Shown here in pieces: positions 1 through 64,000 of a stretch of 64,000 bases of DNA. Numbering within the stretch: position 1 is the first letter of the stretch; each line of letters opens with the position of its first letter. Location of the stretch: the NCBI RefSeq assembly GCF_001854805.1, contig NZ_MBLO01000222.1, forward strand, positions 62,001-126,000, given 5' to 3'. Made by a program: the position numbers and the translations under genes. The stretch is from Pseudofrankia coriaricola. GTDB taxonomy: Bacteria; Actinomycetota; Actinomycetes; Frankiales; Frankiaceae. The notes beneath the pieces are model-generated. The model had not been told where the DNA came from. It saw only the letters and a list, made by a program, of their open reading frames with translations, and did no database searches.

Positions 1-1
1 T

Positions 2-14707
<14,706 letters not shown>

Positions 14708-14805
14708 GCCGCCCCGACCAAGCCATTCCAACCGAGCCACGCAACCGAGCCACGCCATGACCCGGGTCGGGACCGGCCCGCGGCTGACCAAAGAGAGAAA
14801 CCACA

Positions 14806-15990
14806 GTGCGAGACAGGCTGAAACTCAGTGGGGCGAGCATGGCCGGCACGACGGATGCGCAGGATGCGCACCGCGAGGAGATCCTGGACCTGGCCATCGG
14901 TCCGGTGCCGGAATGGGGCACCGGCTGCGCGCGGGACATGATCGCGACGCTGCGGTCCAGCGCCGAGCCGTTCCCCTGCATCTTCGCGACGGCCGCGGCG
15001 AACCGGGGCGGGCTGCGGTTCGGCTTCGTCGACGACCTTGACGACGAGCGGACCTGGTCCGTTCTGCCGGACATACTCGCCACCTACCTCTCGGTCTACC
15101 AGTCGATATCCCGGAACACCTCACTCGTCGTGTTCTTCGGGTCCGGCGGCGAGACGGTGGGCGAGTGGACCGACGACATCCTCGGGTACGAGCGGCGGTT
15201 CTGGTCGTTGCTGCGGTACCTGCACGACAGCGACGGCGAGCCCTGGCCGTCGGACATCCCGACCGACACCGACACACCGGGCTGGGAGTTCAGCTTCCGC
15301 GGCACCCCGATCTTCGTCGTCTGCAACACGCCGGCCCACCAGCGGCTGCGCAGCCGGAGCAGCCCGGTCTTCAACATCACGTTCCAGCCGCGCTGGGTCT
15401 TCGAGGGGCTGGAGCCGCACACCCCGCGCGGCGCCGCCGCCCGCAGGACCATCCGCGAGCGCCTCCGCCGGATGGACAAGGTGGACTCGACCCCGCTGCT
15501 GGGCTCGTACGGTGATCCCGCCAACCGGGAGTGGAAGCAGTACTTCCTGCGCGACGACGCCTCGGTCCCCGCCAGGTGCCCGTTCCACGCCGATTCCGCG
15601 GGCGGAGATGTCGCCTCCGTGGGTCCGGTGGTGGCTCCGGCCTTGGCGCAGGCTGAGGATGCCGGTCCGCGCGCGGACCGGAACACCCAGATCCGGGTCC
15701 TGGACGCCGAGTACAACCCGGTGCCCGTCGGCGCCGTCGGCGAGCTGTTCATCGGCGAGCTGTTCCTCGGCGGGCCGCCGCTCGCCTGGGGCTATCTCGA
15801 CGACCCTCGCCGCGCGGCGGAGCGCTTCCTGCCCGACCCGTTCAGTCCGGTACCCGGCAGCCGGATGTACGCGACCGGGGACCTGGCCCGGTTCCGCGCT
15901 GACGGGGAGGTCGAGTTCCTCGGCCCGGTCGACCGCCTGGACCGGCAACACGCCCGAACCACCAGCCCCGCCGGGAGAGGAATCCGATGA
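14806..15990 (+). CDS. YqcI/YcgG-family (heme N-hydroxylase type) protein with a partial A-domain tail
   Basis: Residues about 20-265 carry the YqcI/YcgG signature: PFPCIFAT, a W-P-x-DIP stretch, FRGTPIFVV, LRSRS and FQPRWVFEGL. Characterised members of this family are heme-dependent N-hydroxylases of L-arginine, and one sits beside the diazeniumdiolate genes of gramibactin-type siderophores. Residues 293-382 are different: they match adenylation-domain motifs A6 (GELFIGE, AWGYLDD), A7 (MYATGDL) and the start of A8 (EFLGPVDR), with no A1-A5 and no A10 lysine, so this part cannot adenylate. The start is GTG 14806, after AAGAGAG; ATG 14839 is an alternative. The gene begins 98 bp after the NRPS stop and overlaps the next gene by ATGA, so the two are translationally coupled. 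The role in N-N bond formation is inferred. Confidence 0.8.
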   Translation: MRDRLKLSGASMAGTTDAQDAHREEILDLAIGPVPEWGTGCARDMIATLRSSAEPFPCIFATAAANRGGLRFGFVDDLDDERTWSVLPDILATYLSVYQSISRNTSLVVFFGSGGETVGEWTDDILGYERRFWSLLRYLHDSDGEPWPSDIPTDTDTPGWEFSFRGTPIFVVCNTPAHQRLRSRSSPVFNITFQPRWVFEGLEPHTPRGAAARRTIRERLRRMDKVDSTPLLGSYGDPANREWKQYFLRDDASVPARCPFHADSAGGDVASVGPVVAPALAQAEDAGPRADRNTQIRVLDAEYNPVPVGAVGELFIGELFLGGPPLAWGYLDDPRRAAERFLPDPFSPVPGSRMYATGDLARFRADGEVEFLGPVDRLDRQHARTTSPAGRGIR

Positions 15991-17678
15991 CTCCGGACCA
16001 GACGACGCTGGCCGAGCTCAGCAGCCCGGACAGCCCACTCGACACAGCTCTACCCGACACAGCTCTACCCGACACAGCTCTACCCGACACAGCCCCGCTG
16101 GCCACGCCGCCGGCTCCGCCCGCGGCCGGACAGGTCCACCCGCACGAGGCGGCCGAGCGGCCCGGCCCATCCGGACCCGTCGGCCCAGCCGGGTTCGACG
16201 ACCTGGCCCGCCGGGTGGAAGCCGCCCGGCGCGGGCCGGGCGCGCACGCGCTGGTGCGCTCGTTCGCGTCGAACCCGGCCTTCCGCCCGGCCGAGTGGGA
16301 GGAGCTGACCACCGAGGACGACCCGTACCGGCGCCCGGTCCGGCCCGCCGACCTGGCCTGGCTGGACTACGGCACCCCGCTGCGGCCCGAGGAGGTGCTG
16401 AAGCTCTCGGGGCTGCTCGGGCACCGGATGCTGCGCAACATCTACGACGCGGACCTGCTGTACCTGCCGCCGAGCCGCGACGCGGCGGCCGAGCGCGACG
16501 CGGCGGACTTCTACGGCGAGGCGAACCGGCTGCGCGGCGCGCTCGCCCAGCCGATTCTCGAACACCACCTGTTCTCGTTCCTGGCGCACCAGCGCCCCTC
16601 CGTGCCGGGCAGCCCGGCGGAACCTGCCGCCAACCCCGAGACAGCGCCGGCCGGCGGGGCCGACGCCGGCGCTGGCGCGGGTGACAAGCGCCTGGGCGGG
16701 CTCCTGCGCGAGCTGCACGGCTACTGGGAGGAGCGCCGGGACCGTCCCGGGGATGCGTTCGCGGTGCTGCGCGGCACCCGCGACCGGCGGGAGGCGACGA
16801 CGTTCGCGCTGCTGCAGCTCTCGGCCTACCTGCCGGCGGGGCGCGCCGCGACCGCCCGGGCGTCACTCGGCGAGTACGACCTCGCCCAGCCCGCCGCCCG
16901 GGCGCTGCTCCTCGGCGACTACCAGCGCTGGGTGGCCAGCTCGGCCGCGTGGACCGCCCTGCTCGCCGCGGCCCGGCTCACCCCGGGGGCCGGGGCGTAC
17001 TGGCAGCTCTATCTGAACACCTCGCTGGCCCGCGGCAACCATCTCCACCAGCTGTCCCGGTCGCCGCGACGGCACGCGGAGCTGCTCGGCGCGTTCGTGC
17101 ACCAGCGCATCGACGACGTGGCCGTCGCCACCGCGTGGGCGGACGCGGTCGAGGACGGCCTCGGCGAGCGGACGGCCCTCTTCGCGTCGGTTCCGGCGGT
17201 GGCCCCGGCGGCGCTGGACGACCTGGTCGACACGCTCCTCGCCCCGCTGCTCGCGCTGTATGGCGACGCGGCGCTGGCCGCCTTCCACACCGGCTTCGCC
17301 GACGCGGCCCACCTCGCCCGCCTGTGGGACCGGGACCTAGCCGCGCAGCTGGCGTGGGCGGACTCGATCGACGAGTACAAGGCGAAGGCCGAGGCCATCG
17401 ACGCATACCTGACGGCGGAGCGGATCGAGGTCGACCTGGACACGTTCGTCGAGTCCTGCGACGAGACGTCGACGACGCACGTCCACGACGAGCACCGGCT
17501 GGTCATGATCGAGTCCGGTGACATGCACTTCTGGAACAACGTCACCCACAAGATCGCGCTGAGTGACGGCGACAAGATCCTGATTCCGAAGTCGCGGCTG
17601 CACGGGTCCACCGTGCTGTCGGGATCGTGCACCTACCACCAGCCGATCATTCCGGACGACATGTACCTGAGGTTCTGA
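15987..17678 (+). CDS. Heme-oxygenase-like diiron protein with C-terminal cupin (diazeniumdiolate/N-N bond enzyme, GrbD/SznF-like layout)
   Basis: 563 residues. After a low-complexity N-terminus (TALPD repeats) comes an all-helical body with YGEANRLRGAL and LEHHLFSFLAH near 180, and LARGNHLHQLSRSP (about 347-360) followed by an acidic/His helix, typical of iron-containing heme-oxygenase-like oxidases. Residues about 485-560 are a compact cupin with THVHDEH (His498, His500, His503), IESGDMHFWNN and a later His539. The order helical domain, diiron oxygenase, cupin is that of SznF, which N-oxygenates a guanidine and rearranges it to an N-nitroso product. A similar protein pairs with a YqcI/YcgG protein in gramibactin-type clusters. 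The gene overlaps the YqcI gene by ATGA, so both probably act on arginine or ornithine to supply an amino acid to the NRPS. Iron ligands were not confirmed by alignment. Confidence 0.75.
   Translation: MTPDQTTLAELSSPDSPLDTALPDTALPDTALPDTAPLATPPAPPAAGQVHPHEAAERPGPSGPVGPAGFDDLARRVEAARRGPGAHALVRSFASNPAFRPAEWEELTTEDDPYRRPVRPADLAWLDYGTPLRPEEVLKLSGLLGHRMLRNIYDADLLYLPPSRDAAAERDAADFYGEANRLRGALAQPILEHHLFSFLAHQRPSVPGSPAEPAANPETAPAGGADAGAGAGDKRLGGLLRELHGYWEERRDRPGDAFAVLRGTRDRREATTFALLQLSAYLPAGRAATARASLGEYDLAQPAARALLLGDYQRWVASSAAWTALLAAARLTPGAGAYWQLYLNTSLARGNHLHQLSRSPRRHAELLGAFVHQRIDDVAVATAWADAVEDGLGERTALFASVPAVAPAALDDLVDTLLAPLLALYGDAALAAFHTGFADAAHLARLWDRDLAAQLAWADSIDEYKAKAEAIDAYLTAERIEVDLDTFVESCDETSTTHVHDEHRLVMIESGDMHFWNNVTHKIALSDGDKILIPKSRLHGSTVLSGSCTYHQPIIPDDMYLRF
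16041..16100 (+). repeat. 15-bp tandem repeat, four units
   Basis: Three exact copies of GACACAGCTCTACCC and a fourth partial copy encode TALPD pentapeptides near the N-terminus of the diiron/cupin protein. Confidence 0.95.
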
Positions 17679-17689
17679 GCCCGCCGACG

Positions 17690-17890
17690 CGACCACGTCA
17701 CCCAGGGCTCGGGCATGTGCTCGTCGTGCCCTGGTCTGGGACGACCGGCCGGTCGTCCCAGACCACCTGATCGTTCCGTGGCGGGCCGCGGAGCGCCGTT
17801 CGGGAATGGGCTCCGGGCGGCGGTCGTCGCGGATCGCCGCGCACACCTCGACCTTCGACAGCTTCGGCACCGGCACCCCTCACGCAGAAA
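17690..17890 (-). pseudogene. Possible remnant of a transposase N-terminus
   Basis: On the minus strand, GTG near 17870 opens a segment VPKLSKVEVCAAIRDDRR that resembles the first helix of IS21-like transposases (pattern LSKVELxAAIRRD). The match then decays and no downstream transposase domain follows. It lies among inverted repeats after the diiron/cupin gene. The call rests on a short motif. Confidence 0.3.
17732..17765. repeat. 34-bp perfect palindrome
   Basis: TGGTCTGGGACGACCGG is followed at once by its exact reverse complement, 54 bp past the stop of the diiron/cupin gene. It could act as a terminator without a T-tract for the siderophore transcript, or be a mobile-element end. Confidence 0.7.
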
Positions 17891-17927
17891 GCCGTGCGAC
17901 GCACCTTGGCCCAGAACGTGTGAGCCG

Positions 17928-17984
17928 TTCATGATCTGGTGTGATTTTCGGGCTATCACTTCGAAAATCACACCAGATCATGAA
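17928..17984. repeat. 23-bp perfect inverted repeat with 11-nt loop
   Basis: The left arm is 17928-17950 and the right arm 17962-17984, an exact reverse complement (core ATGATCTGGTG...GATTTTCG). The right arm covers the stop codon of the MOSC gene, between two convergent genes. A near-identical arm sequence recurs at 43.07-43.14 kb. Confidence 0.9.
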
Positions 17985-18636
17985 GCTCGCCTCCGACGGG
18001 AGCCGGCGGAGCGAGCCGCCGCTCGACCTTCTTCCGCACGTCCTCCGCCAGGAGCCGCGTGACCCCGGCGAGGGCGGGGAGCTGGTCGGGATCAGTCGTG
18101 AGCGCCTGGAAGACCTGCCCGACGGTTATCCCGTGATCGGGCCGGCGCAGAATCCTGATCGGGTCCCCGGCGGAGACGTCTCCTTCACCCAGAACCCGGA
18201 GGTACGCGCCGGGCGTGCCGCGCTGGATGAAACGCTGAATGAGGTCGGGGACGTCCCAGAAGCCGGCGAACACGCGGCATGGTATGCGCGGCGCCGTCAC
18301 CTGGAGCACCGCGGACCCGATGGCCCACATCTCGCCGATCAGAGCACCGGTGACATCTATCCCCAGTGAGGTCAGATTCTCGCCGAAACTGCCGGGAGGG
18401 ATGCCGCGGTCAAGCGCGCTCTCCCACCAGGAGAAATCCTCCTGGGCGTAGACGTACGCGGCGCGGTCGACACCGCCGTGAAACGTGAGGTCGCAGATGG
18501 TGTCCCCGGTCAGGCCGACACGGCCGACGCGCACCGGCCCGCTGACGGGACGCTTGTCGATCCCGCTCCGGCCCTTCCGCCCGGTCCACGCGTCATTCCG
18601 GACGACGGCGAGATTGACCGCAAGAAGACTCCCCAT
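17968..18636 (-). CDS. MOSC-domain protein (YiiM-like)
   Basis: About 222 residues from ATG 18636, preceded by a GGGG ribosome-binding stretch; the frame is open to 18759 but the upstream part is unlike the family. Visible motifs are KRPVSGPVRV, LTFHGGVDRAAYVY, GSFGENLTSLG and RIPCRVFAG, whose Cys is the conserved MOSC cysteine. MOSC proteins of this group transfer or bind molybdenum cofactor sulfur and are often linked to reduction of N-hydroxylated compounds. It is convergent with the siderophore genes on one side and divergent from the iron-boxed A-domain gene on the other. No specific substrate can be read from sequence. Confidence 0.85.
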   Translation of the reverse strand: MGSLLAVNLAVVRNDAWTGRKGRSGIDKRPVSGPVRVGRVGLTGDTICDLTFHGGVDRAAYVYAQEDFSWWESALDRGIPPGSFGENLTSLGIDVTGALIGEMWAIGSAVLQVTAPRIPCRVFAGFWDVPDLIQRFIQRGTPGAYLRVLGEGDVSAGDPIRILRRPDHGITVGQVFQALTTDPDQLPALAGVTRLLAEDVRKKVERRLAPPAPVGGELHDLV

Positions 18637-18773
18637 CGGATACCCCAACATCCGCAATGAAAGACCTTGAACAGAGGCTACGGTCTCGCGGCCGGGCGGG
18701 GACGGTCCCACGCGGCGGTCGCCCGGCGGACCTGGCATCTGGAGGCAGTCCGTGATCACCCGAAAAGGGTTTG

Positions 18774-18813
18774 TTAGGTAAGGCTAACTCTTGTGTAGGT
18801 AAGGCTTACCTGC
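18774..18813 (+). promoter_or_regulatory. Two tandem iron boxes (IdeR/DmdR type)
   Basis: TTAGGTAAGGCTAACTCTT (18774-18792) and GTAGGTAAGGCTTACCTGC (18795-18813) each match 14 of 19 positions of the known IdeR/DmdR consensus. They start 21 bp apart, two helical turns, so two repressor dimers could bind the same face. They lie 105-145 bp upstream of the free A-domain gene and may also face the divergent MOSC gene. Iron repression of the A-domain and lipoprotein genes is inferred. Confidence 0.85.
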
Positions 18814-18917
18814 TAATCTTCCTGCGCGTCAGGTCCGACTTGGCCTCCGCCGCCCTCGGGAGTTGGCCGTGTGTGTGCCGGGGCAGGCTGGATCTTGCCC
18901 GCTGACCGAGGGGAACG

Positions 18918-20660
18918 ATGGTGAGTTCGCGCTCTGGCGACGGTGCGTTGCCGGCCCGGCCGGTCGACGGACCGGCGACGCTCGAGAACTTCAACGACTT
19001 CAGCGTGCCCGCGGCCATCACGACCGTCGTCGATCTGTTCACGGCCCAGGTGCGGAGCACGCCGGAGGCGACCGCCGTCGTGGCTCCCGGGGCGCGGATG
19101 ACCTACGGGGAGTTCGGGGCGCGGGTGTTCCAGCTCGCGCGGGTACTGCGCGCCCGGGGCCTCGGCCCGGAGGACATCGTCGGCATCCGGCTGGTCCGGT
19201 CCGCCGAAATGGTCGTCGCGCTGCTCGCGGTCATGGTCGCCGGCGGGGCCTTCGTCCCGATCGAGCCGGGATGGCCCGACCAGCGGCGCCGGCGGGTGCT
19301 GGCCGACGCGCGGGCCCGGCTGATCGTGACCGATGCGGAGGCGCCGGCCACGCCCGGCGGCCTGGTAGACGGCGGGTTGGTAGACGGCGGGTTGGTCGAC
19401 GGCGGGTTGGTCGACGGAGTGCCGGCCGTCCCGGTCGACCTGGACGCCTGGTCCTGGGGCGCCGAGTCGGCCGAGCCGCTCGATCTGCCGATCCCACCGG
19501 CGGGGCTGGCGTACGTGATCTTCACCTCAGGGTCGACCGGCGCTCCCAAGGGGGCGATGATCCGGCATGACGCGATCGCCGAGCGGCTGCGGTGGCAGGT
19601 GACGGACCTGTTCGGCTTCGGCCCGGACGACGCGTCCTTGTTCAAGGCGCCGCTGTCGTTCGACATCTCGATCAACGAGATCCTGCTGCCGCTGGTCTGC
19701 GGCGGCCGGCTGGTCATCGCGGAGCCGGACGGCGAGCTCGACCCGGGATACCTGGTCGACCTGATCGAGGGCGAGCGGGTCACCTTCGTCTACCTGGTGT
19801 CGTCGATGCTGGACATCCTGCTGGAGGCGGCGGAGGGCACGGAGGCGCTGGCCTCGCTGCGGCATGTCTGGTGCGGCGGAGAGGTGCTGACGCCCGCGCT
19901 CTTCGCCCGGTTCCGCGCCCAGCTCGGTACGGCGATGTACCACGGCTACGGACCGGCCGAGACGACGATCGGCGTCTCCCACGTGATCTACAAGGACGAC
20001 GCCGAGCGTCTCGCCGCGTCGATCGGCCGGCCCAACCCGCACACCCAGCTCCACGTCGTCGACGACACGATGGCACCGGTGCCCGACGGCGAGGTCGGTG
20101 AACTGTACGTGGCCGGGTTTCTGCTCGGCAGGGGCTATGTGAACAACGGGCCGCTGACCGCCGCGCGTTTTGTCGCGAACCCGTTCGTGGGCGGTGGCGA
20201 GCGGATGTACCGGACCGGGGACCTCGCCCGCTGGAACGCCGCCGGCTGGCTGGAGTTCGTTGGCCGGGCCGACAACCAGGTGAAGATCCGCGGGATGCGG
20301 CTCGAGCTGGAAGAGGTGGAGGCGGCGCTCGCCACGCACCCCCGGGTACGGCGGGCGGCGGTCGCGGTGTCCCGCGACACCGCCGCGCCCCGGCTGCTCG
20401 CCTTCGTCGTCCCCGATGCCGGCGCGACCGCCGCCGACCGTGCCGGGGGCTCCCCGGCGCCGGGGACGGCGGGTGAGCCGTTCGCCGACGAGGTGCTGGC
20501 CTGGTGCGCCGACCTGCTTCCCCAATACATGGTGCCGAGCGTCGTGACCGTGCTCGACACGCTCCCGGTCACCGCCGGCGGAAAGGTGGACCGCCGCGCT
20601 CTGACCGAATCGGCGTCAGCGCCCGCCCGCCCACGGACGCCATCCGTCGGACGGCGATAA
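18918..20660 (+). CDS. Free-standing NRPS adenylation domain, predicted N5-formyl-N5-hydroxyornithine
   Basis: 580 residues covering one complete A domain (A1-A10: [30 protein letters not shown], final GGKVD) with no carrier or condensation domain after it. Motifs FDISINE, FVYLVSS, VWCGGEV and [10 protein letters not shown] give pocket D-I-N-Y-W-G-G-I-G-K, the code reported for N5-formyl-N5-hydroxyornithine in the first module of coelichelin synthetase. The start ATG 18918 follows GAGGGGA. It sits behind two iron boxes and before a siderophore-binding lipoprotein. The NRPS at the left has one C-PCP-E module without an A domain, so this enzyme very likely acylates that carrier in trans; it could also serve a starter carrier outside the window. 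A loop carries four LVDGG repeats. Confidence 0.9.
19362..19421 (+). repeat. 15-bp tandem repeat, four units
   Basis: Units close to TTGGTCGACGGCGGG encode LVDGG four times in a loop of the free A domain. Confidence 0.95.
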
Positions 20661-20772
20661 CCCTGATTCGGCGCGACGCAGGTGGACGACATCCCAGGTC
20701 GACCAGCCGCGCAATCTCACCCGTGACCGCGAGCTGTCCAGGCGCGCGGCCTGACCATGGAAACGAGAAAGA

Positions 20773-21771
20773 GTGCGAAACAGACTGAAGCTCATTCCGG
20801 CGTTTTTCCTCGCCGTCATCGCGCTCGCCCTCGCGGCGGGCTGCGGCGGCAGCGACGACGGCGACGGGACGCCGGCGCCGGCGCCGGCGAGCGCGGCCTC
20901 GGGCAGCTTTCCGGTCACGCTGAAGGACAAGTTCGGCACCGCGGTGGTCCCGGCCGAGCCGAAGCGCATCATCGCGCTCAGCTACGAAGAGGACACTCTG
21001 GCGGCGCTCGGCATCACGCCGATCGCCTACGGGAAGAACGAGTACAAGCCCGACGGCGTCTTCCCGTGGCTGACGGGGAAGGTCGACCTCTCGAAGAGCA
21101 CCGCGCTCGACACCGCCGGGGACCTGAACCTCGAGCAGATCGCGGCGCTGAAGCCCGACCTGATCCTGGCCACGAACTTCTACGGTCTGGCGGACTACTA
21201 CGACCGGCTGTCCAAGATCGCGCCGACCGTGGGCTTCACCGACGACGCCGGTATCGCGACCTGGCAGGAGAACAGCACCATCATCGGCAAGGCCGTGGGC
21301 CGTGAGGCCGACACCGCGAAGGCGATCGCGGCCACCGATAAGATCATTAAGGACACCGCGACGGGCCTGCCCGGCCTGGCCGGAAAGACGTTCAGCTACT
21401 CCTTCTACTACGAGCCGGGTGGCCTGGCGGTCATCGACGACCCGGAGACGGTCTCGGTCCAGCTCTACTCCGAGCTCGGCATGAAGCTCGCGCCGGGCGT
21501 CACGGAGAACGTGGTCGACCGTTCGCTGAGCATGGAGAAGCTCAGCGCGCTGGACGCCGACTTCGTGCTGATCGGGTACGCCACCCCGGACCTGAAGACC
21601 GAGATGGACGGCAACAAGCTGTTCACCGAGATCCCGGCGGTCAGGGCGGGACGGGTCCTGGAGGTCGACGCCTTCACGGCGGGCGCGGTGAACAACCCGA
21701 CGATTCTCAACATCCCGTGGCAGCTCGAGCAGCTCAAGCCGACCCTGGCCAAGGCCGCCGCCAGCAGCTGA
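20773..21771 (+). CDS. Iron-siderophore ABC transporter substrate-binding lipoprotein (FecB/FepB type)
   Basis: 332 residues from GTG 20773. A type II signal peptide ends in LAAGC, with lipidated Cys24, followed by a Gly/Asp/Ala-Pro linker. The mature part has the helical-backbone class III binding-protein pattern: PVTLKDKFG, EPKRIIAL, LNLEQIAALKPDLIL and the C-terminal TILNIPWQLEQLKPTL. It should bind the ferri-siderophore outside the membrane and pass it to a permease. No permease or ATPase gene follows, so these are elsewhere or shared. It is probably co-transcribed with the free A-domain gene 112 bp upstream, under the iron boxes. The first bases of the gene closely match those of the gene at 14806. 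Confidence 0.9.
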   Translation: MRNRLKLIPAFFLAVIALALAAGCGGSDDGDGTPAPAPASAASGSFPVTLKDKFGTAVVPAEPKRIIALSYEEDTLAALGITPIAYGKNEYKPDGVFPWLTGKVDLSKSTALDTAGDLNLEQIAALKPDLILATNFYGLADYYDRLSKIAPTVGFTDDAGIATWQENSTIIGKAVGREADTAKAIAATDKIIKDTATGLPGLAGKTFSYSFYYEPGGLAVIDDPETVSVQLYSELGMKLAPGVTENVVDRSLSMEKLSALDADFVLIGYATPDLKTEMDGNKLFTEIPAVRAGRVLEVDAFTAGAVNNPTILNIPWQLEQLKPTLAKAAASS

Positions 21772-21970
21772 CCCCCGGCGGAGCGGAGCTCGCGTGGCCT
21801 TCGCCGCGCGAGTGGCAACGGTGACCGGCCAGCGAGCGGCGTTCACCGCCTCGGCCCACTGGCCTTTGGCCATATGGCCGGGTGCGGCGCGTAAGGGACC
21901 GCACGTCCGCTGTTCCTGGCCCGGGCCTGTGGCGGCGGCGGTGTCGTGCGGGTCGGTGATGATGGGTGGC

Positions 21971-22687
21971 ATGCCGCGACGCAACGACCTGGGACAGCTG
22001 GTAGGAGATCCAGTCGGCTGGTCGGGAGCGCGACCGCCACGGACGCGGGTGTTCACCGGGCGCTCGGTGCGGCTGTGCCCGTTGTCCGTCGAGGAGCATG
22101 CGCGGCAGGTGGTCGAGCAGCTGAGCCCGCATCCCCAGTTGTGGACCTACCAAGGCGACGACGCGCCGGCCGACGCGGAGGAGGCGGCCCTAGGGATCAC
22201 TGTCATGACCCAGCGGGCGGACACGTGCGCGTTCGCGATCGTGGACCTGGCCAGTGGGGTGTTCCAGGGGCGGGTGGCGCTGTTGCGCAGCCAGCCGGAC
22301 GTCGGGTCGATCGAGGTCGGCGGGATCATCTACGCGCCGTCGCTGCAGCGGACCCGAGCCGCGACCGAGGTGCAGTACCTGCTCATGAGGTACGCCTTCG
22401 ACGACCTTGGTTACCGCAGGTACGAGTGGAAATGCGACAGTCTCAACCAGCCCTCCCGCGTGGCCGCCACCCGGTTGGGCTTCGTGGAGGAGGGCACCTG
22501 GCGCAACGCCCTGGTCGTCAAGGGGCGCAACCGGGACACCGCCTGGTACTCGATCGCCGACCACGAGTGGCCCCTTGTCCGCAAGGCGCTCGAAGCCTGG
22601 CTCGCGGACGACAACTTCGACGGGGCCGGCCGCCAGCGACGGTCGCTCGCCGAACTGCGAGCACGCCTCGGCGACGGCCCGGCATAG
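21971..22687 (+). CDS. GNAT-family N-acetyltransferase
   Basis: About 238 residues from ATG 21971 (MPRRNDLGQLVGDP), a start typical of this actinobacterial RimJ/RimL-like subgroup; ATG 21959 is also possible. Motifs are VEVGGIIYAP-like (IEVGGIIYAP), TRAATEVQYLLMRYAF, YRRYEWKCDSLN and SRVAATRLGFVEEG, the acetyl-CoA-binding and C-terminal parts of the fold. The substrate is unknown. It follows the siderophore lipoprotein by about 200 bp, and nothing ties it to the siderophore. Confidence 0.88.
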   Translation: MPRRNDLGQLVGDPVGWSGARPPRTRVFTGRSVRLCPLSVEEHARQVVEQLSPHPQLWTYQGDDAPADAEEAALGITVMTQRADTCAFAIVDLASGVFQGRVALLRSQPDVGSIEVGGIIYAPSLQRTRAATEVQYLLMRYAFDDLGYRRYEWKCDSLNQPSRVAATRLGFVEEGTWRNALVVKGRNRDTAWYSIADHEWPLVRKALEAWLADDNFDGAGRQRRSLAELRARLGDGPA

Positions 22688-22885
22688 ACAGACCTACCCG
22701 ACGGGATATTCCCCCAGCCGTTCCGACGGACTCACCCGGACGACACGGCGGTTTCACCCGATTGTCCTTTCGGCGGCTGCTCGCGGATGACAGGCTGACG
22801 GGACTGGGCAAGATCCTCGTAACGCAGGGAGTGGCGATCTGTTTACCGAAGTAGAGCGGTATGCGTTTCCCGCCGGCCGAGTTCT

Positions 22886-23950
22886 TTGCGGTCTCGGTCC
22901 CCGCCGGATCGGTGTGGTCCCGGTGATCGCGGACGTCGCGCGGTGATTCTGGACCGCCAATCGTCGTCGGCGCCTTCGAGGCACTCCCGTGATGGCAGGG
23001 GAACGTCCACCCGCCCTCGCATCGACGGATCGCACGAGAGCGCGCCACCCAGATCGGGCGTCATCACGCTGAACGTCGTGTGGTTGGCTTTGCTGACCGT
23101 ACTGGCGGTCGCGGCCGTCGGGCGTGTTGTCTATCACGGCGTCAGCCATGACGTTCTCGCCTGGACGGTCGGCAGCTATTTCGTGACCGGCTTCGGCGTC
23201 ACGGTCGGATACCACCGATACCTGACGCACGAGGGCTTCCGGTGCTCGGCGGTTCTCCGCGCCATCCTGCTCTTCACGGGCGCCATGGCCATCCAGGGGA
23301 CCCTGGAAAGCTGGCGCAGAACGCACCTGGCCCATCACGCGCACACCGATGTGCGGGATCTCGACCCGCACACGCCGAACCAGTACGACGGTTTTTGGAT
23401 GGGTCTGTGGCATTCGCACGTGGGCTGGATGATGGTACATCAACAGCTTCCCGAGCCGTTCGACCAACGCAACGACGTCGATCTGCTCGTGCGGTGGCAG
23501 CGTCAGTACTACGCGGTGCCGGCGGTGTTGAGCTTCCTGATCCCGTGGGCCGCGACCGGCTGGCAGTTCGACGGGCTCCTCGTCGCCGGCTTCCTCCGGG
23601 TCTTTCTGCTGTTCCACTTCACGGCCTCGATCAACTCCGTCTGCCACATCTGGGGAACTCACGGCAGCCGGAAGCCGTCAGCGGTCCGCACCGCTCGCCT
23701 GGCTCGTGACTTCGCCCTGATCGCGCTCCCGACCATGGGTGAGGGATGGCACTGGATGCATCACGTGATTCCGGGGTGCGTGGTCCACGGGTCCGGCCTG
23801 CGTCCCGATCCCACGAAATGGCTGATCTGGTCGCTCGAGCGGTCGGGTCTCGCCCGGGACGTCAAGTGGTACAGAAAGGAGCGGGCCAGAATTCTCGGCT
23901 ACCGGCCCGCTCCGGTCGCCATGGACGCCGGCGGCCATCTGGATCGGTGA
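22886..23950 (+). CDS. Membrane fatty-acid (acyl-CoA) desaturase
   Basis: The conserved part starts near 23078 (VVWLALLTVLAV); the first ~60 residues from TTG 22886 are Arg/Ser-rich and probably not all translated, so the start is uncertain. The three histidine boxes of membrane diiron desaturases are present: HRYLTH, HLAHHAH and HWMHH, with four hydrophobic segments between. The third box has Trp-Met where Asn-Asn is usual. It should introduce a cis double bond into an acyl-CoA or acyl-lipid. It stands alone and is not an obvious partner of the second desaturase at 45.9 kb. Confidence 0.85.
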   Translation: MRSRSPPDRCGPGDRGRRAVILDRQSSSAPSRHSRDGRGTSTRPRIDGSHESAPPRSGVITLNVVWLALLTVLAVAAVGRVVYHGVSHDVLAWTVGSYFVTGFGVTVGYHRYLTHEGFRCSAVLRAILLFTGAMAIQGTLESWRRTHLAHHAHTDVRDLDPHTPNQYDGFWMGLWHSHVGWMMVHQQLPEPFDQRNDVDLLVRWQRQYYAVPAVLSFLIPWAATGWQFDGLLVAGFLRVFLLFHFTASINSVCHIWGTHGSRKPSAVRTARLARDFALIALPTMGEGWHWMHHVIPGCVVHGSGLRPDPTKWLIWSLERSGLARDVKWYRKERARILGYRPAPVAMDAGGHLDR

Positions 23951-23962
23951 CCGCCCGCGGGG

Positions 23963-24190
23963 CTACGGCCGGACCTCGACCGTCCGGACTGTTCGCCACG
24001 ACACGACCACCTGGCCGCCGCCATCCAGTGGGAACGCCGTCACGTCGCCCTGAGTGATCCATCCTTGGATGTCCCGCATGAACGCGGTTATCCGGGCATC
24101 CCAGGGCGCAGGGGCGTCCACCAGGCCGCCGATGTCGACCCGGTGCTCGATGGTGCCGTCAATAACGAGCGAGACGCCCACAGTTGTCAC
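23963..24190 (-). CDS. Small hypothetical protein
   Basis: About 75 residues from GTG 24190, with GAGG just upstream; the frame is open to 24250. The sequence VGVSLVIDG ... WDARITAFMRDI ... GQVVVSWRTVRTVEV has alternating strands and high GC3, as expected for a real short protein, but I recognise no family. It is convergent with the desaturase, 12 bp from its stop. Confidence 0.5.
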   Translation of the reverse strand: MTTVGVSLVIDGTIEHRVDIGGLVDAPAPWDARITAFMRDIQGWITQGDVTAFPLDGGGQVVVSWRTVRTVEVRP

Positions 24191-24301
24191 AGGCCTCAGC
24201 CTGTCATGCCGGTCGGGCGTTGGGTGAACCCGGTGGCGATGGAGGGTCACGTCGCCGTGGGTGCGGGATCCGTTGCTGTGCGGTCGACGGGTTCGTCCGG
24301 G

Positions 24302-26287
24302 TCAGGAAGGCTCACCGGACGGGGGTAGCGCTCCGGCCGCCCGGGCGACCGTCACCGCCTCGGCCAAGGCGGCGAACTCGGTCCGCAGGGGGGTGAAGGC
24401 GGGCAGCGCGGACATCGGATCTCCGCCGGACACCGGAAGGCCGGTCATCGCGTCCGCGCATGCCTGGAACGCGGCGCGGACGGCGGTCGGTCCGGCAGGC
24501 AGCGACCCGTGGAGACCGGCCGGATCGGCCAGCACCAGATAGCCGAGCCGGCGGGCGGCGACCACGGCGGGCCAGAGCAGGTCCGCCGTTCGTGGTCCGC
24601 GTATCCACTCGTCCTCGGCGTCGACGTGCAGGGCGGTCATCCGGGCGAGGGCCGTTTCCAGCCGTTCGCGGGCATCGGCGACTCCCGCCGCGCGACTGGC
24701 GTCGCCTGGGCCTTCACCGCCCGCCGTGAGCCGAAGGACGAGCAGGTCGCCGGTCGCGTCGAGGGAGTCCGCCATTGCCCGCGGCAGCCTGCGTTCGGCG
24801 GCGCGCGGCCAGAGCAGCAGGACGACGACAAGGCCGACGGCACAGCCCAGCAGCGTGTCCAGCAGTCGTGGTGCGACCAGCTCGGCTGGGGGCGTGCCCG
24901 GTCTGGCGAACTCCACGAGTATCAGGGCCAAGGGTGTGATAAGCACCGTGGCCAGTGCGTAGTTCGCCGCCATGAGGACCTGGGCGGCCCCCTCCAACAC
25001 GGCGATCATGCCGATCAGCCACCAGGCGGGCAGCTGCACGCTGAGGATGCCCAGCGCGACCACCGCTCCGATGGCCGTCCCCGCGGCCCGCTGCAGTGAC
25101 CGTCGGCCGGCGGCGCGGACGGTCGTCCCCTGCACCACCGTGGCCGCGGCGGCCGGAGCCCAGTAGGGATGATCCACCCCGGCGGCGATCGCCAGCGCCG
25201 CCGCGACGAGCCCGGCCAGACCGGCCCGGGCCGCCAGCGGCCAGGCCAGGGCGTCCCGGTCCAACCGCCCGCGCCGCTCGGCCCGGGCGGCGGGCAGCAA
25301 TGGGGCCGCCGGCCGGTCCGGCGCGGGATGAGCCAGCCCGGCGACGGCCGCACAGAGGCCGGCCCGCGCCCTCGAGGCCGCCGCCCCCACGCCTGGCAGG
25401 CCGGCACGGTCCTGGTCCTGGTCGACCAGGTCGGCACCGGTGCCACCAGCGCCGACCTGGATCCCGGCGGCCAGTTCGCGCAGGGTCGCGGGGAGAACGG
25501 GTGGGACCGGTTCCCGGGTCACGGTCGCGTAGGAAACGGACGCGTCGAACACGTGCTGCGCCCCGTATGCCACCGCCGACAGTGCTCGCCTGCTCCGGTC
25601 CTGCCCGGAGCCTTCCCTGAGCACCGTCCTGAGGTGGCGAACGGCCTGCGCGGCGTTGTGCCGCGCGGAGTCGTAGTCCGGCGTGCCGATCGCCTCCAGC
25701 ATGTCGGCGAGGCTGGTCAGGGCCGTCGCGGCTGCCCGCCGCGCCGGCCCGTGCCGGTCCGGGAGCGACGCGGATATCGTCAGCAGCCAGGCGAAACCGG
25801 CGCCGGCCAGCGTGAGCGCGACGCGTTCCCCGATCCGCTCGACGTCCTGCGGAAGCTGCGTCGCCACGGCGCAGCTGATGACGAACGGGTATGCCCCAGG
25901 AGCGGGCACGTCGAACGCGCGCACGAGTAGGGTCGCCAAGGCCGCCAGTCCGGAGATCCCCACCGCGATCGTCCAGCTGGCTCCCGCCGCGGTTACCCCG
26001 ATCGCGGCGGACAGGGCGAGGCCAACTCCGATCACCGGTAGTGCCCGTGCTCGGAAGGCCAAGGCCGCGTCCGGAAAGTAGGCGGCGATGAAGGCACCGA
26101 ACGTCGCCAAAAGTCCGTCCTGCGGCTTTCCGGCAAGTTCACCGACAGTCAACGGCACGGCGAACGCGATCGCGCAGACCACGGCTATCCGCAGCCGCCC
26201 GCGGGGGCGGGCCACGCCGAACACCGCGCCGATCCGGCTCGGGCCGGCGGGCGCGGGAACCGGAGGACGGGGCGGGTCGCTCGTCAT
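24302..26287 (-). CDS. FUSC-family membrane protein (aromatic acid exporter/YccS-like)
   Basis: 661 residues from ATG 26287 (MTSDPPRPP); the open frame extends 33 bp further. Two sets of hydrophobic segments (about residues 30-170 and 355-500) flank a soluble region, the FUSC layout, with the second set holding HPYWAPAAAATVVQGTT, a conserved FUSC stretch. FUSC proteins export aromatic acids or are linked to membrane stress. No partner HlyD-like protein is adjacent, as is usual in actinobacteria. Confidence 0.82.
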   Translation of the reverse strand: MTSDPPRPPVPAPAGPSRIGAVFGVARPRGRLRIAVVCAIAFAVPLTVGELAGKPQDGLLATFGAFIAAYFPDAALAFRARALPVIGVGLALSAAIGVTAAGASWTIAVGISGLAALATLLVRAFDVPAPGAYPFVISCAVATQLPQDVERIGERVALTLAGAGFAWLLTISASLPDRHGPARRAAATALTSLADMLEAIGTPDYDSARHNAAQAVRHLRTVLREGSGQDRSRRALSAVAYGAQHVFDASVSYATVTREPVPPVLPATLRELAAGIQVGAGGTGADLVDQDQDRAGLPGVGAAASRARAGLCAAVAGLAHPAPDRPAAPLLPAARAERRGRLDRDALAWPLAARAGLAGLVAAALAIAAGVDHPYWAPAAAATVVQGTTVRAAGRRSLQRAAGTAIGAVVALGILSVQLPAWWLIGMIAVLEGAAQVLMAANYALATVLITPLALILVEFARPGTPPAELVAPRLLDTLLGCAVGLVVVLLLWPRAAERRLPRAMADSLDATGDLLVLRLTAGGEGPGDASRAAGVADARERLETALARMTALHVDAEDEWIRGPRTADLLWPAVVAARRLGYLVLADPAGLHGSLPAGPTAVRAAFQACADAMTGLPVSGGDPMSALPAFTPLRTEFAALAEAVTVARAAGALPPSGEPS

Positions 26288-26473
26288 GAGGCGGCGGCAG
26301 GGCTCGGCACCACACCGCAAGCATTCCCCAGCCCTGCCGATCGACCGCGGTGACCGGCCACCGCGAACCGGGGCTCAGGTACCTCGGCCGGTCCACGAGA
26401 TCAGCGACGACTCTGGCTACCCGGACCCGCGTCCCCGCGACGGACGCGTCGATGCCCCGACCGGGTCAGCGGG

Positions 26474-27367
26474 TCATGACGGTGTGGGACGGCCGTCGCG
26501 CGGCCAGGTCGGCGTCGGCTCGACCTCGGCTGATCCCATCAGCCGCAGCTTGCGTTGCGCGCGCTCGTAGAAGGTCGTCCGGCCGAGGCGGACGACGTGG
26601 GCCGCGGCGGGCCGCGGATGCAGGATGACGCATGCGCCCGGCTCGACGTAGCCGGACACGCGGCCGTCGACCTCGACCGCGAGCCGACCGCTCGCCGGCA
26701 GAACGTCCAGAGCAAGCGCGTCATGCACCGACAGCACGAGCCCGCGGTTGAACGCCGAGTGCGGAGCCGCCGGGGTGACGAGAAGCGCCTCGACCGACGG
26801 ACTGACGATCGGCCCCCCGGCGGAGAAGCTATAGGCGGTCGATCCGGTTGGCGTGGCGACGACCACCGCGTCAGCGGCGTAGCTGACGAACGGCCGGCCG
26901 CCGACCCGCAGGGCGACCGCGGCGCTGCCGTGACCGGGTACTCGCACGACCGCGACGTCGTTGAACGCGCTGACCGTCTCGCCGTGCACCTCGGCGTCGA
27001 CCGCGAGCCGCGGTTCGACCGTATACAGATGTTGGTCGATCGCGGACAGGGCGTCGGGCAGGTCGGGTACGTCGACCTCGGCCAGGAAGCCCAGCCTGCC
27101 GAGGTTGACGCCGAGCACGGGCGCGTGTCCGCCGTCGGCCAGCCGCATCGCCCGCAGCATCGTGCCGTCGCCGCCCAGACTGACGATCAGGTCGCTACGA
27201 CGGCCCAGCTCCGCCGCCGGCACCGGAAGGGCGGCGCATCGCAACCGCCGGATCTCCTCGTCGACGCCGAGCACCTGGGCACCGCGGACGGCGGCCCAGT
27301 CAACGATGGCGGTCACCGCTTCAGCCGAGTCGCGAAGAGGGTGCAGCACGATCCCCACCGTGTGCAT
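26474..27367 (-). CDS. nadK: NAD kinase
   Basis: 297 residues from ATG 27367 (MHTVGIVLHPLRD). The catalytic GGDGT motif is present (SLGGDGTMLRA), followed by NLGRLGFL, DAVVVATPTGSTAYSFSAGG and a C-terminal RLGRTTFYERAQRKLRL. The enzyme phosphorylates NAD to NADP with ATP or polyphosphate, in the cytosol. Length matches the actinobacterial family. The frame is open further upstream, but that part overlaps the TetR gene and is not NAD kinase sequence. Confidence 0.93.
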   Translation of the reverse strand: MHTVGIVLHPLRDSAEAVTAIVDWAAVRGAQVLGVDEEIRRLRCAALPVPAAELGRRSDLIVSLGGDGTMLRAMRLADGGHAPVLGVNLGRLGFLAEVDVPDLPDALSAIDQHLYTVEPRLAVDAEVHGETVSAFNDVAVVRVPGHGSAAVALRVGGRPFVSYAADAVVVATPTGSTAYSFSAGGPIVSPSVEALLVTPAAPHSAFNRGLVLSVHDALALDVLPASGRLAVEVDGRVSGYVEPGACVILHPRPAAAHVVRLGRTTFYERAQRKLRLMGSAEVEPTPTWPRDGRPTPS

Positions 27368-27572
27368 CCGTTTCGCTCCGCTCTCCGCCGCCACCGGTCC
27401 CACGGCCGCGTACAGCCGCGGCCCCGCCTCATTCTGCTGACGATCGCCGCGGGCTGCCCAGCAGTCTTCCAGGGGAACGCTGTCTCTTGCGAGCCCCAGA
27501 CGGTCAGCGGCGGGATCCGGTCGGCGAGGGCGGCGAGCGCGGCCAGCACTATGTCGTCGTCCACGCCGTCCC

Positions 27573-28235
27573 TCAACGGCGGTCGTCCTCGGATGCCGGA
27601 CCGAGCAGTGACACGAAGACGTCTTCGAGCCAGCGGGTGAGGTGGGCCAGGTCCCAGCCGCGCTCCTCGACGAGCAGCGCGACCGCGTGCCAGCCCACCA
27701 GCGCCCACAGCGTGTCGGTGGCGTCGTCGACGGACAGGGTGGGCCGCAGGCCGCCGGCCTCGGCCACGGCACCGACGACCCGCCGCACGTCGTCGTGGCG
27801 CTGGCGCTGGGATTCGCGCCACGCCTCTCGCAGCGCTGGGTCGGTAACGGCGGCCTGCTCGAACGCGCGGTAGATCGGGTAGAGCCGCAGCAGGGTCGGC
27901 GCACCGATCCGGGCGGCGAGCCTGGCCTGCGCATCCGGATCGCGGGTGGCGAACAGCGCCTGCATCTCCGGCCGGTCGGCCAGGGCGACCGGCTCGTCGT
28001 CGCCGACGATCGCCCGGTCGACGGCGAGCAGCAGCAGCTGCGGTTTCTCGGCCACCGCATAGACCGACTTCGGCGTGACCCGGGCCCGCTTCGCGATCGC
28101 CGCCATCGTGGTGGGGGCGTACCCGTGCTCGGCGAACAACACCGACGCGGCCGAGATGATCGCCTCTCGGGTCGCCGCGGCCTGTTCTGCCCGCCGCGGG
28201 GCATGGTAGGGCCGCGATTCTTTCGCTACAGTCAT
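27573..28235 (-). CDS. TetR-family transcriptional regulator
   Basis: 220 residues from ATG 28235, preceded directly by GAGGTGA. The N-terminal helix-turn-helix is clear (REAIISAASVLFAEHGYAPTTMAAIAKRARVTPKSVY), with a divergent ligand-binding half. It is divergent from the DoxX-like gene at 28276 with only 40 bp between, and an 11-bp inverted repeat spans the gap, so it probably represses both genes. Ligand unknown. Confidence 0.9.
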   Translation of the reverse strand: MTVAKESRPYHAPRRAEQAAATREAIISAASVLFAEHGYAPTTMAAIAKRARVTPKSVYAVAEKPQLLLLAVDRAIVGDDEPVALADRPEMQALFATRDPDAQARLAARIGAPTLLRLYPIYRAFEQAAVTDPALREAWRESQRQRHDDVRRVVGAVAEAGGLRPTLSVDDATDTLWALVGWHAVALLVEERGWDLAHLTRWLEDVFVSLLGPASEDDRR

Positions 28236-28266
28236 GCTCACCTCATTTCATCGACACTATAGCGAA
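28222..28266. promoter_or_regulatory. Candidate TetR operator between tetR and doxX-like gene
   Basis: TTCGCTACAGT (28222-28232) and ACTATAGCGAA (28256-28266) are inverted copies with one mismatch. They cover the start region of the tetR gene and the leader of the DoxX-like gene. Operator function is inferred from position and symmetry. Confidence 0.5.
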
Positions 28267-28275
28267 GGGTGTTCC

Positions 28276-28629
28276 ATGTTCATTCTCACCGCCGTGCTGT
28301 CCTTGCTCCTCGCCGCCGTGATGGCACAGTCCGCGGTCCGCAAGGCCAACCCGGACAAGCAGACGTTGCTGCTGCGCGACCGCCTCGGCGTGCCGCCGTG
28401 GCTGTGGACCGCGGTCGGTCTCCCGGAGGCGTTCGCCGCCGTCGGCCTGGTGGCCGGGTTGTGGCGGGCGCCCCTCGGCGTCGCCGCGGCCGTCGGCGCC
28501 GCGCTGCTGATGGCCGGCGCCGTCGCGTTGCACCTACGGGTGCGATTCCTGGGGGCGGCCCTGGTACCGCCGATCGGCGTCGGGGCCTTCGCCGTCATCG
28601 TCGTGGTGCTGCGCGCCGTCACGGCCTGA
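28276..28629 (+). CDS. DoxX-like small membrane protein
   Basis: 117 residues from ATG 28276 after AAGGGTG. Four hydrophobic segments, beginning MFILTAVLSLLLAAVMAQSAVRK, with LGVPPWLWTAVGLPEAFAAVG in the middle, fit the DoxX_2 family. Members are small integral membrane proteins with poorly defined roles in redox or membrane stress. The divergent TetR gene is its likely regulator. Confidence 0.82.
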   Translation: MFILTAVLSLLLAAVMAQSAVRKANPDKQTLLLRDRLGVPPWLWTAVGLPEAFAAVGLVAGLWRAPLGVAAAVGAALLMAGAVALHLRVRFLGAALVPPIGVGAFAVIVVVLRAVTA

Positions 28630-28924
28630 CCGATACCGCCGAGCACGCCGAGGCGGGCGGCGGCCTGTGGGATGCCAGGACTGGGCACAGTCGACGACCG
28701 GCGCGTACGGGAACAACCCGCGACGGCCAGGCACCCACAGGCGGCAGGCCGGTCGTGCCGCCGCAAGGTCGGGGCGTGCCGTCGTCGAGATCGCCGATGT
28801 TCGGGGACACCGTCGAGCCCGACGACGCGGTCCACGAAGCGCCGGTCGCGGCGGCGATGTTACGCGAACCCGGCGGGTGGGCCGATCGAGCCGACCGTCG
28901 TATGGGTCCCCGTGAGACGCACCT
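28630..28924. other. Intergenic, no feature recognised
   Basis: Between the convergent DoxX-like and sigma-factor genes. Open frames exist on both strands but have Arg/Pro-rich, family-less translations and no ribosome-binding sites. I see no gene, hairpin or repeat here. Confidence 0.6.
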
Positions 28925-29935
28925 TTAGTCGAGGGTCCGGGGCAGGCCGAAGTGCGGGGCGACCGTTGTCTCGAAGCGGGTGATCTCCCGGACCAGGTCG
29001 CCGGCGACATCGATCACAATGATCCCGGCGAGGTGCAGGCCGCCGGTGACCGGATCGCGGAGGTACTCGCCCCACGCGGGCTGGCCGTTCGCGCGCACGG
29101 GCACCAGGCGATCGATCCGCCGCAGGCGGGAGCGGACGGCGGTGAAGAACTGGCGGATGGCCTCGCGGCCGCGGTACTCGAACGGCAGCGGCGGCATCCG
29201 TACCCAGGCGTCGTCAGTCATGAGCGCCACGAGCGCGTCGACGTCCAGGTCGGTGAAGGCGGCGACGAAGCGGTCGAGCAGCGCGCGTTCCTCGGGACTC
29301 CGGGGCACCGGCGGCGGCGGGCCGGGCGAGCGGGCCGCGTCCATCGTCGCGCGGGCGCGTCGCAACGCGCTGGTGACCGCGTCCTCGGTGAGCCCGAGCA
29401 GGTCGGCGGTCTCGCTCGCGCGGTACCCGAGCACGTCTCGCAGGATCAGGACGGCCCGCTGGTTTGGCGGCAGCAGTTGGACCGCGGTGACGAACGCGAG
29501 CGAGATCGCCTCGCGGGAGGCGTACTGGGCCTCGGGCCCTGGCGCCTCGTCGGGCAGCCCCTCCAGTAGGGCGTCCGGATACGGCTGCAGCCACGGGACC
29601 TCACCCAGGTGAGTCGGCTCCGGCGACGGCGCGGGCAGGGGCGGCGCGGGCAGGGGCGACGCCGTCGTCGGCCGCCGCGTGGACGAGCGCAGCAGGTTGA
29701 GGCACCGGTTGGTGGCGATCCGGTGCAGCCAGGTCCGCACCGAGGAACGCCCTTCGAAGCCGGCCAAGCCGAGCCAGGCGGACAGCATCGTCTCCTGCAC
29801 CGCGTCCTGCGCGTCCTGGAGCGAACCGAGCATCCGGTAGCAGTGCACGGCCAGCTCACCGCGGTAGGGCTCGACGAGGTCGGCGAACGCGTCGCGGTCG
29901 CCGTCGCGGGCCCGCTGGAGCAGTTCCGCCGACAT
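28925..29935 (-). CDS. ECF sigma-70 factor with C-terminal SnoaL-like domain (SigG/ECF56 type)
   Basis: 336 residues from ATG 29935, with GGAGGTGG upstream. Region 2 is seen in LVEPYRGELAVHCYRMLGS and DAVQETMLSAW, region 4 in LPPNQRAVLILRDVLGY and ASETADLLGLTEDAVTSALRRAR. The last ~120 residues (LLDRFVAAFTDLDVDALVALM ... ITRFETTVAPHFGLPRTLD) are a SnoaL-like cone domain, which in such sigma factors tunes activity in place of a classic anti-sigma. It is divergent from the MFS/SDR pair at 30146, about 210 bp away, which may be its target. No anti-sigma gene is adjacent. Confidence 0.9.
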   Translation of the reverse strand: MSAELLQRARDGDRDAFADLVEPYRGELAVHCYRMLGSLQDAQDAVQETMLSAWLGLAGFEGRSSVRTWLHRIATNRCLNLLRSSTRRPTTASPLPAPPLPAPSPEPTHLGEVPWLQPYPDALLEGLPDEAPGPEAQYASREAISLAFVTAVQLLPPNQRAVLILRDVLGYRASETADLLGLTEDAVTSALRRARATMDAARSPGPPPPVPRSPEERALLDRFVAAFTDLDVDALVALMTDDAWVRMPPLPFEYRGREAIRQFFTAVRSRLRRIDRLVPVRANGQPAWGEYLRDPVTGGLHLAGIIVIDVAGDLVREITRFETTVAPHFGLPRTLD

Positions 29936-30145
29936 CTGCCACCTCCGTCTGGTCGTCTCTCCACCTACTGACCCCGGGCGTGAGCGGAACTGGTCGCCGT
30001 CGGGCCGCCCAGTTTCCGGCGAGCGTCGGTTCTGTTCCTTCGAACGCATCCGTACCGGCCGCGGACCGCCGTGCGACCTGGCGGCCTCGGCGGTCGACGA
30101 CGTGCGAACGCCCATGAGGGCGGAACCGAAGGAGAACGACGCGAC

Positions 30146-31657
30146 ATGTCAGTGTCATCGACGACTACCGGGCCCGGCGTTGAGCCGGCACCGGCACCGG
30201 GCCTGGACCGGGGCGACCGAGCCCCGACCACGCTGCCCACCGAGCCGGGCGCCCAGCCGGCGCGGCGGGCCTGGACGCTGGTCCTGGCCTCGCTCGGGGT
30301 GTTCATGACCGCGCTCGACACGCTGGTGGTGGCCAACTCCCTGCCCGCGCTGCGGGCGAGCCTGCACGCCGATCTCGGCGATCTCGAATGGACGGTGAAC
30401 GCCTACAACCTGGCGTTCGCGGTCGCGCTCCTGACCGGGGCCGCCCTCGGCGACCGGTACGGACGCAAACGGACCTACTGGATGGGCCTGCTCGGGTTCA
30501 CCCTTGCCTCCGCCGCGGCGGCGCTATCACCGAGCGTCGGCGTGCTCATCGCGGCCCGCGGCGTGCAGGGCGTGGCGTCGGCGGCCATCATGCCCATGAC
30601 GCTGACCCTGATCAGCGAAGCTTTCCCGGCCGACCGGCGGGGCGCCGCGATCGGGCTGTGGGGCGGTATCACCGGGCTGGCGGTCGCGCTCGGGCCGGTC
30701 GTGGGCGGCGCCATCGTCGGCGGGATCAGTTGGCATTGGATCTTCTGGCTCAACGTCCCCGTCGGCCTGGCGCTGGTACCGCTGTCCATGGCCCGGCTTA
30801 ACGAGAGCTTCGGTCCCCGGTCGCAACTCGACATCGTCGGGCTGGTGCTGGCCGCCGCCGGATTCTTCGGCATCACCTGGGGCCTGATCCGCTCCAGCCG
30901 GGTCGGCTGGGACAGTGGACAGACCATCAGCGCGCTCGGAGCAGGCTTCGTCCTGGTCGCGGCGTTCCTGGTGTGGGAGCGGCGCACCGCGACGCCGATG
31001 CTGTCGGCGCGGCTGTTCCAGTCGCGGGCGTTCAACGCCGCCAACGGCGTCAGCTTCTTCATGTACGCGTCGCTGTTCGGCGTGCTGTTCCTGATGATGC
31101 AGTTCCTGCAGACCGGGCTCGGATACTCGCCACTCGCGGCGGGCCTGCGGACCCTGCCGTGGACGGGTGCCCCGATGGTGGTCGCGCCCATCGCCGGCGC
31201 GCTGGCCGACCGGTTCGGGAATCGTCCCTTCCTGGTCGTCGGCCTGGCCCTGCAGGCCGTCGGGCTGGGCTGGATCGCCGCCATCGCCGAACCCGGGATG
31301 AGTTACCGGTGGCTGGCGGTGGCGCTCGGCGTCGCCGGTGTCGGGATATCGCTGTGCTTCCCGACCGTCGCCAACGCGGTCGTCGGTTCGGTGCCCGCCT
31401 CGGAGATGGGCGTCGCGTCGGGCACCAACAGTTCGGTGCGCGAGATCGGCGGCGTGTTCGGGATCGCGATCCTGGCCTCCGTCTTCGCGGGCTCCGGCGT
31501 CTACACATCCACGCGGACGTTCGTCGACCACTTCACCACGGCCGTGTGGATCGGGGCGGCGTTCTCCGCGGTCGGGATCCTCGCCGCCGCGGCCGTCCCA
31601 GGTCGCCACGACCTCACCCCGATCCCGACAGCATCGACCAGAGGACAGCATGAATGA
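30146..31657 (+). CDS. MFS drug transporter, DHA2 (14-TMS) family
   Basis: 503 residues from ATG 30146, with AAGGAG 13 bp upstream. The N-terminal tail is Pro-rich; then LVLASLGVFMTALDTLVVANSLPAL and GDRYGRKRTY are the hallmark motifs of DHA2 exporters, and 14 hydrophobic segments follow. It should export small hydrophobic compounds with proton antiport. The stop overlaps the start of the SDR gene by 8 bp, so the two are one operon. Confidence 0.92.
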   Translation: MSVSSTTTGPGVEPAPAPGLDRGDRAPTTLPTEPGAQPARRAWTLVLASLGVFMTALDTLVVANSLPALRASLHADLGDLEWTVNAYNLAFAVALLTGAALGDRYGRKRTYWMGLLGFTLASAAAALSPSVGVLIAARGVQGVASAAIMPMTLTLISEAFPADRRGAAIGLWGGITGLAVALGPVVGGAIVGGISWHWIFWLNVPVGLALVPLSMARLNESFGPRSQLDIVGLVLAAAGFFGITWGLIRSSRVGWDSGQTISALGAGFVLVAAFLVWERRTATPMLSARLFQSRAFNAANGVSFFMYASLFGVLFLMMQFLQTGLGYSPLAAGLRTLPWTGAPMVVAPIAGALADRFGNRPFLVVGLALQAVGLGWIAAIAEPGMSYRWLAVALGVAGVGISLCFPTVANAVVGSVPASEMGVASGTNSSVREIGGVFGIAILASVFAGSGVYTSTRTFVDHFTTAVWIGAAFSAVGILAAAAVPGRHDLTPIPTASTRGQHE

Positions 31658-32399
31658 CCTTTCGGACCGGACCACTCTCGTCGTCGGCGCGAGCCGGGGC
31701 CTGGGACGGGGGATCGCCCGGACCTTCGCCGAGGCGGGTGCCCCGACTGTCGCGGTCGCCCGCACCGGCGCGGCGCTCGCGGAGCTCGCCGCCACCGACG
31801 CGCGCATCCGGACCGAGGTCGCCGACGCCGCCGACGCCGCGGCGGCGGGGAGCCTCTTCGACCGCTACGAGCCGTCGATCGTCGTTCTGGTCGCCGGCGC
31901 CAGCCCGCTGATGCGTCCGCTGCACCACCAGACCTGGGAGACCTTCTCGGCCAACTGGCACACCGACGTCCGGATCGCGTTCCACTGGCTCCGGGAGGCC
32001 CTGCTCCGGCCGTTGCGGCCTGGCGCCACAGTGGTCGTGGTCAGCAGTGGCGCCGCGCTGGCCGGGTCCCCGCTCAGCGGCGGATACGCCGGCGCCAAGG
32101 CCACCCAGCACCTGATCACCGGCTACGCGCGCGACGAGGCGGACCGCGCCGGCCTGGGAATCACCTTCACCGCGGTGCTTCCCCGGCTCACGCCACTGAC
32201 CGGTCTCGGGCAGCCCGCGGTCCGGGCCTACGCGGCGCGCGGCGGCCAGTCCGAGGACGACTACCTCCGGCAGCTGGGCGAGCCCCTCACCCCCGAGATC
32301 GCCGGGACCGCCCTGGTCGACCTGGCGCGGGCCGACGCCGCCACCGTCGCGCCCGGCTACCTGCTGACCGGCGACGGCCTGAGGGCACTGCCACGGTAG
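31650..32399 (+). CDS. Short-chain dehydrogenase/reductase
   Basis: 249 residues from ATG 31650 after GAGGAC. The cofactor loop is present (VVGASRGLGRGIA, TGxxxGIG variant GASRGLG). The catalytic Tyr-x-x-x-Lys is YAGAK, with Ser in VVSSGAAL before it. The substrate is unknown. Coupling to the exporter suggests a shared detoxification role under the divergent sigma factor. Confidence 0.9.
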   Translation: MNDLSDRTTLVVGASRGLGRGIARTFAEAGAPTVAVARTGAALAELAATDARIRTEVADAADAAAAGSLFDRYEPSIVVLVAGASPLMRPLHHQTWETFSANWHTDVRIAFHWLREALLRPLRPGATVVVVSSGAALAGSPLSGGYAGAKATQHLITGYARDEADRAGLGITFTAVLPRLTPLTGLGQPAVRAYAARGGQSEDDYLRQLGEPLTPEIAGTALVDLARADAATVAPGYLLTGDGLRALPR

Positions 32400-32647
32400 G
32401 CCGAGGGAGTCTCGCGACGAAGCAGGCGAGCCAAAGCTGTGGGACGCGATGGTCCAGGACGGCGGCGAGTGCCCGGTCTGGGTGAGCGGCGTCGCGATCA
32501 TCGATCATCATGGCAGTTCCTCATTCGCGGGAGAAGGCCGCCGGACGGCGTACCACCACCCGCGGTGAGCAGGGCGGCAACGCCGTCTGCCGGCCGGTCG
32601 TCGGCGGCGACGCGGTCGCATCGTAGGAGGCTCCCGGCCACGCGCGC

Positions 32648-32723
32648 GGCCTTCGTCCGACCATGTGGCCTTCGTCCGGCCGTCCGGGCTTCGTCCGACC
32701 GTCTGGCGCTTGTCCGGCTGTCG
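32648..32723 (+). repeat. 19-bp tandem repeat, four units
   Basis: Units close to GGCCTTCGTCCGACCATGT start at 32648, 32667, 32686 and 32705. The last unit is the most diverged. No coding frame fits them. Confidence 0.85.
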
Positions 32724-32745
32724 GCTGGTCCGGGCGGACCCACCG

Positions 32746-32931
32746 TCAGGCCGGGCCTGGCCCCTGGTCGGCGAACCGCCACCGGAAGGAATGCACCTCC
32801 AACTCGCCGACCGGCGTGTCCTCGCCTGCCACGAGCCGGCAGTAGCGCACGGCCCGGTTACCCGCACCCGACTCGATCGTCTCCGTGTAGCGCAGACCGG
32901 GCTCCAGCACGACGTCGACCACCGGATGCAT
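32746..32931 (-). CDS. Possible small protein or gene remnant, unknown
   Basis: 61 residues from ATG 32931 (MHPVVDVVLEPGLRYTETIE ... ELEVHSFRWRFADQ). Nearly all third positions are G or C and the composition is balanced, unlike the shadow frames around it, so it may be a real small gene or the tail of a decayed one. No family recognised and only a weak ribosome-binding site. Confidence 0.35.
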   Translation of the reverse strand: MHPVVDVVLEPGLRYTETIESGAGNRAVRYCRLVAGEDTPVGELEVHSFRWRFADQGPGPA

Positions 32932-32999
32932 GTCCCGAATGTCTGCCCCCCGGATAGATCGCGCAAGACGCCGAGCCGCCCAGGCCGACTCGCTGTCGG

Positions 33000-33428
33000 T
33001 CAGGTGTGCAGGCGGGCGCCTTTGAGGATCTTGTCGACGGCGTTCCGCGGGCCGTGGAGGGCGAGTCCCGCCAGGTCGAGCTGATCGCGGGGGACCGCCC
33101 GCACGGCTGCCCTGTTGTCGTGGTCGTTCCCGGTCGCGAACAGGTCGGAGGTGAAGACGGCCATCGCGATGCCCCGTGCCAGCGCGCGGGAGTGCGCTGC
33201 CGTCATGGTCTCCTTCGACCCCGAGAAGACGAGGACTGGCTGGCGGAACATCGGAAGGTAGCGCGTGTCGTCGGCGTCGGCGTACGGCTCGCCGATCAGC
33301 TCCGGATCCGCGGCGGCGATGCCGCTGGCGAGGAACGCGCAGACGTTGAGTCGTTGCCAGGTCGCCAGATCGTCGCGCACCATCACGGCGATCTTGGTGG
33401 TGAAGGGGACAGGCCCGTCTGTTGACAT
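33000..33428 (-). CDS. DUF2000-family protein
   Basis: 142 residues from ATG 33428 (MSTDGPVPFTTKIAVMVRDDLATWQRLNV). The pattern FLASGIA, GEPYADADDTRYLPMFRQPVLVF and a late HGPRNAVDKI fits DUF2000, a small alpha/beta family of unknown biochemistry. It is divergent from the AraC-type gene, 48 bp away, and the two probably form a regulator-target pair. Confidence 0.82.
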   Translation of the reverse strand: MSTDGPVPFTTKIAVMVRDDLATWQRLNVCAFLASGIAAADPELIGEPYADADDTRYLPMFRQPVLVFSGSKETMTAAHSRALARGIAMAVFTSDLFATGNDHDNRAAVRAVPRDQLDLAGLALHGPRNAVDKILKGARLHT

Positions 33429-33476
33429 GGGTGCAATCTGTACGGCGCCGGCGCGGCTGTCTTGTACGTTCCTGAC

Positions 33477-34352
33477 GTGGCCGGACGTTCGGACATCGCG
33501 GCGTGGCGGCCTTCGGTGAGCGGAATCGTCGAGGTCTTCCACGCCCGCTTCACCGAGCACGCGTATCCGTCGCACACCCACGACGCCTGGACACTGCTCG
33601 TCCTCGACGAGGGGGTCGTGCGGTACGACCTCGATCGGCGTGAGCACGGCGCGCTGCCCCCGTTCGTGACGCTGCTGCCGCCGCACGTTCCCCATGACGG
33701 CCGCTCGGTCCGTCCGGAGGGATTTCGCAAGCGGGTCCTGTACCTGGACCGCGCCCTGCTCGACGACGGCCTGGTCGGCGCGGCGGTCGACGCTCCGAGC
33801 CTGCGGGATGCGGCTCTGCGCCGCGAGGTCCATCAACTGCACAACCTGCTCGCTCGTCCGCATGAGCTGTTCGAGGCGCAGAGCCGGCTTGCGCTGATCC
33901 GGGAGCGGCTGCTGGGGCACCTGCGCCCCCGGCTCGGCGACCCGCCCGTCCGCCGGGACTCCGGGGTGGCCCGCCGGTTGCGGGACCTCCTGGACGGGAG
34001 CGTGCCGCGGGGCCTGTCACTCGACGAGGCGGCCCAGGCGCTGAACGCCCACCCGGCGCACCTCGTGCGCGCCTTCCGGCGGGAGTACGGTCTGCCGCCG
34101 CACCAGTACCTGATCGGCCGCCGTCTCGACCTGGCCCGCCGCCTGCTCCTCGCCGGCCACCGCCCGGCGGAGGCGGCCGCGATGGCTGGGTTCTACGACC
34201 AGTCCCACCTGACGCGCCACCTCATCCGCATGGTGGGGACCGCGCCTGGGCGCTATGCCAGGGGACTGGCACCGGAGACGGTCACGGGAACTGGCCGGGC
34301 GGAGTCTCGAGCGCTCCCACCCGTGTACCCGTCGCGTCGAGCGAACGACTAG
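33477..34352 (+). CDS. AraC-family transcriptional regulator
   Basis: About 291 residues from GTG 33477; TTG 33462 is an alternative. An N-terminal cupin (HARFTEHAYPSHTHDAWTLLVLDEG, then PHVPHDG) binds the effector. The C-terminal half has two helix-turn-helices (LSLDEAAQALNAHPAHLVRAFRREYGLPPHQYL and AAAMAGFYDQSHLTRHLIRMVGTAPGRYA). It probably controls the divergent DUF2000 gene. Confidence 0.9.
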   Translation: MAGRSDIAAWRPSVSGIVEVFHARFTEHAYPSHTHDAWTLLVLDEGVVRYDLDRREHGALPPFVTLLPPHVPHDGRSVRPEGFRKRVLYLDRALLDDGLVGAAVDAPSLRDAALRREVHQLHNLLARPHELFEAQSRLALIRERLLGHLRPRLGDPPVRRDSGVARRLRDLLDGSVPRGLSLDEAAQALNAHPAHLVRAFRREYGLPPHQYLIGRRLDLARRLLLAGHRPAEAAAMAGFYDQSHLTRHLIRMVGTAPGRYARGLAPETVTGTGRAESRALPPVYPSRRAND

Positions 34353-34761
34353 CACCGCCCGGCCGTAGACCGAGTGCCGGCCCTAGTGGCGCTTCAGGCG
34401 CCCGTTTGGCAAGGCTGGCCCGGTGACCTCGTCACGCTGTGAGCTTGATCGGCGGAACTGTACTGGGATCCGAACCGGCCGGGGCTCGGAGTTCGGATCC
34501 CAGTACGGTCCTGGCGATCTTCCGGGCTGGAGGCCGGGTGAACGTTGCCGGGAGCGGTGCTGGCGATCTTGGCGTTCCGCGGAACGCGGGGACGGCGCGC
34601 GTGCCGTCCGGCCCCGCGGGCTCGGGCGGTTGGTGGGGGCGGCGCGGGGGAGTGGTTCCTTGTCCTGGCCCGCGGAGGCGGACCGGTAGGGTCCCGTCGA
34701 GACGACGGAACGTGAGCGGCCCCGGATGCCATCTGGCCGGCCCGAGCAGAGGAGAGCACTG
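34353..34761. other. Intergenic, contains a 16-bp perfect hairpin
   Basis: No gene is seen. GTACTGGGATCCGAAC (34460-34475) and its exact reverse complement (34491-34506) flank 15 bp and could form a stem. It could end the AraC transcript or lie in the leader of the acidic protein gene. A CTGGCGATCTT string also recurs twice nearby. Confidence 0.7.
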
Positions 34762-35256
34762 ATGACGGCAGTCGAGGTGCGGGAGGTGACCGAGTCGCTG
34801 CGGGCGCTCGGGATTGCCGTCGTCGCCGATGAGCCGGAGGTCGATGAGGACCTTCCGGTCGTCAGCTGGGAGGACGACCTCCAGGGTTTCCTCGAGGCCG
34901 CGAAGGACCTCGAGCCGGCCGAGGCGTACGTCGGCCCCCTCACGATCGACGATGACCTGGTCAGCTCGCTCGAGGATGACGACGACCTGGACGAGTCCGA
35001 GCGTGCGTCGCTCAAGAAGATCCTTGACGAGGCGCGGGCGCTGGTCGGCCAGGAGGTCGGAACTCAGTCGATCTTCCTCGCCGATCACATGATGCACGAG
35101 TACTACTCGCTGATCCCGGCCGCCCATGACCTGTTCGAGCGCATCGAGCAGTTCGCCGACGCCCTTGCCGACGACGACGCCTGCGGCTGCGGCCACGACC
35201 ATGAACACGAACACGATCACGGCCACGCCGAGCTGAAGGTGGTCGCCGCCGAGTAG
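34762..35256 (+). CDS. Acidic protein with His/Cys-rich metal-binding tail, unknown family
   Basis: 164 residues from ATG 34762 after GAGGAG. The body is very acidic (DDDLVSSLEDDDDLDESE) with helices around ALVGQEVGTQSIFLADHMMHEYY. The C-terminus CGCGHDHEHEHDHGH is a strong metal-chelating tail (Zn, Ni or Co). I recognise no family. Roles in metal storage, nickel or cobalt handling, or chaperoning a metalloenzyme are possible; no metal enzyme or transporter is adjacent. Confidence 0.75.
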   Translation: MTAVEVREVTESLRALGIAVVADEPEVDEDLPVVSWEDDLQGFLEAAKDLEPAEAYVGPLTIDDDLVSSLEDDDDLDESERASLKKILDEARALVGQEVGTQSIFLADHMMHEYYSLIPAAHDLFERIEQFADALADDDACGCGHDHEHEHDHGHAELKVVAAE

Positions 35257-35323
35257 GCGCGCGGGTAACCACGCGGCGGGCCGATGGCGGCTGGAGCACG
35301 GAAGAACCCTGGGTCCGGGCTCG

Positions 35324-35917
35324 CTACCCCGTGAGCGGGAAGATCAGGCAGGTCGTGCTCGCTGTCGCGACGACCCGGCCGGCCTCGTCGCGGACGTCAC
35401 CCTCCGCGAAGGCCACCCGCCGCCCCGGCTTGGTGACCCAGCCGTGCGCGACCAGATCGGTCCGCGTGCCCGGCTCGACCCGCACCGGGCGCAGGTAGTT
35501 CACCTTGATCTCGATGGAGGTGTACCCGACGCCGGCTGGCAGGGTGGAGTGCACCGCGCAGGCCGCGGCGGTGTCGAGCAGGGTGCAGACGAGCCCGCCG
35601 TGCACGACCCCGATCGGGTTGTAAGCTGACTCGTCCGGCGTGCACGCGAACCGGACGTCTCCCGGCTCGACGCCCACGGGCCGGAAGCCGAACATCGCGG
35701 CGATGGGCGGCGGCGGGACCTCGCCGTCGCGCAGCGCGCGCAGGAACTCCAGACCGCTCATGGTCGCGGCGCGCGCGGCCGTCGCCAGCGGGTCGTGCCA
35801 GTTGACGGTCTTGTGTCGCGGTTCCCCCCAGGCGTCAAAGGCCGGCGGCGGGCTCACCAACAATTCCGGTGGCACCGACTCCGACGAGGGCGGCGTGGAC
35901 GGGTCCGCGATCGTCAT
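35324..35917 (-). CDS. PaaI-family hotdog thioesterase
   Basis: 197 residues from ATG 35917. The hotdog core has NPIGVVHGGLVCTLLDTAAACAV, with the family's HGG and Asp, then YTSIEIKVNYLRPV and GRRVAFAEGDVRDEAGRVVATAS. It should hydrolyse acyl-CoA, often aromatic or medium-chain. A perfect 13-bp palindromic repeat sits 12 bp upstream of the start and is probably its operator. The regulator is not adjacent. Confidence 0.88.
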   Translation of the reverse strand: MTIADPSTPPSSESVPPELLVSPPPAFDAWGEPRHKTVNWHDPLATAARAATMSGLEFLRALRDGEVPPPPIAAMFGFRPVGVEPGDVRFACTPDESAYNPIGVVHGGLVCTLLDTAAACAVHSTLPAGVGYTSIEIKVNYLRPVRVEPGTRTDLVAHGWVTKPGRRVAFAEGDVRDEAGRVVATASTTCLIFPLTG

Positions 35918-35928
35918 GGCGGCACCCT

Positions 35929-35959
35929 ACCATCTAGGTTCGATAGGCGAACCTAGATG
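35929..35959. promoter_or_regulatory. Perfect 13-bp inverted repeat, likely operator
   Basis: CCATCTAGGTTCG, five bases, then CGAACCTAGATGG, just upstream of the thioesterase start on the minus strand. Size and symmetry suit a TetR- or MarR-type dimer. No regulator gene lies beside it. Confidence 0.65.
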
Positions 35960-36033
35960 GACTGTCGCGCCGAGAATCCCCTGACGCCGTCCGATTTCCG
36001 CCAGGGAATCGATCTCGTCGCGAGACCGGCAGG

Positions 36034-37041
36034 TCAGCCACCGGAGCTGAAGGCGGCGTCGAACGCGGCGGACGGCGGGTCGACGGCGAGCCGGCGGACG
36101 AAGGCCAGCGCCTCCGGTGCCCCGGCGAGGCGGTCCATGCCTGCGTCCTCCCACTCGACCGAGATCGGCCCGTCGTAGCCGATCGTGTTCAGCATCCGGA
36201 ACGAGTCATCCCAGGGGACGTCGCCGCGGCCGGTGGAGACGAAGTCCCAGCCGCGCCGCGGGTCCGCCCACGGCAGGTGGGAACCGAGCCGGCCGTTGCG
36301 GCCGTTGCCGACCCGGCGTTTCGCGTCCTTGCAGTCGACGTGGTAGATCCGGTCGCGGAAGTCCCAGAGGAACCCGACCGGGTCGAGGTCCTGCCAGACG
36401 AAGTGGCTCGGGTCCCAGTTCAGCCCGAACGCCGGCCGCCGGCCGATCGCGTCCAGCGCCCGCACCGTCGTCCAGTAGTCGTAGGCGATCTCGCTCGGGT
36501 GCACCTCGTGCGCGAACCGAACGCCCGCGGCGTCGAACGCGTCCAGGATCGGGTTCCACCGGTCGGCGAAGTCGCGGTAGCCGGCGTCGACCAGCTCCTG
36601 TGACACCGGCGGGAACATCGCCACGTACTTCCACGCCGCCGACCCGGTGAAGCCGACGACGGTGTCCACCCCGAGGCGCGCCGCGGCGTGCGCGGTCGCG
36701 ATCATCTCCTCGGCGGCCCTGGCCCGCACGCCATCCGGGTCGCCGTCGCCCCACACCCGGGCGGGCACGATGTCCCGGTGGCGAACGTCGATCGGGTCGT
36801 CGCAGACCGCCTGCCCGGCCAGGTGGTTGGAGATCGCCCAGACCCTCAGGTCGTTCTTCTCCAGGATGTCGAGCCGGGACCGGGCGTAGGCGTCGTCCTC
36901 GGCGGCCCGCCGAACGTCGAGATGGTCACCCCAGCAGGCGATCTCCAGGCCGTCGTAGCCCCAGCCGGAGGCCAGCCGGGCGACCTCCTCGAACGGCAGG
37001 TCCGCCCACTGGCCGGTGAACAGGGTGACCGGTCGCGCCAT
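36034..37041 (-). CDS. Sugar phosphate isomerase/epimerase (xylose-isomerase-like TIM barrel)
   Basis: 335 residues from ATG 37041. The pattern [64 protein letters not shown] and ISVEWED holds the metal-binding Glu, Asp, His and Glu of the AP-endonuclease-2 fold. It is last in a minus-strand operon after a Gfo/Idh/MocA dehydrogenase, a pairing common in inositol and sugar-acid catabolism. Substrate not resolved. Confidence 0.9.
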
Positions 37042-37078
37042 GATCTGTCCCTACCTTCCTCGTGACCTTCGCTCGCGG

Positions 37079-38293
37079 TCAGTTCTCGACGGGTGCCCAG
37101 CACGAGCCGTCCGCGGCGCTGCGGTCGACGGCGTCGAGGACGAGCTGCACCTGCAGGCCGTCGGTGAAGCTCGGGGTCGGCGGTGTGCCGGCGGCGATGG
37201 CGGCCACCAGGTCGCGCACCTCATGGGTGAACGAGTGCTCGTACCCGAGGGCGTGGCCGGGCGGCCACCAGGCGTCCAGGTAGGGGTGGTTTGGCTCCGT
37301 GACCAGGATGCGGGTGAAGCCGGCGGTCTCGCCGTCCACCCGGCCGTCGTAGAACTCCAGCTCGTTGAGCCGTTCCAGGTCGAAGACCAGGGAGCCCTCG
37401 GAGCCGTTCACCTCGACCCGCAGCCCGTTCTTGCGGCCGAGCGCGAACCGGGACGCCTCGTAGCTGGCGAGCGCCCCGCCGTCGAGCCGGGCCAGGAACA
37501 GCGCCGCGTCGTCCACGGTCACGGTTCCGGTACCGCCGCCGCCCTGCCCACTGCCGCCACCCGGCCCGGTAGCGGACAGCCCGCTGGCCGACAGGCCGGA
37601 CGCCGCCGCCGGCAGCGGCCGCTCCCGCACGAAGGTCTCGGTCATCGCGCAGACGCCCGTGACCCGCTGGCCGCTGATGAACTGGGTGAGATCGACGATG
37701 TGCGCGCCGATGTCGCCGAGCGCGCCGGACCCGGCGATCTCCCGGCGCAGCCGCCAGGCCAGAGGGAACTCGGGGTCGACCAGCCAGTCCTGCAGGTAGA
37801 CGGCGCGCACGTGGCGCAGGGTGCCGAGCCGGCCGGCGGCGACCAGGTCGCGGGCGAACGACGCGGCGGGGATCCGTCGGTAGTTGAAGCCGACCGCCGA
37901 GCGCACTCCCGCCGCCGCCGCCCGCTCGGCGGCCTCGGCCATCGCCCGCGCCTCCTCGACGGTGTTCGCGAGCGGCTTCTCGCACAGCACGTGCTTGCCG
38001 GCGGCGAGCGCGGCGAGCGCGATCTCGGCGTGGCTGGAGCCGGGAGTGCAGATGTCGACCAGGTCGACGTCGTCGCGGCGCAGCAGCGCCTTCCAGTCGG
38101 TCTCGTGGGAGCGCCAGCCCAGCCTCGCGGCCGCGGCCGTGACCTTCTCCTGGTCACGGCCGCACACCGCGGCGAGATCGACCTCCAGCGGGAGGTCGAA
38201 GAACCGGTTCACCGAGCGCCACGCCTGGGAGTGGGCGGCGCCCATGAAGGCGTAGCCCACCATTCCGACGCCCAGCCGCTGTCGTTCCGTCAT
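37079..38293 (-). CDS. Gfo/Idh/MocA-family oxidoreductase
   Basis: 404 residues from ATG 38293. The Rossmann start is GVGMVGYAFMGAAHSQAW, followed by VDIC and the EKP motif (VLCEKPLANT) that positions the catalytic Lys, then GFNYRRIPA and a C-terminal GDIGAHIVDL. It oxidises or reduces a sugar or polyol with NAD(P). A Gly-rich insertion near residue 245 is a low-complexity loop. It lies 37 bp before the epimerase and 111 bp after the binding protein, in one operon. Confidence 0.92.
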   Translation of the reverse strand: MTERQRLGVGMVGYAFMGAAHSQAWRSVNRFFDLPLEVDLAAVCGRDQEKVTAAAARLGWRSHETDWKALLRRDDVDLVDICTPGSSHAEIALAALAAGKHVLCEKPLANTVEEARAMAEAAERAAAAGVRSAVGFNYRRIPAASFARDLVAAGRLGTLRHVRAVYLQDWLVDPEFPLAWRLRREIAGSGALGDIGAHIVDLTQFISGQRVTGVCAMTETFVRERPLPAAASGLSASGLSATGPGGGSGQGGGGTGTVTVDDAALFLARLDGGALASYEASRFALGRKNGLRVEVNGSEGSLVFDLERLNELEFYDGRVDGETAGFTRILVTEPNHPYLDAWWPPGHALGYEHSFTHEVRDLVAAIAAGTPPTPSFTDGLQVQLVLDAVDRSAADGSCWAPVEN

Positions 38294-38404
38294 TGCGAGA
38301 TTCTCCAGGTGAGGGACGTCGCTCAGATGTCTCTGCCTCGTCGGCGGCGCGTCGCGCGTCAGGACGGCGGCGCGCCGTCGGTCAGGATGGCGGTGCGCCG
38401 TGCG

Positions 38405-39478
38405 TCAGGACGCGAAGCCGAACTTGAGGTACCTGTCGACGTTGTCCTTGGTGACCGTCACGGAGGCGAGGGTGATCGACGACGGGACGTCGTTCTCGAC
38501 CAGGTCGGACAGGGTCTTGCCCTGCGCGACGAGGCGGGCCAGGTTGATCGCCGAGGATGCCATCGTCGGCGGGTAGGTGACGGTGGCCTTCACGACCCCG
38601 CTGTCCGCCTTGATCAGGTCCATGACGTCCTTGGACCCGGCGCCGCCGACCAGGAAGAACTCGTCGCGGCCGGCCGAGTCGATCGCGGACAGGACGCCGA
38701 TGCCCTGGTCGTCGTCGTGGTTCCAGAGCGCGTCGATGCGCGGCGCGGCCTGCAGCAGGTTCGCGGCGGATCGCTCCCCGGACTCGACGGTGAACTCGGC
38801 CGGCACGCGCGGGCCGACCTTGAGACCGGCGGTCGCGAGCGCGTCCTTGAAGCCCTGGCTGCGCTGCTGGGTGAGGGGCAGGCTGTCGATGCCGGGGATC
38901 TCGGCGATGACGGGATTGCTGACCCCCTTGGCCTTGAGCTGCCCGGCGATGTAGTTGCCGGCGGCGACGCCCATGCCGTAGTTGTCCCCGCCGATCCAGG
39001 TCCGGTATGCCAGCGAGCTGTCGAAGACGCGGTCGAGGTTGATCACCGGGATGTTGGCGAGCATCGCCTTGCGGGCGACCTCGGTCAGCGCCTTGCCGTC
39101 ATGCGGCAGGATCACCAGCACGTCGACGCCCTCGTTGATGAGGGTCTCGACCTGGCCGATCTGCAGATTGAGGTCGTTGGTGCCCTCGGTCGCCTTCAGG
39201 GTCACGTCCGGATGCACGCCGGCCTGGGCGCGGGCGTTGCGGGTGATGGCGCCGATCCAGCCGTGGTCGGCGGCCGGGGCGGAGAACCCGATGGTGATCT
39301 GCTTGCCGGCCGCGGCGTTGTCGCCGCCGCCGCCGGTGGAGACGTTGGTGGCATCGCCGGAGCTGTCGTCGTCGTTGCTGGTGCAGCCGGCGAGCGTCGC
39401 GACGCCCGCCACGCCTAAGGCCGCGCCGCCGGCGAGAAACCGGCGCCGGCCGAGCATCGTGCCGCGCAGTTGTGCCAT
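38405..39478 (-). CDS. Sugar ABC transporter substrate-binding lipoprotein (ribose/xylose type)
   Basis: 357 residues from ATG 39478. The signal has a twin-arginine-like RRRFLAGG and a lipobox TLAGC (Cys32), so it may be a Tat-exported lipoprotein. The mature part is a periplasmic-binding-protein-4 type: ITIGFSAPAADHGWIGAI, NEGVDVLVILP, PVINLDRVF, WIGGDNYGMG and IDALWNHDDDQGIGVL. It binds a pentose, inositol or similar ligand for the permease encoded upstream. Confidence 0.92.
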   Translation of the reverse strand: MAQLRGTMLGRRRFLAGGAALGVAGVATLAGCTSNDDDSSGDATNVSTGGGGDNAAAGKQITIGFSAPAADHGWIGAITRNARAQAGVHPDVTLKATEGTNDLNLQIGQVETLINEGVDVLVILPHDGKALTEVARKAMLANIPVINLDRVFDSSLAYRTWIGGDNYGMGVAAGNYIAGQLKAKGVSNPVIAEIPGIDSLPLTQQRSQGFKDALATAGLKVGPRVPAEFTVESGERSAANLLQAAPRIDALWNHDDDQGIGVLSAIDSAGRDEFFLVGGAGSKDVMDLIKADSGVVKATVTYPPTMASSAINLARLVAQGKTLSDLVENDVPSSITLASVTVTKDNVDRYLKFGFAS

Positions 39479-39717
39479 GTCCCGCTCCCTCTGGATCGTT
39501 CTGAGCCTGGATCGTTCTGAGCGGCGGTCGGCTCAAGGTCGCCCAGGGGCGACCATCGCCGCTCCGCCTCGGGCGCTGCGCGCCCTCAATGCGTGGTTCC
39601 GGGGTTAGGCGTATGGGGGTGGTCGGGCTGGGTCCGGGCTGACGACGTGGTCGGGTTGGTACTTGCGCTGATGCGCCGTCGCCAATGACGGCTGAGCTGC
39701 GTGGGTACGGCGCGGGA

Positions 39718-40995
39718 CTACATCCGCGTGTTCTCCCGGGCCAGCCGTTTCTGCAGGAGCACGGCGGCCACGATGATCAGGCCCTTGGCGAGGGCCTGGG
39801 TGGAGGTCGTCAGGTTGTTCAGGGTGAAGATGTTGCTGACCGTGGTGAAGATCAGTACTCCGAGGACGGTGCCGACGATCGTGCCGCGGCCGCCGGAGAG
39901 CAGGGTGCCGCCGATCACCACGGCGGCGATCGCGTCCAGCTCGTAGAGCAGGCCGTGGGTGGAGGTGCCGGACGTGGTCCGCGCCGTGATCATGATGGCG
40001 GCGATGCCGCAGCAGAACCCGAGCAGCGTGTAGAGCCACAGGGTCTGGCGCCGCACGTTGATGCCCGCGAGCCGGGCCGCCTCCGGATTGCCGCCGACCG
40101 CGAACGTGCGCCGGCCGAACGTCGTCCGGTTCAGCACCACCCACCCGACCAGCGCGACGAGCGCGAACATGATGACCAGCACCGGGATGCCACCCGGCTC
40201 GGCGCGGAAGAAGTCGCGGAACCCCTGGACCCGCACGACCTGCGTCTGCCGGTTCGAGATCTCCTCGGCGAGGCCGCGGGCCGACGCCAGCATCGCCAGC
40301 GTCGCGATGAACGGCACGATCCGGCCGTAGGCGACCAGGATGCCGTTCACGAGGCCGCATACGGTGCCGACCGCGAGCGCGACGAACACCATCACCAGGA
40401 ACGTCGAGTCGCGGGCCATGTTCTGGGTGGCGAGCGTGGTCGACCAGACCGAGGCGAGCGCGACGATGGCGCCGACGGACAGGTCGATCCCACCGCCCGC
40501 GATGACGAACGTCATGCCGACGCTGACGACGCCGATGACCGACGCCAGCCGCAGAACCGTGAGCGTGTTGTCGGTGCTGCCGAACCGGTCGCCGGCGGTG
40601 ATGAGCCCGATGACGCAGATCAGCGCGAGGGCCGCGATCAGGCCGAGGTTCCGGCCGGCGCCGCCGCCGAGCAGCCTCCCCAGCACCGCCCAGCCGGCCA
40701 TGCCCGGTCCCCGCGCCTCGGCGGCGTCAGCCTTCCCCGCGAGCGCGCCGGTGAGGCCCGGGGCGACGGCGGCGTCCGCCTCGACCGCGGCCCGCTCGAC
40801 CCGCGCCCGCTCATCCGTCGGCGGTGCCGCGGCTGGCGGCGCGGCGGCTGGCAGGGCCGCGGCCGACGGCGCCGCGGCTGGCGGGATCGCCGCCGGCGGT
40901 GCCGCTGCCGGCGGCTCGAGTGGTTCGGCGGCGGCCGGGGCCTCGGCCGCCGCCGGGTCCAGTGCCGGGGCGTCGGTCAGGTGTGGCTCGTTCAC
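39718..40995 (-). CDS. Sugar ABC transporter permease (RbsC-like)
   Basis: 425 residues from GTG 40995, which overlaps the ATPase stop as GTGA. The first ~110 residues are an Ala/Pro-rich tail; then the RbsC pattern GVVSVGMTFVIAGGGIDLSVGAIVAL, PFIATLAMLASARG, RTTFGRRTFAVGGNPEAARLAGI and LDAIAAVVIGGTLLSGGRGT. About ten hydrophobic segments form one half of the membrane channel; a homodimer is expected. The long tail is unusual and its role unknown. Confidence 0.92.
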   Translation of the reverse strand: MNEPHLTDAPALDPAAAEAPAAAEPLEPPAAAPPAAIPPAAAPSAAALPAAAPPAAAPPTDERARVERAAVEADAAVAPGLTGALAGKADAAEARGPGMAGWAVLGRLLGGGAGRNLGLIAALALICVIGLITAGDRFGSTDNTLTVLRLASVIGVVSVGMTFVIAGGGIDLSVGAIVALASVWSTTLATQNMARDSTFLVMVFVALAVGTVCGLVNGILVAYGRIVPFIATLAMLASARGLAEEISNRQTQVVRVQGFRDFFRAEPGGIPVLVIMFALVALVGWVVLNRTTFGRRTFAVGGNPEAARLAGINVRRQTLWLYTLLGFCCGIAAIMITARTTSGTSTHGLLYELDAIAAVVIGGTLLSGGRGTIVGTVLGVLIFTTVSNIFTLNNLTTSTQALAKGLIIVAAVLLQKRLARENTRM

Positions 40996-42551
40996 GCGAC
41001 GCGTCCCTCCTCCATGACCAGGTCGAGGACCTGGGACTCGCTGATGTCGGTGGCCGCGGCCTCGTGCACGACCCGGCCGGCGGCGACCACCAGGACCCGG
41101 TCGGCCAGCCCGATCACCTCGGGCACTTCGCTGGAGACCAGCACCACGGCGACCCCGGACCGGGCCAGCCGGCGGACCAGGGCGTAGATCTCGTCGCGGG
41201 CGCCGACGTCCACGCCGCGGGTCGGCTCGTCGAGCAGCAGCACCTGGCAGTCCCGCAGCAGCCAGCGGGCCAGCACGACCTTCTGCTGGTTGCCGCCGGA
41301 CAGGGTGCGCACCGGGCGGGCCACCCCGGCCGGCCGGATGTCGAGCGCGCCGGCCTGCTGGCTCGCCGCCGCCGACTCGCGGCCGTCCCGGGTGAACGGC
41401 CCGGCGGCGAACCGCGTCAGCGTGGCGAGCGTGATGTTGCGGTAGACGGGCTCGTCGGGCAGCAGGGCCTGGCTCTTGCGCTCTTCGGGGCACAGCCCGA
41501 CGCCGGCGGCGACCGCGGCGCCGACCGAGCCGCGGCGCAGCCGCCGGCCGGCCACCCGCACCTCGCCGGTGGCGGCCCGGCGGGCGCCGTAGACCGTCTC
41601 AAGGATCTCCGAGCGCCCGGAGCCCACGAGCCCGGCGAGGCCGACGACCTCCCCGGCGCGCACGGCGAACGACACGTCGTGGAACTCGCGCGGGCGGCCG
41701 AGGCCGCTGACCCGCAGCACCTCGGGGGCGTCCGGGGCCGGGCCGACCCTGGGCGGGAACGCGTGCTCGATGGCGCGGCCGGTCATCATCCGGATGACGT
41801 CGTCGGTCGACGTGGTGCGGGCCGGCAGCCCGCGGGCCACGGTGCGGCCGTCCTTGAGGACCGTGACCCGGTCGCCGATCCGGCGGATCTCGGCGAGCCG
41901 GTGCGAGATGTAGACGACGGCGACGCCGTGCACGGTCAGGTCGCCGACCAGCCGGAACAGGTTGTCGACCTCGTCCGCGTCGAGCACGGCGGACGGCTCG
42001 TCCATGATGATCAGCCGCGCGTCGTGGGACAGGGCGCGGGCCATGCTCACGACCTGCTTGCCGGCCGCGGACAGGTGGCCGACCTCGCGGTTCACGGGGA
42101 TCTCGGCGTGGCCCAGCCGGGTGAGCAGCGCCCGGGCGGCGTCGTCCATCGCGCGCCGGCGGGACAGCCCGACGCGGGCCAGCTCATGGCCGAGGAAGAT
42201 GTTGTCGGCGACCGACAGGCCGTCGACCAGGTCGAGCTCCTGGTACATCGTGGCGATGCCGAGCCTGGTCGCGGCGGTCGGCGTCTGCAGGCTGACCTGC
42301 TCGCCGCGCCAGTGGATCGCGCCGGCGTCCGGCTGGTGCGCCCCGGACAGCACCTTGATCAACGTGGACTTGCCGGCCCCGTTCTGGCCAAGCAGGCAGT
42401 GCACCTCGCCGGCGCGGACGTCGAGGTCGACGCCGTCGAGCGCGCGCACACCGGGGAACGTCTTGACGACACCGGTAACGGCTAGGAGCGGATCGGACGT
42501 GTTCGGTAAGGCGGGGTCGTTGTCCACCACTGATCCCATGATCTGCGCCAC
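40992..42551 (-). CDS. Sugar ABC transporter ATPase, two fused nucleotide-binding domains (RbsA/MglA type)
   Basis: 519 residues; ATG 42551 or ATG 42539. The first half has Walker A GQNGAGKST and Walker B LIIMDEPSA, with a weak signature LSAAGKQV. The second half has a degenerate Walker A (GLVGSGRSE), signature LSGGNQQK and Walker B VLLLDEPTRG, as usual for this family. It energises import of the sugar bound by the lipoprotein. It is the first gene of the operon; a 630-bp region upstream holds its promoter. Confidence 0.93.
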   Translation of the reverse strand: MAQIMGSVVDNDPALPNTSDPLLAVTGVVKTFPGVRALDGVDLDVRAGEVHCLLGQNGAGKSTLIKVLSGAHQPDAGAIHWRGEQVSLQTPTAATRLGIATMYQELDLVDGLSVADNIFLGHELARVGLSRRRAMDDAARALLTRLGHAEIPVNREVGHLSAAGKQVVSMARALSHDARLIIMDEPSAVLDADEVDNLFRLVGDLTVHGVAVVYISHRLAEIRRIGDRVTVLKDGRTVARGLPARTTSTDDVIRMMTGRAIEHAFPPRVGPAPDAPEVLRVSGLGRPREFHDVSFAVRAGEVVGLAGLVGSGRSEILETVYGARRAATGEVRVAGRRLRRGSVGAAVAAGVGLCPEERKSQALLPDEPVYRNITLATLTRFAAGPFTRDGRESAAASQQAGALDIRPAGVARPVRTLSGGNQQKVVLARWLLRDCQVLLLDEPTRGVDVGARDEIYALVRRLARSGVAVVLVSSEVPEVIGLADRVLVVAAGRVVHEAAATDISESQVLDLVMEEGRVA

Positions 42552-42738
42552 TTCCGACCAACTTTGATCGGCCTGCAGTCAAGTTAGAGATCCCTTCAAC
42601 CCAGGTCAAGAGGTCATCTTCATAAGTTTCAAAGTCATTGACGAAAGTTCGATGGAGCGGCCCTGTGCCGAAGACGGGCGACCGGTCGACCGTGATCGAT
42701 GAGGGTCGTCCTCGTCGGCCTTGGTTGCAGCTCGTCTC

Positions 42739-42777
42739 ACCTGCGCTTGCTAGGCGCTTGCCATAGCAAGCGCAGGT
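42739..42777. repeat. 14-bp perfect inverted repeat
   Basis: ACCTGCGCTTGCTA (42739-42752) and its reverse complement (42764-42777), loop 11 bp, in the region upstream of the sugar ATPase gene. Confidence 0.85.
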
Positions 42778-43068
42778 CGGTCGGCGGTTCGGCCCGGTGA
42801 ACTGTGAGAGGGGCGAGCGCCGCGACGACGTCTGATGGAGCAGGGACACCCTGCGCTGGTCGCCACCACGCCCATCTCCCCGAGGTCGGAGCGTGGCGAC
42901 TCACAGGAAGAACCCGTTGATCGCTGAGCAGCGGTGGCACGCCAGCCCGGGCGCGACGACGGGCCAACGCCGGCGAGCCGGGGAAGCGTCGATACTCCGC
43001 TGGATCATGGCCGGGTCCATGATCCAGAGGGAAATCCTCGGACCGGTGATCGAGGCGTCGCCGAGGGT

Positions 43069-43143
43069 CGCACCAGATCATGGCCCGGCTCATGATCTGG
43101 TGCGATTTTCGGAGTCGGAACTCCGAAAATCGCACCAGCTGAT
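43069..43143. repeat. Three-arm inverted repeat, second copy of the 17.9-kb element
   Basis: Arm one CGCACCAGATCATG (43069-43082) is the exact reverse complement of the start of arm two, CATGATCTGGTGCG (43091-43104). Arm two extends through GATTTTCGGAG to 43114 and pairs with arm three (43121-43143), which has two mismatches. The arms match the 17928-17984 repeat except for T to C changes in TGGTGTGA/TGGTGCGA. Confidence 0.9.
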
Positions 43144-43181
43144 CGGCGGCGTCCCGCGTACCGGCCGCCGGCGATTTTCGT

Positions 43182-44240
43182 CTAGCAGGAGGGCAGCCAG
43201 CGGCCGGTGACCAGGTCGGTCCACAGGCGCCGGATCGCGAGGCTGTTGCGGTCGGCCCGGGCGTGGGCGTTCAGGTGCGGCGCGAGTGGGAACGGCGTCG
43301 GCAGCAGGTCGAGCAGGTCACGGTCCTCGGTCTCGACGGCGACGTCGAAGGCCAGGATGTCGGCGGCGGGGCGCTCCTGCTCGGTGTCGGTGCGCAGGAC
43401 GATCTGCACCAGTCGGCACCGTTCGTCGTCGACCGGCGTGATCGCTTTGGTCATCAGATGCCGCAGGCCGTCCGGATAGGTGATGTGGATACGAGCGAAG
43501 AACGGCGCGTACAGGTCGGCGACGGTGGTACGTGTCGTCGCGCCGATCTCACCGGGCCGGGATTCGACGTTGACCTGGCCACGCGAGCGCAGGCCGTGTG
43601 GCTCGCGGGTCACCACCGTGTCGGTCAGCTCGGCGCGGTCCGGGTTTCCGAACGTGTTCCGGTGCACGAACGCGACGTGGGCCGGGTCGAAGTTGTTCTC
43701 CAACAGGTGCATGGCGGTGCACGCGAAGTCGAACTCGTATTCCGGCACCACGCGCCAGGCGGGGTCGTCGTACTCCGGCAACGGCGGGATGTCGACGATC
43801 GGATCGTCGGCCAGGCAGACCCACACCATTCCGTGCCGCTCCCGCGTCGCGACCATGGTCAGGCCACTCTTCGTCGGATGCGGCGCGTTCGGGAACTGTG
43901 GAATGCGCCGTGTGTGTCCGGCGCCGTCCCATTCCCAACCGTGGTACGGACAGACCAGATGGCAGTTGGCGATCCAGCCCCGTGAGAGCGGTGCGTCCCG
44001 GTGCGCGCACCGGTCCAGCGCGCCGCTGGCCGGGGCGCCCGGAGAAGGGCGCCAGAGCACAAGGGGGGTGCCTAGAACGGTAATCGCCACCGGTTCGTCG
44101 CCCAGACTCCCGGCCAGACACACGGCGTACCAGAACCTGCGAAGAATTGGATGTTCGGAGATCACCAGATGATCGGGCCCGTCGTGCCGCGTGGCTCGAT
44201 CCTGGTGCTGGTTGCCGGAAGTCCGTGGGGCCGCCCTCAT
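43182..44240 (-). CDS. Rieske non-heme iron oxygenase, alpha-subunit type
   Basis: 352 residues from ATG 44240, with GGAGG upstream; an in-frame ATG lies at 44336. The Rieske ligands are in CAHRDAPLSRG and CPYHGW (CxH and CxxH). The mononuclear iron site is ENNFDPAHVAFVH (DxxHxxxxH). It should hydroxylate or demethylate a small organic substrate with electrons from a separate reductase; none is encoded nearby. Between the sugar operon and the ROK gene its role is unclear. Confidence 0.9.
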   Translation of the reverse strand: MRAAPRTSGNQHQDRATRHDGPDHLVISEHPILRRFWYAVCLAGSLGDEPVAITVLGTPLVLWRPSPGAPASGALDRCAHRDAPLSRGWIANCHLVCPYHGWEWDGAGHTRRIPQFPNAPHPTKSGLTMVATRERHGMVWVCLADDPIVDIPPLPEYDDPAWRVVPEYEFDFACTAMHLLENNFDPAHVAFVHRNTFGNPDRAELTDTVVTREPHGLRSRGQVNVESRPGEIGATTRTTVADLYAPFFARIHITYPDGLRHLMTKAITPVDDERCRLVQIVLRTDTEQERPAADILAFDVAVETEDRDLLDLLPTPFPLAPHLNAHARADRNSLAIRRLWTDLVTGRWLPSC

Positions 44241-44421
44241 ATCAGGACCGTCCTCCGAGGGCCGCGTGGAGGCGGTAACCAACCGCCGGCCACCCACGAG
44301 ACCTCTTCCCCGAGCTAACCCCCCGAACATGGCCACCCGGTTTCGGTGCCATTGCGGCCGAGCACCACCCCAGGGCTTTCGGCCACCTCCCCGGGCCTGG
44401 CGCGGCGGGGGAGGGCGCGGG

Positions 44422-45615
44422 TCAGCCGGGGGAGTAGACCGTGTCGCTCGCCAGGCGGGCGGCGCCGACGATGCCGGCCGCGTCGCCCAGCTCGGTGAGG
44501 ACCACGGGGAGGTTGCCGGTGGCCAGCGGCAGCGACCGGCGGTACACCACGCCGCGGATCTCGGCGAGCAGCAGGTGCCCGAGCCCGGAGACGCCGCCGC
44601 CGATGACGACCAGGCCCGGGTTGAAGAACGAGACGAGGCCGGCGAGCACGGTGCCGACCCGCCGGCCGCCGTCGCGGATCAGCGCGAGGGCGGCCTGGTC
44701 GCCGTGTCGGGCCGCGGTGCCGACGTCGGCCGCGGTCAGCGGGGCGCCGCCTTCGGCCAGCGCGGCGAGCTCCGGGGAGCGGCCGGAGCGGGCGGCCGCC
44801 GCCGCGTCCCTGGCCAGCGCGGCTCCGCCGAAGAACGCCTCCAGGCAGCCGGAGTTCCCGCAGGCGCACGCGGGCCCGGACTCCTCGGCCTGGATGTGCC
44901 CGATGTCGCCGGCGCAGCCGTCGACCCCCCGGTAGAGCCGGCCGTCGACCACGATGCCGCAGCCGATGCCTGTGCCGATCTTGACGAAGAGGAAGTCCCT
45001 CGCCGACCGGGCGACACCGGCGTGCAGCTCGCCGAGCGCCATCGCGTTGACGTCGTTGTCGACCAGCACGTGGCAGCCGAGCTCGCGGGCCAGCACGTCG
45101 CGCACCGGGTAGCCATCCCAGCCCGGCATGATCGGCGGGGCGACCGGGGCGCCGGTGTGGAAGTTCACCGGCCCGGGCAGCCCGATGCCGAGCCCGGCCG
45201 GCCGGGCCAGGTGCTGCTCGGCGAGCAGCTTCCTGGTCAGCTCCAGGACGCGGCCGAGCACGTGCTCCGCGCCGCGGCGCACGTCGAGGTCCTCCTCGCG
45301 CTGCACGAGCACCTGCAGCCGGCCGTCGGTGATCCCGACCGTCAGCGAGGTGGCGCCGACGTCGACGCCGACGAAACGCAGCCGCCCCGCCAGGTCGACC
45401 AGGGTGGCGCGCCGGCCGCCCCGGGACACGCCCGGTCCGATGTCGTCCACCAGCCCGAGCTCGGCGAGCCGGCTCACCTCGGTGGCCACCGTCGTGCGGG
45501 ACGTGCCGATGCGTTCCGCCAGCTCGACGCGGGACAGCGGACCGCCGTCGCGGAGGTGGCGCAGGATGCGCGCCTGCGTGCCGTTCTCCGCGCCGGCGGC
45601 AAGGGTCGAGGCCAT
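44422..45615 (-). CDS. ROK-family transcriptional repressor
   Basis: 397 residues from ATG 45615, with AGGAG upstream. An N-terminal winged helix (RILRHLRDGGPLSRVELAERIGTSRTTVATEVSRL) precedes a sugar-kinase-like domain (VGVDVGATSLTVGI, KIGTGIGCGIVVDG). The ROK zinc motif CxCGxxGCxE reads CACGNSGCLEAF. It probably senses the sugar imported by the nearby ABC operon and represses it. It is divergent from the lipid operon at 45931. Confidence 0.9.
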   Translation of the reverse strand: MASTLAAGAENGTQARILRHLRDGGPLSRVELAERIGTSRTTVATEVSRLAELGLVDDIGPGVSRGGRRATLVDLAGRLRFVGVDVGATSLTVGITDGRLQVLVQREEDLDVRRGAEHVLGRVLELTRKLLAEQHLARPAGLGIGLPGPVNFHTGAPVAPPIMPGWDGYPVRDVLARELGCHVLVDNDVNAMALGELHAGVARSARDFLFVKIGTGIGCGIVVDGRLYRGVDGCAGDIGHIQAEESGPACACGNSGCLEAFFGGAALARDAAAAARSGRSPELAALAEGGAPLTAADVGTAARHGDQAALALIRDGGRRVGTVLAGLVSFFNPGLVVIGGGVSGLGHLLLAEIRGVVYRRSLPLATGNLPVVLTELGDAAGIVGAARLASDTVYSPG

Positions 45616-45930
45616 GGCGGCTCCTGTCGCGCGGGCCGGTGGCGCCCGGCCGCCGGCCGGCCCGAAGGCCGAGCGGTGAGCGGTCGGGAGGCGCGGCCGG
45701 TGGGCCGGCCCGATCATACGGGGCCGGGGCGGCGGGGTGGGTGCGCGCTGACGCCGCGCACCGACGGCGGCGCGGCCCTGCCCTGAGCCACCCACCGGAC
45801 CCACGGTTGTTTCCTGATCCCGCGATTGGTGTCGACAATGGATGGCCGAGGTGATGCCGGCCGCCTGTTACGGTCCTGGGCGTAACGCTGACGACCTGAA
45901 GGTCTAGCGCTCAGGAGGGGCGGTCGGAAA
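45616..45930. promoter_or_regulatory. Divergent promoter region, ROK gene and lipid operon
   Basis: 315 bp between divergent starts. AGGAGGGG ends 11 bp before the desaturase start. I see no clear operator or -35/-10 pair; promoters are inferred from divergence. Confidence 0.4.
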
Positions 45931-46935
45931 ATGGCTGACGCCCAGCCTACGATGCACATTCCCGAGCCCGACAACGGGGCCGACGGACCGGAGCCGCGCA
46001 GAAAGACCATCAGCAGTCCCTATCTGCACCGCCTCCAGCGCCGCCACTTCCTGCTGTTCGACGTCGCGCCGATTCTCGGCACCGCGGCGGCCCTCGCCCT
46101 GCTGGCGGTGCGCCCCATCGGGGTCACGGAGGTCGCGCTGCTGTTCTCGCTGTGGCTCGTCACCGGGCTCGGGGTGACCGTGGGCTATCACCGGCTCTTC
46201 ACCCACCGCACCTTCAAGGCGGTGCCCGCCGTCGCGAGCACGCTCGCGGTGCTCGGTTCGATGGCGGGCCAGGGCCCCGTGGTGTCCTGGGTCGCCCTGC
46301 ACCGGCGTCACCACGAGCGCAGCGACCGCGAGGGGGACCCACACTCGCCCAACCTCGCCGGCGGGGGCGCGCGGGGCCGGCTGCGCGGCCTCGCCCACTC
46401 CCACTTCCTGTGGATGCGTCGGCACGAGTACCCGAACGTCGCGCACTACGCGCCAGACCTGATCAGGAACCGCCCGCTGCTGCGCGTCGCCCGGCTCTAC
46501 TACTACTGGGTCGCGCTCGGGCTCGCGGTCCCCGCGCTTGTCGGCGGGATCGTCTACCAGAGCTGGACCGGAGCGCTGAGCTGCTTGCTCTGGGGCGGGC
46601 TGGTGCGGATGTTCGTGCTGGAACACATCATCTGGTCGATCAACTCCGTGCTGCACATGGTCGGTACCCGTCCCTACCAGTCCCGGGACAGGAGCAGAAA
46701 CGGCGCTTTCTTCGCCCTGCTGACTCTCGGGGAGTCCTGGCACAACAACCATCACGCGTTCCCGGAGTCGCCCTCCTTCGGGCTGAGCTGGTACCGCCTG
46801 GACCCGGGCTACTGGCTGATAAGGCTGCTCGCGGCCTGCGGCCTCGCCTCGGATCTCGGCGTTCCGTCCAAGGAACGAATCAGGTCGAGGCGCGTGTCCA
46901 GGAAAGACGATCCCGTCACCGCCGCCGCGGCATAA
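45931..46935 (+). CDS. Membrane fatty-acyl desaturase, first gene of a lipid operon
   Basis: 334 residues from ATG 45931. Three histidine boxes are intact: HRLFTH, HRRHHE and HNNHH, between about four hydrophobic segments. The layout fits acyl-CoA/ACP desaturases; acetylenases such as JamB share this fold, so desaturation to an alkyne cannot be excluded. The ACP gene starts 12 bp later and a FAAL follows in the same operon, so the substrate is probably an ACP-bound fatty acid. Confidence 0.92.
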   Translation: MADAQPTMHIPEPDNGADGPEPRRKTISSPYLHRLQRRHFLLFDVAPILGTAAALALLAVRPIGVTEVALLFSLWLVTGLGVTVGYHRLFTHRTFKAVPAVASTLAVLGSMAGQGPVVSWVALHRRHHERSDREGDPHSPNLAGGGARGRLRGLAHSHFLWMRRHEYPNVAHYAPDLIRNRPLLRVARLYYYWVALGLAVPALVGGIVYQSWTGALSCLLWGGLVRMFVLEHIIWSINSVLHMVGTRPYQSRDRSRNGAFFALLTLGESWHNNHHAFPESPSFGLSWYRLDPGYWLIRLLAACGLASDLGVPSKERIRSRRVSRKDDPVTAAAA

Positions 46936-46947
46936 GGAGCAGCCAAG

Positions 46948-47211
46948 ATGACGCCATCCCAGGCGGAGATCGTCCAGTGGTGCCGGGCGTATCTCGCCGA
47001 CCTGCTCGAGGTGTCGGTCGAGTCGATCGACCCGGACGCGGACTTCGACCGGCTGGGAGTCGACTCCGCGCTCGCCGTGTCCCTGCTGATCGAGGTCGAG
47101 GAGCGCTACGGCGTGGACCTCCCGCCGGAGGCGTTGTTCGAGAACCCGAACCTGAGCGCGGTCGCCGCGTACCTGTACGCCCACAGCCCGCGGCAGGTGG
47201 CCCAGCCGTGA
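46948..47211 (+). CDS. Acyl carrier protein
   Basis: 87 residues from ATG 46948. The pantetheine site is LGVDSAL (Ser in FDRLGVDSALAV), with the usual four-helix pattern LLEVSVESIDPDADF and YGVDLPPEALFENPNLSAVAAYL. Its stop overlaps the next start as GTGA. It is the likely scaffold that carries the acyl chain between the FAAL, desaturase, methyltransferase and P450 of this operon. Confidence 0.93.
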   Translation: MTPSQAEIVQWCRAYLADLLEVSVESIDPDADFDRLGVDSALAVSLLIEVEERYGVDLPPEALFENPNLSAVAAYLYAHSPRQVAQP

Positions 47212-48131
47212 CGGCCGTGTCGGCCGACACCGGCCGGACCAGTCAGGCCGCGGCGGCGATCCGTCACCACTACGACGTCGGCAACGCGTTCTACAGCCTC
47301 TGGCTGGACCGGTCCCTGACCTACTCGTGCGCGATGCCCGCCGGTGACGACGACACTCTCGAAGCCGCCCAGGAACGGAAGATCCGTTTTCACCTGGACG
47401 CGATCGGTGCCGGTCAGGCCACGAGCGTCCTGGACATCGGCTGCGGATGGGGCGCGGTCCTGGCGCGGCTGGCCGAGACGCACCGCGTCGCCCGGGCCGT
47501 CGGGCTCACCCTCAGCGACGAACAGGCGGCCTACGTCCGCGACCGCGGATACCCCGGCGTGGAGGTCCGGACGGACAACTGGCTGGACTACGAGCCGGCG
47601 GCCCCGTTCGACGGGATCATCTCGATCGGCGCCTTCGAGCACTTCGCCACCCCGGCGGACCCACCGGCCGAGAAGGTGCGCCTGTACCGGGAGTTCTTCC
47701 GCCGCTGCCACGGCTGGCTCAACCAGGGCGGCGTGCTGTCGCTTCAGACGATCGCCTACGCGAACATGTCCCGCGACGACGCGAGCGCGTTCATGCAGCG
47801 GGAGATCTTTCCGAACGCGGACCTGCCGACCCTGGCGGAGATCACGGCCGCCGCGGAGGGCGTGTTCGAGGTGCGGTCGGTGAGCAACGGCCGCCTCGAC
47901 TACGCGTGGACCTGCGAGCGGTGGGCACGCCGGCTGCGCTCCCGCCGCGACGAGGCCGCCGGGCTCGTCGGACCGGAGACGGTGGCGCGGTACGAGCGCT
48001 ACCTGAAGCTCTCGGCGCTCGGATTCCGCATGGGGAAGATCTGCCTGTTGAGGATCGTGCTGCGCCCATATGACCAGCGGTATTTCGCGGGCTCGGGGGA
48101 CCGCCGGTACTTCGCGGGCCCGGGGGAGTAG
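47208..48131 (+). CDS. Cyclopropane-fatty-acid-synthase-like SAM methyltransferase
   Basis: 307 residues from GTG 47208. The start IRHHYDVGNAFYSLWLD and LTYSCA, the SAM site VLDIGCGWGAVLARL and the SIGAFEHF stretch (Glu and His of the bicarbonate site) define the CFA/mycolic acid synthase family. Enzymes of this type add a methylene or methyl group to a cis double bond, which the desaturase of this operon could supply. Conservation of every catalytic residue was not checked by alignment. The P450 start follows 4 bp after the stop. Confidence 0.9.
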   Translation: MTAVSADTGRTSQAAAAIRHHYDVGNAFYSLWLDRSLTYSCAMPAGDDDTLEAAQERKIRFHLDAIGAGQATSVLDIGCGWGAVLARLAETHRVARAVGLTLSDEQAAYVRDRGYPGVEVRTDNWLDYEPAAPFDGIISIGAFEHFATPADPPAEKVRLYREFFRRCHGWLNQGGVLSLQTIAYANMSRDDASAFMQREIFPNADLPTLAEITAAAEGVFEVRSVSNGRLDYAWTCERWARRLRSRRDEAAGLVGPETVARYERYLKLSALGFRMGKICLLRIVLRPYDQRYFAGSGDRRYFAGPGE

Positions 48132-48135
48132 GCGG

Positions 48136-49413
48136 ATGGTCCCGCGGACGCGGCCGGTGGGCGTCGAGCGCGCGGCCGAGCAGCCTCGGCCGCCGGTCCG
48201 GTTCAACCCCTTCAGCGCCGAGTTCCAGCGCGATCCCTATCCGGTCTACCGCGAGCTGCGCGAGATCCGGCCCGTGCACAGGACGCTGGGCATGTGGGTC
48301 CTGACCCGGCACGCGGATGTGCGGGGCGTGCTGCGTGACCGCACGTTCAGCGCCGGGCTCATCCCGCGGCTGGTCAGCCAGCAGGCGGACCGGTTCGCGC
48401 ATGTCGACGCGGACCGGATCGTGCGGCTGGGGAACAAGTCGCTGGTCTTCACCGACAACCCGGACCATGCGCGGCTACGTGGCCTGGTGAACCGTGTTTT
48501 CACCGCGCCGGCGGCCGCCAGGCTTCGGCCCCGTGTCTCCCAGATCGCCGAGCGCCTGGTGCAGCGGGCCCTGGACGACGGCGGCATGGACGCCATGGCC
48601 GACTTCGCCGCGGTCCTGCCGCTCACGGTCATGTGCGACTGGATGGACCTGCCGGGCAGCCTGCGCGCGCAGGTCGGCCCCTGGACCCACGACATCCGTT
48701 TCCTGCTCGAGCCGGGGCTGATGAGAGCCGACGACTTCGTGCGCGTCGCGCAGGTCGTCGACCTGTTCGCGCACGCTCTCGACGAGGTCGTCGCCCACCG
48801 GCGATCCGCGCCGGGCGACGACCTGATCAGCCACCTGCTCGCCGCCCGCACCGGCGGCGGCGGCGACCGACTCAGCGACGAAGAGCTCGTCTTTGTCTGC
48901 ATCATGTGCTTCGTGGCCGGCAACGAGACCACAAAATCCCTCATCGGCAACGGCCTGCTCGCACTGCTGCGCCATCCTGACCAGGGCGATCTCCTACGCG
49001 ACCGGCCCGCGCTGGGCAAGAGCGCCGTCACCGAGGCCCTGCGCTATGACAGCCCGCTCCAGCTCACCAAGCGGGTCGCCACCCGTGACGTCGAGATCGG
49101 GGAGGAGCGGGTGCGGACGGGCGACCAGGTTCTCCTGTGCCTGGGCGCGGCGAACCGCGATCCCGCGGTGTTCGGCGAGCCGGACGACTTCGACATCGGC
49201 CGGGACGCGCGGGGGCATCTCGCGTTCGGCCACGGGATGCACGGATGCCTGGGAGGAGTTCTCGCCGAGCTGCAGGCCGAGATCGCCTTCGACCACCTGT
49301 TCCGGCGCGTCGGGCGCCTGGAGCTGCTCGGCGGTCAGCTCCAGTGGCAGGACCACAGCTTCATCGTCCGCGGCCTGAAAAACCTGCCGGTCACGGTTCG
49401 GGGCCGCGGGTGA
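48136..49413 (+). CDS. Cytochrome P450
   Basis: 425 residues from ATG 48136. The I-helix oxygen motif is FVAGNETT, the ExxR motif is EALR, and the heme loop is FGHGMHGCLGG with the axial Cys. A soluble bacterial class I P450, needing a ferredoxin and reductase from elsewhere. In the operon context it probably hydroxylates or further oxidises the acyl chain on the ACP. Its stop overlaps the thioesterase start as GTGA. Confidence 0.95.
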   Translation: MVPRTRPVGVERAAEQPRPPVRFNPFSAEFQRDPYPVYRELREIRPVHRTLGMWVLTRHADVRGVLRDRTFSAGLIPRLVSQQADRFAHVDADRIVRLGNKSLVFTDNPDHARLRGLVNRVFTAPAAARLRPRVSQIAERLVQRALDDGGMDAMADFAAVLPLTVMCDWMDLPGSLRAQVGPWTHDIRFLLEPGLMRADDFVRVAQVVDLFAHALDEVVAHRRSAPGDDLISHLLAARTGGGGDRLSDEELVFVCIMCFVAGNETTKSLIGNGLLALLRHPDQGDLLRDRPALGKSAVTEALRYDSPLQLTKRVATRDVEIGEERVRTGDQVLLCLGAANRDPAVFGEPDDFDIGRDARGHLAFGHGMHGCLGGVLAELQAEIAFDHLFRRVGRLELLGGQLQWQDHSFIVRGLKNLPVTVRGRG

Positions 49414-50171
49414 CGGCCGGCCGGCTCCTGACCGACCCCTGGCTGCGAACGGGCACAGGGCCGCGACGGGAGCCGTCGGACGCGGCCGTGCGGCTGCTGT
49501 GCCTCCCACACGCGGGCGCCGGCGCCGCGTCGTTCAACCGCTGGCTCGGCCTGTTCGGGCCGTCGATCGCGGTGGTGCGCGTCCAGCTGCCCGGTCGTGA
49601 GGACGTCGCGGCGCTGCCCGCGTTCCGCCGGGTCCGCGACGCCGTCGACGCCCTCCTGCCGCGGGTCAGGCGGCACGGCGACCTGCCGGTGGCGCTCTAC
49701 GGCCACAGCATGGGCGCCCTGGTCGCCTTCGAGCTGGCCAGGGCCCTCGACGCCGAGGGGGTGCCACCGCTGCATCTGTTCGTCTCCGGGCGCCGGGCAC
49801 CGCAGCGGCCGGCGCGTACGGCGCCGGTTCATCACCTGCCTGACGAGGCGTTCGCCGCCGCGCTGGCCACGATGGGTGGGACGGCACCGCCCCTGGGCCG
49901 AAGCCCGGCGCTCCTGCGGTACTCGCTCGGGCTGATCCGCGCCGATCTGGAGCTGTCCGAGGAGTACGCGTACCAGCCGGGTGCCCGGCTGGGCTGCCCA
50001 ATCACGGCCTTCCACGGAACTGAGGACCCGATTGTCACCGCGGCCGAGGTGGCCGCCTGGGGGGACCTGACCGCGGCGGACTTCGGGATGCACGCGTTCT
50101 CCGGCGACCATTTCTTTCATCAGCGTCATCGATCGGCGATCGCGACGCACATCACCCGGGCGTTGGGGTGA
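49410..50171 (+). CDS. Type II (editing) thioesterase
   Basis: 253 residues from GTG 49410. The start LLCLPHAGAGAASFNRW, the nucleophile motif YGHSMGALV, HGTEDPIV with the Asp and SGDHFFHQ with the catalytic His are typical of alpha/beta-hydrolase type II thioesterases. It clears stalled or wrong acyl groups from carrier proteins. It shows that this operon runs on a carrier-protein system. Confidence 0.93.
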   Translation: MTAGRLLTDPWLRTGTGPRREPSDAAVRLLCLPHAGAGAASFNRWLGLFGPSIAVVRVQLPGREDVAALPAFRRVRDAVDALLPRVRRHGDLPVALYGHSMGALVAFELARALDAEGVPPLHLFVSGRRAPQRPARTAPVHHLPDEAFAAALATMGGTAPPLGRSPALLRYSLGLIRADLELSEEYAYQPGARLGCPITAFHGTEDPIVTAAEVAAWGDLTAADFGMHAFSGDHFFHQRHRSAIATHITRALG

Positions 50172-50210
50172 GCTTCCGGCGCCCCACCCGGACAGCGGAC
50201 AGGGCAGGGC

Positions 50211-51932
50211 ATGACACAGCAAGGAACACCGCTTCCCGATGTTCTGCGCCGCCGCGCGACCGACGAGCCGGCCGCCAGGGCATACGTCTTCGTCAACGAG
50301 TACCTGGAGGAGACCGCGGTGCTGACCTACCGCGACCTCCACACGCGGGCGCTGGCCGTGGCCGAGCAGCTGCGCCGGCACTGCGAACCGGGTGACCGGG
50401 CGCTGCTCCTGTTCCCGCCGGGCCTCGACTTCATCGTCGCGTATTTCGGCTGCCTCTTCGCGCAGGTCATCGCGGTTCCCGCCAGCCCGCCGCGCAGGAA
50501 TCACGTTCAGGACGCGACATACCGCATCGTCCGGGACTGCGCGCCGGCCGTGGTGCTCACCGTCGGCGCGATGCTCGAGGCCACCAGGGCCGCGCTGGAG
50601 CCCTTGCATCCGGAGCTGCGCTGGCTCCCGGTCGACCAGCTGCCCGACGCCCCGGACGGCGGATTCGAGCCTCAGCCGTGCCCGCCGGACGCCATCGCCT
50701 TCCTCCAGTACACGTCGGGATCGACCTCCGATCCCAAGGGCGTCATGGTCTCGCACCGGAACCTGTCCGCGAACGAGGAGATGATCCGGCGCGCGTTCGG
50801 CCACGACGCGTACTCGACCGTCGTCGGCTGGGCGCCGCTGTTCCACGACCAGGGCCTGATCGGGAACGTCCTGCAGCCCCTCCACCTCGGGGCCACCAGC
50901 ATCCTCATGTCACCGGGGGCGTTCATCCGCTGGCCGCTGCTCTGGCTTTCGGCCATCTCCCGCTACCGCGCGCATACCAGCGGCGGGCCGAACTTCGCCT
51001 TTGACGCCTGTGTCGCCCGCGCCGCCCGCGGGGGACTGCCCGAGCTCGACCTGAGCTGCTGGAAGGTCGCGTTCAACGGCGCCGAGCCCATCCGGCCCGA
51101 GACGCTGCGCGGCTTTGCCGACGCGTTCGCGCCCTTCGGATTCAGCGAGAACGCGCTGTACCCCTGCTACGGCCTGGCCGAGGCGACACTGCTGGTGACC
51201 GGCAGCGAGAAGGGCCGCGGTCCGCGCATGCTCGAGATGGACACCGAAGCGCTCGGCCGCGGACGGTACGCCGCCGCCCGCGGTGGCGGCGGTCGGACTC
51301 TCGCCGGATCGGGCATCGCCCTGTCCGACGAGCACGTCCGGATCGTGGACCCGGAGACGCTGCGCCCCTGTCCCGACGACCACATCGGCGAGGTCTGGGT
51401 CGCCGGCGAGCACGTCGCGCGGGGTTACTGGGGACGCCCGGAGGCCACTGCCGGCACCTTCCAGGCCGAGTGCGCCGGTGAACCTGGCCGCGCCTATCTG
51501 CGCACGGGCGATCTCGGCCTGGTGGTCGACGGCGAACTGTACGTCGTGGGCCGGCTGAAGGACGTCGTCATCATCCGGGGCAGGAACTACTACCCCCAGG
51601 ACATCGAGCACACGGCGCAGTCCTCGCATCCCGCGCTGCGGGCCGGTGGGTGCGCCGCCTTCTCGGTTCCCGGCGCCGGCGGCGAGAAGCTTGTGGTCGT
51701 CCAGGAGATCAGGGCCGAGCAGCGGCGGAAGGCCGACGCGAACGAGGTCGCCGCGTCGATCCGCGCGGCGGTGCTGCGAGAGCACGAGCTTTCGGTGGGC
51801 GACCTGGTGCTCACGCTGCCCGGCCGCCTCCCGAAGACCAGCAGTGGCAAGATCATGCGGGCCGCCGCTCGGAAACGTTACCTCGAGGCCGGTTTCGAGC
51901 TCTGGACGGCGCAGACGTCCTCGGTCGCCTGA
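50211..51932 (+). CDS. Fatty acyl-AMP ligase (FAAL)
   Basis: 573 residues from ATG 50211. AMP-binding motifs are YTSGSTSDPKGVMVSH, WAPLFHDQGLIGNV, the PCYGLAEATL motif and a C-terminal KTSSGKIMR. The HDQGLIG stretch and the YGLAEATL motif are typical of FAALs, which make fatty acyl-AMP and load it on an ACP rather than on CoA. It should charge the ACP at 46948. Confidence 0.92.
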   Translation: MTQQGTPLPDVLRRRATDEPAARAYVFVNEYLEETAVLTYRDLHTRALAVAEQLRRHCEPGDRALLLFPPGLDFIVAYFGCLFAQVIAVPASPPRRNHVQDATYRIVRDCAPAVVLTVGAMLEATRAALEPLHPELRWLPVDQLPDAPDGGFEPQPCPPDAIAFLQYTSGSTSDPKGVMVSHRNLSANEEMIRRAFGHDAYSTVVGWAPLFHDQGLIGNVLQPLHLGATSILMSPGAFIRWPLLWLSAISRYRAHTSGGPNFAFDACVARAARGGLPELDLSCWKVAFNGAEPIRPETLRGFADAFAPFGFSENALYPCYGLAEATLLVTGSEKGRGPRMLEMDTEALGRGRYAAARGGGGRTLAGSGIALSDEHVRIVDPETLRPCPDDHIGEVWVAGEHVARGYWGRPEATAGTFQAECAGEPGRAYLRTGDLGLVVDGELYVVGRLKDVVIIRGRNYYPQDIEHTAQSSHPALRAGGCAAFSVPGAGGEKLVVVQEIRAEQRRKADANEVAASIRAAVLREHELSVGDLVLTLPGRLPKTSSGKIMRAAARKRYLEAGFELWTAQTSSVA

Positions 51933-51948
51933 CGGCCCGACCTGTGGA

Positions 51949-51993
51949 ATGGCGGCACGCGGAAAAACGGCACGTGGAAGGACGGTACGTGGA
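51949..51993 (+). repeat. 15-bp tandem repeat, three units, before the thioesterase start
   Basis: ATGGCGGCACGCGGA, AAAACGGCACGTGGA and AGGACGGTACGTGGA. The last unit creates both the ribosome-binding site and the GTG start of the next gene. Confidence 0.8.
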
Positions 51994-52435
51994 CGTTTTC
52001 ACGGCGCAGAATCCCGACTTCGCCGAGGCCGTGCGGGCCGCGGTGCTCAGCATGCCCGCCGCCAGGCATCTGGGATTCGTGTTCGGGCGGATCGCGCCGG
52101 GCGAGGTCGAGATCGTTCAGCCGTACCGAGAGGAGCTGACCCAGCACGACGGTTTCATTCAGGGAGGCGTGCTCGGCGCCCTGGCGGACTTCGCCGGGGG
52201 CTCGGCCGCCGGAACGCTGCTGCCGCCGGGATGGACGAACATGACCATCGACTACACGGTCAAGATCGTGGCGCCGGCCAGGGGCGACAGTGTGGTGGCG
52301 CGTGGGCGGGTCGTCAAACCCGGAATGACCCTGTCCGTGGCCGCCGCGGATGTCTTCGCGCTCGGCGACACGGGGGAGACGCTGTGCGCGACCGCTCTCG
52401 TGACCATGCGCAATCTCCGCATACCCAGGACCTGA
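51989..52435 (+). CDS. PaaI-family hotdog thioesterase, last gene of the lipid operon
   Basis: 148 residues from GTG 51989, chosen because GAAGGACGG lies at the right distance; GTG 51944 and 51974 are also in frame. The core is THDGF-like (TQHDGFIQGGVLGALADFAGG), followed by MTIDYTVKIVAPA. It may release the finished fatty acid or act on its CoA ester. It sits 56 bp after the FAAL. Confidence 0.88.
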   Translation: MDVFTAQNPDFAEAVRAAVLSMPAARHLGFVFGRIAPGEVEIVQPYREELTQHDGFIQGGVLGALADFAGGSAAGTLLPPGWTNMTIDYTVKIVAPARGDSVVARGRVVKPGMTLSVAAADVFALGDTGETLCATALVTMRNLRIPRT

Positions 52436-52733
52436 CGGCCGCGAACTCCCCGACCCCTCAGTGATCAGGGCCGGCCTGGCCCGGCCACGGAGGGCGAGGG
52501 AACTCCGCCGGTGGCCGGTGGCGCTGGAGGCCGGTGGTGATCTGGTGGGATCGTCGGAGTCAGAGCGAGCAACTGAAATTACTCAAGTCACGACGCAAAA
52601 GCATATGTGACGCTGGTCACCTGACGGTCCGCCGGTCGGGACATCCCCATAAAACGATCTTCGTGGTTGCGAGCCAGACCCGTGTTTCGCACGTCGGGTT
52701 GTGGCGGGTGTAGCCGCCTCGGCGATCATGCTG

Positions 52734-53090
52734 TCAGTCGGCCAGGTTGTAGGCGACGGGATGCAGTGGCTGATAGATCGGCAACTCGCCGCCGCTGGGG
52801 AGGGGAATCGTGGCGAGCCGGCCCCAGCGAAGTTCGGTGACGTCGCGGGAAACGTCGACGCCGGTGGCCGCGACCGCGTCGAGTGCCTCGTCGACGTCGG
52901 GGCACAGCAGGTAGAACTCGTGCCGTGGCGCGTCGTCGGTCGGGTGTACGGCGATTTCGGCGGGTGGCAGCTTGAAGACGAGCCACCCTGCGCCGGCATC
53001 GACGTGGGGGAATCCGAGGACGTCGCGGATGAACTCCCGGTCGGCGGCGGCGTCATGGCTGTAGAGGATCACGTGCGCACCGTCGAACAC
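52734..53090 (-). CDS. VOC (glyoxalase/bleomycin-resistance fold) protein
   Basis: 118 residues from GTG 53090 after AAGGAG. The pattern AHVILYSHDAAADREFIRDVLGFPHVDAG, KLPPAEIAVHP, HEFYLLCPDVDE and IPLPSGGELPIYQP is a single VOC domain with its metal-site His and Glu. The substrate is unknown. In front of it the DNA holds decayed genes. Confidence 0.88.
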   Translation of the reverse strand: MFDGAHVILYSHDAAADREFIRDVLGFPHVDAGAGWLVFKLPPAEIAVHPTDDAPRHEFYLLCPDVDEALDAVAATGVDVSRDVTELRWGRLATIPLPSGGELPIYQPLHPVAYNLAD

Positions 53091-53295
53091 GTCGTCTCCT
53101 TCTTCGGGCAGCTTGCCGCCCTGCGGTGTGCCATGCGGCGTCTTCGTGGGAGAAACGAGGACGCCGCCGCGCTCGGCGAGTTGAGAGGCGGTGCCGGCAG
53201 GGCTCCTGTTTGTGAGATTACGCGGGGCCCGCATAGGGCGGTGCGACGCCCGTGGTGTGTCCTGCTCCACGTGCGGCGCCGGACCGTACAACTTC

Positions 53296-53400
53296 CTGAT
53301 CCGGGTCCTCGCGGACGGCCCGGTCCGGCGCTGGGTGGACCGCGTCACCGGCCTCTTGCTGAGCGCCTTTGGCGTCCGCCTCGCCGTCGAGCCCTGGCGG
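53296..53400 (+). pseudogene. Remnant of a LysE-family translocator C-terminus
   Basis: The segment LADGPVRRWVDRVTGLLL and GVRLAVEP matches the C-terminal helix region of LysE/RhtB exporters. No membrane segments precede it; the upstream frame is Cys/Arg-rich and unrelated. A short fossil of a deleted gene. Confidence 0.45.
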
Positions 53401-53418
53401 AGCCGCCTGTTCCGGAGC

Positions 53419-53660
53419 TCACCGTCGGCATCTGCCCAGGCGGCGGGCCAAGCCGATCGCGCCGACGACGGCAAACGCTGCCCCGGCAGCAGCCCCCGCC
53501 AGGTCCCACCACATCGGCTCGCCATCCAGCTGGCTTGCCAGAGCCACGTGTCCGGGCTGGTCAGGATCGTAGACGACCCGGATGGTGTCCACCCGTGTGC
53601 ACGGCGGAGGTCACCGAGAAGCCGATCCTGCGCTGTTCGACGACCTGACCAGCGGCGTAC
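53419..53660 (-). pseudogene. DUF3592-family gene fragment with frameshift
   Basis: From GTG near 53589 to TGA 53419-53421 the minus strand encodes VDTIRVVYDPDQPGHVALAS, then MWWDLAGAAAGAAFAVVGAIG and a basic tail, the C-terminal half of a DUF3592 membrane protein. The part just upstream, VVEQRRIGFSVTSAVHT, fits the same family but in another frame, with the switch at a GGG run near 53591. The N-terminal membrane helix is missing. Frameshift and truncation together make a pseudogene likely. Confidence 0.6.
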
Positions 53661-53841
53661 CCATTCGCCGATCACGGCTGGAGGCTCATCGGTCGAGCGT
53701 CAATGATCGTCGGTGGGGTATGAGAACTGGCGTCCGGCCGACCGTCGACGGCCATTCCCGGAAGATCCATGGGAAACATCCTGGCGCGGCCGCTGCGGCC
53801 GCCGGCGCAGGTTCGCCGCGCCGCTGACTTGCCGGCGTCGC

Positions 53842-54666
53842 TTATGCCTGGTCGGCCGCGTCGAGGAACTTCGCCAGCAAATCGGTGATCGCGGCGGGTT
53901 GTTCCAGGGTGCTCGTGTGCCCGCAGTTCGGGATGATCTGTAGCTTGGCGCCGGGAATACCGGCGGCCAGGCGTTCGGCGTCCGCCGGCGGCGTGGCCAG
54001 GTCGTCGGCGCCGACGACGACGAGCGTGGGAACGGTGATTCCGCCGATCTCCTGGTACACCGGCACGCGGTCCGCCACCGCGAGGACCGCACGGCGAATC
54101 CCGGCGCGGTCGCCACGGCGTAGCCGGCGGACCCACTCGTCCATGACGGGTTCGCTACCCGGGTCGGCGAGGAAGCCCGCACCGAACAGGAGCGGGGCGA
54201 CCTTGCTCTTGACCGGCCTGATGCCGAGGAACCGGTAGGCCAGGGAAAGCAGCCGAAACTCCCCGACCCTGTCAGGATTTTCCGGGCCGGCACTCGTGTC
54301 CAACAGGGTCAACGAGCGCAGCAGCTCGCCGTGGCGGGCCGCGAGGCGTTGCCCGACGAATCCACCCATGGACAGTCCGACCCAGTGAACCGGGGCCACG
54401 TCGAGCTTCTGGATCAGGGCGACCGCGTCGTTGGTGAGGGTGTCCATGTCATAACCGCCGGGGGCCGCCGGACTGGCGCCCTGTCCCCGCCAGTCCACCG
54501 CCACGCAGCGGTATCTGTCGCGCAGAGCGGTGATCTGCGGGCGAAACATCCAGCCGCCGAACAGCAGCCCGTGGCCGAACACGATCGTCGGCGCGTCGGG
54601 CAGGTCGGTGGGAGCTCCGGTGTCGGAGTAGGAGATCGTCGCCCCGCTGACGTCGATGGTCGGCAT
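53842..54666 (-). CDS. Alpha/beta-fold hydrolase
   Basis: 274 residues from ATG 54666. The nucleophile elbow is GLSMGGFV; the oxyanion region FGHGLLFGGWMF and WRGQGAS precede it; the acid and His are in VVGADDLATPP and NCGHTSTLEQP. The fold fits small esterases, lactonases or C-C hydrolases such as 3-oxoadipate enol-lactonase. No pathway neighbours fix the substrate. Confidence 0.9.
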   Translation of the reverse strand: MPTIDVSGATISYSDTGAPTDLPDAPTIVFGHGLLFGGWMFRPQITALRDRYRCVAVDWRGQGASPAAPGGYDMDTLTNDAVALIQKLDVAPVHWVGLSMGGFVGQRLAARHGELLRSLTLLDTSAGPENPDRVGEFRLLSLAYRFLGIRPVKSKVAPLLFGAGFLADPGSEPVMDEWVRRLRRGDRAGIRRAVLAVADRVPVYQEIGGITVPTLVVVGADDLATPPADAERLAAGIPGAKLQIIPNCGHTSTLEQPAAITDLLAKFLDAADQA

Positions 54667-54911
54667 GGCCCCTCGTCTTCGTGGCAGTTCTCAGACCGGC
54701 CCAGTATCGGTGGCACGGAAAAGGTGATCAACCAACGGCGCGTGGATGGCCGGCGAAGTCGCCTACCGCCGGCTTCGTTGCGTCCGGCCAGGGATGGTGC
54801 ACGCGAGGGATGGCGTGCGCGAGGGCTGCTGGCGCTCACCGTCGGCGCGTCGCGAACTGTGCGGACGCGCCGATCTCGCCGGAGCGCGGACGTTCTGGTT
54901 GACTCCGGGGC

Positions 54912-55748
54912 GTGGCCGACGACAGTCTCGCCGACTTCGAGGCGAAGAGCTTCACCCACGACGGCAGGACTCGGACGGTGTACCGGGCTGGCACGGGCCC
55001 GGCCGTGATCGTGATCGCCGAGATGCCGGGAATCACTCCCAAGGTGGCCGCGCTCGCGCGCCGGATCGTCGGCATCGGCTGCACCGCGGTGATGCCGCAC
55101 CTGTTCGGTGTTCCCGGCAAGGACCCACTCGCCGGCGGCAGGCTGGGCTGGATGCGATACGGCGCGTCGTCGATGCTGCCCGTCTGCGTCAGCCGCGAGT
55201 TCACCGTCCTGGCGACGAATCGGACGTCACCCGTGGTCTCGTGGCTGCGCGCCCTCGCCGCGGACGAGCACACGCGCTGCGGCGGGCCCGGTGTGGGGGC
55301 CATCGGCATGTGCTTCACCGGCGGGTTCGCGTTGGCGATGGCGACCCACCCCAGCCTGATCGCTCCGGTGCTGGCTTCGCCGTCCCTACCGTTTCCGCTC
55401 ACCAAGGGCAGAAAAGGTGCCATCGACTGTTCCGGCGCCGACCTGGACGTGATCAAGGGGCGGTGCGCCGCGGAAAACCTGCAGGTGCTTGGCCTGCGTT
55501 TCCGGGGCGACACCATCGCACCCCCTCAGCGTTTCCAGTTCCTGCGGGAGCAGCTCGGTGACGCCTTCGTCGCCGTCGAACTCGACGACAGCAGCGCCAA
55601 CCCCGAGGCGCTGATGAAGCCGCACTCCGTCGTCACCGAGCACCTGATCGACGAGCCGGGCCAGCCGACGCGGGCGGCGCTCGACCAGGTCCTCGACCTG
55701 TTCCGAACACGCCTCCTACTACCTCGGAATGGCGAACTACCGGAATAG
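54912..55748 (+). CDS. Dienelactone hydrolase family protein
   Basis: 278 residues from GTG 54912. The nucleophile is Cys in GMCFTGGFAL, the family hallmark. The rest (AVIVIAEMPGITPKVAALAR near the start, LGLRFRGD and MKPHSVVTEHL later) fits dienelactone hydrolases, which open lactones in ring-cleavage pathways. Other pathway genes are absent, so the role is open. Confidence 0.88.
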   Translation: MADDSLADFEAKSFTHDGRTRTVYRAGTGPAVIVIAEMPGITPKVAALARRIVGIGCTAVMPHLFGVPGKDPLAGGRLGWMRYGASSMLPVCVSREFTVLATNRTSPVVSWLRALAADEHTRCGGPGVGAIGMCFTGGFALAMATHPSLIAPVLASPSLPFPLTKGRKGAIDCSGADLDVIKGRCAAENLQVLGLRFRGDTIAPPQRFQFLREQLGDAFVAVELDDSSANPEALMKPHSVVTEHLIDEPGQPTRAALDQVLDLFRTRLLLPRNGELPE

Positions 55749-55975
55749 CACGCGCCCGGACGGATCGCCGACGCGGCGAGCCGTTGCCGTCGATCAGCTC
55801 GGGCGCCCGTCGTAGGACGTGCGGCAGGCACGGCCGAGCCCACTCGGTCCGTCCAGCCGGCCGACGGCCCGCGGCCGCGGCTGACGGCCTGCCGCTGACG
55901 GGGCCGGTTCCATGGCTGGCGAGACACGGGTCACGCCCGCGCCCCGCCAGCCCATGGCTCCTGGTGGTTCGTGGG

Positions 55976-56302
55976 CTAGGCCGATTCGGTGGGCAGGCCG
56001 GCGTCCACCCAGTCCTGGATGCCCTCGCGGTACTTGCGGACGTTCGAGTAGCCGAGCGCGGTGAGCCGGTCGGCGACCTGTCCGCTGTTGGGGCAGGCCG
56101 GGTTGGAGCAGTAGGTGACGATGGCGGCGTCGCGGTCCGGCAGCGAGGCCGGCGCCTTGGCGTCGACCTCGGCCGGGACCAGGGCGAGCGCGCCGGGCAG
56201 GTGCTGCTGTGCGTAGTACCCGCCGCCCAGCGCGTCGACGACGGTCACGTTTCCGGCGTCGATCGCCGCCTTCAGCTCGTCACGGGTGATGAGTGCGGTC
56301 AT
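55976..56302 (-). CDS. Rhodanese-like sulfurtransferase
   Basis: 108 residues from ATG 56302. The active-site loop is CSNPACPNS, with Cys after VTYC; the domain start VTVVDALGGGYYAQQHLPGAL and the end NVRKYREGIQDWVDAGLP are typical of single-domain rhodaneses. It is divergent from the TetR gene, with a palindrome in the 35-bp gap, and is probably its target. Confidence 0.9.
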   Translation of the reverse strand: MTALITRDELKAAIDAGNVTVVDALGGGYYAQQHLPGALALVPAEVDAKAPASLPDRDAAIVTYCSNPACPNSGQVADRLTALGYSNVRKYREGIQDWVDAGLPTESA

Positions 56303-56320
56303 GCCACTGCCTCCTGGAGA

Positions 56321-56334
56321 CGGACTATAGTCCG
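56321..56334. promoter_or_regulatory. 14-bp perfect palindrome, likely TetR operator
   Basis: CGGACTATAGTCCG lies in the 35-bp gap between the rhodanese and TetR starts and overlaps both leaders, so one site could control both genes. A related half-site, CAGTCCGG, recurs at 56361. Confidence 0.65.
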
Positions 56335-56337
56335 GTT

Positions 56338-57015
56338 ATGTCCCAGGATATTAACGGACCGCAGTCCGGTTGCGCAACCCCACTGGAGCTGTTCCACGCC
56401 CCGCCGCCCAGGGAGCGAGCCGACGCCGCACGCAACCGGGCCGCCGTGCTCGAGGCGGCCGCCCGGCTGTTCGCCGAGCGCGGGGTGGCGGCGGTCTCCA
56501 TGGACCAGGTCGCGGCAGCCGCGGGCGTGGGCAAGGGCACCCTGTTCCGCCGCTTCGGCGACAAGGCGGGCCTGGCGGTCGCGCTGCTCGACCTGCGGGA
56601 GCGGGTGTTGCAGGAGGCGATCCTGCGCGGGCCGGCGCCACTCGGTCCCGGCGCGCCGTCCGCCGAACGGCTCACCGCGTTCGTCGACTCCTACCTCGAC
56701 TACCTGCTGGAACACCTGGACCTGGTGCGGATGTCGGAGACCGCGGCCCCCGGCGCGCGCTACCGGATCGGGGCCTACCGGTTCTGGCACCGGCACGTGG
56801 CGATCCTGCTGGACGGCGTACCCGACCCGGACCACGCCGCGCACACCCTGCTCGCCGCGCTGGCGGCCGAGCACGTGGCCGCCCTGCTGCCCGAGCTAGG
56901 CGAGCCGCGCATGAGAACGGGCCTGCGCCGTCTCGCCGACGACTACTCCCGGTGGCGCGACCCGTCTCCGAGCCCGGCCCACGACCAGACCCAAAGGCCG
57001 GGGATCACCCCTTAA
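56338..57015 (+). CDS. TetR-family transcriptional regulator
   Basis: 225 residues from ATG 56338. The helix-turn-helix is clear: RAAVLEAAARLFAERGVAAVSMDQVAAAAGVGKGTLFRRFGDK. The C-terminal ligand domain is diverged. It probably controls itself and the rhodanese through the palindrome at 56321. Ligand unknown. Confidence 0.92.
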   Translation: MSQDINGPQSGCATPLELFHAPPPRERADAARNRAAVLEAAARLFAERGVAAVSMDQVAAAAGVGKGTLFRRFGDKAGLAVALLDLRERVLQEAILRGPAPLGPGAPSAERLTAFVDSYLDYLLEHLDLVRMSETAAPGARYRIGAYRFWHRHVAILLDGVPDPDHAAHTLLAALAAEHVAALLPELGEPRMRTGLRRLADDYSRWRDPSPSPAHDQTQRPGITP

Positions 57016-57144
57016 CTGGTGCTCGACCGATGGGGCTGAGAAACAACTGGCCTGGTGCATTTCGAAAGGCGCCCGCTCGGCGCCGTCGACATGGACTGCG
57101 CGCGCCTGTAGGCGGCGCCGCGCGGCGGAGGAAACGGACGGACC

Positions 57145-57606
57145 TCAGCTGGTGCGGCGGGCGGCGAGGTGGCCGAGCCAGCCGTCTGGATGGCGGATCT
57201 CGACGGCGTCGGCCTGTGCGCCCGCCCGGACGCGCATGCTCAGGGAACCGCCGCCGTCGGCCAGTTCGATGACCGCCAGCTCCAGCTCGGGGGGTTCGAG
57301 CGGGAGCAGGCGGTCACGCAGCACCGCGTAGCTGACGGCGTACAGCTCACCCGGTACCGACCAGCCGTCGGCGGTGACCGGCTCCAGGCCGGGAAACTCG
57401 TCACGGAACGACCAGAACCGGTAGCGCGGCGCCGTCCACGCCCGGCCCAGGAACTCCGCGTCCGCCAGCGGCGCATGGATCGAACCGCCGCTCATCGCCT
57501 GGCCGTTGACGAACATCCGGACCATGCCGGACCGGTTGCCGAAGTGGGGCAGGCCGACGCCGAGGTCGTCGACGCCCTGCCGTGCACCCATGTTCACGTC
57601 GGTCAT
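57145..57606 (-). CDS. Free-standing allophanate-hydrolase C-terminal-like protein
   Basis: 153 residues from ATG 57606, 2 bp after the GntR gene. FVNGQAMSGGSIHAPLADA, the WTAPRYRFWSFRDEFPGLEP run and VPGELYAVSYAVLRDRLLP match the gamma-glutamylcyclotransferase-like C-terminal domain of allophanate hydrolase (AtzF), which helps decarboxylate allophanate-type intermediates. The amidase half is absent, so it acts alone or with an amidase coded elsewhere. It is the last gene of the ureide operon. Confidence 0.82.
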   Translation of the reverse strand: MTDVNMGARQGVDDLGVGLPHFGNRSGMVRMFVNGQAMSGGSIHAPLADAEFLGRAWTAPRYRFWSFRDEFPGLEPVTADGWSVPGELYAVSYAVLRDRLLPLEPPELELAVIELADGGGSLSMRVRAGAQADAVEIRHPDGWLGHLAARRTS

Positions 57607-57608
57607 GT

Positions 57609-58415
57609 TCAGTCATCCCCTACCGGGCCGGCAGCGTGGCCGGTACGGCGTGCGTGCCCGCGGACGGCGTGCGCGAGGGCCGCGGCGACGGCCTGCTCCT
57701 CGTCGCCGCTCGCGAGCGCCGCGATCAGCGCCCTGTGCTGCTCGACCGGCTCGTAGCCGCCCTGCTGGACGTAGTCGTCGGTCGGGTACAGGAACGCCTG
57801 CGACTCCAGGAAGGTCGACGTGCGCGTGCTGAACGCCGCCCGGTTCACAGCCATGTGCAGGTCCAGGTGCGCCATCGCGAACGCCGGGCTGCCGATCCCG
57901 CCGTCGCGCAACGCCGCGTCCAGCGGGCCGAGTTTGTCGAGGATCGTCTGCCAGTCGACCTCGGCCGCGCGCCGGCTCACCAGCCGGGCCACCACCTCGT
58001 CGAACGCGACCCGCAGCAGGTGCATCTCGGCGCGTTCCCGTGGCCCGACGGCGCAGACCTCCAGCTGGCCGCGCCGGATCCGGGTCACCAGCGCCTCGCT
58101 GGTGAGGCGCTGCAACGCCTCCCGGACCGGCGTCCGGCTCACCCCGAGCTCCTCGGCGATCCGGTCCTCCACGAGCCGGGTGCCGGGTGGCAGCTCGCCC
58201 GTCATCACGGCCTGCCGCAGGTAGCGGTACACGCGCTCGCGCACGGTCGCGGCGCCGGCGGCGCCCGTAGCGGCCATGGCGGAGGTGGGGGCCGGGGCCA
58301 TCGCGGCGTCGGTGGGGGCCGCGCCAACGACCGGCGAGGCGTCGGACCCGGTGCCGGACCTGGAGCCGTGCGCGAGCCCGCCCGGCTCGGACGGGCGCAG
58401 TACCTCGGGTGTCAT
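57609..58415 (-). CDS. GntR-family (FadR/FCD subgroup) regulator
   Basis: 268 residues from ATG 58415. The winged helix is VRERVYRYLRQAVMTGELPPG, LVEDRIAEELGVSRTPVREALQRL; the C-terminal all-helical FCD domain (HLLRVAFDEVVARL, HLDLHMAVNRAA, EQHRALIAALASGDEEQA) binds a metal and small ligand. The first ~50 residues are low-complexity. It starts within the end of the SDH-like gene (ATGA overlap) and probably controls the ureide operon. Confidence 0.92.
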   Translation of the reverse strand: MTPEVLRPSEPGGLAHGSRSGTGSDASPVVGAAPTDAAMAPAPTSAMAATGAAGAATVRERVYRYLRQAVMTGELPPGTRLVEDRIAEELGVSRTPVREALQRLTSEALVTRIRRGQLEVCAVGPRERAEMHLLRVAFDEVVARLVSRRAAEVDWQTILDKLGPLDAALRDGGIGSPAFAMAHLDLHMAVNRAAFSTRTSTFLESQAFLYPTDDYVQQGGYEPVEQHRALIAALASGDEEQAVAAALAHAVRGHARRTGHAAGPVGDD

Positions 58416-59416
58416 GGGTTCTCCTGGGTCAGGACCGCGCGGACCGCCGCCGCGCGGGAGGCGTGCGTCGCGCGTTGCATCAGCGTCCCCGAGCTCACGG
58501 TGGCGCCCGCGGCCAGCGCGCGCCCCTGCAGCTCGGACAGGCGGTTGTTCAGGTCGAAGAACGCGCCTCCTGGCCCGAGCAGCAGTTCGGTCGGGAAGGG
58601 GAACGGATGGGCCTCGGACTCGGGCGTCTCCCCCCACGTGGTGGAGTTGATGAGGATCGTCGGGGGCCGGCCGGCGAGTGCGTCCGCGAGGTCGACGGGG
58701 GCGACCGCGTCGGCGCCGGCCAGCCCGGCGAGCTCCGCCGCGCCCGCCGTCGACCGCGCGCTGACCAGCAGGCGCGCCACCGGCCACACGCGGCGTACCG
58801 CGAGCGCGACCGACCGGGCCGACGCGCCGGCGCCGAGCAGCACAATGCTGGCCGGGACACGTCCGGCGGCGAGCAGCTCGAGCACGGCCTGCGCCGCCCA
58901 CGAGTTGGTGTTCACCCCGATCGGGCCGGCCCCGGACGGCTGCGTCCCGGCCGGGGCGCCGGGCGCCCAGGCGGCCGGTGGCCGAAGCACGGTGTCGACG
59001 ACCCCGGTGGTGGCGGCCGACGGGGAGAGCCGGCCCAGCCGGGCGGCGACGTCGCGCTTCCACGGGCTGAGAACGACGCCCAGCGTCCAGCCGGGGTCCG
59101 CGACGAGCGCGTCCGGGTCGGCGAAGGGACGGGCCGTTCCGAGGGTGAGGCCGGCGGCGGTGACCGCGCGCGCGAGCATCGGGCTGCCTACGGCGTGCGG
59201 CGCGGTGGTGCCGATCGCGCCGATCCCGACCGTCGGACCAGGAACGCCGGCCGCGCCGACGTGGGCACCGTCCGTTCGGACGCCGAGCGGCCCGAGCTCG
59301 GCGGCGAGGAAGGCGGCGACCGTCATGCCGACGACGTCGTCTCCGGGAACCGGACCGCCGTTCGGCCAGATCGGCCCGGGGGCGAGGCTCGTCCAGGCGG
59401 CGACGGTGGCGGTCAT
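58412..59416 (-). CDS. Shikimate-dehydrogenase-like oxidoreductase, ureide operon
   Basis: 334 residues from ATG 59416. The N-terminal substrate half has VVLSPWKRDVAARLGRLS, which places the catalytic Lys as in shikimate dehydrogenase, and VNTNSWAA where the family has NTD; the catalytic Asp is Asn here. The NADP half has VLLGAGASARSVALAV and a later ILINSTTWG. Overlaps on both sides (ATGA) tie it to the operon. The true substrate is probably not shikimate. The Asp to Asn change should be checked by alignment. Confidence 0.82.
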   Translation of the reverse strand: MTATVAAWTSLAPGPIWPNGGPVPGDDVVGMTVAAFLAAELGPLGVRTDGAHVGAAGVPGPTVGIGAIGTTAPHAVGSPMLARAVTAAGLTLGTARPFADPDALVADPGWTLGVVLSPWKRDVAARLGRLSPSAATTGVVDTVLRPPAAWAPGAPAGTQPSGAGPIGVNTNSWAAQAVLELLAAGRVPASIVLLGAGASARSVALAVRRVWPVARLLVSARSTAGAAELAGLAGADAVAPVDLADALAGRPPTILINSTTWGETPESEAHPFPFPTELLLGPGGAFFDLNNRLSELQGRALAAGATVSSGTLMQRATHASRAAAVRAVLTQENP

Positions 59417-60864
59417 GCCAGGCCCCCGGCGCGTGCCGCGGCGACGGGGATCGGCGTCGCGGTGACGGGGGCGGCCGTTCCGGTGGCCGTCGCCGGCACC
59501 GGGGCGAGCTGCCGCCCGCGCGCCGCGCCGAGGGCCTGGCCGTCCTTGGCGACGAGCTCGCCGCGCAGGTAGGTGGCCCGTACGGCACCGACCGTCGGCC
59601 AGCCCGCGTACGGCGTCACCGGGTGCTTGGAGTGCAGCCGCCCGGGGTCGATCTCGCCGGGCGCGGCCGGGTCGACGAGCACCAGGTCGGCGTCGGCGCC
59701 GACGCCGAGGTGGCCCTTGCGGTCGTCGAGCCGCCAGGTTCTGGCCGGGGTGTGGCAGCACAGCCGGACCAGGTCGGGGAGGGTGAGCCGGCCTCGGTGT
59801 ACCTCGGTGAGCAGCAACGGCAGCATCGTCTCCACGCCGATGAAGCCGCCGTGCGCCCGCCACACGTCCACCTCAGTCTGCTCGTCGGCGGTGTGCGGCG
59901 CGTGGTCGGTCGCGATGATGTCGACGTCGCCGGCCGCGATACCCCGCCACAGCGCGGCGACGTCGTCCGCCGGCCGGATCGGCGGGTTCAGCTTCACCAG
60001 GTTCCCGTACCGGTCGTACGCGGTGTCGTCGAGCAGCAGGTGGGCGACGAGCACCTCGACCGTGACCCGATGACCTAGCGAGCGCAGCAGGCGGACCCGG
60101 TCGAGCCCGGCGGCGGTGGACAGGTGATGGATGTGCAGCTGGGTGCCCGCCGCGCCGGCCAGTGTGATGATCCTGGTGACGGCCTCGACCTCGACGACGG
60201 CCGGCCGGCCCTCCAGGTGGGCGTGGGGGTCGGTGCGCCCGGCCGCGCGCAGCTCGGCGGACAGCCGGCGCAGCAGCGCGTCGTTCTCCGCGTGCACGCC
60301 GACGACGAGACCGGCGGCCGCCGCGGCGCGCAGCCCGGTGAAGATCGCGCCGTCGTCCGGGCACGGGTTGTCGCCGGTCGTCTGCCCCATGAACAGCTTG
60401 AGGCCCATCGCGCCCGCGGCGGCCATGCCGGCGATCTCGTCCGCGTTCGCCTTGCCGAGCATGCCGTACAGGCCGAAGTCGACGTGCGCCTTCGGCGCGA
60501 CGAGTGCGAGCTTCTCGGTGAAGCCGGCGGCGGTCTCCACCGGTGGCAGCGTGTTCGGCATGTCGACGACGGTCGTCACCCCGCCGGCCGCCGCCGCCCT
60601 GGTGCCGCTGGCGAAGTCCTCCTTGCGGGTCATCCCCGGCTCGCGCAGGTGGACGTGCACGTCGACGAGGCCGGGCAGCACCACCAGGCCGGTCGCGTCG
60701 AGCTCCCGCAGCCCGCCGCCGAGCTCGGTGCCGACCGCGGCGACCCGGCCGTCGCGGATGCCGAGGTCGGTGCGTACCGCCCGGTCGTGCGAGACGACCG
60801 TGCCGCCGTGTACGACCAGGTCGAACGGCGGCCCCGCCGCGGCAGGGCCGGCGTGGCTGTTCAT
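59413..60864 (-). CDS. Cyclic amidohydrolase, allantoinase/dihydroorotase type
   Basis: 483 residues from ATG 60864. Metal-binding residues are visible: DVHVHLREPG, the carbamylated Lys in GLKLFMGQTTG, HAEND, LHIHHLST and the catalytic Asp in ATDHAPH. It opens a cyclic ureide such as allantoin, a hydantoin or dihydroorotate. With the M20 enzyme in the same operon, allantoin to allantoate and onward is the simplest reading. A Ala/Pro-rich tail follows residue 455. Confidence 0.9.
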   Translation of the reverse strand: MNSHAGPAAAGPPFDLVVHGGTVVSHDRAVRTDLGIRDGRVAAVGTELGGGLRELDATGLVVLPGLVDVHVHLREPGMTRKEDFASGTRAAAAGGVTTVVDMPNTLPPVETAAGFTEKLALVAPKAHVDFGLYGMLGKANADEIAGMAAAGAMGLKLFMGQTTGDNPCPDDGAIFTGLRAAAAAGLVVGVHAENDALLRRLSAELRAAGRTDPHAHLEGRPAVVEVEAVTRIITLAGAAGTQLHIHHLSTAAGLDRVRLLRSLGHRVTVEVLVAHLLLDDTAYDRYGNLVKLNPPIRPADDVAALWRGIAAGDVDIIATDHAPHTADEQTEVDVWRAHGGFIGVETMLPLLLTEVHRGRLTLPDLVRLCCHTPARTWRLDDRKGHLGVGADADLVLVDPAAPGEIDPGRLHSKHPVTPYAGWPTVGAVRATYLRGELVAKDGQALGAARGRQLAPVPATATGTAAPVTATPIPVAAARAGGLA

Positions 60865-60920
60865 GAGCGTGCTCCTCGGTTGCGTGTCCAGGGTGGCGGG
60901 ACGGCGTCGATGGTGACAGG

Positions 60921-60966
60921 CGACGCCGTGCAGGGTGACGGCGCGACGCCGTCCAGGGTGACGGCG
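60921..60966. repeat. 23-bp direct repeat, two units
   Basis: GACGCCGTGCAGGGTGACGG, three more bases, and a second copy starting at 60944 with two changes. It lies between the amidohydrolase and the aldehyde dehydrogenase genes. Confidence 0.85.
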
Positions 60967-60979
60967 TGACGGCGGCCGG

Positions 60980-62428
60980 TCAGGCGGGCAGCTGCATCGA
61001 CTTCACCTCGGTCAGCTCGGCGAGCCCCTCCCGGCCGTGCTCGCGTCCGTTCCCGGACTCCTTCACCCCGCCGTACGGCGCCGACAGGTTGAACCCGCCG
61101 CCGTTGACGACGACCTGGCCGGCCCGCAGCCGCCGGGCGACGGCGACCGACCGGTCCAGGTCGCCGCTCCAGACCGAGGCGGTCAGCCCGTAGCGGGTCC
61201 CGTTCGCCACCGCGACCATCTCGTCGACGTCGTCGCAGGCGTGCACGGTCAGCACGGGCCCGAAGATCTCCTCCTGGGCGAGCGGGTGGTCGGGCGGGAC
61301 GTCGCTGAACACCGTCGGGCGGATGTAGTAGCCGCCGGCGGCGCCGTCGGGGAGCCCCTCCGGGGCGCCCGGGCCACCCGCGAGCAGGCGGAGGCCAGAG
61401 TCGACTCCGGAGCGGAGGTAGCCGGCGACCCGGTCGCGCTGGACGGCGCTCACCACCGGGCCGAGCCGCGTCCCGGCGGCCCGCGGCGGCCCGGCCACGG
61501 TGTCCGCGACCAGGCCCACCAGCTGTTCCTCCACCTCGGGGAGCAGCGACCGCGGCACGATCAGCCGGCTCTGCGCCCCGCACACCTGGCCGTTGTTGAA
61601 GAAGCAGCTGCCGAGGACGGCCGGCAGCGCGGTGTCCAGCGGTGCGCCCGGCAGCAGCAGCGCCGGGTTCTTGCCGCCGAGCTCCAGCACGCTGCGGGTG
61701 ATCGTGGCGGCGGTCGCGGCGAGGATCTGCCGGCCGACCGCCCGCGAGCCGGTGAAGCTGATCATATCGACGTCCGGGTGGGAGACCAGCGCGGCGCCGA
61801 CGGTCGGGCCGGTGCCGCCGACGACGCCCACGACACCGGGCGGCAGGTCCAGCTCGGCGAGCAGCCGGGTCGCCGCCCAGGCGGCCAGCGGCTTCACCTC
61901 CGACGGCTTGACCACCACGGTGTTGCCGAGCACGATCGCCGACGAGATCTTGCTGACCAGCATGTGCAGCGGGAAGTTCCAGGCGGTGATGGCGGCGACC
62001 AGGCCCGCGGGCTCCCGCACGACGAGCGAGATGCCCTCGCGGCGCGGCGTGAGCACCGCCTCGGCCAGCTCCTCCAGGTGCTCCAGGCAGGCGACCGCCC
62101 TGCCGACGTGGATGTTGCGGGCGAACGCCGGGAGCAGGCCCATCTCGTCGATGACCAGCTCGGTGAGCGAGTCCGCGGCGGCGGCGAGCTTGCCGCGCCA
62201 CGCGTCCAGGTAGGCCATCCGCTCCCGCAACGGGGTGGCCGCCCAGCCGGGCTGCGCGGCCTGGGCGGCGGCCAGCGCCCGCGCGACGAGCGCGTCGTCG
62301 CCCTGCCCGGCATACCCGATCACGGCTCCGTTCGACGGGTCGTGCACTGGCAGGGCATCGCCGCCGGTGCCCTCGAGCAGCTCGCCGGCGACGAGATGGC
62401 CGGTGACGGGATGGTCGCTGGGGGCCAC
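60980..62428 (-). CDS. Aldehyde dehydrogenase family protein
   Basis: 482 residues from GTG 62428, chosen for the AGGAGGAACC ribosome-binding site; the frame stays open to 62503. Catalytic Cys is in NNGQVCGAQS and Glu in LELGGKNPA; NAD contacts in AWNFPLHM and FTGSRAVGR. It oxidises an aldehyde to an acid with NAD(P). In the operon it may oxidise a semialdehyde or glyoxylate-like product of ureide breakdown; substrate not resolved. Confidence 0.92.
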   Translation of the reverse strand: MAPSDHPVTGHLVAGELLEGTGGDALPVHDPSNGAVIGYAGQGDDALVARALAAAQAAQPGWAATPLRERMAYLDAWRGKLAAAADSLTELVIDEMGLLPAFARNIHVGRAVACLEHLEELAEAVLTPRREGISLVVREPAGLVAAITAWNFPLHMLVSKISSAIVLGNTVVVKPSEVKPLAAWAATRLLAELDLPPGVVGVVGGTGPTVGAALVSHPDVDMISFTGSRAVGRQILAATAATITRSVLELGGKNPALLLPGAPLDTALPAVLGSCFFNNGQVCGAQSRLIVPRSLLPEVEEQLVGLVADTVAGPPRAAGTRLGPVVSAVQRDRVAGYLRSGVDSGLRLLAGGPGAPEGLPDGAAGGYYIRPTVFSDVPPDHPLAQEEIFGPVLTVHACDDVDEMVAVANGTRYGLTASVWSGDLDRSVAVARRLRAGQVVVNGGGFNLSAPYGGVKESGNGREHGREGLAELTEVKSMQLPA

Positions 62429-62603
62429 GGTTCCTCCTGTGATGGGCGTGGGCGGCGGACTAGAGGGCCAAAGGGTGTGCGAAAATGATCTTCCTTCGCA
62501 CACCCGGCGGCCGTTGTCCCCAGGATCACTGACGGGGCAGGGCGGTGGACGGTTCGTGGTCGGGCTGGTCAGCAGCTGGGCCAGCGGCAGGCCGTTCGGG
62601 CGG

Positions 62604-63983
62604 TCACCTCGGCGGGTCCAGCAGCGGGACGCCCAGGTCGAGCACCTCGGCGGCGCGGGCCGCGCCGCGCCGCGCCGCCCGCCGCGCCGGGGACCCGGCG
62701 GCGAGGTAGTGATCGGCGTGCCGGGTCCCGGCGGACAGGAAGCTCAGTGCGAGTGCCCTGGCCCCGTCGGCGAGCAGCAGCCGGGCGCTCGGGGACGCCG
62801 ACGCGGCGGCGAACGCGGCCTCGTGGTTGCCGCAGCCGCCGGTCTCCAGGCGAAGCATCGGCTGGATCATCGGGATCGCCCAGGACAGGTTCCCGACGTC
62901 GGTGCTGGCGGCCCGCCCGGACGGAGGTGTGTACGTCTCGCCGGCGCCATCCTCGCCGTCCTCCTCGCCGCCGTCGACGTTGACGAAGCTCAGGTCGACG
63001 CCGCCGAACCGGGGACACGCCTGGGCGAACAGGCGCGACAGCAGCCGGTCATAGCGGATCTCGGAGAACCGCGGCAGGGTGCGGCGCAGGGTCGGCGCGC
63101 AGCCGGCGGCCAGCCCGCCGGCGCGCAGGCAGTCGCCGACCCGGGCGGTGACGCCGTCGAGCGTGCCGGCGTCGGCCGCGCGCACCTTCACCGTCATCGC
63201 GGTCCGGTCCGGGATGATGTTGACCGCGTCGCCGGCGTCGGTGACCAGGGTGTGGACGCGGACGCTGTCGGGCAGCTGCTGGCGCAGCAGGCCGATCGCG
63301 ACGCTCGCGACGGTGATCGCGTCGTAGGCGTTGCGGCCGCGCTCCGGGAACGACGACGCGTGCGCGGCCTTGCCGGCGTAGCCGACCGCGAGGGTGTCGT
63401 TGGCGAGCGTCGCCGGGCACAGCTCGTCCCGGTTGGCTGGGTGGATCTGCCCGGCGAGGTGGACGTCGTCGAACACGCCGGCCTCGATGAGGTAGATCTT
63501 GCCACCGGCGTTCTCCTCGGCCGGGCAGCCGATCACCAGCACCCGCAGCCCGGCCGCGTCGGCGACGCTCGCGAGCGCCGCGCCGGCGGCGACGGCCATC
63601 GTGCCGATCAGGTTGTGCCCGCAGGCGTGCCCGATGCCGGGCAGCGCGTCGTACTCCGCGGTGAACGCGACGGTGAGCGGGCCGCTGCCATACTCGGCGC
63701 GAAACGCCGTCGGCATGCTGGCGAGCCCGCGGGTGACGGTGAAGCCGTGCTCGGTGAGCGCGCCGCACAGCGCGTCGGCGGCGTGGTACTCGACCAGCCC
63801 CAGCTCGGGATGGGCGTGGATGGCCAGCGAAAGCTCCCACCAGCGCCCAAGCCCGGCGGCGAGATGGTCCTCGACCCGGGCGACGAGGGCCGGGTCGGCG
63901 TCGACGACGCCGGCCAGCGACGACCCACCCGGCTCGCCGAACGCCAGCTCGGCCGGGGCGACGGCGAGCGCCAGGCCGGTCAC
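62604..63983 (-). CDS. M20-family amidohydrolase
   Basis: 459 residues from GTG 63983. Metal-site motifs are AEYDALPGIGHACGHNL, CPAEENAGGK and GCGNHEAAF, the order seen in AbgB-like and carbamoyl/acyl-amino-acid hydrolases. Insertion near residue 335 (DGGEEDGEDGAGE) is an acidic low-complexity loop. It may hydrolyse the open-chain ureide made by the allantoinase-like enzyme. It probably overlaps the upstream gene as GTGA. Confidence 0.88.
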   Translation of the reverse strand: MTGLALAVAPAELAFGEPGGSSLAGVVDADPALVARVEDHLAAGLGRWWELSLAIHAHPELGLVEYHAADALCGALTEHGFTVTRGLASMPTAFRAEYGSGPLTVAFTAEYDALPGIGHACGHNLIGTMAVAAGAALASVADAAGLRVLVIGCPAEENAGGKIYLIEAGVFDDVHLAGQIHPANRDELCPATLANDTLAVGYAGKAAHASSFPERGRNAYDAITVASVAIGLLRQQLPDSVRVHTLVTDAGDAVNIIPDRTAMTVKVRAADAGTLDGVTARVGDCLRAGGLAAGCAPTLRRTLPRFSEIRYDRLLSRLFAQACPRFGGVDLSFVNVDGGEEDGEDGAGETYTPPSGRAASTDVGNLSWAIPMIQPMLRLETGGCGNHEAAFAAASASPSARLLLADGARALALSFLSAGTRHADHYLAAGSPARRAARRGAARAAEVLDLGVPLLDPPR

Positions 63984-64000
63984 CGGGCACCCCCGGCCGC
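63980..64000 (-). CDS. Probable 3' end of the next operon gene (fragment)
   Basis: Reading inward from the window edge, the codons before TGA 63982-63980 are GCG-GCC-GGG-GGT-GCC-CGG (AAGGAR). The TGA overlaps the next GTG, matching the coupling used elsewhere in this operon. Too short to identify. Confidence 0.3.
   Translation of the reverse strand, partial: AAGGAR

Follow-up and report, generated by a model that had tools for sequence, protein, structure and literature searches.

A compact FAAL, desaturase, ACP, CFA-type methyltransferase and P450 operon in Pseudofrankia: apparently a mobile cassette, with a putative C1-modified fatty acid as its product

Parts of the operon described here have counterparts in several known bacterial pathways. 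In the jamABC portion of the jamaicamide pathway, which the operon resembles in this respect, a stand-alone fatty acyl-AMP ligase (FAAL), a desaturase and an acyl carrier protein (ACP) take up a fatty acid and alter it ahead of its use (outlined in PMC11837247 and PMC8406139). Bacterial polyyne clusters such as those for caryoynencin and protegencin share FAAL, ACP, desaturase and thioesterase genes with the operon, and an actinobacterial subset also carries a P450 (PMC8406139); the words "cyclopropane" and "methyltransferase" are absent from the main text of that report. In the CFA/mycolic-acid methyltransferase family, the bicarbonate-ligand His is described as H167 in CmaA1 and His266 in E. 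coli (PMC9821293, PMC11387697), and solved CFA synthases are reported to carry an N-terminal lipid-binding domain (PMC11387697).

The window analyzed is a 64,000-nucleotide stretch from a genome that matches Frankia (Pseudofrankia) sp. BMG5.36, which was isolated from a Coriaria nodule and is non-infective. A sequence-only reading had proposed seven tightly coupled genes, and all seven lie closely packed on the + strand, followed by an oppositely oriented hydrolase gene:

45931..46935, + strand: DES, membrane fatty-acid desaturase (PF00487), 334 aa; FA_desaturase match 5e-25; three His boxes HRLFTH/HRRHH/HNNHH
46948..47211, + strand: ACP, stand-alone acyl carrier protein, 87 aa; PP-binding match 1e-19; motif DSA
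47208..48131, + strand: CMAS, CFA/mycolic-acid methyltransferase family (PF02353), 307 aa; CMAS match 6e-64
48136..49413, + strand: cytochrome P450, 425 aa; p450 match 5e-30; heme Cys motif FGHGMHGCLG
49410..50171, + strand: TEII, type II alpha/beta-hydrolase thioesterase (RifR-like), 253 aa; Thioesterase match 2e-39; motif GHSMG
50211..51932, + strand: FAAL, fatty acyl-AMP ligase, 573 aa; AMP-binding match 6e-65 and DIP2-like C-terminal domain; motifs YTSGST/RTGD/GRLKD
51989..52435, + strand: hotdog-fold thioesterase (TIGR00369), about 148 aa; 4HBT match 1e-5; start codon inferred
53842..54666, - strand: alpha/beta hydrolase, 274 aa, with a homolog beside the cassette in other loci

From stop to next start, the seven genes are spaced by 12 bp, -4 bp (a GTGA overlap), 4 bp, -4 bp, 39 bp and roughly 56 bp; this final value hinges on the start picked for the hotdog gene. 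Families were assigned to the seven genes by Pfam profile matches, and DES, ACP, P450, TEII and FAAL also carry the motifs listed. Among solved structures, the window FAAL matched FAALs, CMAS matched CFA/CMAS enzymes, TEII matched RifR, and the only relatives of DES were stearoyl-CoA desaturases. The FAAL shows near full-length similarity to the proven FAALs FadD23 (2.5e-106, residues 7-562) and FadD32 (1.7e-99, residues 38-562) and scores under the curated cut-offs of the NCBIfam FAAL models. The hydrolase is probably part of a wider locus, as its homolog adjoins the cassette in six other loci at 64-71% identity (partial in L027). The second P450 found between the hydrolase and the cassette in several relatives was not detected in the window. 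A promoter scan of the operon returned no sigma-70-like site, the terminator count was the same as in shuffled sequence, and the divergent ROK gene was absent from every ORF family common to at least three loci.

Our favored explanation, which we hold to be rather probable, is that these genes form a self-contained mobile cassette in which a FAAL-loaded acyl-ACP is desaturated, C1-modified, oxidized by P450 and freed by a thioesterase. The FAAL would adenylate a free fatty acid and load it onto the operon's own ACP, and the membrane desaturase would then place one double bond in the ACP-bound chain, although its substrate could instead be an acyl-CoA or a lipid. The CMAS-family enzyme would move a methyl cation from SAM onto that double bond, and the resulting carbocation could leave a methyl branch, take up a hydroxyl to give a hydroxy-methyl pair or close to a cyclopropane. 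The P450, of which some relatives have two, would oxidize the chain before TEII or the hotdog thioesterase releases the acid. What the sequences show is the genes with their arrangement and conservation, the clades and the His-to-Gln change described below; we infer each of these reactions and the sequence in which they run, as well as the length of the chain and the product. In the window and most Frankiaceae copies the product may be a free, oxidized, C1-modified fatty acid; elsewhere the same core would supply a PKS or an NRPS, and in Sphingobium it may supply an acyl-homoserine-lactone synthase. Activation by FAAL and ACP, desaturation, oxidation and release had already been suggested by the sequence-only reading, and the present evidence is consistent with that outline. 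Exactly one of TEII and the hotdog thioesterase occurs in 12 of 12 scorable family loci (a count that leaves aside G007, L035, whose locus is cut, and L036, whose locus is decayed, with L037 unscorable for the hotdog gene), and both occur in the window. Since every scorable family locus holds one or the other, a need for a release step fits. Neither thioesterase was found by tblastn in Nocardia acididurans (L148).

The chemistry of the C1 step turns on the active site of CMAS. The window enzyme keeps C41, E144 and Y232, and has Q180 at the position of the bicarbonate-ligand His, so that its Glu-His-Tyr ligand set is incomplete. Q180 is present without exception in the A3 rows (18 of 18), and the His-to-Gln change occurs in 42 of the 43 CMAS rows of at least 40% identity, window included. 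Because this His is nearly always Gln in the CMAS clade, we regard "cyclopropane" as an unproven name for the product. It is nevertheless quite possible, though we lean slightly against it, that CMAS acts as a normal cyclopropane synthase despite the Gln; this would be a branch of the favored explanation, yielding an oxidized cyclopropyl acid that derives from an ACP-bound chain and resembles the lyngbyoic or majusculoic acids of cyanobacteria. The solved folds closest to the window CMAS are the cyclopropane synthases CmaA1, MmaA2 and CmaA2, and its AlphaFold model (pLDDT 87.8) aligns to CmaA1 with a Z of 35.8 and 1.9 A over 267 residues. Retention of the Cys, Glu and Tyr residues points the same way, as does a mycobacterial Gln-bearing enzyme (L055) whose best solved match is the cyclopropane synthase PcaA. 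Some cyanobacteria also hold the same core, and cyanobacteria are described as a source of medium-chain cyclopropyl acids (PMC6213206). Set against this is the near-universal loss of the ligand His among close relatives. Moreover, among the six solved mycolic-acid enzymes with the residue visible, only MmaA4, the hydroxymycolate synthase, has Gln at this site, and its product is hydroxylated; nor was any known cyclopropyl-acid producer linked to the window CMAS group in the present analysis. The earlier suggestion that the double bond is methylated or cyclopropanated thus stands as far as a probable C1 addition is concerned, and does not carry over to a choice between the two, as the cyclopropane-ligand residue is replaced. 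Judged from sequence, a methyl-branched or hydroxy-methyl acid appears as likely as a cyclopropane acid.

The same enzyme families could, by themselves, indicate housekeeping desaturation and cyclopropanation of membrane phospholipids, a reading we consider highly unlikely. The operon brings its own FAAL and ACP, its presence is patchy, and neither DES nor CMAS groups with the presumed housekeeping enzymes. In the DES tree, the window protein falls in a group of 22 cassette desaturases (support 100/100), apart from its nearest paralog in its own genome and outside the paralogs of Frankiaceae and other actinobacteria, which were assumed to be of the ordinary delta-9 type; the comparison with housekeeping enzymes proposed earlier therefore favored a distinct desaturase. 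In the CMAS tree, which used 89 of 135 rows (every second of the 92 rows below 40% identity being left out), the window lies outside a 22-row group (100/99) taken for ordinary CFA synthases. The 307-aa window CMAS aligns with solved CFA synthases only over their catalytic region, which the match enters near residue 107, and so it is devoid of their N-terminal lipid-binding domain. Within 6 kb of the 48 CMAS rows that form the group containing the window, FAAL is present in 40, DES in 38 and ACP in 35, and seven rows have no match to any of the three. As most of these rows adjoin FAAL, DES or ACP genes, CMAS of the window type seems tied to an ACP path more than to membrane phospholipids. Housekeeping lipid modification was rejected on the two trees.

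Adjacent FAAL, desaturase and ACP genes had also raised the possibility of an alkyne cassette, and such a trio around a CcnK-like desaturase is counted as alkyne potential in PMC8406139. Nothing positive beyond the trio was found for a jamABC-type alkyne or polyyne cassette with extra genes, and we judge this extremely improbable. The operon has a single desaturase (of the genome's two other matches, one sits some 22 kb upstream within the window and one on a different contig), and the CMAS encoded between ACP and P450 would consume the alkene. The two desaturases compared from a polyyne-type cluster of Streptomyces (L042) also fall outside the cassette DES group, both as long, poorly placed rows. 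An alkyne or polyyne product was rejected as the main reading on the single desaturase and the DES tree.

Among the Frankiaceae, plant-associated bacteria of soil, the cassette was present in 17 of 35 genomes, one copy being decayed and one partly visible. CMAS led to 15 other Frankiaceae loci, and every one of them has the same DES-ACP-CMAS-P450 order and strand, with proteins 58-80% identical; DES and ACP are present in each (one DES fragmented) and FAAL in 14 (one fragmented), the remaining contig stopping short of the FAAL position. The decayed locus (G029) retains DES and P450 as fragments only. Beyond the family, two Nocardia and one cyanobacterium carry the cassette, as do plasmids from Rhodococcus, Pseudonocardia and the alphaproteobacterium Thalassospira. 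Gene order is kept on the three plasmids and in Nocardia vinacea, and the Thalassospira plasmid has seven of seven genes in the same order at 32-53% identity. The order and strand kept in the 15 Frankiaceae loci, and the order kept on the Thalassospira plasmid, argue that the arrangement is more than chance. As most cassette loci were located via CMAS, finding CMAS there does not count as separate support; BLAST segments under 200 (CMAS) or 220 (DES) query residues were excluded before counting. In phylum samples searched at a strict E<=1e-75, which misses weaker relatives and counts the center genome, matches were found in 3 of 396 genomes around the window (its own genome, G446 with CMAS and FAAL, and G406 with CMAS only, the latter two holding no cassette), 8 of 386 around Scytonema and 1 of 398 around Veronia. 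A five-gene tree gave no settled position for the window copy. In the CMAS tree the cyanobacterial seven-gene copy (L138) stands apart from the other cassettes and Sphingobium lies inside them; the DES tree differs, so the cassette did not travel as a single block throughout. From these sequence comparisons the operon is apparently a patchy, mobile cassette.

As the sequence-only reading had stated, no PKS or NRPS follows the operon; none was present among the downstream ORFs, which were scanned as far as 63983. On the upstream side the nearest such genes are a stand-alone adenylation gene with its end at 20660 (25 kb off) and a 4861-aa NRPS with its end at 14707 (31 kb off). A tie to these genes was rejected on that 25-31 kb distance and on the sugar-transport, regulator and other genes among the scanned ORFs between. 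The FAAL/DES/ACP/CMAS core occurs more widely than the seven-gene cassette and at times stands ahead of PKS or NRPS genes, being followed by KS-AT in L156 and by a second FAAL and then an NRPS in L045.

A role for the lipid in signaling or persistence within root nodules is unlikely in our estimation, and the link of the cassette to symbiosis is weak. A published set of 108 genes that seven symbiotic strains retain and that CN3 and DC12 lack includes FRAAL3449, FRAAL3451 and FRAAL3453 (PMC10252897 Table 1), each of which starts no more than 70 bases from a cassette match in G012. A Coriaria nodule was the source of the window strain, and a CFA-synthase of F. coriariae, possibly a different one, is reported to be expressed with root exudates (PMC5411423). 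The strain is non-infective, however, and is one of two cassette-bearing nifD- genomes. The cassette occurs in 15 of 25 nifD+ genomes (24 above the model cut-off, and G021, whose nifD is split in two) and 2 of 10 nifD- genomes (Fisher p=0.06, uncorrected for kinship); the table was 14/11/2/8 (p=0.07) and became 15/10/2/8 once DES at a contig end in G007 was counted. At the thresholds applied, ten nifD+ genomes gave no match to CMAS or to DES, the copy in G029, among the 15, is decayed, and the cassette also sits on the Rhodococcus, Pseudonocardia and Thalassospira plasmids. Its distribution does not follow a split between nodulating nitrogen fixers that have it and non-infective strains that lack it. 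A desaturase row of the CcI3 transcriptome report (PMC3188489), Francci3_0307, was not linked to the cassette locus.

A bolder proposal, which we offer as doubtful, is that the window-type enzymes form an unrecognized branch of CFA/mycolate methyltransferases that acts on ACP-bound chains, carries Gln for the bicarbonate His and, like MmaA4, lets the carbocation be quenched by water or proton loss, with no cyclopropane formed. The cassette, carried by plasmids among Actinomycetota, Alphaproteobacteria and Cyanobacteria, would then make a free, P450-oxidized lipid with a methyl branch or a hydroxy-methyl pair, serving as a signal that diffuses or as an antibiotic, and the Sphingobium offshoot would make a C1-modified acyl-homoserine lactone. 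The open-licence literature searched gave no description of an ACP-linked CFA-type enzyme group with an altered active site, such as the cassette points to. The earlier statement that no such cluster has been described agrees with the open-licence literature for the operon as a unit, and needs amending in that three of its genes are listed singly in PMC10252897 Table 1, where they carry no comment. Our results suggest that these entries of the Frankia symbiosis list are parts of a single operon, patchy and mobile. An orphan product may be sought in Frankia, Nocardia, Rhodococcus and Thalassospira.

In comparison with jamABC, the cassette adds CMAS, a P450 and two thioesterases, shows no sign of a second dehydrogenation and, in the window, is followed by no assembly line. 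Polyyne clusters need three desaturases, whereas the cassette has one, plus CMAS. Our results also suggest that counting every FAAL, desaturase and ACP trio as an alkyne pathway may overcount. CmaA1 and MmaA4 share the fold and the C/E/Y active-site residues of the window CMAS, and MmaA4 also shares its Gln; unlike the mycolic-acid methyltransferases, the window CMAS belongs to a separate tree group found mostly next to FAAL and ACP genes. With the E. coli CFA synthase it has the PF02353 catalytic domain in common, and differs in lacking the N-terminal lipid domain, in carrying Gln at the His266 position and in its overall sequence (30% identity). Free medium-chain modified fatty acids have also been assigned to CFA-family enzymes in the Labrenzia CFAS3/7 cluster, where the neighbors named are homoserine O-acetyltransferase, MetW, an aminotransferase and chorismate mutase rather than FAAL, ACP and desaturase. 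Relative to these systems, the cassette would take the scheme of alkyne pathways, built on FAAL, ACP and desaturase, further to the addition of a C1 unit to a chain bound to a carrier protein.

The seven genes at 45931-52435 on the + strand of the window are closely packed (intergenic spacings of 12, -4, 4, -4, 39 and ~56 bp), and Pfam and NCBIfam assign them in order to a fatty-acid desaturase (DES), an ACP, a CMAS-family methyltransferase, a P450, a type II thioesterase (TEII), a FAAL-like AMP-binding enzyme and a hotdog thioesterase. Catalytic motifs are intact; the seven-gene lipid operon proposed in the sequence-only reading is thus borne out, as is its remark that no PKS or NRPS follows, since none was found among the ORFs scanned 3' of the cassette up to 63983. 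The top solved relatives are stearoyl-CoA desaturase for DES and CFA/mycolate enzymes for CMAS; the best matches of the other enzymes include numerous bacterial P450s, RifR-type and other thioesterases for TEII, and FAALs including FadD23 and FadD32. The cassette is a real, conserved fatty-acid tailoring unit and is apparently mobile.

Within Frankiaceae, CMAS orthologs (E<=1e-60, own genome counted) and DES orthologs (E<=1e-85) each occur in 16/35 genomes, and the two sets differ only by G007, where DES sits at a contig end and the cassette is visible in part only, and G029, which we take to be strain QA3. The G029 cassette (locus L036, 7855-12200) is decayed, with DES, P450 and FAAL as fragments and CMAS nearly full. 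Carriers therefore number 17/35, one decayed and one partially seen; in the window's own genus they are 2/8 (its own genome and, in part, G007). The order DES-ACP-CMAS-P450 is kept in all 15 other CMAS-bearing Frankiaceae loci, in G029 as remnants.

Outside the family, Nocardia vinacea and N. acididurans carry the cassette, and plasmid-borne copies occur in Pseudonocardia alni, Rhodococcus opacus and Thalassospira marina. In Thalassospira the set of seven is complete and follows the window's order, at 32-53% identity, and genome G796 from the Scytonema-centred sample, taken as a cyanobacterium, has DES-ACP-CMAS-P450-FAAL-DES-hotdog. CMAS at E<=1e-75 is rare in even samples (3/396, 8/386 and 1/398 genomes, each count including the centre genome), and neither of the two non-centre actinobacteria with such a CMAS in the sample of 396 has the cassette. 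A five-gene tree departs from the genera, placing G023 (genus g2) with G019 and G031 (g6; support 100/99) and G016 (g6) with g3 (92/98), and leaves the position of the window row without resolution. This discordance, the plasmid copies and the patchy presence together suggest repeated transfer of the cassette.

In a 58-row DES tree, 22 cassette desaturases, Thalassospira and G796 included, fall on one side of a branch with 100/100 support, and the own-genome paralog L129 lies in a separate 18-row group (100/97). The clustering with housekeeping delta-9 enzymes that the sequence-only reading had named as counting against it is thus not seen, as far as the 18-row group stands for those enzymes. 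Two polyyne-type rows (locus L042) also fall outside the cassette group, but their branches are long and their placement poor. A second, distant desaturase gene in the window (22886-23950, + strand; PF00487, 3e-15) likewise forms a long branch.

A midpoint-rooted tree of 89 rows for CMAS, METHYLTRANSFERASE, resolves three large groups.

Groups in the CMAS tree
18 rows, containing the mycolate enzymes; support 100/100
22 rows, taken for ordinary CFA synthases; support 100/99
48 rows, window included; support 98/89

In the 48-row group a FAAL lies within 6 kb of 40 rows, DES of 38 and ACP of 35, and 7 rows have no match to any of the three within that distance. In cyclopropane synthases, Glu, His and Tyr are described as binding bicarbonate (PMC11387697, PMC9821293); the window CMAS retains E144 and Y232, and the His is replaced by Q180. 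Over 121 aligned rows this site is His in 79, Gln in 39 and another residue in 3; in the 48-row group the counts are Gln 45, His 2 and other 1. Among the mycolate enzymes compared, a set that leaves out MmaA1, His occurs in PcaA, CmaA1, CmaA2, MmaA2 and UmaA, and Gln in MmaA4, whose carbocation is said to become a methyl alcohol (PMC8708032). Two observations run counter to a simple His/Gln rule: UmaA, described in the same paper as not a cyclopropane synthase, has His, and Gln is shared by four mycobacterial rows that are not kin of MmaA4, including one whose closest match is PcaA, a cyclopropane synthase. C1 addition by the window CMAS is thus likely, and a cyclopropane as its outcome uncertain. 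An AlphaFold model of the enzyme (pLDDT 87.8) fits CmaA1 with Z 35.8 and MmaA4 with Z 31.9.

Thirteen other Frankiaceae loci have an intact cassette: eight with the hotdog gene only, four with TEII only, and L037 with TEII, a locus that ends too early for hotdog to be scored. Exactly one of the two is therefore present in 12/12 assessable loci (tblastn E<=1e-4). Both are present in the window, Rhodococcus and Thalassospira; Pseudonocardia has TEII, flanked on both sides by PaaI-type thioesterase genes, in N. vinacea the hotdog gene is accompanied by a short remnant of TEII, and neither was detected by tblastn in N. acididurans. From this pattern of sequence matches TEII and hotdog look interchangeable, which favours hydrolytic release of the product.

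In other settings further genes follow. Downstream of the Thalassospira cassette (L043, 247-6208) lie TauD-type dioxygenase, aldolase-family, Pnap_2097-family and adenylation-carrier-condensation genes, so the acid may serve there as precursor of a larger product. FAAL, DES, ACP and CMAS without P450 occur in a Scytonema MAG, in three other genomes of the Scytonema-centred sample (L155-L157), in Veronia, on a Polaromonas plasmid and on Tistrella pTM3. Both Scytonema MAG loci, L045 (6002-20266) and L149, combine FAAL, DES and ACP with three CMAS genes in tandem; the core is followed by a second FAAL and an NRPS in L045, and by a KS-AT protein in L156. Among the seven non-centre genomes of the Scytonema-centred sample, P450 is present in one (L158) and the four-gene core in three; L159 has no ACP match, and two, L160 and L161, have CMAS alone. 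On Sphingobium indicum B90A pSRL2 (L124, 10878-14758) a LuxI-type autoinducer synthase, ACP, a Gln-type CMAS and FAAL are consecutive, with no desaturase in the row, possibly a pathway to a C1-modified acyl-homoserine lactone.

A second P450 lies 3' of the hotdog gene in L025 (the query), L024, L028, L030 and L044 (72-90% identity to L025) and in pieces in L027, and an alpha/beta hydrolase comes next; the window keeps the hydrolase (53842-54666), and no second P450 of the L025 type was found there. Loci L032, L033 and L036 share a homologous large ORF 5' of the cassette; that of L033, from a Frankia genome (3-5633) and the sole one scanned, is a PKS (KS-AT-KR-ACP-TE). FRAAL3447, a beta-ketoacyl synthase with a nearby tag, heads, with one other, the proteins reported as over-abundant in propionate-fed cells (10.8-fold; PMC10252897), and is a candidate for this upstream ORF. 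Separately, the region 122-21771 of the window encodes a large NRPS of 4861 aa (six condensation, three adenylation and one methyltransferase stretches), with genes for a YqcI/YcgG-family protein, a stand-alone adenylation enzyme and a periplasmic binding protein nearby, possibly a siderophore cluster.

FRAAL3449, FRAAL3451 and FRAAL3453, whose starts (3738250, 3739662 and 3742003) lie <=70 bases from the cassette matches of genome G012, belong to a published list of 108 genes that symbiotic clusters retain and CN3 and DC12 lack; in the main text each is named once, in Table 1 (PMC10252897). No mention of the three tags was found in the other open-licence papers searched. The study with that list counted QA3 as a carrier under cut-offs of 50% identity and 80% coverage of the shorter protein, which the decayed G029 fragments could pass. 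The wider co-occurrence with nifD (cassette in 15/25 nifD+ vs 2/10 nifD- genomes; p=0.06, kinship ignored) gives a weaker link to symbiosis than that list. Frankia sp. BMG5.36, of cluster 4 and now Pseudofrankia, is described as isolated from a Coriaria nodule and as failing to re-infect its own host and every other host tried (PMC9680954, PMC5391423); the window strain, whose genome matches BMG5.36, is non-infective and carries the cassette.

The Gln group of CMAS is the most testable point of the cassette. Compared with known systems, the cassette is a variant of the FAAL/ACP/desaturase kind.
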